Numbered from the stretch's first letter, positions 1-33,042 are shown. The stretch is 33,042 nt of DNA from a virus (IMGVR_UViG_3300036791_000637:1-33042); one strand, 5' to 3'. Notes: generated from the letters alone by a model not told the origin. A program made the numbers and translations.

Positions 1-1062
1 CTTGTCCCAATAGCGTACGCTCTTACTGATGTCATCGCGATTGCCCCACAGCGCAATGGCTTGGATTTTGTCGATGGGATAGATGCCGCCACCGACAATG
101 ACAGGGTTCTGCTGGTACTCGCTCTCCCATGATGCGATGGACATCAATTTGCGGCGTTCTTCGAGGAATGCCAGTGGTTTTAGGGTGGGGAATAGGGGAA
201 CCCCTTTATTCCTAAATTTCTCATCCTGTTCCGCAATGGCTGGATATCTCACCAACGTAATATCGCCGTGCCGTTCTATTAGCCTGCCCAGCACATCGTC
301 TACGTGCCAGCGGGTCATGATGATGAGTAAAGCTGAGTTGGCGCTAAAGCGTGCTGACCAGTCGTCGGTGAACCAATCCCACACCCGGTCTCGGGTCACT
401 TTACTGAGCGCTTCCGCCCGGCTTTTATGCGGGTCGTCGATGACGCCCAGATGCAATTCCATGCCGTTGATTGCGCCGTTGACCGTGGTGTTCCTGAAGC
501 TTCCGCTGTGGTTCGGGTATTCAATGAGCGCTGTATTGCATATCCAACCACCCTGCCCGATGCGCATGTGAGGAAATAGCGCTTGATAGCGTTCACTGCC
601 TAATGTCCTTTGGAGTGATGTGTTGCATCGAATTCCGAGGTCGTCGCTATAGCTGGCGAATATGGTTTTCCACTCTGGGTGTTTGCCCGCGCACCACCCG
701 ATGAAATCCTCCGCCGTCCATGACTTGCCGTGCTGCGGCGGGGCCATGATGGCCATCTTCGGGCGTTTGCCGGCTACGAAGTCGTTGTAGAACCGTTGCA
801 ACAGCAGGGCTACGGTTTCCGGCCACCAGTCCCACACCATTGCCGGCCTGATGTATCTGCGATAGGCGTGGAAATACTTGATGGCCTGCTCTTGTGCGTC
901 GGCTTCGCACAGCTCTACATACGCCTGATGCAGGTCAGGTGGGATGGGTTTGTGTGGATGATTATTTGGGGAGAGTGATTGTGGATGCTGATGGCGGATT
1001 ATCGTTAGCCCCGGGATCGGGCTGACGCTCTGCTTGGATAACTTCCGCCTCGCTAACGTCAT
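1..1062 (-). CDS. terL: Terminase large subunit (partial, C-terminus beyond left edge)
   Basis: This is the ATPase motor and nuclease that packages phage DNA into the prohead. The visible 354 codons hold the ATPase domain: a Walker A-like PPQHGKS at about residues 108-114, Walker B LGVIDD at about 205-210, and a coupling motif MTRWHVDD at about 249-256. The RYWDK at the left edge is the usual entry to the nuclease domain, which lies outside the window. The only upstream ATG in frame before a stop is at 1062, giving a 101-base overlap with the small-terminase gene; the next in-frame ATG, at 840, would remove about 74 residues. Neither has a good ribosome binding site, so the start is uncertain. 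Gene order (NusG-like, small terminase, large terminase) fits the head of a late operon. The family call is firm. Confidence 0.93.
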   Translation of the reverse strand, partial: MTLARRKLSKQSVSPIPGLTIIRHQHPQSLSPNNHPHKPIPPDLHQAYVELCEADAQEQAIKYFHAYRRYIRPAMVWDWWPETVALLLQRFYNDFVAGKRPKMAIMAPPQHGKSWTAEDFIGWCAGKHPEWKTIFASYSDDLGIRCNTSLQRTLGSERYQALFPHMRIGQGGWICNTALIEYPNHSGSFRNTTVNGAINGMELHLGVIDDPHKSRAEALSKVTRDRVWDWFTDDWSARFSANSALLIIMTRWHVDDVLGRLIERHGDITLVRYPAIAEQDEKFRNKGVPLFPTLKPLAFLEERRKLMSIASWESEYQQNPVIVGGGIYPIDKIQAIALWGNRDDISKSVRYWDK

Positions 1063-1468
1063 CGTGATGCTCTAGCTGAAATGCGCCGTGCGGGATTGGG
1101 AGTCCTCGGCGCTTGAATTCCATTCTGACTTCTTCAATCTTCCGAAACCTTACTTCGATTACGTTGTCGATGCCCAGGTCGTGCTTGATTTGCAGTGGGA
1201 GAACTGCTTTTCCTGCGAATGACAGGAAAGCTACTGGTTCGTTGATGGCTTGATGCGTGAGATAGCCAACCACTCCGCTTTGCGCCAATTCTTCCCTGGT
1301 CTTTAGCTTTAATGACGCGGCTTCCATCGCCAGGATGACGGCTTCCCGCATGATACGTGTTGACTTGTTGGGCGTGCCGACTGCACGGCCATTTGGATTG
1401 GCGCTGACACCCGGCTTCCAGTCCGGGTTGCCCTTGTGCTTCTTGGCCGATGGCTTCTTACGTTCCAT
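962..1468 (-). CDS. terS: DUF5681-type protein, probable terminase small subunit
   Basis: A 168-residue protein whose N-terminus carries the DUF5681 signature WKPGVSANPNGRAVGTPNKS at about residues 16-35. This domain is commonly found directly upstream of phage large terminases, and here the large-terminase gene follows with an overlap. The inferred role is recognition of viral DNA for packaging. The middle is helical and the C-terminus is acidic and Pro/Asn-rich. ATG 1468 is chosen because it starts just before the conserved segment; ATG 1507 and TTG 1516 are also open in frame. No strong ribosome binding site is seen at any of them. Confidence is high for DUF5681 and moderate for the packaging role. 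Confidence 0.8.
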   Translation of the reverse strand: MERKKPSAKKHKGNPDWKPGVSANPNGRAVGTPNKSTRIMREAVILAMEAASLKLKTREELAQSGVVGYLTHQAINEPVAFLSFAGKAVLPLQIKHDLGIDNVIEVRFRKIEEVRMEFKRRGLPIPHGAFQLEHHDDVSEAEVIQAERQPDPGANDNPPSASTITLPK

Positions 1469-1543
1469 TTGTTGTCTGCAAGTTAAAGCTACCGCACTCG
1501 TGTGCATAACGAGCAAGACGAGATTTGAATGTGCATTTAGTTA

Positions 1544-1564
1544 TAGGTTGCGTGGCGCAACCTA
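1544..1564 (-). promoter_or_regulatory. Perfect hairpin just after the NusG-like gene
   Basis: A 9-bp perfect inverted repeat, TAGGTTGCG / CGCAACCTA, with a 3-base loop begins a few bases past the stop of the NusG-like gene and precedes the small-terminase gene. No clear T-run follows on the minus strand, so it is not a typical intrinsic terminator. It could be a pause or partial terminator between the regulator and the packaging genes, or an RNA-processing or stability element. Confidence 0.45.
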
Positions 1565-1566
1565 AG

Positions 1567-2052
1567 TTAGGCGGCAATCAAGTCGCGCTCTGCCACCAGC
1601 ACCTCGGTCTTTCTGCCGAGTATGTCGAACAATACTTTCACTCGTTCGTTGTCGCGCATGCCTGTTACCAGGCCGGTGTGGCCTTGCAACGGGCCTTTGG
1701 TGATTTTGGCTTGGCCGGATATTCTTACGCGCGGCGGCGCTGCCGGCAGATCGATGTAGCCGGTTGGGGCTTCCCGCATGTGTAACTGATAAATTGCGCG
1801 ATCCGGCATGGTGTCCGGGCAATCGCCGCGCATGATTGCGCCAATGACCCCGAATGTTGAGAGCAGGCAGTACCATTGCTCGCCGATATGCACAAATAAA
1901 AAGCCCGGAAACAATGGCCGGGCGACCGCAAGTTGATGCCGTCTATCGCGCTCGATGAATTGCGGGAAGTACCACTCGAAGTTTTGCCGGGCTACGTTGC
2001 TGGCCGCCCACCGCTCCTGCTTGGGCTTGGTCTTGAGCACTATCCAAGGCAC
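1567..2052 (-). CDS. NusG/RfaH-like transcription antitermination factor
   Basis: A 161-residue protein with the two-domain layout of NusG paralogues. The N-terminal NGN domain starts WIVLKTKPKQE and has the PLFPGFLFV strand at about residues 46-54. A C-terminal KOW domain at about 112-160 includes GQAKITKGPLQGHTGLV. NusG-family proteins bind the RNA polymerase clamp and suppress pausing or termination; RfaH-type members act on specific operons. Its place directly upstream of the terminase genes on the same strand suggests that it lets polymerase read through the long late operon, a role analogous to lambda Q, which is my inference. The GTG at 2052 is the first possible start: an in-frame TGA lies three codons upstream. 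No strong ribosome binding site is visible. Confidence 0.88.
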   Translation of the reverse strand: MPWIVLKTKPKQERWAASNVARQNFEWYFPQFIERDRRHQLAVARPLFPGFLFVHIGEQWYCLLSTFGVIGAIMRGDCPDTMPDRAIYQLHMREAPTGYIDLPAAPPRVRISGQAKITKGPLQGHTGLVTGMRDNERVKVLFDILGRKTEVLVAERDLIAA

Positions 2053-2210
2053 GTGCGATCAACCATTGGGGCCGCCTCCCGACGCGCGACACAAGCTGTT
2101 GCAATTTTGTTCCTTACTAAGTTTGGTTCCGCAAGAGGGGTCGGCGGTATCATTGTGGTATGGGGAAAAGTCCGGCGGGAATAAATCTCCCGTCCATCCC
2201 GTCCGTTACC

Positions 2211-2240
2211 GGCAAATAACGGCAAATAGCGGCATCCAGC
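2211..2240. repeat. Three tandem 10-bp units (GGCAAATARC type)
   Basis: Three consecutive 10-mers: GGCAAATAAC, GGCAAATAGC and the diverged GGCATCCAGC. They lie upstream of the NusG-like gene. They could be short binding sites or an iteron remnant; three units, one of them degenerate, is weak evidence for either. Confidence 0.5.
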
Positions 2241-2430
2241 GTAAGCTGCTTGATTGAGCTAGAGAATTTTGGGTTTGAACGGCCAATTCCTTATTTTGCT
2301 GCGGAAAACCATCACCTTCGGACATCCGATCACAAAGTTCGATTGTGGCAACGATTAGGTCTTTGCAATCGCTAAGCTTTCGCTTTGTGCGTCGCTTGTG
2401 CGTCGAGGGAATTCCAGCACCCAGCTTTTG

Positions 2431-2457
2431 CGGAGTTTGCGGAGTTTGCGGCGATTG
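2431..2457. repeat. Three tandem 9-bp units (CGGAGTTTG type)
   Basis: CGGAGTTTG, CGGAGTTTG and CGGCGATTG in direct succession within the non-coding region. The third unit differs at two positions. Function unknown. Confidence 0.5.
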
Positions 2458-2516
2458 CCACCTCCGCCGAGCCATTTGCCATTTCGGAAAATCCGAATAA
2501 GCTCCAGACAAGGTTT

Positions 2517-2580
2517 GGGCGACCGCAGCCGGAAGCTGGGTCGCCCGATTGGGTTGGGTCGATGGACCAGGAACCAACCC
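2517..2580. promoter_or_regulatory. Two adjacent strong hairpins in the inter-operon region
   Basis: The first, 2517-2546, pairs GGGCGACC with GGTCGCCC and continues inward as CAGC/GCTG around a CGGAA loop, with one bulged G at 2525, giving a 12-bp stem. The second, 2551-2580, pairs GGGTTGG with CCAACCC and has an inner GGTC/GACC stem with a GATG loop. Neither is followed by a T-run on either strand, so neither is a standard terminator. Back-to-back stems in a non-coding hub could be a small RNA, a protein-binding site or part of an origin. Confidence 0.45.
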
Positions 2581-2941
2581 ATTTGCAGGAAACCATAGCG
2601 GACTCCTCCGCGCCTCGCAACCCCATCCTTCCCTGGCAGGCAGCGGGCAACATCCCCGGTTGGATACACTCGCTGTAGCAAACGCCTAAAAGCGTGACAG
2701 CGGGTCTTTGAAGCCGTGCAAATGCAAATGTGCAAAAGCAACTATCGGCCTGCCCCGGACCTCCCGACGAGTACCGAAACACTCTAGGGAATATACAAGG
2801 CTCAATCTATCTGCTCCGATGGAGAGGTAGGCGTCTGGCCCACGATACGGGTGCCTTGGTAAACGCTGTAATGTTTCGGTCTATTTATGGCTAATGTCAT
2901 TCCCTTCTATGTTGCTATGGGATGGCAATAGCGATAGATAG

Positions 2942-2967
2942 GTCACGGGGTGTGACACCTGTGGCAC
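2942..2967. promoter_or_regulatory. Operator-like inverted and direct repeats
   Basis: GGTGT-G-ACACC (2949-2959) is a perfect inverted repeat. It overlaps a second inverted pair, GTCAC (2942-2946) with GTGAC (2952-2956), and a direct repeat, TGTGACAC (2951-2958) and TGTGGCAC (2960-2967). The cluster ends 16 bases before the first rightward gene, so a repressor or activator site is plausible. No matching promoter is clear. Confidence 0.35.
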
Positions 2968-2983
2968 GCGCGCGAGATGACAT

Positions 2984-3172
2984 ATGCCAAAGCGAAGGAA
3001 CTTTGATAGACTCATTCCGGTAGGCAAGGACTCTACATCTACTCGGAATGAAAACACTTACGCGCACAAAGACGCAGCCGCTAAATGGCTACAACGCCAC
3101 GGCCAAACTGATCTTTGGGTTGACGACTTCTCGAAACACGGAAAACACAATGCGAAGAAGAAAGCTAAGTGA
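2984..3172 (+). CDS. Small basic hypothetical protein
   Basis: A 62-residue Lys-rich protein, the first gene of the rightward block. It starts MPKRRNFDRLIP and ends in a lysine-rich tail (HNAKKKAK). The sequence is strongly basic, so nucleic-acid binding is possible, but there is no recognisable domain. The start at 2984 has only a weak upstream GAGATGA. Its 3' end overlaps the next gene out of frame. Confidence 0.5.
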   Translation: MPKRRNFDRLIPVGKDSTSTRNENTYAHKDAAAKWLQRHGQTDLWVDDFSKHGKHNAKKKAK

Positions 3173-3356
3173 TGTGCAGCAAATGCGAACAAATGCGGAT
3201 AATGCTCCGCAGACGGTTGGCAGCTTTAACCTGGAAAGGGATACGCAGAAACGCGTCCATGAGCGCAAGATTGGCAATGCTGCCAGCGTCCGTCCATTCA
3301 AGCACATCCCGATTGGGTGGCCAACCGATGGGCATCGGCCGCCGTGGGAGGATTAG
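3150..3356 (+). CDS. Hypothetical protein
   Basis: A 68-residue frame from ATG 3150 that ends immediately before the ATG of the next gene (TAG then ATG). The frame is also open upstream to 3048, but that part overlaps the preceding gene. The C-terminal half, with FKHIPIGWPTDGHRPPWED, has a natural composition, whereas the competing frame at 3169-3360 is arginine- and serine-rich like an out-of-frame translation. No family recognised. Confidence 0.5.
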   Translation: MRRRKLSDVQQMRTNADNAPQTVGSFNLERDTQKRVHERKIGNAASVRPFKHIPIGWPTDGHRPPWED

Positions 3357-3623
3357 ATGACCGACGACGAGATTGTCTATATCCCTCCGGGTGGGAAAAT
3401 CCCGGATGTCACGGTGCATTTCATGGCTACCCGCCTGGATGACGGGGCCATGCAATATTCCTGGCTAATGACTACCGAGCACGCGGCTCCGCGCCCCGAG
3501 GATATCCCGCCCGAGGCGTTGCACGGGCCATTCAAAACCCTGCAATTGTGCGAGGCGGATGCCGAGCGGGTATTGGATATGCTGGGGAAGACCAAGGCCA
3601 ACGTGCGGAAATATGACCGATAA
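3357..3623 (+). CDS. Hypothetical protein
   Basis: An 88-residue acidic protein. Its N-terminal half (IVYIPPGGKIPDVTVHF, then MQYSWLMT) looks like beta strands, and its C-terminal half (LQLCEADAERVLDML) like a helix. The start directly abuts the preceding stop and the end overlaps the following gene by 11 bases, as expected in a translationally coupled operon. I do not recognise the family. Confidence 0.65.
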   Translation: MTDDEIVYIPPGGKIPDVTVHFMATRLDDGAMQYSWLMTTEHAAPRPEDIPPEALHGPFKTLQLCEADAERVLDMLGKTKANVRKYDR

Positions 3624-3777
3624 GTACGATGACTTGCGCCAGCGGGTGGAGCAAAGCAAGGATTGCATGATTGCTCCGCGTTGGGCTGATTTGATCCGCG
3701 ACCTGTGGGCGTGGGGGCAGCAGCAACATGTCACGATTGAGCGGCTCAGAGCCGAAATCGAATTGGTGAGCAAATGA
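3613..3777 (+). CDS. Small hypothetical protein
   Basis: A 54-residue protein starting MTDKYDDLRQRVEQSKDC and ending in a helical segment (TIERLRAEIELVSK), probably a short coiled coil. The frame is open upstream to 3559, but that part overlaps the previous gene, so ATG 3613 is preferred. Its stop overlaps the next start (ATGA). Confidence 0.6.
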   Translation: MTDKYDDLRQRVEQSKDCMIAPRWADLIRDLWAWGQQQHVTIERLRAEIELVSK

Positions 3778-3887
3778 GGGACTGGGTGCTGCCGATCTTG
3801 GTTTGTGTGGTGTTTGCCGTGGTGTTTTACGGGATTGGCTGGATGCGGGCGATGGAGTACGCTGCGGGCGGGAGGTTTTGCCCATGA
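3774..3887 (+). CDS. Tiny single-span membrane protein
   Basis: A 37-residue protein with one hydrophobic segment of about 20 residues (VLPILVCVVFAVVFYGIGW, residues 5-23) and a short polar C-terminus. It couples to both neighbours through ATGA overlaps. Tiny membrane proteins in phage early operons can act in lysis, superinfection exclusion or envelope modification; nothing in the sequence decides between these. The coupling is the main evidence that it is real. Confidence 0.55.
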   Translation: MRDWVLPILVCVVFAVVFYGIGWMRAMEYAAGGRFCP

Positions 3888-4093
3888 TCACCGCCGACGA
3901 CCTGCGCTTCGCCGCCCAGCTAGAAGTCTATCTCGACCGACAACGGGCGAAATGGGATGCCGAGGATGTCAAGCGCGGCGCGCCGCCAACCAAGCGCATG
4001 CTTGATGAGCGCTGGCTATGGGAAGCTATGATCGAAGACACCGCATGGGATGATTTTTATGGCCTCAATGACCATCAATCAACTGACTCTTGA
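3884..4093 (+). CDS. Small acidic hypothetical protein
   Basis: A 69-residue protein that starts at the ATGA overlap with the membrane-protein gene. It is rich in Asp, Glu, Trp and Arg and predicted mostly helical (LRFAAQLEVYLDRQRAKW, then RWLWEAMIEDTAWDDFYGL). The longer open frame from 3803 is rejected because it runs through the upstream gene. No family recognised. Confidence 0.6.
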   Translation: MITADDLRFAAQLEVYLDRQRAKWDAEDVKRGAPPTKRMLDERWLWEAMIEDTAWDDFYGLNDHQSTDS

Positions 4094-4268
4094 GCACACC
4101 CGCTACCAGCTCAACGTGATCGCCAACGAGATGAAGCTGCTGACCAACAATATCGAGGTGGAGCCGGACAAGTATTTGAAGAAGGACCGGGTCGTAACCA
4201 TGATGCGGCAGACCATTGCGGTGCTGGAAGCATTCGACAATATCCTGGAGGTTGCGAAAGCCGAATGA
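4068..4268 (+). CDS. Hypothetical helical protein
   Basis: A 66-residue protein (MTINQLTLEHTRYQLNVIAN...) predicted to be mostly alpha-helical. In-frame ATGs also exist at 4059 and 4050; 4068 is chosen because it gives the smallest overlap with the previous gene, but no ribosome binding site settles it. It couples to the next gene by ATGA. Confidence 0.6.
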   Translation: MTINQLTLEHTRYQLNVIANEMKLLTNNIEVEPDKYLKKDRVVTMMRQTIAVLEAFDNILEVAKAE

Positions 4269-4462
4269 GTGTGGACAAAGACAGTCGCTTGCTGTCGGAA
4301 CGCGACCGGCTATTCGCTGCGCTGCGCGCGGTGCAGCGGTGCTACAAGCTGGGGGTGCCGTTGAGCGAGGGGCATAAGGCGTCCATCGACTTGCTACTGT
4401 ACGAGATAACCCGGGTGGGCGACCTGGATGCGCAGCCGGATTTGTTCGTGCCGAAGCCATGA
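4265..4462 (+). CDS. Hypothetical helical protein
   Basis: A 65-residue protein starting at an ATGA overlap. The N-terminal half (SRLLSERDRLFAALRAVQRC) looks like an amphipathic helix. The C-terminus ends in PDLFVPKP. No recognisable domain. It couples to the following membrane-protein gene by a second ATGA. Confidence 0.6.
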   Translation: MSVDKDSRLLSERDRLFAALRAVQRCYKLGVPLSEGHKASIDLLLYEITRVGDLDAQPDLFVPKP

Positions 4463-4566
4463 TCATCACCGCGCCGCAAGCCTTATGGATAATCGGGTGC
4501 GTGGCGGCGGTTTGGCTGCTGGCTTTGGTTTTGTTATGCTGCTGCTACGTTCGAAAGGCGGAATGA
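4459..4566 (+). CDS. Tiny single-span membrane protein with Cys cluster
   Basis: A 35-residue protein made almost entirely of one hydrophobic helix (LWIIGCVAAVWLLALVLLCC, residues 9-28), followed by three consecutive Cys in CCCY and a short basic tail. It starts at an ATGA overlap with the upstream gene. It is the second mini membrane protein of this operon. Role unknown; composition and coupling are the only evidence. Confidence 0.5.
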   Translation: MIITAPQALWIIGCVAAVWLLALVLLCCCYVRKAE

Positions 4567-4569
4567 CTT

Positions 4570-4812
4570 ATGGACGATAAGCTGCACCAGGCGCTGCTCG
4601 ACCCGAAATGGAAAACCGGGCTATGCGAGTTCGACGGGCATCGGCTGGTATTCTTGCTCATCGAGCATCCCGAGCACGGTGATATTGCGTGTTTGCTGCC
4701 GAAGGCGGAGGCAGCCAAGCTGGTGGTGGCTATGGCCGATTTGCTCAAAGCGGAGGTGGGGAATGTTAAAGCGAACACTGGTGTTGTTGGGGATGCTATT
4801 GGGCGGCACTAG
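4570..4812 (+). CDS. Hypothetical protein
   Basis: An 80-residue protein starting at ATG 4570, three bases after the previous stop. It has a mixed strand/helix profile: GLCEFDGHRLVFLLIEHPE, then AAKLVVAMADLLKAEVG. The start of the exported-protein gene at 4763 lies inside its 3' end in another frame. No family recognised. Confidence 0.65.
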   Translation: MDDKLHQALLDPKWKTGLCEFDGHRLVFLLIEHPEHGDIACLLPKAEAAKLVVAMADLLKAEVGNVKANTGVVGDAIGRH

Positions 4813-5173
4813 CGTCTCGGCGGCGGAGATTTGCCTGCACGATTTGCCGGCCAAGCGCACCGGGCATTGGAAATACAAGTTCATCAATCACGAGAAATGC
4901 TGGTTCGGGCCAGGGGCTGATCGTCTAGCCAACTCCGACGACCAGCCGCCCAGGCGCGAGCGCAAGCGGCTCCAAGCGCCCGCGCCCGTGCAAACTATCG
5001 CGAAAGATATCGAGGAGGAAGTGCCGGAGCCGGAACTGTATGCGGCACGCCAGGTCAAGGTGTTCCCGGTCAGACGCACGCCTACGGCGACCAATCGCAT
5101 CGATGATGTGTTCAACGAATTCTTCGTTCGGTGCGAGACCGATATCCGGGCGTGCGACGGGCTGCGGCATTAA
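4763..5173 (+). CDS. Exported protein with signal peptide
   Basis: A 136-residue protein with a clear Sec signal peptide: MLKR, then a hydrophobic stretch (TLVLLGMLLGGTSVSA) and probable cleavage near A20. The start is set by a strong GGAGGTGG ribosome binding site. The mature part begins with a segment of the form RTGHWKYKFINHEKCWFG. A short Lys/His-Cys-Trp motif like this is frequent in small exported proteins of Rhizobiales, in my recollection. A proline-rich, charged linker and a C-terminal helical part with two Cys follow. Likely periplasmic; function unknown. It may have been acquired from a host. Confidence 0.7.
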   Translation: MLKRTLVLLGMLLGGTSVSAAEICLHDLPAKRTGHWKYKFINHEKCWFGPGADRLANSDDQPPRRERKRLQAPAPVQTIAKDIEEEVPEPELYAARQVKVFPVRRTPTATNRIDDVFNEFFVRCETDIRACDGLRH

Positions 5174-5182
5174 GCAAAGTTT

Positions 5183-5202
5183 GCACGCAAAATATAGCGT
5201 GC
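5183..5202. promoter_or_regulatory. Inverted repeat GCACGC-N8-GCGTGC
   Basis: A perfect 6-bp inverted repeat around an AT-rich 8-base centre (AAAATATA), ten bases after the stop of the exported-protein gene. An AT-rich hexamer TATATT at 5230-5235 could be a -10 box for the next operon, but the -35 match is poor. It may be a regulator-binding site for the replication genes that follow. Confidence 0.35.
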
Positions 5203-5269
5203 GGAACCTTTACGAGTCGCTAAACCTTGTATATTTTGAGCCAGCTTGCGAAACTGGATAACGACTTAG

Positions 5270-5749
5270 GTGACGACGCTCAACAAGATCATCCGGCAGC
5301 TAGGCGCGCTGTCCGATAGCGAACGCCTGCAGTTGTTGAACCGACTCAAGGCATTGCAATCGCTTGGAAATGCCGAAACCGGCAGTGACACGCAATTCGT
5401 GCTTGGGGCGGTTGGCGATTTGCTGCGTTCGCACGGTGTAGAGTTTGCTTCGCCGGCGGTCCTGGTACGGCAAGCCGATCATCAATTCGAGGGCAAGGTG
5501 CCCGACCTGATGGCATTCCTGGCCTCGGCGCATCCGACCCGCACTGGGCAACGCGCCTTGCTGATGCTCGCACTCGACCTGCTTTATCGCGACATTGCCG
5601 AGCGCGGCTACCCGGTGGCGGCAGGAGTTCTGCTCCGGCATATCCATCGCTTGCCGGCAACCTTGAACCGGCATTTTCCTGGCTATGCCCGGGCCGGGAT
5701 GCTAGGCTGGATTATCGACCGCGACCGTCCGATTGCGGCTGCCGAGTAA
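5270..5749 (+). CDS. Hypothetical protein upstream of the helicase gene
   Basis: A 159-residue protein starting with GTG at 5270. The N-terminus (LNKIIRQLGALSDSERLQLL) looks like a helical region, and a longer helical core follows (AFLASAHPTRTGQRALLMLAL). Its position just before the DnaB-like helicase suggests a replication-related role, such as helicase loading or regulation, but no domain supports this. The ribosome binding site is weak. Confidence 0.6.
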   Translation: MTTLNKIIRQLGALSDSERLQLLNRLKALQSLGNAETGSDTQFVLGAVGDLLRSHGVEFASPAVLVRQADHQFEGKVPDLMAFLASAHPTRTGQRALLMLALDLLYRDIAERGYPVAAGVLLRHIHRLPATLNRHFPGYARAGMLGWIIDRDRPIAAAE

Positions 5750-5774
5750 AATCCAGTTCTAGGAAGCGTCCCAA

Positions 5775-7244
5775 ATGTCAGTGCCGGAACGGCTGCATAT
5801 TGCTACGCAGCAAAACCTAATCACACTTCTATGTTTGAGCAATGAGCACGGTCGGCTGGTCGCGCAACTCATCGATCCTTCCACATTCGACGGCGACTAT
5901 CGCGAGGTCGCCATCCGCGCGTGTGCCTATTGGGAGCAATTCAAGCAGGCCCCCGGCGAGGCACACGTGCAGGATATCGTGGCGGATATCGTGGAGGACT
6001 CCAGCAGCCGCAACCGCATGGGCATCAATCGCGTGCTCGAAGGTATGCTGCACATTATCGGCAAGCTCAACGCCGAATATGTGCTAGGGCAACTGCGGGC
6101 GTTCGCCAGGCTGCAAGGGTTGAAGGATGCGCTGCTGGAAGCGGCGGAACTATTGAACGCACCCGGAGCCACCACCCTTGAGGATGTCGAGGCGGTGCTG
6201 CACAACGTATTGCAGGCCAATACCCTGGCATTCGAGCGCGGCACCAAGCTCAACGACGACATTGCACCGTTCATCGATTATCTGCACACCAGCCACGAGG
6301 AGTTCATAACCGGGCTCACCGCATTCGACCAGCGCGGCATCGTGCCGGCGCGCGGTGCGCTGATGCTATTCATTGCCGGCAAAGGCCGAGGCAAGACCTG
6401 GTTCTTAACCAATGTCGGCAAGAACGCGTTGATGCTCAACAAGCGCGTGCTGCACGTGTCATTGGAAATCAATGAGCAAGAGATGCGGCAGCGTTATTAC
6501 CAAGCCTTGTTCGCGGTGCCTCGGCACAAGGCTGGCGAGGTCGAGCTTCCGCAATTCGATTTGGACGAGGGCCGGGTGTCCGGCTTCCATTCCGATAGGG
6601 TGGAGCCTGACTTCGGGTTCGACTCGCGGGACATAAGCGAGGAACTAACCGCGCGCGTGGATTTGATGGGCCGCCGCGCCGATAACCTGGTCATCAAGCG
6701 GTTCCCCAACCGTACTCTGACCGTCCCCATGCTGGCCGGCTACCTGGACCGCCTGGACCAGGTCGAGCATTTCAACCCGGATATTATCTGCCTGGACTAC
6801 GCCAAGCTGATGCGGGTGAACAACCGCTCGCACCAGGAATTCCGCTTGTCACTGGGCGAGAATATGGAACGGCTGCGCGGGCTGGCGGTGGAGCGCAACC
6901 TGGCCCTGGTCACCGCCGACCAGCTCAATCGCGAGGGCTACGGCAAGAAGGACGCGCGGTCCAGCCATATCGGGGAGGATTGGAGCCAGGTACACACTGC
7001 CGATATCGTGCTCACGCATTCCGCTACCGACGCCGAGCTACGGCACGGCTTATGCCGGATTTACGTCGATCACGCCCGTACCGAGGCCGACAAATTCGGG
7101 ATTTTGGTCAGCCAGAACTTCACCATCGGGCAGTTCGGCTTGCAATCCGCGTTCTTGCCTGCTAACTATTACGACGACATCATGCCGGGAGCGCAACCCG
7201 CCGAGTCGGACGTGGAACCGGACGACCTCCAGGACGCAGGCTAA
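5775..7244 (+). CDS. dnaB: DnaB-like replicative helicase
   Basis: A 489-residue protein of normal DnaB length. An N-terminal helical domain (about 1-150) is followed by a RecA-fold motor with Walker A GKGRGKT at 202-208. Walker B is DIICLDYAKL at about 336-345, where many homologues have DYLQL, and VTADQLNREG at about 379-388 carries the sensor glutamine. DnaB-family hexamers unwind the fork 5' to 3' on the lagging strand and recruit primase. A primase, clamp and polymerase are encoded further downstream, so this is probably the phage fork helicase. The gene starts 25 bases after its neighbour behind a weak AGGAAG. No separate loader is recognised nearby. Confidence 0.9.
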   Translation: MSVPERLHIATQQNLITLLCLSNEHGRLVAQLIDPSTFDGDYREVAIRACAYWEQFKQAPGEAHVQDIVADIVEDSSSRNRMGINRVLEGMLHIIGKLNAEYVLGQLRAFARLQGLKDALLEAAELLNAPGATTLEDVEAVLHNVLQANTLAFERGTKLNDDIAPFIDYLHTSHEEFITGLTAFDQRGIVPARGALMLFIAGKGRGKTWFLTNVGKNALMLNKRVLHVSLEINEQEMRQRYYQALFAVPRHKAGEVELPQFDLDEGRVSGFHSDRVEPDFGFDSRDISEELTARVDLMGRRADNLVIKRFPNRTLTVPMLAGYLDRLDQVEHFNPDIICLDYAKLMRVNNRSHQEFRLSLGENMERLRGLAVERNLALVTADQLNREGYGKKDARSSHIGEDWSQVHTADIVLTHSATDAELRHGLCRIYVDHARTEADKFGILVSQNFTIGQFGLQSAFLPANYYDDIMPGAQPAESDVEPDDLQDAG

Positions 7245-7257
7245 GGAAAGGACAACC

Positions 7258-8175
7258 ATGCCCCAAAGCATTCGTAATCTAACGGCAGCATTTTCTACGG
7301 TAGCGGTCGCGCGCACGCCCCGGAGGAGCGAGCCTCCGGCGGCTCTGAATGAACATACGACTCGCATCAAAGAGTTAATCAAGACGGTCGCCACCAGTGC
7401 TATTGCACTTGGTGTCGAGTTGAAAACGGTACGCGATAGCCATTTCCCGATCTCTTTTACGACGTCGAAAAAGACTAAAGCCAAAGGCAAGACCAAAAGT
7501 GGCAAGACTTATCATCGACCGGGTTGGAAACAGTACCTCGAACAAAACTTCAAGATGACTATGGCGCGTGCGTGGGTACTGATCGAGATTGCTGATCGGT
7601 TTCGCTATAAGCAGATTAACTATAAATTGAGCGCCGGTGTGCTTCAAGCCTTATTGCCAAAAGACGTAACCGAAGAAATAGAACGAGCCATTGTCGAAGA
7701 GAACGAACGGATCGTCAAAGAGTCGGGCGGCAAGAAGAAGCTCACCGTTAAGAAGGCGCGTGCTCTGGTCAAGAAAAAACTACGCGAAGCGCGCGGCGAG
7801 AAAGAGACGGAAGAGCCGAAAGAAACCCTGCCGAAGCCGAAGGAAGCCAAGCGCATCGCCAGCGAGGCGCGCGAGCGTGGGCAGAACATCATGGTGCTGG
7901 CGTCCGACAATAACTACTACACCGGGGCCACCGACGAGGAAGCCGACGAGTACGCACAACGCCGCCACATCGTATTCGAAATCGAGCGAGTTATCGACTT
8001 CATCTGCAACCTATCGCTCACCCCGCACGAGCTTCTTAGCGACAGCTACGCCCCATTGCATCAACGCTGGTGGGTAACGGACCAGGGCGCGCGGGTCAGT
8101 GCTAAGGGGCATCACATTGCCGACGCCGCGCGTTGGCTTGCGGCCTTGAGTGCAGCGGTGGAGTCCATCAGATGA
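7258..8175 (+). CDS. DUF3102-like protein
   Basis: A 305-residue protein. Residues about 32-115 (TTRIKELIKTVATSAIALG, then GWKQYLEQNFKMTMARAWVL) resemble DUF3102, a helical domain often seen in plasmid and phage proteins related to ParB-type partition factors. A long Lys/Glu-rich linker follows (about 150-200), then a folded C-terminal part with many aromatic residues. DNA binding is a reasonable guess. AAGGA precedes the ATG at 7258. It lies 13 bases after the helicase gene and its stop overlaps the next start, so it is probably cotranscribed with the replication genes. Confidence 0.65.
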   Translation: MPQSIRNLTAAFSTVAVARTPRRSEPPAALNEHTTRIKELIKTVATSAIALGVELKTVRDSHFPISFTTSKKTKAKGKTKSGKTYHRPGWKQYLEQNFKMTMARAWVLIEIADRFRYKQINYKLSAGVLQALLPKDVTEEIERAIVEENERIVKESGGKKKLTVKKARALVKKKLREARGEKETEEPKETLPKPKEAKRIASEARERGQNIMVLASDNNYYTGATDEEADEYAQRRHIVFEIERVIDFICNLSLTPHELLSDSYAPLHQRWWVTDQGARVSAKGHHIADAARWLAALSAAVESIR

Positions 8176-8666
8176 GAGTCACGACGCCAAGGTTGCAACG
8201 CCTTGTGCAGCGTGTTCTTTCCAATGCAGCAGCAAGGTCGGGGCGAACAACGCTGCAAGGGGTCACCACCAGTGCGGTGACCTTCATTACGCGGAGCGGC
8301 GGCTATAGATCATTCGGTATATCCGACGCCGATATCCTTATGGCCCTGCGCCATGTGGTGCAGGCGGAAGCCAAGTTTCAAATGGACAAGGGACTGCCGC
8401 AAGCGGTGTTCGGTCGGGTATTGCCGAGCGCGCCGGCCCCGCTTGTGCAGCTATTACGCCGGCTGCCATCCTGGATCACGCTTGGCGACGGGGCTTACGC
8501 CGAGCGGGTAGAAACACTAGGGGCATCGCCGCAAGATTGGGAAGCCTACGCCAACCTCAAGCTCAAGAAGGCCGCCGAGACCATGCGAGCGGCTGACGTA
8601 CCGCAGGACGTGGCGCGCTTGCTGGCGGTGCATGGATACGCTTCGCTGCGAGACATTTTGACCTAA
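8172..8666 (+). CDS. Hypothetical protein between DUF3102-like and SNF2 genes
   Basis: A 164-residue protein starting at an ATGA overlap (8172); GGAG lies upstream. The frame is open to 8133, but that part lies in the preceding gene. It is basic at the N-terminus and otherwise helical, with no recognised motif. Its stop overlaps the next start by one base (TAATG), so translation is probably coupled with the SNF2 helicase. Confidence 0.65.
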   Translation: MRVTTPRLQRLVQRVLSNAAARSGRTTLQGVTTSAVTFITRSGGYRSFGISDADILMALRHVVQAEAKFQMDKGLPQAVFGRVLPSAPAPLVQLLRRLPSWITLGDGAYAERVETLGASPQDWEAYANLKLKKAAETMRAADVPQDVARLLAVHGYASLRDILT

Positions 8667-10417
8667 TGCCAATTCTAAGCCCGCTGGCCGTTAAGCATTA
8701 TCTGGCCCGCCCGTTCAATGACTGGCGCATCTATTTCAAGTTGACCGACGCAAAGCTCGACGCCTTGGGCCGGCGCTACCAATTCGACCCGGCGCATTGG
8801 CGCAGGCTCAAGCGGCACCAGAAAATCATGGCGTGCATCGGCGCACGCACCGGGCGGTTCTGCTTTTGGGCCGACACCGGCACCGGCAAGACCTATCTCA
8901 CCATGATGCTGGCCAAGCACTTCGAGCGCGCCCAGGGTGTCAAGCGTATCCTGGTGCTGGTGCAGGGCCGCGCCAACAAGGACGAGTGGGAACGCGAGAT
9001 AGACAAGCATATGCCGGATTTGAGCCGGCTGATATTGAAAGGAAGTTCGGCGCAAAAATGGGCGGCGTTGGAGACCACCGACGCCTTGCTGGTGATCGAC
9101 TCGTTCGGCGGGTTCATCCGCTTGGTATCGGAGATGGTGCCACATAAGAAAAAGCGAAGGCTTAAACTTACCCGCAGACTCGTAACCAAGGCGCTCGCAA
9201 CATTCGATGGGTTGGTGCTGGACGAGAGCCAGAACGTCAAGGGCCACGGCTCACTCACGTTCCGCGCCTGCCGGCAAATATCCAAGCACGCGGCCAAGAT
9301 CGTATTCGCGCTGTCCGGTACGCCGCACGGGCAGGACCCGACCGACCTTTGGAGCCAGTTCTATCTCATCGATGCCGGTGAGACACTGGGGCAGACGCTG
9401 GGGCTATTCCGGTCGGTGTTCTTTACCGAGAAGCTGAATTACTTCGGCGGGTTCGAGTATACATTCCAGCAGTCCAAGATCGGCCTGCTCAAGGACATCA
9501 TGGCCAACCGTTCGATCACCATCGAGGCGGATGCCGCCGACCTGCCGCCGCTCTCGCATATCCGCAAATACGCCTGGCTGCCGGAGGACGCCGGCACCTA
9601 TTATCAGGCCGCGCTCACTACGCTGCGCGCCCGCAAGTCGGTGCGCGAGTTGGAGAATGCGGTGCTGCGTATGCGGCAAATCTCATCCGGGTTCATCGGT
9701 TACGAGGACGACGAAACAGGGGAAAAATGCAAGTTTGCATTTCCCGAGAACCCGAAGCAGGAGTTATTGCTGTCGATCCTGCAAAGCATCGATCCGGTTT
9801 ACAAGACGGTGGTGTTCTATGAGTTTACGTGGAGCGCGTTACGGATTGCCGAGGAGTTGGCGCGGCTGCGCATTCCGTTCGTGCATCTTTACGGCGGGAC
9901 CAAGGACACCGCGCTGCCGCTGCGCGAGTTCGACAATGGCCTGCCTCGGGTCATGCTTTTGCAAAACAAATTCGGGGCCGGGCTCAATCTGCAACGAGCT
10001 AAGTATGGAATTTTTTACGAGACTCCGTTATCGTCCATCGTCCGCAAGCAATGCCGGCGACGGTTCGAGCGGCAAGAGTCCGAGCACCAACGGGTTTTCC
10101 TTTATGACCTGCTGGTGCGCGGGACGTTGGACGAGAAATTCCTGGACGGCGTGTTGGCCGGCGAGGACCTGATGAAGAAAATCATCGCGGGGAAAATGGA
10201 TGTCGATGACTACCGAGGACGCCAAGGTGAAGCTAACGGAGGAAGAGAAGCGCCGGCTGAAAGAGCGCTGGTTCGAGCTTCCGCTGGAGATGCGCCGCGC
10301 CTATTGGGCCGAGACCGATTACGGCAAGCACCCGGATTACCTCTCCCCGGGCTTAATCAAACGGCTGCGGATACATCCCCCGAAACGGAGCTAGGGCCGC
10401 CGTGGGACCCCGCGTGA
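8666..10417 (+). CDS. SNF2-type superfamily 2 helicase
   Basis: A 583-residue predicted DNA translocase. The first RecA-like domain has Walker A ADTGTGKT at 69-76, the DESQ box at 186-189 and SGTPHG motif III at 217-222. The second domain has FYEFTWSALRIAEEL at about 384-398, KFGAGLNLQRA at about 435-445 and motif VI CRRRFERQ at about 463-470. Phage SNF2-type enzymes are usually linked to replication, recombination or DNA remodelling. The helicase fold ends near residue 510. The remaining 73 residues overlap the gene at 10200-10394 in another frame and have the Arg/Ala/Gly/Pro composition of an out-of-frame translation, so the true protein may be shorter or carry a low-complexity tail. Confidence 0.88.
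   Translation: MPILSPLAVKHYLARPFNDWRIYFKLTDAKLDALGRRYQFDPAHWRRLKRHQKIMACIGARTGRFCFWADTGTGKTYLTMMLAKHFERAQGVKRILVLVQGRANKDEWEREIDKHMPDLSRLILKGSSAQKWAALETTDALLVIDSFGGFIRLVSEMVPHKKKRRLKLTRRLVTKALATFDGLVLDESQNVKGHGSLTFRACRQISKHAAKIVFALSGTPHGQDPTDLWSQFYLIDAGETLGQTLGLFRSVFFTEKLNYFGGFEYTFQQSKIGLLKDIMANRSITIEADAADLPPLSHIRKYAWLPEDAGTYYQAALTTLRARKSVRELENAVLRMRQISSGFIGYEDDETGEKCKFAFPENPKQELLLSILQSIDPVYKTVVFYEFTWSALRIAEELARLRIPFVHLYGGTKDTALPLREFDNGLPRVMLLQNKFGAGLNLQRAKYGIFYETPLSSIVRKQCRRRFERQESEHQRVFLYDLLVRGTLDEKFLDGVLAGEDLMKKIIAGKMDVDDYRGRQGEANGGREAPAERALVRASAGDAPRLLGRDRLRQAPGLPLPGLNQTAADTSPETELGPPWDPA
10200..10394 (+). CDS. Small charged protein overlapping the SNF2 gene
   Basis: A 64-residue protein in a different frame from the end of the SNF2 helicase. 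Its composition is protein-like: a charged helix (KLTEEEKRRLKERWFELP), aromatics, and a C-terminal KRLRIHPPKR. This looks more natural than the SNF2 frame over the same bases, so I think this one is real. A second in-frame ATG lies at 10206. It is the last gene before the terminator at 10414-10447. Confidence 0.6.
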   Translation: MSMTTEDAKVKLTEEEKRRLKERWFELPLEMRRAYWAETDYGKHPDYLSPGLIKRLRIHPPKRS

Positions 10418-10447
10418 GGCTCAATAAGAGCCTCGCTGGCGCGTTTT
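10414..10447 (+). terminator. Intrinsic-type terminator ending the rightward helicase operon
   Basis: GAGGCTC (10416-10422) pairs with GAGCCTC (10428-10434) around an AATAA loop. A G-U and a G-C pair extend the stem to 9 bp, and TTTT follows seven bases later at 10444-10447. It lies between convergent operons. The short T-run at a distance makes it a moderate rather than strong terminator. The last SNF2-frame stop falls inside it. Confidence 0.5.
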
Positions 10448-10528
10448 GGAGGGTGGGGTGGGGCTTACCCTAGCGTCCGCCTGCTCAAAACGCCTGGGAC
10501 GGCAATCTGCAGAAACGCATAGGTTGCG

Positions 10529-10843
10529 TCAGGGTCTCCATACATCCAATTCGATCCGTTGCCGCCGCCCGCCGCCGCCTTGCAGCACCGCGCGGTAGCG
10601 CACCACGTCCCTGTTGGCTCCAACCCGGCCAATGGACAAGCATCTGCCGTATGAGCCGAATAGCTTGAGCGCCAGCCGATGCGCGAACCGCCGCCCCGCG
10701 TCGTCAATGGTGCGCACGCGGCCAGCCCGTATGCCGGCCATGCCGGGAGTTCGATAGAACGCGTCGGGCCGATTGCGATACGGATTGGTCGTTACCCAGG
10801 CGCTGCGCCGAGCGGGTTTCAATAGTCCGATATCACTTTGCAT
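10529..10843 (-). CDS. Hypothetical basic protein, last gene of the leftward operon
   Basis: A 104-residue Arg-rich protein starting at ATG 10843, overlapping the peptidase gene by 11 bases. Segments such as RTIDDAGRRFAHRLALKLFG and NRDVVRYRAVLQGGGG read as normal coding sequence. The open frame extends upstream to 10987, but that part overlaps the peptidase. A competing frame at 10465-10707 is less likely because it has no coupled start. No family recognised. Confidence 0.5.
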   Translation of the reverse strand: MQSDIGLLKPARRSAWVTTNPYRNRPDAFYRTPGMAGIRAGRVRTIDDAGRRFAHRLALKLFGSYGRCLSIGRVGANRDVVRYRAVLQGGGGRRQRIELDVWRP

Positions 10844-11315
10844 ACATCGCATCCAAAATTTGCATCGGCTTGAGCCGCTTGTGTTTATATAAGAGCTTCG
10901 CAACCCGGTCGATAGCGCCCCAGTTCTTATCAACGAGATGCCCCGCGCGGGTAGCGCACTGCTTCCAAACCACGCGCGCCTCGGCATCCTTGAGCCGGTT
11001 CTCCGCGAAGTCGTGCTGGATGCGGGTGAAGTCGCTGGTTGCCCCGTGCATTGTTAGTTCATCGCAAATGCCGCCCAGGTGCTGCTCCTCGGCGGCAATG
11101 CCCGCAAACCGCACTGTTGTGCGGTCCAGCAAATGCGCCTCCGAGTGGTCGATCCAGGTGGTGCCGCCGCCGCGCTTATGATTGCGGATGGTTACGCCAC
11201 CAACCGGCAGGCCCAACTCCAATGCGATGACGGCGTGGCCGGCCTCATGATAGGCGGTCTCGACCATCTCCCGCTTGGTGCGGCGGTAGCGCTTCGTTAG
11301 CTTCTTCCGTTTCAT
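10833..11315 (-). CDS. Stand-alone M41 (FtsH-type) metallopeptidase domain
   Basis: A 160-residue predicted zinc protease. AYHEAGHAVIALELGLPV (about 21-38) gives the HEXXH zinc site H23/E24/H27. RFAGIAAEEQHLGG (about 69-82) matches the conserved helix after the active site in FtsH, and GATSDF (91-96) supplies D95 at the position of FtsH's third zinc ligand. All catalytic residues are therefore present, but there is no AAA+ ATPase domain and no membrane segment, unlike FtsH (over 600 residues). It could process a specific small substrate rather than unfold proteins. It starts at 11315 with a one-base overlap with the zinc-ribbon gene, inside the amidoligase operon. The fold assignment is firm; the substrate is unknown. 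Confidence 0.8.
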   Translation of the reverse strand: MKRKKLTKRYRRTKREMVETAYHEAGHAVIALELGLPVGGVTIRNHKRGGGTTWIDHSEAHLLDRTTVRFAGIAAEEQHLGGICDELTMHGATSDFTRIQHDFAENRLKDAEARVVWKQCATRAGHLVDKNWGAIDRVAKLLYKHKRLKPMQILDAMYAK

Positions 11316-11650
11316 TAGTGCATTCCCTTCTTGCGAAGCATATCCGCGATCACCTTGTCGAGCAGGGCGTCCGCATTGGCGGTTGGCCCGAGCGTCATGA
11401 TCACCGCGAAATTGCACCCGCTCTTGACCAGATCGGTAATGTGACCGCAACCCTTGCTGCCCTCGACCTCGTCGCAGCGGCCTTGCGTGGTCCAGTGGTT
11501 CGGTTCGCCGGAGAGCCGCGCGCCGCAGCCGGCGCAGGTCCACTTTTGATAGATGAGCGAGCCGACCCGGCGATGCCCCTGCGCCTGCTCGAACGCTTCC
11601 GTAAACGGGAAGTCGTCGTACTTGATCTTAGGCCGTTTCTTAGAAGTCAC
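11315..11650 (-). CDS. Zinc-ribbon hypothetical protein
   Basis: A 111-residue protein. CAGC (39-42) with C59 and C68/H70 forms a probable zinc-binding site. The N-terminus is charged and the C-terminus helical (ADALLDKVIADMLRKK). GTG 11650 is chosen because a strong GGAGAGGA ribosome binding site precedes it; the frame is open to 11704. The gene overlaps the upstream 56-residue gene by 11 bases and ends at the peptidase start. It could be an adaptor or regulator of the operon; no specific family recognised. Confidence 0.65.
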   Translation of the reverse strand: MTSKKRPKIKYDDFPFTEAFEQAQGHRRVGSLIYQKWTCAGCGARLSGEPNHWTTQGRCDEVEGSKGCGHITDLVKSGCNFAVIMTLGPTANADALLDKVIADMLRKKGMH

Positions 11651-11810
11651 TGGCGTCCTCTCCTGCGTGTAGCTCGCGGTGCTCGCGCGCAAGCTGGTCG
11701 GCAAGGTCCTGTAGCAACCCGGCGTCGTCGTTCTCCGGCGACCGCAGATTGGCCTGCTCGCGCATCAGCCGCACGATCTCCGCAACTGACATAATCATTT
11801 GGCGTTCCAT
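11640..11810 (-). CDS. Small hypothetical protein in the amidoligase operon
   Basis: A 56-residue acidic protein starting MERQMIMSVAEIVRLMREQA, predicted helical. Its ATG at 11810 follows the stop of the GGCT gene with no gap, and its end overlaps the zinc-ribbon gene. A small, acidic, helical protein made next to an amidoligase and a GGCT could be a modification substrate, but this is only a hypothesis. Confidence 0.6.
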   Translation of the reverse strand: MERQMIMSVAEIVRLMREQANLRSPENDDAGLLQDLADQLAREHRELHAGEDASDF

Positions 11811-12698
11811 TTACCGACTCCTGTTGTTAAAGTCATCATCGAACAGATTGCGGCGAGTCCATTTGCCGGGCGGGGCAAGGTTGGGGTCGCGGGCTTCCAG
11901 CTCTGCCTCGCGCTCGCGCTCGCGCCTAGCCGACTCGCGCCGATAGTCGTCAATGGTCATGCGCTTGAACGTCGAGCCGTTGGCCGGCTTCGGCGCGGTC
12001 TTGATCGGTTGCTCCGCCTCCTCGGCATAGTCGAGCAGCGTTACCTCGGGGATCGGATGATAGAGCGCGGCCTCGGCTTGCTGCTTGAGCCTATCGTCGG
12101 TGCGTTGCTCCATGACCTCGCGCGGCATCGCCACCAGCTTGGCCTGGTTGGTCGAGTTGCGCTGCCGCCGCCGCCGCGCGATGGTTTGTTCGGACGGGGT
12201 CTTGGACTCGTAGGAATGCTTGATGGCCTCCCGCAGGTAGGACAAGTCCAACTCAAAATGCCGGTAGCCATCCGCGATGATCGATGCGTACCAAGCCGAT
12301 GGCGGCTGCACGCCCTCGCGGTCCACCATCAAATAGATGAGCGCCTTGTGCTCCGTCCCTTTGATGTCAATCTCATACTTGCCATAGAAAGTCGGGTAGC
12401 CCTCGTAACGGTCCAGGGCCTCCTCGTCCTTTTCATCGATATCCCACAAGCCAACCGGCACCTGTCCATCGACATCGTGCTGTAAATCGGCAACGCCGCG
12501 AAACACCAGCTTGCACTCGGTTAGGATAATGGAGCCGACCGGCTTGGCATTGGGGCAACGCTCCGCCATTTTCTTGCGGTGCAGGTTGGACCCGTAGGCA
12601 ACATAAAGCTTCCGACCGGGAGCCGGCGCGGCGAGATTGAGCCCGCCGACCTTTACGGTCTTAGCCTTGTGCTTATGCTTCTTCTTAGCCACAGTCAT
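11811..12698 (-). CDS. Gamma-glutamylcyclotransferase-like protein with C-terminal extension
   Basis: A 295-residue protein. The GGCT/AIG2-like fold occupies about residues 28-165, with the YGSNL nucleotide-loop-like motif at 35-39 and the putative catalytic Glu at E99 in LDRYEG. GGCT enzymes release 5-oxoproline from gamma-glutamyl amines or peptides. The last 130 residues are a charged, arginine-rich helical extension (about 170-295) not found in the basic fold. The family is known to sit next to amidoligases in bacteria and phages, as it does here. It starts at ATG 12698 with a 14-base overlap with the 80-residue gene upstream and abuts the next gene. The product is probably cytoplasmic; its substrate is unknown. 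Confidence 0.82.
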   Translation of the reverse strand: MTVAKKKHKHKAKTVKVGGLNLAAPAPGRKLYVAYGSNLHRKKMAERCPNAKPVGSIILTECKLVFRGVADLQHDVDGQVPVGLWDIDEKDEEALDRYEGYPTFYGKYEIDIKGTEHKALIYLMVDREGVQPPSAWYASIIADGYRHFELDLSYLREAIKHSYESKTPSEQTIARRRRQRNSTNQAKLVAMPREVMEQRTDDRLKQQAEAALYHPIPEVTLLDYAEEAEQPIKTAPKPANGSTFKRMTIDDYRRESARREREREAELEARDPNLAPPGKWTRRNLFDDDFNNRSR

Positions 12699-12927
12699 TC
12701 TCCACTTGTATCATGCCTGTGCGTATTAAGCCACGCACAAATGCATCCGGCGACCTTGTATCAATCCGCGCGTCCCGCTTCCAAAGGCGTGCTCGCAGGG
12801 CCATCTCGCGCATGAATTCTCCGCGCGTCTTGGCGTGTTGGTAGGAGGTAGCGCGGAGTTGGCGAACCAAGTCATCCGCGTTCCGAGCGTCGAACCGCCC
12901 GCCGTCCAGAGTCTTGTACCGTGTCAT
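12685..12927 (-). CDS. Small amidoligase-operon protein
   Basis: An 80-residue protein starting MTRYKTLDGGRFDARNADDL and continuing with a helical core (VRQLRATSYQHAKTRGEFM). I have the impression that similar small proteins (YKTLDG...DLVRQLR) accompany amidoligases elsewhere, but I cannot verify this. ATG 12927 is preferred over 12939 because GGAG lies six bases upstream of it. The longer form would overlap the amidoligase stop by one base. It is a candidate partner or substrate of the amidoligase. Confidence 0.65.
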   Translation of the reverse strand: MTRYKTLDGGRFDARNADDLVRQLRATSYQHAKTRGEFMREMALRARLWKRDARIDTRSPDAFVRGLIRTGMIQVENDCG

Positions 12928-12938
12928 TTCATTCTCCA

Positions 12939-14162
12939 TTAGAACGGGGTCGGTTCGTTCGGGTTAGTAGCCGGGATGCCGGGAAGCGGGTCGATACCGG
13001 GCCGCGCGAAAGGCGGCGGGGCAGGCCGCGCAATGTTGGCTGCAATCGGAGCCGCGAGTTGTTGGACCCGCTCTGCCCAGAACCGCTTTTCCTCGTCGGT
13101 CATTCCAAGCCTATCGGCCAATTGCTCCCAGGACTCCGGCTTTTGCGGGATATTGGCCGCCGCCGCAACCATCTGCGGAGTAACCGCCATCCCGAAATAA
13201 CGCAGGATGCGCCGCCGCCGTCCTGAGTAGTGCGAAAGGGTTGCGCCCTCGCGCACTTGTTCGGTACGCAACGTGATGCCCATCTTGCGCGCCATGCCGG
13301 GGACCGTGATAGCCGACCAGCCGGTAGCCGCAAGCAGTTCGGCCTCGGTTGCGCCTTCGGGGCGCGTCAATAACTCGTAGACCCTGTAAGTCTTGGTGCC
13401 GGGGCGAACCGCCGCCGTCCGTTGCACATGTTGAACCTGCGCCGCCGATATCGGATAATCGGCCTCGTTCTCCGCCATGCGGATGTAGCGCTGGCACAAC
13501 GCGATCCAGTTCTTGATCTTGGCGAATTCGATGGTGCCGCCATGATGCCGGAATTCCACCGTGCCTTTATGCACAACGGGCTCAAAGTTGATTTTATGGA
13601 ACTTGGCCGCCGATGCGCGCGATGCCTCCAAGAATACCCGCCCGATGGCGGATGCATCTTGCGCATGCGCTAACCGCTCGACGTTGAGATTGGCAACCGA
13701 GCAAGCGTAACCGTTGCCGCCGCGTACGCCGCGCCGCGAGCGCGCCATTGCCAAGTCAAGCAAGGACTCGGTCTGCGCGTAGAACAACGCCAGCCGGCGC
13801 AAGGCGTGAAACGGCACCGGCGTTGGCCGCCGCACATCGATATGGACGTGCAAGCCGCAAGAGGGGTGAATGGTAAATTCCATCTGCTCAAGAACTTGGC
13901 AGACCTTTTCGATCTCGTTCAAGCCCTCTTGCCCGAGCAGGATCGGGCCGCGTATTTCTACGCCCTCGCCCATGCGCCCGCCGGAGATAGAGTTATCCGT
14001 GGTAAGGCCCCACTTGGTGGTATCGTGCTCGCCATACGATTGGACGACCGCTTGATGCCGCAAGCCGGCGCGATTGAGCGCCTGCGCAAGCGTATGGCGA
14101 TTGCCCGACGTTTGGATGCACTCAATCTCTATACCGTAAGTGCGGGTAAAGTCGAAAGCCAC
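12939..14162 (-). CDS. Amidoligase (Amidoligase_2 family) fused to a DUF3489-like winged helix
   Basis: A 407-residue protein. The N-terminal 230 residues match the glutamine-synthetase-like amidoligase family: GIEIEC (10-15), GEGVEIRGPIL (66-76), CGLHVHID (102-109) and TVEFRHHGGT (201-210), which supply the predicted metal- and ATP-binding acidic and His residues. Such enzymes are predicted to join a carboxylate to an amine using ATP. Residues about 258-305 (VYELLTRPEGATEAELLAAT, then GW and TVPGM) resemble DUF3489, a DNA-binding-type winged helix. The C-terminus is Pro/Ala-rich. GTG 14162 has a strong GGGAGG site five bases upstream. This first gene of the leftward operon is served by the promoter at 14192-14220. 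The substrate is unknown. Confidence 0.85.
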   Translation of the reverse strand: MAFDFTRTYGIEIECIQTSGNRHTLAQALNRAGLRHQAVVQSYGEHDTTKWGLTTDNSISGGRMGEGVEIRGPILLGQEGLNEIEKVCQVLEQMEFTIHPSCGLHVHIDVRRPTPVPFHALRRLALFYAQTESLLDLAMARSRRGVRGGNGYACSVANLNVERLAHAQDASAIGRVFLEASRASAAKFHKINFEPVVHKGTVEFRHHGGTIEFAKIKNWIALCQRYIRMAENEADYPISAAQVQHVQRTAAVRPGTKTYRVYELLTRPEGATEAELLAATGWSAITVPGMARKMGITLRTEQVREGATLSHYSGRRRRILRYFGMAVTPQMVAAAANIPQKPESWEQLADRLGMTDEEKRFWAERVQQLAAPIAANIARPAPPPFARPGIDPLPGIPATNPNEPTPF

Positions 14163-14191
14163 AATGGCCTCCCTTTCGTTTCGATACCGGC

Positions 14192-14220
14192 AACATAAGG
14201 GAGGGCCGCTAGATTGTCAA
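14192..14220 (-). promoter_or_regulatory. Promoter of the leftward amidoligase operon
   Basis: On the minus strand, TTGACA (14220-14215) and TATGTT (14197-14192) are separated by exactly 17 bases. The -10 box lies 30 bases upstream of the GTG of the amidoligase gene, with its strong ribosome binding site in between. The -35 box is perfect, the -10 matches four of six. Confidence 0.65.
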
Positions 14221-14242
14221 TACCTTTTTGAGCTTTAATACC

Positions 14243-14258
14243 CCTTTGAAATCAAAGG
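14243..14258. promoter_or_regulatory. Palindromic operator midway between divergent promoters
   Basis: CCTTTGAAATCAAAGG: CCTTTGA and its reverse complement TCAAAGG around AA. The centre (14250) lies 33 bases from one -35 box and 32 from the other, in an AT-rich stretch. A dimeric regulator binding here could act on both operons. The surrounding ATTGTCAA/TTGACAAT pair (14213-14220, 14280-14287) makes the whole region an extended inverted repeat. Confidence 0.55.
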
Positions 14259-14279
14259 CTTATTTATTTACATATCCCC

Positions 14280-14308
14280 TTGACAATAGGAGAGGGGCAC
14301 GCTATGTA
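14280..14308 (+). promoter_or_regulatory. Promoter of the rightward tRNA/small-gene operon
   Basis: TTGACA (14280-14285), 17 bases, then TATGTA (14303-14308). The geometry mirrors the leftward promoter, although the -10 matches consensus at only three positions. It would drive the tRNA-Arg gene and the small-gene block that follows. Confidence 0.55.
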
Positions 14309-14354
14309 TTGGGCCAAGGTTAAGGAAAGCCTACCGAATTACCCGTTAACGTGA

Positions 14355-14582
14355 ATGCCCGACCGAAACCAGGCGGGCGGAAAGGAGAGCCTGAATAAGG
14401 CCGGTGAGATTGGCGAGGCTTTTGGCAACGCGCGAGCGGACGCCCCGCCGTTTTTGGCACCCGGCTTTTTTCAGGCTCTTGAGCCTAATGAAAAGGAAGT
14501 GACGTGGGTCCTCGCCGCAACTCCAAAGGTAATGCGGAGAATTCGAGCCCGGATCGTGCCCGGGGCTTCCGACAGCTTTTAA
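14355..14582 (+). CDS. Doubtful small open frame before the tRNA
   Basis: A 75-codon frame between the rightward promoter and the tRNA gene. It has no ribosome binding site, mixed composition and no family resemblance; the last part (VTWVLAATPKVMRRIRARIV) could be coding on its own from GTG. I list it because the 14309-14584 stretch otherwise holds no gene. It also contains an AGGCTC/GAGCCT inverted repeat (14473-14486). Confidence 0.25.
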   Translation: MPDRNQAGGKESLNKAGEIGEAFGNARADAPPFLAPGFFQALEPNEKEVTWVLAATPKVMRRIRARIVPGASDSF

Positions 14583-14584
14583 TT

Positions 14585-14660
14585 GCCCTCGTAGCTCAAT
14601 GGACAGAGCATCCGGCTTCGAACCGGACGGTTGAGAGTTCGAGTCCCTCCGAGGGCTCCA
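14585..14660 (+). tRNA. tRNA-Arg (anticodon UCG)
   Basis: A complete 76-base cloverleaf with encoded CCA. The acceptor stem is GCCCTCG/CGAGGGC (perfect). The D arm is GCTC/GAGC with AATGGACA loop. The anticodon arm TCCGG/CCGGA has loop CTTCGAA, so the anticodon is UCG (reads CGA and probably other CGN). The variable loop is 5 bases. The T arm is GAGAG/CCCTC with loop TTCGAGT and one A-C mismatch. The discriminator base is U73, unusual for an arginine tRNA, which usually has A or G. It lies downstream of the rightward promoter and may supply Arg codons the host reads poorly. Confidence 0.93.
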
Positions 14661-14711
14661 ATAACGAAAGGTCCATACGGCGCAAGAAACCGGAACGGCC
14701 AGTCCCGCGAG

Positions 14712-14831
14712 ATGCCGAAATATCGGGGTCGCCCCGACGGATCGAAAACCATCTGGTGCGTAGCGTGGCAGACTACTGCGAGTCGAACGACCACTGTTGC
14801 AGTATGGGTTCGCAGTTTGAATAGGAGTTGA
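14712..14831 (+). CDS. Possible small hypothetical protein
   Basis: A 39-residue frame starting MPKYRGRPDGSKTIWCVAWQ and ending in a Thr/Arg-rich tail, between the tRNA and the next gene. The start looks natural but the ribosome binding site is poor and the protein is very short. The TGA stop is immediately followed by the AAA before the next ATG at 14834. Confidence 0.35.
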   Translation: MPKYRGRPDGSKTIWCVAWQTTASRTTTVAVWVRSLNRS

Positions 14832-14833
14832 AA

Positions 14834-14980
14834 ATGCAAACGAAAAAAGTAAAGGCCAAAAAGCCGCAACACAACGCCCACGTTGTGGCCTATCACGCCC
14901 ACATGTTGAGCGCGGCTATGGCCGAGGCCAATGCGGTTTATTATCCGACCTATACCTCGAAGGAGATTGTACGGTGGTAA
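14834..14980 (+). CDS. Small basic hypothetical protein
   Basis: A 48-residue protein with a Lys-rich N-terminus (MQTKKVKAKKPQHNAHVV) and a helical, tyrosine-containing remainder. A strong AGGAG six bases before the ATG supports the start. Its 3' end overlaps the next gene by 7 bases. No family recognised; the basic start suggests nucleic-acid binding. Confidence 0.6.
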   Translation: MQTKKVKAKKPQHNAHVVAYHAHMLSAAMAEANAVYYPTYTSKEIVRW

Positions 14981-15159
14981 GCATCGTCCAACGGTTAGAG
15001 GGTTGTCCGAGCGGCGCAACGCGCGATGCGTTGCTGCTTAACGGGCATACGTCTGAGGAGATCGAGGCTGCGCTCGACGCCGGCCTGATCCGCAGCGAGA
15101 TTTACGATTACGCCAAGCCGCGAAACTTTGAGGTGGAGTGGCTTTTTGTTGGCGAATGA
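14974..15159 (+). CDS. Small protein with possible winged-helix fold
   Basis: A 61-residue protein starting with GTG 14974, with AAGGAG eight bases upstream inside the previous gene. The pattern RDALLLNGHTSEEIEAALDA, followed by a short hairpin-like end (EVEWLFVGE), suggests a small helix-turn-helix. This is judged by eye only. The promoter at 15163-15191 follows its stop. Confidence 0.6.
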   Translation: MVSIVQRLEGCPSGATRDALLLNGHTSEEIEAALDAGLIRSEIYDYAKPRNFEVEWLFVGE

Positions 15160-15162
15160 GAC

Positions 15163-15191
15163 TTGACTTGCACATACGGGCATCGTATGTG
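15163..15191 (+). promoter_or_regulatory. Promoter with an embedded palindrome
   Basis: TTGACT (15163-15168), 17 bases, then TATGTG (15186-15191). The inverted repeat CACATACG (15171-15178) / CGTATGTG (15184-15191), with loop GGCAT, covers the spacer and the -10 box. A protein dimer bound there would block polymerase. Spacing and the TATGT start of the -10 match the promoters at 14192-14308. Confidence 0.5.
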
Positions 15192-15249
15192 GGAGTCATA
15201 GAAAGCGAGGCCATCCCGGCCAAGCAAACCGACAAGATAGGAGGATTAC

Positions 15250-15513
15250 ATGCTTGTCGAATTCTACCGCGCTACCCCGCCCGTTACCCCGAATGAGTTC
15301 GGAGAGGACGACGGCCAGCAGACTGAGCAGGCCCAGGTCCAGCATCCGATTGCCATCAACCCGACGACCGTTTCGGCGGTCTTCGAGTCGAGCCAAGACG
15401 CCAACGTCACGATTGTGCGGCTGGCCGATGGACGCGGCTTCATGATCCAGGGCGCGTACGCCCAGGTGATGGAGGTCCTGCGGGCGAACGGCGGCGTTAC
15501 CCCGGCCAACTAA
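15250..15513 (+). CDS. Hypothetical protein
   Basis: An 87-residue protein with a strong AGGAGG five bases before the ATG. An acidic, Gln-rich N-terminal part (NEFGEDDGQQTEQAQ) precedes a compact segment of strand-rich sequence (VTIVRLADGRGFMIQGAYAQ). I see no known domain. The long structured leader at 15536-15641 begins 22 bases after its stop. Confidence 0.7.
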   Translation: MLVEFYRATPPVTPNEFGEDDGQQTEQAQVQHPIAINPTTVSAVFESSQDANVTIVRLADGRGFMIQGAYAQVMEVLRANGGVTPAN

Positions 15514-15535
15514 TCCCGGCCTCACCAAGAATTCC

Positions 15536-15641
15536 CCGGAGGGCTACGGCCCTCCGGTATCGGCGGACCCTTCAGGGCGGCTTCGGCAACCCCACCCCGA
15601 AGCTATTGGCCCTCCTGCCTTGGAGGGTCCACCGATACCGG
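15536..15641 (+). ncRNA. Structured leader RNA with competing stems
   Basis: Between two genes, the transcript can form several stems. P0 is CCGGAGGGC/GCCCTCCGG closed by TACG (15536-15557). P1 is an 18-bp long-range helix with one mismatch, pairing 15554-15571 with 15624-15641. P2 is GCTTCGG/CCGAAGC (15580-15586/15597-15603). P3 is CCCTCC/GGAGGG (15610-15615/15622-15627). P1 shares bases with both P0 and P3, so alternative folds exist. The 3' arm of P1 ends four bases before the GGAG ribosome binding site of the next gene. It resembles a leader that controls translation or elongation. I cannot match it to a known class. Confidence 0.6.
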
Positions 15642-15655
15642 AACGGAGAATGACG

Positions 15656-16138
15656 ATGCCTACGCAGACCGAAATGTTTGAGCCCCGTCAGTTTACGGAC
15701 GGCGAGGCCGCCAAGGCTTTCATGCTTGCCGGCAACGCCCGCGTTACTCTCAAGTCGTTGGCTACGGGCACTCGTTTTACTTATCAAATCCGCCCGCCCA
15801 AGGCGCGGGACGGCGAGGCCCCGACCATCTGGTTCGTTGGTTTGCTAACCGGGACCGACAATGAGTCGTCCTACACGTATATGGGCTGCCTCAATGAGCC
15901 ACGCGGCTTTTGGCAGACCGCCAAATCTCCCATTTCACCGGATGCCAAGTCGGTTAAGGCTTTCGACTGGTGCTGGCAGGCTATCCGGCATGGCCGGCTT
16001 CCGGTCGGGGTCGAGGTCTGGCACGAGGGCCGCTGCGGTCGGTGCGGGCGCACGCTCACGGTTCCAGAGTCAATCGCATCCGGGTTTGGTCCCGAGTGCA
16101 TCAACCACATTCACGGCGGGAGCGCCCAACATGGCTAA
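15656..16138 (+). CDS. DUF6011-type zinc-finger protein
   Basis: A 160-residue protein. The C-terminal part (HEGRCGRCGRTLTVPESIA and GPEC, about 123-148) matches the DUF6011 zinc-binding pattern with C127, C130 and C148 plus a nearby His. The N-terminal 110 residues include strand-rich segments and aromatic-rich ends (FDWCWQAI). DUF6011 proteins are common in phages and bacteria; function unknown. The start at 15656 has GGAG seven bases upstream, directly after the structured leader; the alternative ATG at 15650 has no room for that site. Confidence 0.75.
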   Translation: MPTQTEMFEPRQFTDGEAAKAFMLAGNARVTLKSLATGTRFTYQIRPPKARDGEAPTIWFVGLLTGTDNESSYTYMGCLNEPRGFWQTAKSPISPDAKSVKAFDWCWQAIRHGRLPVGVEVWHEGRCGRCGRTLTVPESIASGFGPECINHIHGGSAQHG

Positions 16139-16307
16139 ATACACCTATCAATCGGTGGTGGTTACCATCCACAATTCGAGCGGCGAGGTTCTGATGCACA
16201 CCGTAAAGGTTGGCGCAACCGAGCAATCCGAAGAGCGGCTTGCTGCCGAGGTTATGCGAACGCTCGAAGAGAATTTTGATACCGATACGGGAGGCCCACA
16301 TGGCTAA
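16131..16307 (+). CDS. Small hypothetical protein
   Basis: A 58-residue protein starting MAKYTYQSVVVTIHNSSGEV, with strands at the N-terminus and a helix (EERLAAEVMRTLEENF) towards the end. It overlaps the previous gene by 8 bases and the next by 8. GGGAG lies about 12 bases upstream. No family recognised. Confidence 0.6.
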   Translation: MAKYTYQSVVVTIHNSSGEVLMHTVKVGATEQSEERLAAEVMRTLEENFDTDTGGPHG

Positions 16308-16590
16308 TATCACAATGCGCGACCCCCGACTGCTCAAGATCGGTCGCGTCTATCCATACTACGCGGTGCGGTCTTGGTTCATCCGAGCCAAGGAGCACTA
16401 TTTGGCCTACCGCTACACGCCCGAGGGTCGGCACTGCTGGTACTGCGGCGAGCGCAACTGGTTCGTTGACGACTGCGGCTACTCATACACGCACGGCGCC
16501 GGCAAGGCCGACGCCCCGACCTGCCGTAAGTGCTTTTACGGTTGGGCCGGCAAATGGCAGGCGCATTGGTTTGGGGTAGGTGAGCGATGA
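16300..16590 (+). CDS. Zinc-ribbon hypothetical protein
   Basis: A 96-residue Trp/Tyr-rich protein with two CxxC knuckles, CWYC (46-49) and CRKC (75-78), separated by a loop with aromatic and His residues. This is a zinc ribbon or small HNH-like site, although no His-Asn nuclease motif is seen between the knuckles. GGGAGG six bases upstream supports ATG 16300; the open frame extends to 16210. It couples to the second GGCT gene by ATGA. Confidence 0.65.
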   Translation: MANITMRDPRLLKIGRVYPYYAVRSWFIRAKEHYLAYRYTPEGRHCWYCGERNWFVDDCGYSYTHGAGKADAPTCRKCFYGWAGKWQAHWFGVGER

Positions 16591-17054
16591 AAATCTTCGT
16601 ATACGGCACGCTCAAGCAGGGCTTCGGGTTGCACCGGATGCTTGAGGGCTCCCGCTACCTTGGCCTCGCACACACCACCGCGCCGTTCGCGTTGTTGGAC
16701 AGTGGCTTCCCGGTCTTAACCCCGATGGGCTGCGGCAACGTCGTGGTCGAGGGCGAGGTCTACGACGTACCCGAGGAACTGGTTCCGCGCCTGGACCGCA
16801 TCGAGTCTGCCTACAACCGCGAGCAGCACGAGGTTGCCTACGCGGAGGACAACGGCACCGGCAGCAACACCGACGTTGTTTGGATGTACGTGGGCAAGCC
16901 GAGCCGATGGCATTACAATAACCGGCTAGGCATCCAATGGTACGACCCCGACACCGGCGTATTCTGCTTTGGCCGGGATGAGGAACGCAGACGCGAAGCT
17001 GATCACGTCGATGGCTACGACCGCGACGACCTGGGCGAGAGTCCCGACTACTGA
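16587..17054 (+). CDS. Second gamma-glutamylcyclotransferase-like protein
   Basis: A 155-residue protein of the GGCT/YtfP-like family: MKIFVYGTLKQGFGLHRML has the YGTLK loop at 6-10, and LDRIESAYNREQ carries the predicted catalytic Glu (E73). It is closer to the classic compact YtfP-type form than the one at 11811-12698, which shares the fold but only short stretches of sequence. The acidic C-terminus (about 125-155) is extra. It starts at an ATGA overlap. Its presence in the operon opposite to the amidoligase suggests a second step or a different substrate in the same chemistry. The catalytic role is inferred from the motifs. Confidence 0.82.
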   Translation: MKIFVYGTLKQGFGLHRMLEGSRYLGLAHTTAPFALLDSGFPVLTPMGCGNVVVEGEVYDVPEELVPRLDRIESAYNREQHEVAYAEDNGTGSNTDVVWMYVGKPSRWHYNNRLGIQWYDPDTGVFCFGRDEERRREADHVDGYDRDDLGESPDY

Positions 17055-17064
17055 GGAGAATGAC

Positions 17065-17325
17065 GTGCTTACGATTAGCGCATTGCTACTGTTCTGGTTT
17101 CCATTATCTGGGATCGTCGGCGTTGCCGCATCGACTCGGAACCGGAATGGTTTCGGCTGGTTTTTGCTATCGCTTATCGTGTCGCCGCTGTTTACCCTCT
17201 TGTTGTTATGGGCATTAGGACCGGCAAGGCCAACGCCAAAACACCTGCGGCGAACCTTCCGCGAGTTGGACGACTTGCAAAGCCGGGTGCGTAATTATCG
17301 CCGCATAGCGAGGTTCTCGCGATGA
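17065..17325 (+). CDS. Two-span small membrane protein
   Basis: An 86-residue protein with two hydrophobic helices, about 2-19 (LTISALLLFWFPLSGIVG) and 31-51 (FLLSLIVSPLFTLLLLW). A basic cytoplasmic tail rich in Arg follows (about 56-86). The motif GFGWFLLSLIVSPL is typical of small two-span inner-membrane proteins. GTG 17065 is preferred because GGAG lies seven bases upstream. Possible roles include exclusion or signalling; nothing is decisive. Confidence 0.65.
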   Translation: MLTISALLLFWFPLSGIVGVAASTRNRNGFGWFLLSLIVSPLFTLLLLWALGPARPTPKHLRRTFRELDDLQSRVRNYRRIARFSR

Positions 17326-17729
17326 CACCCGCCGCTTACTACGCCCAACCGCCCGCAATCCACCAGCCGGCCCCGCAACTGGCATCTCACAACGGATCGC
17401 TTATGCAGGTGGCCTCGCTAGGCAATGGGCAAATCGTAATCAGCTACGTCGATCCGAAGCCCGAGTTATGGGGGCTGGTTGCTCCCGGCACCGTACTGCT
17501 GCGCGGCACCTGGGATTGGAAGCAGGGCGTCCTGCGAGCTACCGCTGTAGTCTTTACTTTCGCTTGCGGTCCCGTACCGTATGCGGTTGAGGGCGCGGTG
17601 AGTCGCGACGGAATTTTAACTCTAATCGGAGCCGCACCAGTCATTGACCCCTGGCGGTGTTTGACGGTAGGCTATACGTGGACATCACCCAACGCGTCGT
17701 TAGTATTCATTCCCTGGAGGCAACCGTGA
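17322..17729 (+). CDS. Hypothetical beta-rich protein
   Basis: A 135-residue protein starting at an ATGA overlap. The N-terminus is Pro/Gln-rich; the rest (VLLRGTWDWKQGVLRATAVV, then CGPVPYAVEGAV) forms a strand-rich fold. I recall a similar segment (CGPxPYxVxG) in exported proteins of Rhizobiales, where it follows a signal peptide, but none is visible here, so localisation is uncertain. Function unknown. Confidence 0.65.
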   Translation: MTPAAYYAQPPAIHQPAPQLASHNGSLMQVASLGNGQIVISYVDPKPELWGLVAPGTVLLRGTWDWKQGVLRATAVVFTFACGPVPYAVEGAVSRDGILTLIGAAPVIDPWRCLTVGYTWTSPNASLVFIPWRQP

Positions 17730-18070
17730 CCGAGACCAAACCGAGCGAGCGCCAGCAATTGGCCGAGCGCATCGCCAAGTACATCCGCTGCCAACGCTGG
17801 ACCGCGCCGTTCGGCGGCGACGTCCATAAGGACGGCAAAGCGTACAGCATCCTGTTTGCCAAGCCGCGCTTCCTCGACGGATTGATACGCATCTGGTCGC
17901 CCAAATTCATCCTAATCCAATGCCAAGGCCCGAGCGCGCACGGCAACTGGTCGGCGGTCTACGAGTCCGAGCAGGACGCGATGAAATTCCTCCGGCTGGC
18001 GTTTGCCGAGCATCGGTGGATGGAGGCGACGGAGGTTCCGTACCGTATCAAGGTGAAGGAGGCGTCGTGA
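17726..18070 (+). CDS. Hypothetical protein
   Basis: A 114-residue protein starting with GTG 17726 (GGAGG five bases upstream, GTGA overlap). It has a helical start (ERQQLAERIAKYIRCQRW), a basic and aromatic middle, and a C-terminal helix. No recognised domain. It couples to the HNH nuclease gene by GTGA, so the two may work together. Confidence 0.65.
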   Translation: MTETKPSERQQLAERIAKYIRCQRWTAPFGGDVHKDGKAYSILFAKPRFLDGLIRIWSPKFILIQCQGPSAHGNWSAVYESEQDAMKFLRLAFAEHRWMEATEVPYRIKVKEAS

Positions 18071-18387
18071 GACGCAGCAGCAGAACCAAGCATAACGAGC
18101 AGGTGACGCGCCGGCAGCTAAAGCGCCGCGCCTACTTTGCTCAGGGCGGGCTATGCTTCTATTGCAGCCAGCCGTTTGCTATCGAGGAGATGACCGCCGA
18201 CCATTGCCTGCCCCGCTACGCGGGCGGCATGACCAAGGCCGGCAACATCGTCGCTGCCTGCGCGCCTTGCAACAACACCCGCAATGAGGAAACCAATCGC
18301 CGGCCCAAGGGCCACCGCTACGATCCAATCGGGGATGACACTCCCCGGTCGCCGTTCGAAATACTCAAAGGAGAAGGAGACCAATAA
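18067..18387 (+). CDS. HNH endonuclease
   Basis: A 106-residue protein with a compact HNH fold. Zinc-binding CFYC is at 30-33 and CAPC at 65-68, and the catalytic ADH (D45, H46) precedes LPRYAGG. N60 in AGNIVAACAPCNNTR (58-72) and the terminal N69/N70/R72 complete the motif. HNH enzymes nick or cut DNA; in phages they act as homing endonucleases, packaging-associated nucleases or in recombination. It is a stand-alone gene within a small-gene operon and not beside the terminase, so a packaging role is less obvious. GTG 18067 has AAGGAGG five bases upstream. Its stop overlaps the next ATG. Confidence 0.85.
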   Translation: MRRSSRTKHNEQVTRRQLKRRAYFAQGGLCFYCSQPFAIEEMTADHCLPRYAGGMTKAGNIVAACAPCNNTRNEETNRRPKGHRYDPIGDDTPRSPFEILKGEGDQ

Positions 18388-18662
18388 TGCGAAAAAAAAT
18401 AATAAGTGATAGACCGCTACTAAAGGAAGAACGAGATCGACGCGTCTTGGCAGTAGTCAATGCTGTGCAAGCGGCGGGTATTCCGCCGCGCGATGTGGTG
18501 CGAACATTGGCGGAAGCTACCCTCATATTTTTGCGTCATTCGCACCCGGAAGAACAATTCCTAGTGAACGTAGAAGGCTATATCTACGGAGTACGTGAAG
18601 GTGCCAAGCGCTGGCTTGAAAAGCAACCCATAGGATTTTACGATGACCTCCGCCAAGGATAG
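18387..18662 (+). CDS. Hypothetical helical protein
   Basis: A 91-residue protein starting at a TAATG overlap. The N-terminus is very basic (MRKKIISDRPLLKEERDRR). The remainder is predicted helical, with a hydrophobic segment (VVRTLAEATLIFLRHSHPEE). The codons in the first 30 bases are A-rich, unlike its neighbours, which may mark strong translation initiation. Its 3' end overlaps the next gene by 20 bases. No family recognised. Confidence 0.6.
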   Translation: MRKKIISDRPLLKEERDRRVLAVVNAVQAAGIPPRDVVRTLAEATLIFLRHSHPEEQFLVNVEGYIYGVREGAKRWLEKQPIGFYDDLRQG

Positions 18663-18855
18663 ACCGTTCACGCATTTTGCCGCCGCAATCGTATTCGGCC
18701 CGAAGGGCACCGAGCGGCTGCAAGCCGGGTTGTGCCCGCGCTGCGGATCGGACAACAAGGAGTTCAAGGACGCGGTCTCCCGCCGGGAGCACGGCATCAC
18801 CGGCCTCTGTCAAAAATGTCAGGACCACGTGTTTCTCCCCGACGAAGGTTGTTGA
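18643..18855 (+). CDS. Small zinc-ribbon protein
   Basis: A 70-residue protein with CPRC at 31-34 and CQKC at 56-59, spaced as in a zinc ribbon. It ends LPDEGC with an extra Cys. The sequence between the knuckles (GSDNKEFKDAVSRREHGIT) is charged. Zinc ribbons in phage early genes are often transcription or DNA-binding adaptors, but I see no defining family. A TTGACT (18852-18857) straddles its stop and could be a weak promoter for the genes that follow. Confidence 0.65.
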   Translation: MTSAKDRPFTHFAAAIVFGPKGTERLQAGLCPRCGSDNKEFKDAVSRREHGITGLCQKCQDHVFLPDEGC

Positions 18856-18901
18856 CTTCCGAGTAGATGTGAGATTTGTTGTTGATAGAAAGGAGCGTCC
18901 A

Positions 18902-19144
18902 ATGCCTAGAGTAACTGAGCAAGACCAACATTGGGGAGATGACTTGCAAAATGCCTTTGTGCTGCACGACTACAAAACACTTCCCATGCCGGTGATTTAT
19001 CTGACGGCTGGAACCCTCCGCGCGGCTAATCATTCGCTGCCTCGAACCTGGAAGGCCGGCATCCGTTGCGTTCTCCAACGCGATCCAAGGTTCATCCAGG
19101 TCAGCGTCGGTAGGTGGCGGATGCGCGCGAACGGGAGACCGTGA
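18902..19144 (+). CDS. Hypothetical protein
   Basis: An 80-residue protein with AAAGGAG eight bases upstream of ATG 18902. The upstream 225 bases of its open frame overlap the preceding gene and look like a shadow. The sequence is a compact mix (LPMPVIYLTAGTLRAAN, then GIRCVLQRDPRFIQV). Its TGA stop directly precedes the next ATG. No family recognised. Confidence 0.6.
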   Translation: MPRVTEQDQHWGDDLQNAFVLHDYKTLPMPVIYLTAGTLRAANHSLPRTWKAGIRCVLQRDPRFIQVSVGRWRMRANGRP

Positions 19145-20413
19145 ATGTGGGCGGAGATTGCGAGGCTATTGCAACGGTTGCCGTGGTGGCGAAAGCTGCC
19201 GCGTTTCCGGCGCATTCCAAACGACGTCGTAATCCTCCCGCCATTCCCGCCCGAGCCGGAGCAAGACCATGAAACGCAAGCGCTACCTAGTGATATACAG
19301 CAACATCCCACTAACGGCGGCGAAGAAGCCGAGCCGGTCGAGTCCAACGTCATCCCAATGCCCGACCCCGAGCCGGCAACCGAGCCACTCAAGCCCAAGC
19401 GGACCATGCCGTGGGCCGGGGGTACGCGCGGCAAATACGACACCACAACGAGCAAGGCCCGCGCCGCCATCGATGAGTCGGCGTCGTTGATCCTGGACCG
19501 CTTCGATGGTCTAGCCATCCGTGGCACCAGCAGCTATTCATCGCGCCGCAGCGTAATGGTTGTCGAGGAGTTGCTTGGCAACGACTACTATCTTGCCGAC
19601 CCCGAGTTGCGGAGCATGATGCAAGGCGGCGGCAAGTATTCGCCGGGGCATTTCGACGCCGACCAAGACCATGCCGAGTTGGCCGAGATGGCGTGGCCAT
19701 TGGATATTGGCACCGTCACTTATTTCGATGATGACGATTGCGTTGCCCTGTTCCAAGCCATCGCTACGACGCCGGAGCAAGTCCGGGGACGCGCCAAGAT
19801 GGCCGCGCAGTATATGGCCGAGATACGCATCGGAATATTTGGAGCCCACGGCGCGTGGACCGCATGGGAAATGGTGGTCGGTTTGATTGGCAAGAAGTGG
19901 GTACGACTCGATGCCGGTATGGAAAACCGATGGGATAACATCAACGTGGGCGCGATGACTTGGCGCGAAAGTTCCGTCAAGACCAACACCTGGGTGCATG
20001 ATTTCATGAGCACTGCGGTGGCGCGAGCGTTGGAGTGCCGCTACCAATGGCACGTGGCATTCGGCGGGCGGGCACACGGCCTTCGCATCGTGCTTCCTAC
20101 TAATCCAACCGGCGCACTGAAGTTGTTCAAGGACCGCGAGCTAACTGCCGGCAAGTCCCGGCGCGAGGCGTTGCGGCATTGGGTGGAGCATTTCATCCGC
20201 GACGACGAGGAGCACGGCAGCATCTACGTTCGCGATCACCTGCGCGGCAACACCGAGTTCGTATGGAACGAGATGGAGACCGAGCTAATGGTGAGCGCCT
20301 ACGACTTGGAAAAGAACGAGGCGTTCAAGAACGAGGCGCAATACTGGCGCGCCAACCGAAAGCATAATAGGGTCCGGGTTCGACTCAAGCGAGGGAAGAA
20401 CGGTGACAAGTAA
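19145..20413 (+). CDS. Large hypothetical protein (orphan)
   Basis: A 422-residue protein with no domain I recognise. The N-terminal 100 residues are low-complexity, Pro/Glu-rich (PPFPPEPEQDHE; EEAEPVESNVIPMPDPEPAT). The remainder is a folded region beginning near residue 100 with SRRSVMVVEELLGNDYYLA, an Asp cluster YFDDDDCVALF (about 193-203), and a later segment WEMVVGLIGKKWVRLDA. The Asp-rich loop could bind metal. It is the largest gene of the tRNA-to-primase block. The start directly follows the previous stop. Confidence 0.65.
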   Translation: MWAEIARLLQRLPWWRKLPRFRRIPNDVVILPPFPPEPEQDHETQALPSDIQQHPTNGGEEAEPVESNVIPMPDPEPATEPLKPKRTMPWAGGTRGKYDTTTSKARAAIDESASLILDRFDGLAIRGTSSYSSRRSVMVVEELLGNDYYLADPELRSMMQGGGKYSPGHFDADQDHAELAEMAWPLDIGTVTYFDDDDCVALFQAIATTPEQVRGRAKMAAQYMAEIRIGIFGAHGAWTAWEMVVGLIGKKWVRLDAGMENRWDNINVGAMTWRESSVKTNTWVHDFMSTAVARALECRYQWHVAFGGRAHGLRIVLPTNPTGALKLFKDRELTAGKSRREALRHWVEHFIRDDEEHGSIYVRDHLRGNTEFVWNEMETELMVSAYDLEKNEAFKNEAQYWRANRKHNRVRVRLKRGKNGDK

Positions 20414-20691
20414 TGTTGACGTTCAAAATACGATGGCAGTACTACAATCAGCCGGCGACCGCGCGCACCGAGATTGTGCGGGCCGGTTCGTACGAGGCTG
20501 CTCGCCAGCTAATCAACCGCGCGGCCACCCGCACCGAGCACGTGGTCATCATCAAGATCGAGGAATTGATGGGCGATGCAGCGGAAAAGGTTAGGCACCT
20601 GGTCACGCGGCACGCGCGTTCGCGAGAAATGGACGAGGCAACGCGGGACCCTCGTAACCGTAGGCGACGAGGTCAGCGAGGTCAAATTTGA
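20413..20691 (+). CDS. Hypothetical protein with doubtful 3' end
   Basis: A 92-residue frame starting at a TAATG overlap. The first 55 residues (MLTFKIRWQYYNQPATARTE, then SYEAARQLINRAA) read as a natural strand/helix domain. From about residue 60 the composition turns Arg-rich (RHARSREMDEATRDP, RRRRGQRGQ), and this part overlaps the next gene in another frame. It may therefore be a real overlap or an ORF extended by loss of its own stop. Confidence 0.5.
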   Translation: MLTFKIRWQYYNQPATARTEIVRAGSYEAARQLINRAATRTEHVVIIKIEELMGDAAEKVRHLVTRHARSREMDEATRDPRNRRRRGQRGQI

Positions 20692-20758
20692 TGATGGAAG
20701 CGTCCAGTTCATTTCCAACAAGCACCTTGAGCGTGTCTCCGACGCCAGTGATCGTTGA
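20576..20758 (+). CDS. Small KOW/Tudor-like beta protein
   Basis: A 60-residue protein whose C-terminal 47 residues (VREKWTRQRGTLVTVGDEVS, then EVKFDDGSVQFISNKHLERV) look like a small beta-barrel with an SH3-like strand pattern. Many such short phage proteins bind nucleic acids. The start ATG 20576 has only a weak upstream site. It overlaps the previous gene by 116 bases and the next by 68. Confidence 0.55.
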   Translation: MQRKRLGTWSRGTRVREKWTRQRGTLVTVGDEVSEVKFDDGSVQFISNKHLERVSDASDR

Positions 20759-21104
20759 GTCGCCGTATGCCGGCAAGAGCAAGTGGTGGCCGGTTGCGAT
20801 GTGGCAGCGATGGCGCAACCGGGTCTACTGCCGCCGCTGCTGCCTCGATAGCGTAACGCGCGGCGAGGCTCCGTTCGCCAGCCACCTGTTCTACACGCAG
20901 TTCTTGGACGACTCCGATCCAATCGAACGCAAGTGGGGGATTGAGAACGGGCTGGCGTGGGGGTGCTTGGCCGAGCGCACCGTGGTCTATGTCGACCGGG
21001 GCATCTCGCGCGGAATGGAGCAGGGCATCAGGCACGCTAACGAATGCGGACGGCCAGTTGATTATCGGCATCTGAAAGAGTGGCTGGACTATAAGCATGT
21101 TTGA
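20691..21104 (+). CDS. DUF7768-like (nucleotide-processing fold) protein
   Basis: A 137-residue protein whose body matches the family I know as DUF7768: VIVESPYAG, then RGEAPFASHLFYTQFLDD, IENGLAWGCLAERTVVYVDR and GISRGMEQGI. This fold is related to nucleoside 2-deoxyribosyltransferase-like proteins and the DUF4406/YspA group, whose members act on nucleotides or sense them. The ATG at 20691 gives 30 extra residues that overlap the previous gene; GTG 20733 is a likely alternative start. Two Cys (CRRCC) follow the first strand. It is adjacent to the primase gene. Confidence 0.7.
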   Translation: MMEASSSFPTSTLSVSPTPVIVESPYAGKSKWWPVAMWQRWRNRVYCRRCCLDSVTRGEAPFASHLFYTQFLDDSDPIERKWGIENGLAWGCLAERTVVYVDRGISRGMEQGIRHANECGRPVDYRHLKEWLDYKHV

Positions 21105-22071
21105 TTGGGCCGCCTTCCTCGACCAACGCGGGATCGACTACGAGCGCGAGGGCCGGCTTAACCTCCGCATCGTCTGCCCGTGGTGCTCCGATAAGGACAG
21201 CCTGCGGATGGCCGTCTCGACCGAGGGTAAGGGTTGGCACTGTTGGGCCGCCGCCGATCACCGAGGCAAGTCCCCGGTGCGGCTGGTTGCCGCCCTAACC
21301 GGGATGGACCTGCCACAGGCGGCGTTATTGGCGGGGGTCCGTATCCTACCCGCAGAGGGGTTCGCAGAACGCATCAGTGGCCTCCTAAAGCCTGCTGAGA
21401 GCCTAACCCAAGCGGCCCTTCCGGCCGGGTTGGCCCTTCCGAAAGACTTTCGGCGGTTTGATCATACCGGGGCGCTCGCCGCCCCGTTCACCGACTACCT
21501 CCAACGCCGGGGGTTTGCCTGGTCCCGCCTTATCTGCTTCTCCGACCAGTACAAGATTTTTTACGCTCGCGGCGGGAGCCAACGCTACCGGGTCGTCTTT
21601 ACGGTTTGGGATGCGGGCCGGCTGGTGGCTTGGACCGGGCGCACCATCGCGGCGGCGGGGCGCTCCGCCTCGCTGCGTTATCTTACGTCCTCGCAAGCCG
21701 ATGGGGCCGAGGACATTTCACACCATCTGCTCTGGCAGGACGATCTCAAGGGCCGCGCCATTGCGCTGTGCGAAGGTCCATTCGACGCCTTGAAAATCCG
21801 TGAGTTAGGTCGCAGGATGGGCGTCACCGCGACCTGTTTTTTCACCGCCGCGCCGAGTAGCCGGCAACTCGACCGGCTGCATGAGATACTGCCGAAGTTC
21901 GAACGCAAGTATCTGGTGCTTGACCGAGGCACCTTGCCGACAATGCTGCGGGCGCACCGCGACTTGGCTAGTCATAACGTGCAAATCAAGCTAGTGCCCG
22001 ATAGCGTCAAGGACCCGGGCGAGTTGGACGTCGACTCATTCACCGACTTGTTTCGCTTGACTTTGTGTTAA
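21097..22071 (+). CDS. DNA primase (CHC2-type zinc finger, TOPRIM)
   Basis: A 324-residue primase-like protein. The N-terminus has a CHC2-type finger with CPWC (27-30) and WHC (47-49). A helical region leads to a TOPRIM domain with CEGPFDALK (225-233; catalytic E226, D230) and LVLDRG (273-278). The usual second acidic residue of the DxD motif is not obvious (LDRGTL). The length is about half that of cellular DnaG, as expected for phage primases lacking the C-terminal helicase-binding part. It probably makes RNA primers for the DnaB-like helicase encoded further left. It overlaps the upstream gene by 8 bases. Confidence 0.88.
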   Translation: MFDWAAFLDQRGIDYEREGRLNLRIVCPWCSDKDSLRMAVSTEGKGWHCWAAADHRGKSPVRLVAALTGMDLPQAALLAGVRILPAEGFAERISGLLKPAESLTQAALPAGLALPKDFRRFDHTGALAAPFTDYLQRRGFAWSRLICFSDQYKIFYARGGSQRYRVVFTVWDAGRLVAWTGRTIAAAGRSASLRYLTSSQADGAEDISHHLLWQDDLKGRAIALCEGPFDALKIRELGRRMGVTATCFFTAAPSSRQLDRLHEILPKFERKYLVLDRGTLPTMLRAHRDLASHNVQIKLVPDSVKDPGELDVDSFTDLFRLTLC

Positions 22072-22116
22072 GTGCGTGGCCAAAGTCATCTGGTATTTCC
22101 CGCATTAGGAGCCCAT

Positions 22117-22926
22117 ATGCCCACCGCGACCGAGACCGAGCTACTCGACAAGACCGAGTTTACGCCCAAAGGCAAAGACCGGCAGAAAGTTTTGGAGTCC
22201 ATCGCCCGCGCCGTCGACAACTGGTGCGTCGATGACGAGAAGAAGCCCAAGTCCAAGCAGAATTGGGAAAAGTTAAGCGAGGCCGCGCAGGCGTGGTACA
22301 ACGCCGCCATTGATGCTATTGAGGCCCGCAATGATATCCCCGACTTCGAGGCCGTGGTCGAGGATGCCGAGCCCGAGGATGATGAAGAACCGGATGAAGA
22401 ACCGGATGAACCGGAAGAAGAACCGGAGGACGAGCCCGAGGACGAGGAGTCCGAGGAAAATGATGAGGACGAAGCCGAGGACGAGGAGTCCGAGGATGAA
22501 GCAGAGGAGACTGCAGTGGTTAGTACAGCTACGAGTGAGACCGGACGGCGAGCTAAGGCTCCGCCTCCGCCAGTGAAGAAGGCCAAGGCCAAGGTCGAAG
22601 CCCCAACCCGCAAGATCGTCGGCAAGGCGAAGGAAGTGGTGAAGGAAGCCAAGGCCAACGGCAAGGCCAAGGTGAAGGCCAAGGTGGCCAAGGTGCGCGA
22701 GCGCGAGGAGTCGGGCATTTCCGGTTCCGAGTACATCCGCATCCTGACCATCAAGCATCCCGATTGGACCAGTGCCGAAATCCACGCCCAGTGCAAGAAG
22801 GACGGTTATGACGTTTCCGGGTTGCTCGTTTCGAGCATCCGGTCGGCAGCCATCAACGTCTGTAAGCATCTGAAGGCGGAAGGCTTTCGGGTCCCGAAGT
22901 TCCGGCAACGGGCTTCGGAAGACTAA
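22117..22926 (+). CDS. Bipartite acidic/basic DNA-associated protein
   Basis: A 269-residue protein in three parts. A folded N-terminal segment (about 1-80; QNWEKLSEAAQAWYNAAIDA) is followed by a very acidic Asp/Glu tract (about 85-140). A basic Lys/Ala-rich stretch (about 155-205; KAKAKVEAP, KVKAKVAK) follows, and then a C-terminal winged-helix-like domain (YIRILTIKHPDWTSAEIHAQ, DVSGLLVSSIRSAA, about 210-260). The layout suggests DNA binding with charge-mediated folding, as in some nucleoid-associated proteins. The start has AGGAG six bases upstream. Confidence 0.65.
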   Translation: MPTATETELLDKTEFTPKGKDRQKVLESIARAVDNWCVDDEKKPKSKQNWEKLSEAAQAWYNAAIDAIEARNDIPDFEAVVEDAEPEDDEEPDEEPDEPEEEPEDEPEDEESEENDEDEAEDEESEDEAEETAVVSTATSETGRRAKAPPPPVKKAKAKVEAPTRKIVGKAKEVVKEAKANGKAKVKAKVAKVREREESGISGSEYIRILTIKHPDWTSAEIHAQCKKDGYDVSGLLVSSIRSAAINVCKHLKAEGFRVPKFRQRASED

Positions 22927-22947
22927 GCGCCGACATAGGGGAATGCG

Positions 22948-24387
22948 ATGGCTACGAAGCAGGAGTCGCTGCTAGGCGGCAGAGTGAAGCTCCTTAGCGG
23001 CGACTGCCTGCGGGCCATGCGTCTGCTCGAAGACAATTCAATCGACGCCTGTGTTACCGACCCGCCGTATCATCTCGGGATCACCCAACGCGGCGGCGCA
23101 CCACAGTTCAAGCGGCTGGCCAGGGGCTTCATGGGACAAACCTGGGACGGCGGCGGCATTGCATTCGAGCCTGACACGTGGAAACAGGTCTATAGAGTTC
23201 TCAAGCCGGGAGGGCATCTGCTGTCGATGGGTGGCACCCGCACCTTTCATCGAATGGCATGCGCCGTCGAGGACGCCGGCTTCGAGATACGCGACTGCTT
23301 GTTCTGGCTCTACGGCACCGGCTTTCCCAAGACCTTCAACGTGGGCGAACAGATTGACAAGCAAAAGGGACTGAAACGCCGAGTTATTGGCAGCAAGCCC
23401 AGCGGTCTAACCAAGGGACGCTCTGCTGGCGGGCAGCCAACCACGGTGCGGATGAGCGGCAGTACATTAACCGTGGTCCCGATCACCGCACCCGCCTCTA
23501 AGGAGGCCGAGCAATGGGAAGGCTGGGCCACTAGCCTGCGCCCGGCTGCCGAGCCCATCGTCATGGCACGCAAGCCGTATGAGCGGACGGTGGCAAGCAA
23601 CGTGCTTAAGCATGGCGTTGGCGCGCTCAACGTCGCTGCCTGCCGCATTGGCGATACGCCGAGGCACAATCCGAGCGCGTCCAACTCTCCCGATACTATG
23701 TTCCACACCCTCAACGGCGGCGAGCGCGAAGGCCGGATGACGTTCGGGCGCTGGCCGGCCAACGTACTGCTGGCGGAGGACCCGGAGGTCCTCGATCTAT
23801 TTCCAGAGGGCGAGAGCGTCTACTTCAGCCGTTTCCATTACAGCGGCAAAGCCGACGCCGTCGACCGCATCGCCTCGGGGCACCCAACGGTGAAGCCATT
23901 GAGTTTGATGCGTTGGCTGGTCCGCTTGGTAACGCCCCGGGGCGGGCTGGTGCTCGACCTGTTTGCCGGCACCGGCACTACCGGCGAAGCCGCGTTCAAG
24001 GAGGGCGCAGACGCGGTGCTTATCGAGCGCGTGCCCGCGTATCAGCAAGACATTCGCAACCGACTGACGTTGGCGGCGCGAGACCACGAACGCGACGTCG
24101 CTATCAATCTTGCCGCCGATCCCGAGCGAGACAACGCATTCCCGATCTATAAGGAGACCACCGATGGCGCTGAACCGCCAGCTTCTGCTCAACAAGTTAG
24201 AAGTCGTCAATCCGGCACTCGCGACCAAGGACACCGAGCCGGCGCTAACCCACTACCTGTTTCTCGGGGCCAAGCTGGTGGCGCACAACGGAAGCATCGC
24301 GATAAGCACTCCGCTGACGACTCGGTTCAAGGGAGCAATCCCCGGAGGCGATCTACGAACGGCGGTAACGACCGTCGAGTTCGCTGA
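22948..24387 (+). CDS. DNA methyltransferase (DPPY, beta-type order)
   Basis: A 479-residue frame with DPPY (38-41) first and the SAM-binding FAGTG (339-343) later, the motif order of the beta class of N4-cytosine/N6-adenine methylases. The GTGFPKTFNVGEQIDKQKG segment (about 123-141) is typical of phage DNA methylases of this group. HPTVKPLSLMRWLVRL (about 312-327) is also conserved. It probably protects phage DNA or acts in replication control. Residues about 406-479 (RSRQSGTRDQGHRAGANP...) overlap the sliding-clamp gene in another frame and look like an out-of-frame tail, so the genuine enzyme probably ends near residue 405. No restriction partner is seen. Confidence 0.88.
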   Translation: MATKQESLLGGRVKLLSGDCLRAMRLLEDNSIDACVTDPPYHLGITQRGGAPQFKRLARGFMGQTWDGGGIAFEPDTWKQVYRVLKPGGHLLSMGGTRTFHRMACAVEDAGFEIRDCLFWLYGTGFPKTFNVGEQIDKQKGLKRRVIGSKPSGLTKGRSAGGQPTTVRMSGSTLTVVPITAPASKEAEQWEGWATSLRPAAEPIVMARKPYERTVASNVLKHGVGALNVAACRIGDTPRHNPSASNSPDTMFHTLNGGEREGRMTFGRWPANVLLAEDPEVLDLFPEGESVYFSRFHYSGKADAVDRIASGHPTVKPLSLMRWLVRLVTPRGGLVLDLFAGTGTTGEAAFKEGADAVLIERVPAYQQDIRNRLTLAARDHERDVAINLAADPERDNAFPIYKETTDGAEPPASAQQVRSRQSGTRDQGHRAGANPLPVSRGQAGGAQRKHRDKHSADDSVQGSNPRRRSTNGGNDRRVR

Positions 24388-25222
24388 ACACATTAAGCTA
24401 GAGCCACACGGCAACCATGTCCGGTTCGCGGCGGGCCAGTGCGTGCTCGACCTGCCGATACTGCCAGTCGCGAGCTACCCGTTCGACATGCCGGATGAGC
24501 CGGAAAATGCCACGTCGATGGCAGACGAGTTCTTCGAGGCCATTCGCGATTGCCTGGGGTCGGTGGACGAAACCAAGGCCCGCTGCCCCGAGGAGCAGGG
24601 CGTCACTCTTATCAATAAGAACGGCGGCGCACATCTCTACGCCACCGACGCCAAAACCATCACCCACGTGAAATTGCCGCGCTGGCCCGACCTACCCGAC
24701 CGAGTCATTCTCACGGCGGAGTTCTGCCGCGCCATGCTCGCGCTCAAGGATCGACTGCCGAAGGATGAGCCATCGATCCTCTGTCTCGACCAGCGGGGCG
24801 CGATGTATATTGCCGGCGAGGATGTATTGTTCGGCAAGGTGTTGGCCAGCCAGAGGCCGGTCAACTTCGAGCGGATACGCGAGCAACACCTGCCGCCCGA
24901 CTTCCCGGACGGCATGGTTGAGATTTCCGACCGACTCAAAGCGGCGATCCGCCTAGCAGCAGAGATAGTCGAGGTCAAGGGCGATCACGTCAAATCCACA
25001 ATAAGATGCCGCGACGGCACCGCCTCGTTCGGTTCGGCTTCCAATGCCGGCACCCTCCAGGATAATATCAAACTGCGTGGCCATCCTGACGTAGACATAT
25101 CGGTGCGAGCTACCCTGCTGTTGCGCGGTTACGACCGCTACCAGAAAATCCGCCTCGGCACCAAAAGCGTGGTGCTCGCGAAGCCCGATAGCATCTACAT
25201 GGTTTCCACCGCGCAGAGATGA
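24164..25222 (+). CDS. DNA polymerase sliding clamp (DnaN-like)
   Basis: A 352-residue protein of clamp length (about 366 in E. coli DnaN). The strand-helix pattern of the three-domain clamp fold is visible: MALNRQLLLNKLEVVNPALA, LTHYLFLGAKLVAHNGSIAI, then FFEAIRDCLGSVDETKARCP in the second repeat and DGMVEISDRLKAAIRLAAEI in the third. Phages rarely encode clearly DnaN-like clamps; this one is diverged but coherent. A processivity role with the PolA-type polymerase downstream and the clamp loader is likely. Start: AAGGAG eight bases upstream of ATG 24164. It overlaps the methylase frame by 224 bases; its codon pattern supports the clamp as the real gene there. Confidence 0.75.
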   Translation: MALNRQLLLNKLEVVNPALATKDTEPALTHYLFLGAKLVAHNGSIAISTPLTTRFKGAIPGGDLRTAVTTVEFAEHIKLEPHGNHVRFAAGQCVLDLPILPVASYPFDMPDEPENATSMADEFFEAIRDCLGSVDETKARCPEEQGVTLINKNGGAHLYATDAKTITHVKLPRWPDLPDRVILTAEFCRAMLALKDRLPKDEPSILCLDQRGAMYIAGEDVLFGKVLASQRPVNFERIREQHLPPDFPDGMVEISDRLKAAIRLAAEIVEVKGDHVKSTIRCRDGTASFGSASNAGTLQDNIKLRGHPDVDISVRATLLLRGYDRYQKIRLGTKSVVLAKPDSIYMVSTAQR

Positions 25223-25225
25223 GCG

Positions 25226-27736
25226 ATGGCATTCTATATCGTAGGCACTCGGTCGCTGGAGACCGAGCAGACCGAGTTGGACTTCTGGCATCAACACCAA
25301 TGCCGGGTGTGCCCGCTTAATACCGGCAATCAAAAGCGCCACGGCTTCACCCCAATTACCGAAAGCATGCCGCCGAGCGGGAGCAAGCGCCCGCTGATCT
25401 ATATGCTAGGCGAGGCCCCGGGCTACGACGAGGACAAGCAAGCGCAGCCGTTCGTCGGCAAGGCCGGTCAGTTCCTGCGCCGCTACATCCCCGACGAATT
25501 CAAGAACAAGCTGCGCTGGTCGAATGTGGTTCGCACCCGCCCAAAGGATAACGCCGAGCCGACCCGCAAGGCTATCGAGTGTTGCCGCCCGAGCGTGGCC
25601 GGCGATATTGCCGCCGCCAAGCCGCAGGCCATTTTCGGGTTTGGCAACGTACCGCTGCACTGGGCGCTAGGCGAAGCCGGCATCATGAAATGGCGGGGTC
25701 GGCGCGTCCCGGTTCGGATCGGAGACCACGAGTGCTGGTTCTTCCCGATGATCCACCCCTCGCATGTCGTGCGGCTGTCGACCGAGGACGAGAAAGGGTT
25801 TAGGGACCAAGAGTTTGTGTTCCGCCTCGACCTGGAGCGCGCGTTCCAGCAGGTGGACGATGGCTTGCCCCGGCCCGAAATTGGTCCCGACGACATTCAG
25901 GTAGAACAACTAAATGAGGATTTCGAGATAGAGGATGCCCTGCAAGAGATGGCCAACGAGCGGCTGGTTGGCATCGATTTGGAAACACACGGCACTCGAC
26001 CCTACGACAGCGCCGCTTTGATCCTGTCAGTGGCGCTCTCCAGCAAGAACCGCACCGTTGCGTTCGGGTTGGAGCATCCCGAGGTTCGCAAGGGGGCGGA
26101 TCGGTTCGTAATGTTTAGCCGTTTCTTGCAGCGCGCCAAGTGCCGATTGGTTTCATTTTCACTCGGGTTTGAGATGGAATGGTTGGCGTACGTGTTTGGG
26201 GCCGACATCATTCTCGACAATCAATGGGGAGATGCGCAACTGCAAGCCTTCGTGCTGGACGAGCGGCGTGGCATGTTCTCGCTCGACGCGCTGTGCCTGC
26301 AACACTTCGGGTTCAATCTCAAGGCCATCGCCAACGTTGATGTCAAGCGGCTGGCCGAGACCCCGCTAATCGACGTGCTGCATTACAATGGGCTGGACGC
26401 CTACTATCATCGCCGGCTCTACAATCACCAGCTAAAGCTATTGATGGCGCAGGGGCTGACCGGGTTCTATCAATACCGGCGCGATGCGGTTGCGGCGGCG
26501 GTGTTGCAGCAGTTGAAGGGCGTCCCCATCAATCAGAAGACGGTGCAGGGGTTCGTCGCCAAATACGAGGGCGAGTTGTTTGCCCTCGAAGGCAAGATGG
26601 CCAAGCTGCCCGAGGTGCATAGGTTTGCCAAGAATGAGCAGCATGGCTATCGCCCGGGAGCGCCGCGCGATGTGAAAGCTATCTTCGCCAGGCTGGGTAA
26701 GAAAATCGTAACCACCGATGCCGAGGAGCTAAAGCGCATCGACCATCCGCTGGCCAAGCTAACACTGCAATGGCGGCACTCCAAGAAGCTGCTGTCGACC
26801 TACGTTATGCCGGTGCTTGAGGGCTCCGAGAAATGCACGGTGTTTCCCGATGGCCTGCTGCATCCGTTGCTCTCGCTCTATAAGGTTCGCACCAGTCGTA
26901 CCTCGTCCGAGGAGCCCAACGTGCAGAACTGGAGCAAGCACTCGGACGGCAAGGAGGTCCGCGCCCAGGTGGAAGCGCCGGCTGGCTTCCGCATCGTCTC
27001 ATTCGATTACGGGCAAATCCAGGCCCGCAACGTGGCGCAGGAGTCCGAGGACCCGACGCTCACCAAATACTTTTGGGATCGGCACGATATCCACAGCGAT
27101 TGGGCCGAGCGGCTGATGCAAATATACCCGGAATGGGTCAAGGAGGGCGTCAAGGTTGCGGCCCGCGATAAAGACGTCTTTAAAGCCTACCGGCAGATTG
27201 CCAAGAACCTGTTCGTATTCCCGTCGTTCTTCGGTGCCGGCGGCCACACGGTCGCCAACTATCTCGGCATCCCTCCCGAGGCGGGCGAGCAAATGTCCGA
27301 GGAGTTCTGGGGTGTGATGCCGGGGGTCAGGGATTGGCACCAGCGGCTGCGCGACAACTATAACGAGACCGGCTATGTCACCGGACTCTCGGGGCATCGC
27401 CGGCATGCGCCGGTTGCTTGGACCGAATTGATTAACTCGCCCATCCAAGCGGATGAGACCCTGATCGTGCTCGACGCCATGACGCGGCTGGTCCGTACCG
27501 GGGATGAGAACCTTATCTCAACCCTGATGGTCCACGACGACCTAACCTTCATCTGGCCCGAGGAAAGGGTGGACGAATTGGCCGACCGGGCTATTGACAT
27601 TATGTTAAATTGTCCATTTAAGTGGGCACACCGCGTTCCTATCGTAGTCGAAATGTCGGTCGGACAAGTCTGGTCGAAGATGGAAGGGGCCGGTGAGTTC
27701 GCATCCGATACTTGGAGAAAGGATATCAAATGTTAG
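25226..27736 (+). CDS. UDG-exonuclease-polymerase A fusion DNA polymerase
   Basis: An 836-residue protein in three parts. (1) A family 4-type uracil-DNA glycosylase domain (about 20-185) has CRVC (26-29), GEAPGYDED (62-70), PFVGKAGQFL (75-84), NVVRTRPKD (100-108) and HPSH (177-180). (2) A 3'-5' exonuclease domain (about 245-400) has GIDLETHG (D251, E253) and YNGLDAYYHRRL (D391); exo II is altered (FSLGFEMEWL). (3) A family A polymerase (about 425-836) has motif A DYGQIQAR (594-601), motif B-like RQIAKNLFVF (656-665) and motif C VHDD (769-772). Motif A has Gln where most have Glu, and C has HDD, not HDE. It follows the clamp gene by 3 bases. Fusion of glycosylase and polymerase is known from SPO1-like phages. 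Confidence 0.88.
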   Translation: MAFYIVGTRSLETEQTELDFWHQHQCRVCPLNTGNQKRHGFTPITESMPPSGSKRPLIYMLGEAPGYDEDKQAQPFVGKAGQFLRRYIPDEFKNKLRWSNVVRTRPKDNAEPTRKAIECCRPSVAGDIAAAKPQAIFGFGNVPLHWALGEAGIMKWRGRRVPVRIGDHECWFFPMIHPSHVVRLSTEDEKGFRDQEFVFRLDLERAFQQVDDGLPRPEIGPDDIQVEQLNEDFEIEDALQEMANERLVGIDLETHGTRPYDSAALILSVALSSKNRTVAFGLEHPEVRKGADRFVMFSRFLQRAKCRLVSFSLGFEMEWLAYVFGADIILDNQWGDAQLQAFVLDERRGMFSLDALCLQHFGFNLKAIANVDVKRLAETPLIDVLHYNGLDAYYHRRLYNHQLKLLMAQGLTGFYQYRRDAVAAAVLQQLKGVPINQKTVQGFVAKYEGELFALEGKMAKLPEVHRFAKNEQHGYRPGAPRDVKAIFARLGKKIVTTDAEELKRIDHPLAKLTLQWRHSKKLLSTYVMPVLEGSEKCTVFPDGLLHPLLSLYKVRTSRTSSEEPNVQNWSKHSDGKEVRAQVEAPAGFRIVSFDYGQIQARNVAQESEDPTLTKYFWDRHDIHSDWAERLMQIYPEWVKEGVKVAARDKDVFKAYRQIAKNLFVFPSFFGAGGHTVANYLGIPPEAGEQMSEEFWGVMPGVRDWHQRLRDNYNETGYVTGLSGHRRHAPVAWTELINSPIQADETLIVLDAMTRLVRTGDENLISTLMVHDDLTFIWPEERVDELADRAIDIMLNCPFKWAHRVPIVVEMSVGQVWSKMEGAGEFASDTWRKDIKC

Positions 27737-28185
27737 CGCCAAAAAGTGAGACTATTAAGGTTACTCGTGAAATCATCGATGAGTCGCTACCAAACAGTCA
27801 AGTGCATTGTATGGTTGCCAACGCTACCCGCCAGAGCATCCCCGGTGCATGGAGCGTGCATGTAACCTCCGACACCATCTGGTTCAATCTCGGCGGCGAC
27901 CATCGCGGCGGCGATAGCACGAGGTTCTGCTATCAAACTCCTGGCCGCGTTGGTGTTGAGGTAAAAAGGTTCGATGACCTCTATGAGAAATACGGCCCCG
28001 AAGGCGTGAAGCGCATCAAGCCTTTTAGTTTTAGATTAGATAAGCGGTCGGCAACGTACGCACCCGTCATCCGACGTGGCCCGCGCGATAAACCCTACCG
28101 TGCTCGCGTACATAAGGGACGGCAGAAAACTATTCAGAGATGCACCGTTCGTAGGCATGCTGGTTTAGTGGTAGCAAGCCGATAA
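27730..28185 (+). CDS. Hypothetical protein
   Basis: A 151-residue protein, starting at ATG 27730 with AAAGGA upstream inside the polymerase 3' end (7-base overlap). An N-terminal strand region (TIKVTREIIDESLPNSQ, VHCMVANATRQSIPG) is followed by GDHRGGDSTRFCYQTP and a basic C-terminus (RARVHKGRQKTIQR). Basic residues suggest nucleic-acid contact; I know no family. It lies between the polymerase and clamp-loader genes. Confidence 0.6.
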   Translation: MLAPKSETIKVTREIIDESLPNSQVHCMVANATRQSIPGAWSVHVTSDTIWFNLGGDHRGGDSTRFCYQTPGRVGVEVKRFDDLYEKYGPEGVKRIKPFSFRLDKRSATYAPVIRRGPRDKPYRARVHKGRQKTIQRCTVRRHAGLVVASR

Positions 28186-28196
28186 GAGCCCAACGT

Positions 28197-29114
28197 ATGT
28201 CGTTAGCAACCAAACATCGGCCCCGCATGTTCAAGCACGTGGTCGGGCAGCAGCGCGCGGTCTCGGCGTTGCAATCCGCCCTCAAGCACAAGGACACCCA
28301 AGCGTTCATCCTGTCTGGGGAGAGCGGCGTGGGCAAGACCACGCTGGCCCGCATTTGCGCCGCCAAACTCGGATGCGTACGGCCCGATGAGATCGACGCC
28401 GCCACCTACACCGGCATCGACGCGATGCGCGACGTGGCCAACGGGTTAAGCTACGCCCCGTTCGAGGGCGAGGCGCGCGTGCTGATCCTGGATGAGTCGC
28501 ACGCACTCAGCCGGCAGGCATGGGATAGCCTGCTCAAGGTGGTCGAGGAGCCGCCGCCCAACACCTACTGGTTCTTCTGCACAACGCAGCCGGCCAAGAT
28601 ACCGGAAACCATCAAGACCCGCTGCACGCATATCCAACTCAAGGGCATCGACAAGGCTACGCTCACCGACTTGGTCGAGCGGGTAGCCGAGGCCGAGGGC
28701 ATCCGCCTAGCCGATGGCATCCGGCAGGTCATCGTGGCCGAGGCCAACGGGTCGGCACGGCAAGTGCTAACGAATTTGGGCCTATGCCGGGACGCCAGGG
28801 ACGCAAAGTCCGCTGCGATTATCCTTGAAACCGCGCAGGAGTCTGATAAGGTTCTCAAGCTCTGTCGCCTGCTGGCTCAGGGAGGGACCTGGGTGGAGGC
28901 GATGGGCATCGTAGAGGAACTAGACGATATCAACCCGGAAGGCGTCCGCATCCAAGTCATAAGCTACTTGGCGGCGGCGGCGCGCAAGTCAAAGGCGGCG
29001 AAGGAGACGGTGTTCTTCCTTCAACGCGTGGAGGCGTTCGCGCAAAGCTACAACGGGTCGGATGCCAAGGCGCAGCTAGTTCGCTCTATCGGTCAGTGTT
29101 TCTACGGGAGTTGA
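28197..29114 (+). CDS. Clamp-loader AAA+ ATPase
   Basis: A 305-residue protein with Walker A GESGVGKT (41-48), Walker B LILDESH (96-102), the arginine-finger segment KTRC (140-143; an SRC-like motif) and sensor 2 GSARQV (about 185-190). The layout matches RFC small subunits or DnaX, which open the clamp and load it onto primed DNA. The Cys-rich zinc module of bacterial DnaX is missing. With the DnaN-like clamp two genes upstream this forms a self-contained loader/clamp pair, presumably as a homopentamer because no second subunit is visible in the window. Confidence 0.85.
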   Translation: MSLATKHRPRMFKHVVGQQRAVSALQSALKHKDTQAFILSGESGVGKTTLARICAAKLGCVRPDEIDAATYTGIDAMRDVANGLSYAPFEGEARVLILDESHALSRQAWDSLLKVVEEPPPNTYWFFCTTQPAKIPETIKTRCTHIQLKGIDKATLTDLVERVAEAEGIRLADGIRQVIVAEANGSARQVLTNLGLCRDARDAKSAAIILETAQESDKVLKLCRLLAQGGTWVEAMGIVEELDDINPEGVRIQVISYLAAAARKSKAAKETVFFLQRVEAFAQSYNGSDAKAQLVRSIGQCFYGS

Positions 29115-29115
29115 G

Positions 29116-29640
29116 ATGCCTAATGGGACGCAAGTAAAGAGAGTCGGTCGCCGCAGCATTTCCGAGTTGGAAACCGCGATGGCAATTGACGAGAATGCAC
29201 TCAATGCTATGGTAATGCGGCAAGCCGACTTGTTCTACGATACCGCCAAGCAACTCACCCACGCGATCTCGCGCCGCGATGCCGCCAAGCGGAATGTCAA
29301 AGTGACCGAAGCCGAGAAACTGCTCGACATAAAAAAGCAAGCCATGCGCGACCAAATCAAGTTCACGGTCGATGAGTCGCTGGCGGCGGTGGCCATCGAT
29401 GAGGATGTCAACGAAGCCTATGCCGAGCTATTGGAACTGGACCGCGAGGTGGGCGAATGGTTTGCCCTCAAGGATGCTTACGCGCAACGCAATGACGCTC
29501 TGCGGGATATGGTGCGGCTGTATCTTGCGAACTATTACTCCGAGCGTATGACTGACGACGAAGCCAGCCGCATGCGTATCGAGCGCACCAACTCGTTACA
29601 ACGCCGCCGCATTGCGGCAAACAAGGAGCGAACCCGATGA
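29116..29640 (+). CDS. Hypothetical helical protein
   Basis: A 174-residue protein, predicted to be largely helical and coiled-coil (LFYDTAKQLTHAISRRDAA, SLAAVAIDEDVNEAYAEL, LKDAYAQRNDALRDMVRLYL). GGGAG six bases before ATG 29116 supports the start. It lies between the clamp loader and the ssDNA-binding protein and couples to the latter by ATGA, so a recombination or replication accessory role is likely. No family recognised. Confidence 0.65.
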   Translation: MPNGTQVKRVGRRSISELETAMAIDENALNAMVMRQADLFYDTAKQLTHAISRRDAAKRNVKVTEAEKLLDIKKQAMRDQIKFTVDESLAAVAIDEDVNEAYAELLELDREVGEWFALKDAYAQRNDALRDMVRLYLANYYSERMTDDEASRMRIERTNSLQRRRIAANKERTR

Positions 29641-30776
29641 AAGACGTGAGAAGGAACGGCGACCGCGTGGAGCGGCGAGATAAGAAGCGGTCAAACTTTG
29701 TGTGGGAACCGCGCAAGCAATCGGATATGGAAAAGCACGCCAGCCGCCGCACCACCCGTTACGACTCGTTGTTCAAGGAGGAGTATCGCGAGTGGCGAGC
29801 CAAGGGTGGCAGCAACACCATCCGCATCCTGCCGGCAACGTGGAAGAACCATAAGCATTACGGTTGGGAGTTCTGGGCGCACACATTCGTTGGCGCGGAC
29901 AAGGGCAGCTATCCCTGCCTGCGTAAGATGCTCGACAAGCGGTGCCCGGTCTGCGAAGCCCACAAGATGGCAGTCAAGGACGGCGACGAGGACCAAATCC
30001 GCCAACTCTCTCCCAAGAATATGTTCGCCTACTGGATCATCGACCGCGAGGCCGACAAGGCGTACCAGGACAAGCCGCAGATATTGGCGATCAGCGGCAT
30101 TCGCGATAAGGAGATTATGGGCCTCACCCAGGACCGCAAGAAACGGTCGTTCATCTACATCGAGCACCCCGAGGAAGGCTACGACCTGAGCTTCAACCGC
30201 GAGGGCCAAGGTCTCGGCACCAAGTACATCAGCTATCAGTTCGACCGCGACCCCTCGCCTATCAGTCAGGATGCGGATACGCAGGCTGAAATCTTGGACT
30301 TCATCGCGCTGAACCCGATACCCGAATGTCTGCAGTATTACGACGCCGAGTATCTTGATGGTGTGATGTTCGGTACTGCTGGCAATGACCGCGACCCGGA
30401 CCTCGATAGTGATGCTCCGGGTGATGAGGAGGACGACGAGGAGAGGACCGATGAAGCTGATGAGCACGAAGGGAGCGAGCAGGACGAAGAACGTGGGGAA
30501 GAAGAAGAAGATGAGGAGCGGGATAACGAAGAGGAAGAAGAAGCCCCCGACGAAGAGGAGCCCGAAGAAGAGCCCGAAGCGGAGCCCGAAGTCACCACGC
30601 GGCGACGAGTCCCCGAGCGGGAGCCCGCCCGTGCCGGCAGCAACGGCAAGCCCCGTGAGCGTGAGCGACTGGGTCCGGGACATGCTCGACCCCATGACAC
30701 GACTCGACCCCATGGCACGACGGTAGCGCGCCGGCCAGCCGGCAAGGATCGCCCCGAGAAGACCTACCGCAAGTAA
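29637..30776 (+). CDS. gp32-like ssDNA-binding protein
   Basis: A 379-residue protein. The OB-fold core resembles T4 gp32: NTIRILPATWKNHKHYGWEF, then a zinc site with H82, C94, C103 and C106 (YPCLRKMLDKRCPVC), then a folded region to about 245. The last 125 residues are a very long acidic tail (Asp/Glu runs at about 258-325) followed by a basic, Pro/Arg-rich end. The tail is longer than the short acidic tip of gp32 that contacts replication partners. It presumably coats single-stranded DNA during replication and recombination. The start has AAGGAG eight bases upstream; RecA-like follows after one base. Confidence 0.85.
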   Translation: MKDVRRNGDRVERRDKKRSNFVWEPRKQSDMEKHASRRTTRYDSLFKEEYREWRAKGGSNTIRILPATWKNHKHYGWEFWAHTFVGADKGSYPCLRKMLDKRCPVCEAHKMAVKDGDEDQIRQLSPKNMFAYWIIDREADKAYQDKPQILAISGIRDKEIMGLTQDRKKRSFIYIEHPEEGYDLSFNREGQGLGTKYISYQFDRDPSPISQDADTQAEILDFIALNPIPECLQYYDAEYLDGVMFGTAGNDRDPDLDSDAPGDEEDDEERTDEADEHEGSEQDEERGEEEEDEERDNEEEEEAPDEEEPEEEPEAEPEVTTRRRVPEREPARAGSNGKPRERERLGPGHARPHDTTRPHGTTVARRPAGKDRPEKTYRK

Positions 30777-30777
30777 C

Positions 30778-31713
30778 ATGGCCAAGCGCCGCAAACTCAG
30801 TCGTTCGGTTGGGGCCTACGCGCTTCAACCGGACGACGAGGTTGAGTTCTTTCCTTCCGGCTGTCAGTTGCTCGACCTCGCCCTTGGCGGCGGTTGGGCG
30901 CAACGCCGGGTCATCAACATCGTAGGCGACAAGAGCACCGGCAAGACCCTGCTGTGCATCGAAGCCGCCGCCAACTTTGCCCGGGTGCATCCCGAAGGCC
31001 GCATTCGCTATCGCGAGTCGGAGTCGGCGTTCAGCAAGAGCTACGCCGCGACCTTGGGGATGCCTTTGGACCGCGTCGACTTTGGCGACCCGGTCGATAC
31101 CGTCGAAGACATTTACGAGGAGCTGGACTATCGCGCGCACCACGCCGAGCACCCCGAGTTATTCATTGTGGACTCGTTGGATGCTTTGACTACCCACGCC
31201 GAGCAGAAGCGGACGATTGGCAAAGCCTCTTACGGAGCCGACAAGGCCAAGATCATGTCCGAGCTATTCCGCTGCTGCAATTCCGCGATGGCCGCCGCCA
31301 ACATCACCGTGATGATTGTTAGCCAGGAGCGTGACAAGATTGGCGCGATGTTCGGCAGGAAGACTACGCGGAGCGGGGGCCGCGCCCTTGATTTCTACGC
31401 CTCGCAGGTGGTTTGGTTGGCGCAAATCGGGCGGATAAAGAAGGTGGTGGCCAAGCAGGAACGGGCCATTGGCGTGCGTATTCGGGCCAACCTTGACAAG
31501 AACAAGGTCGGCACGCCTTACTTGCAGGCCGACTTTCCCATCCTGTTCAATTACGGGATCGATGATGAGCGGGCGTGCCGGGAGTGGTTGGTGAAGGTTG
31601 GTAAGAAGCCAACGGGAGACCTGGATGTTCTACGAGAGGCGGTTGAACAAAATTGGAACCGGATCGAAGCCTCGTTCCGGCCCAAGAAGTCCAAATACGG
31701 TGCGGTCGAATAA
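30778..31713 (+). CDS. RecA-like recombinase (UvsX-type)
   Basis: A 311-residue RecA-fold ATPase. Walker A GDKSTGKT is at 50-57, a catalytic acidic segment RESESAF at 79-85, Walker B LFIVDSLDAL at 128-137, and a GGRALDFYASQVVWL segment follows in the region of the DNA-binding loops. It is shorter than cellular RecA and resembles phage UvsX proteins, which catalyse strand exchange and recombination-dependent replication. It is directly adjacent to the gp32-like ssDNA-binding protein, as is usual for the pair. The stop overlaps the following gene. Confidence 0.88.
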   Translation: MAKRRKLSRSVGAYALQPDDEVEFFPSGCQLLDLALGGGWAQRRVINIVGDKSTGKTLLCIEAAANFARVHPEGRIRYRESESAFSKSYAATLGMPLDRVDFGDPVDTVEDIYEELDYRAHHAEHPELFIVDSLDALTTHAEQKRTIGKASYGADKAKIMSELFRCCNSAMAAANITVMIVSQERDKIGAMFGRKTTRSGGRALDFYASQVVWLAQIGRIKKVVAKQERAIGVRIRANLDKNKVGTPYLQADFPILFNYGIDDERACREWLVKVGKKPTGDLDVLREAVEQNWNRIEASFRPKKSKYGAVE

Positions 31714-32146
31714 TCCGAGGTGCGAAAACGTCTGGAGCGGGTTTACACATAAGCGAGCGCGCATCGAAACCCATTGCGACCAATGCAGCAGAACAATCAA
31801 GGTAGGCGACAAGACCTTTACCTACACTAATATGCGCCTCGGCGTATCATGGACGGTCCATGCATATCACGACAAGCTCAGGGGCCTGCCTCCAGGCGTC
31901 AAAGTCCCGGTCTGGAATGACAAGCCGCCGCTGCCAATCCGCGACGAGCGGGACAAAAAATGGGGGCTGTGCTACTTTACAACGGCAAAATTAACCAGCC
32001 GCTGCATGTGTTGTGATGAAAAAATTTATCCCGGCGACAGGATCACGTGTTATTTTAATCCCGATACGCAAAGCAACGTAAGTGTGCATCGCCATCATGA
32101 TCGGAATGAACTTCCAGGTCTCCCCGAATGGCGCGGGGATAAATGA
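31700..32146 (+). CDS. Zinc-binding hypothetical protein
   Basis: A 148-residue protein with two metal-site candidates: CDQC (26-29) with H54/H57 and CMCC (102-105) with HRHH (130-133). Each half looks like a repeat of the same Cys2-His2 unit, with VGDKTF and PGDRIT at equivalent places, suggesting an internal duplication. GTG 31700 is inferred from where the natural sequence begins; the ribosome binding site is weak and the ORF is open to 31598. Role unknown. Confidence 0.6.
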   Translation: MRSNNPRCENVWSGFTHKRARIETHCDQCSRTIKVGDKTFTYTNMRLGVSWTVHAYHDKLRGLPPGVKVPVWNDKPPLPIRDERDKKWGLCYFTTAKLTSRCMCCDEKIYPGDRITCYFNPDTQSNVSVHRHHDRNELPGLPEWRGDK

Positions 32147-32676
32147 AAAACCCAAAAGCCAAGGGCGGCAAGTTCGAGCGCGAGGTTTGCGTCGTGCTCT
32201 CCCTATGGGTGTCGCAGGGAAAGCGCCGGGACTTGTTCTGGCGCTCTGCGATGAGCGGGGGGCGGGCCACCGTACACGGGAGGAGCGTTCGCCAAGTTGG
32301 CGATGTGTGTGCGGTGGCCCCGGAGGGACATCAATTCACCGACAAGTATTTCGTGGAGTGCAAGCATCTCAAGAGCCTGGACTTCATTGGGCTGATCGAG
32401 GGCCGAGGCCGGCTGCTCAAGTATTGGCACATAGCGCAAGCGCAGGCCGCCAAGCACGAGCTAATCCCGATGCTGATCGCCAAGCAGAACAACCATCCGG
32501 TCATCCTGTGCTGCGAGCAACACGTCCAATTCCATTCGCCGCTGGCGACGTTCAATGCCTACGATATGCACCTGTATCGGTTCAACGACTTGCTGAAGCG
32601 GAGGTATCATGAATTCGTCCCGCGACGAAAAATCACCTTCCACAACCACCGAGGACTCCAAGCACCAGACCTTTAA
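32143..32676 (+). CDS. PD-(D/E)xK nuclease, Holliday-junction-resolvase-like
   Basis: A 177-residue protein with KGGKFEREV (E13) and a core RQVGDVCAVAPEGHQ followed by YFVECKHLKS, giving D54, E72 and K74 in the D...ExK arrangement. This is the catalytic site of PD-(D/E)xK nucleases, and the size and first helix match archaeal-type Hjc and phage resolvases, although I cannot exclude a general structure-specific nuclease. It starts at an ATGA overlap. Next to RecA-like recombinase it probably processes recombination intermediates. The last 20 residues overlap the next gene. Confidence 0.72.
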   Translation: MKNPKAKGGKFEREVCVVLSLWVSQGKRRDLFWRSAMSGGRATVHGRSVRQVGDVCAVAPEGHQFTDKYFVECKHLKSLDFIGLIEGRGRLLKYWHIAQAQAAKHELIPMLIAKQNNHPVILCCEQHVQFHSPLATFNAYDMHLYRFNDLLKRRYHEFVPRRKITFHNHRGLQAPDL

Positions 32677-32980
32677 GTGCCTGTGCTCAGTCGGCAGCAT
32701 TGGGGATCGACAGTCCAGCCACCAATATCTAAGCGCCGCCGAGCTTGTGCAGATGATTGGACTATGCCGGCAGTTCGATCTCAACCTAACCTCGATGCCG
32801 CTGGCGCAGCGCCCGGCCAAGAACCTCAAGCTACTGCTCAAGTTTTGGGATCGCGAGCGCGACGAGGTATGGGTCCGACTCGACTTGCCTATCCCGGATG
32901 CCGCCGTACTAATCACCGCCATGCTATCCGAATGGGAGCTTAAACATGACGACCGTCAAACGCGGCCACGTGCAGAGTGA
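32609..32980 (+). CDS. Hypothetical protein
   Basis: A 123-residue protein with GGAGG four bases before ATG 32609, overlapping the nuclease gene by 68 bases. The N-terminus is Ser/Thr-rich (STTTEDSKHQ), followed by a compact, predominantly helical domain (AELVQMIGLCRQFDLN, PDAAVLITAMLSEWEL). No family recognised. Confidence 0.6.
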   Translation: MNSSRDEKSPSTTTEDSKHQTFKCLCSVGSIGDRQSSHQYLSAAELVQMIGLCRQFDLNLTSMPLAQRPAKNLKLLLKFWDRERDEVWVRLDLPIPDAAVLITAMLSEWELKHDDRQTRPRAE

Positions 32981-33042
32981 TCCTTCGCTGAAACCACGCG
33001 ATAAGATCAAAGTGGCGTATCTGCACGAGGTACGCGGCATCG
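32946..33042 (+). CDS. Hypothetical protein (partial, runs off the right edge)
   Basis: A basic 32-residue N-terminal fragment (MTTVKRGHVQSDPSLKP) with GGGAG eight bases upstream, cut by the end of the window. Its start overlaps the previous gene. Too short to assign. Confidence 0.45.
   Translation, partial: MTTVKRGHVQSDPSLKPRDKIKVAYLHEVRGI

Follow-up and report, generated by a model that had tools for sequence, protein, structure and literature searches.

GS-type ligases convert carboxylates to amides, and enzymes of the gamma-glutamyl cyclotransferase (GGCT) family open gamma-glutamyl amides as 5-oxoproline, so a gene pair encoding both implies that a gamma-glutamyl-type amide is formed and removed. 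For more than 10 years, annotations of phage amidoligases have carried a guess that they act on cell walls, a proposal that is said to originate with Iyer et al. 2009. Published accounts propose that phage amidoligase modules modify cell-wall peptides against superinfection (PMC5498523, PMC11945000, PMC10580990), and no experimental test of a cell-wall target was found in the literature searched. In the 'peptidoglycan modification' cassette of phiEco32, RIO-1, LUZ24 and PSA-HP1 (PMC5498523, PMC11945000, PMC3890496), a PF12224 amidoligase and a GGCT are encoded together among the phage early genes, and amidoligase-GGCT pairs have also been reported in Arthrobacter AL cluster phages (PMC5513430). 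A GGCT lies within 0-2 kb of the amidoligase in the latter phages as well as in Geobacillus GR1, Bacillus 031MP004 and gut Heliusvirales-type phages, in which order and spacing vary and in which, unlike in the locus described here, a recognisable homologue of the 80-aa protein p80 and the winged-helix domain DUF3489 are absent in those inspected. Pairs of amidoligase and GGCT in phages are already known (PMC5513430, PMC3890496, PMC5498523); the new part is the partnership with p80 and the winged-helix fusion.

The window, a viral record of 33,042 bases that is a genome fragment and in which 27 ORFs were scanned, differs from the peptidoglycan modification cassette in having p80 and a winged helix fused to the ligase in place of the extra enzymes, and no ATP-grasp enzyme, glutamine amidotransferase or second COOH-NH2 ligase is encoded in its own cassette or among the 27 ORFs of this fragment. 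ORF calls bear out the tightly packed minus-strand genes of the original prediction, seven in number between 10529 and 14162, with an 11-base gap between the amidoligase and p80 genes, abutting GGCT and p56 genes, and overlaps of 1-14 bases elsewhere. The cassette runs leftward between two rightward flanks, as had been claimed, and six of its seven genes resemble the polymerase and helicase genes in codon-position GC, with a weaker likeness for the 104-aa gene. The expected domains were recovered by Pfam (Amidoligase_2, E 1.4e-28; DUF3489, 2e-9; GGACT, 1.5e-7; Peptidase_M41, 4e-9), and the 80-, 56-, 111- and 104-aa proteins matched no Pfam family. Of the two proposed boundaries, the cassette's own promoter holds up but the terminator does not: the 7-bp hairpin at 10416-10434 (GAGGCTC-TTATT-GAGCCTC) has no T tract, and a terminator scan was negative. 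A SNF2-type helicase gene (8666..10417, plus strand) converges on the cassette and serves as a landmark outside the system; names of replication genes beyond the Pfam scan were read from the sequence by eye. A tRNA-Arg gene (TCG anticodon, 14585-14660) separates the cassette from the early genes that run rightward. The reading that we favour, tentatively, is that amidoligase, p80 and GGCT would form one unit, comprising a ligase with its partner, reversal of a gamma-glutamyl amide and autoregulation, with the peptidase, zinc-ribbon and 56-aa genes as cargo.

The first gene of the operon (12939..14162, minus strand) encodes an amidoligase with a GS/YbdK-like fold over residues ~6-225. The ATP and metal residues, on which the original prediction had made its claim depend, are kept in alignments: E12, E14, E69, H105, H107, N192, E203 and R205 (ExE, E, HxH, N, ExR) occupy columns that are invariant or nearly so among 12 and 50 relatives. 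The structural model (pLDDT 83.6) has its best PDB matches in YbdK (E 1e-5) and type III GS (E 1e-3), followed by archaeal GS, gamma-GCS and gamma-glutamyl-methylamide synthetase. The protein is a member of PF12224 and, by sequence and model, a GS-like COOH-NH2 ligase of predicted activity. In one contig the amidoligase sequence is divided between two ORFs (L208:1356-2288), which could reflect a decayed gene or a sequencing error. No PF12224 domain was detected in four relatives identified by their DNA polymerase (L002-L005), which are fragment contigs, in a search in which no control genome gave a signal.

Fused to the C-terminus of this ligase is a DUF3489 winged helix (residues 253-306; 13245..13406, minus strand), assigned by Pfam and accompanied by a separate weak PDB match to a MarR-type regulator. 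DUF3489 is present in 9 of 13 members of the amidoligase lineage; searches of bacterial genomes did not turn up this winged-helix form. A sigma-70-type promoter by consensus match (TTGACA-17-TATGTT; 14192..14220, minus strand) lies 30 bases ahead of the amidoligase gene and is the sole match of this kind in the window. Two inverted repeats surround it (14168..14258, no strand assigned) and are candidate operators: CCTTTGA/TCAAAGG at 14243-14258, and CCTCCCTT/AAGGGAGG within 14168-14204, which extends from the -10 region as far as the ribosome site. The winged helix together with these repeats suggests autoregulation, and on the basis of domain content and repeats the ligase probably regulates its own operon, with the fused domain repressing the ligase's own promoter in a BirA-like manner. 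As in BirA-type enzyme-repressors, a ligase is joined to a winged helix, encoded first in the operon and preceded by inverted repeats at the promoter; unlike in BirA, the ligase fold is unrelated, the HTH is C-terminal and DNA binding is predicted from sequence.

The same fusion could instead indicate DNA-directed chemistry, in which the amidoligase would work at DNA, on DNA or on proteins bound to it, for instance attaching an amino acid to bases of phage DNA or to the host's RNA polymerase or nucleoid proteins. Weak HTH matches in amidoligases of other phages (HTH_18, 0.0065; HTH_23, 0.04) and the small HTH proteins that fill the p80 slot in relatives point the same way. However, autoregulation explains the fused HTH equally well, and no base-hypermodification genes occur among the 27 scanned ORFs of this fragmentary record, and we regard DNA-directed chemistry as improbable. 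The slot proteins in question are XRE-type HTH proteins of 68-79 aa that follow the amidoligase and precede the GGCT in L023, L024, L029, L035, L039-L044 and L087; many amidoligase-GGCT loci, among them a branch of the window's phage lineage, have such a protein there. They were ruled out as p80 homologues by hhalign profile comparison (probability 0.3%).

The cassette GGCT (11811..12698, minus strand; alternative GTG start at 12692) carries a long C-terminal extension and has the hallmarks of the GGCT/AIG2 family, namely a YGSN start and an LD..EG catalytic glutamate, the latter kept in 61 of 62 relatives. Its recurrence was assessed by profile searches in 91 amidoligase loci, comprising 80 IMG/VR viral contigs, which are fragments, and 11 phage or plasmid records, a set from which very near relatives of the window may be missing. 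A GGCT is found at 48 of these loci; the proposed amidoligase-GGCT pairing is correct. A second GGCT of a different subfamily is encoded outside the cassette (16587..17054, plus strand) and is also present in the amidoligase loci of seven relatives (L018, L019, L021, L028, L032, L033 and L049).

The association of the amidoligase with p80 (12685..12927, minus strand) had been suspected from this locus and proved tighter than a reader of a single sequence could know. In the same profile searches p80 directly adjoins the amidoligase in 47 of 91 loci, and all 49 HMM matches to p80 within the 91 loci lie beside an amidoligase; among bacterial amidoligase loci, 39 of 80 have an adjoining p80. Searches in the reverse direction gave the same picture: a p80-first search recovered 26 viral loci, and in all 25 that could be tested the amidoligase ends 8-168 nt upstream, the 26th being cut by a contig end. 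Whole genomes contain a single p80 each, always at the amidoligase (5/5). Among 251 Bacteroidaceae genomes, seven encode the amidoligase and one of these seven p80, while no p80 was found in the remaining 244, which lack the amidoligase. A tblastn search of 50,697 phage records likewise returned amidoligase-linked matches only. The converse fails, as many amidoligases have no p80. Two loci carry a second, divergent p80 directly upstream of the amidoligase, besides the usual downstream copy (L045:347-601 and L048:9407-9661). A small protein in a fixed position that is never found without its enzyme offers a concrete handle on amidoligase chemistry.

p80 appears to be an undescribed family. None of 38 members match Pfam or PHROGs, two members tested against NCBIfam models gave no match, and no relative was found among solved structures. 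The literature searched contains no description of p80, although Iyer et al. 2009, which lay outside that search, could mention it. The structural model (pLDDT 86.6) predicts a compact beta-beta-alpha-alpha-alpha-beta fold, which a few unnamed phage proteins match in their predicted structures. Matches to Protein G (E 0.2) and PDB fold matches, all with E above 1, were taken as chance.

Given the strict linkage between a GS-superfamily ligase and a neighbouring small-protein gene, a parallel with pup and pafA presents itself, and p80 could be a dedicated substrate that the amidoligase modifies and from which GGCT or other enzymes reverse the modification. The properties of p80 make this an unlikely explanation, although it is our second choice for its role. 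Pup-like proteins are disordered and end in a conserved Glu or Gln, whereas p80 is compact by prediction and its last residue varies among 15 residue types; its fold gave no match to either ubiquitin or Pup, and no proteasome or Dop partner was seen. Lysines are also not conserved, and the acidic position with the highest conservation (87% D/E) is a glycine in the window copy. The missing acid, the variable C-terminus and the lack of a conserved lysine argue against a simple tag, and, given the compact fold as well, a Pup-like peptide tag is unlikely. Our preferred reading is that p80 would be a stoichiometric, bound subunit that steers or restrains the ligase, a role suggested by its dependence on the enzyme and by the frequent overlap of the two genes.

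Close counterparts of this arrangement occur in Bacteroidota (Porphyromonas phages, Bacteroides, Phocaeicola, Hymenobacter), where a member of the same amidoligase family is directly followed by a p80 homologue and the genes overlap or abut in many cases. Unlike the window, these units mostly have no GGCT, and their amidoligases carry no winged helix at the C-terminus but are extended at the N-terminus by a stretch that includes an HTH-like segment. p80 and GGCT are each found without the other, which suggests either that the enzyme does not always depend on p80 or that p80 serves some branches only.

That such stand-alone two-gene units with overlapping genes reside on Bacteroidota chromosomes and prophages would suit a toxin-antitoxin-like or superinfection-exclusion pair, in which the amidoligase would inhibit growth or entry, p80 would restrain it and GGCT would be an optional detoxifier. 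In two Bacteroidota loci the amidoligase-p80 unit is, moreover, followed by hicA/hicB (L007:5123-5757, annotated; L119:9097-9780, identified by eye). However, the enzyme gene comes first and the small gene second, unlike in most antitoxin-first pairs, and PADLOC returned no match. The placement of the window's cassette among replication genes and the negative search for the winged-helix form in bacterial genomes are more in line with a lytic phage than with an addiction module, and we consider a pair of this kind rather improbable. A broader possibility, which we judge less probable than the unit proposed above but more so than these alternatives, is that amidoligase and p80 constitute an undescribed two-component conjugation system of phages and bacterial chromosomes, chiefly of Bacteroidota, with p80 as carrier, specificity subunit or substrate and GGCT as an eraser in some phage versions. 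If p80 were indeed a carrier or substrate, the pair would represent a conjugation pathway distinct from those of ubiquitin and Pup.

Under the favoured reading of a ligase with a bound p80 partner, the ligase would activate a carboxylate with ATP, most likely the gamma-carboxylate of a glutamyl residue, and join it to an amine. The cassette GGCT, together with the second GGCT, may then split or recycle the gamma-glutamyl amide to 5-oxoproline and the free amine. Following the published proposals, the likeliest target in infected cells would be peptide of the cell wall or precursors of it, and such modification would exclude other phages or allow amines to be reused.

The other genes of the cassette have a different distribution. 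A stand-alone M41-like zinc peptidase of 160 aa (10833..11315, minus strand) matches only the peptidase part of FtsH and has no AAA+ ATPase domain; its zinc site looks intact, as H23 and H27 of the HEAGH motif and D95 of GATSD align with the FtsH ligands (HEXXH and a third Asp). It is flanked by genes for a zinc-ribbon-like protein of 111 aa (11315..11650, minus strand) and, beyond it, an acidic protein of 56 aa (11640..11810, minus strand), for both of which no relatives were found. A B12-dependent ribonucleotide reductase assignment for the zinc-ribbon protein was rejected with a score far below the cut-off. Where single-protein scans (P0001, P0003, P0005, P0006) of viral and genome contigs returned no relatives, family alignments were needed. 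The 104-aa basic protein encoded last in the cassette (10529..10843, minus strand) has homologues in the profile searches at three of the 91 loci, at the same end of the cassette (L018, L019 and L022); sequence conservation sets in near residue 36, and the start of the gene is therefore uncertain.

The compact single operon and the intact-looking zinc site had led to the proposal that all seven genes form one modification and maturation system that includes the peptidase. Sequence searches found no homologue of the peptidase, zinc-ribbon or 56-aa protein at any of the 91 loci. The peptidase was also missing from 19 whole relative records, in a search that had no positive control, and no M41-type HEXXH motif was found close to 80 bacterial amidoligases by motif search. 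Approached from the other side, an FtsH-seeded pattern search for M41 yielded 19 viral loci, mostly FtsH-like with a few stand-alone proteins, none of them beside an amidoligase, GGCT or p80. The original prediction had staked itself on conserved neighbourhoods and an intact active site; its amidoligase half stands, but its peptidase half fails. Four unrelated viral contigs (L105, L109, L112 and L113) encode stand-alone M41-like HEXXH proteins of ~150-230 aa, with no amidoligase in the flanking sequence present.

Close relatives of the window show what occupies the same position. In L017, L018, L019 and L022 the cassette is located as in the window, facing the same SNF2 helicase gene in convergent orientation and close to the same DnaB-type helicase gene, but the slot from GGCT to the cassette end differs in content: L018, L019 and L022 have small unknown proteins there and L017 an FkbM-type methyltransferase, with the cargo different in each relative. 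From the recurrence counts and these other genes in the relatives' slot, we take amidoligase, p80, GGCT and the basic protein to be the old components and the peptidase group to be interchangeable cargo. A seven-part system is thus very improbable, and the peptidase is probably just a passenger. In keeping with the favoured amidoligase-p80-GGCT unit, the peptidase, zinc-ribbon and 56-aa genes would be replaceable cargo carried on the same transcript, and the comparison separates the cassette genes worth testing from passengers. In L017, the SNF2-type helicase gene (13570-15966) is apparently interrupted by an intein at the ATP-binding loop (CVGAETLIETDRGPIRIDEL ... HGLCHHN-S).
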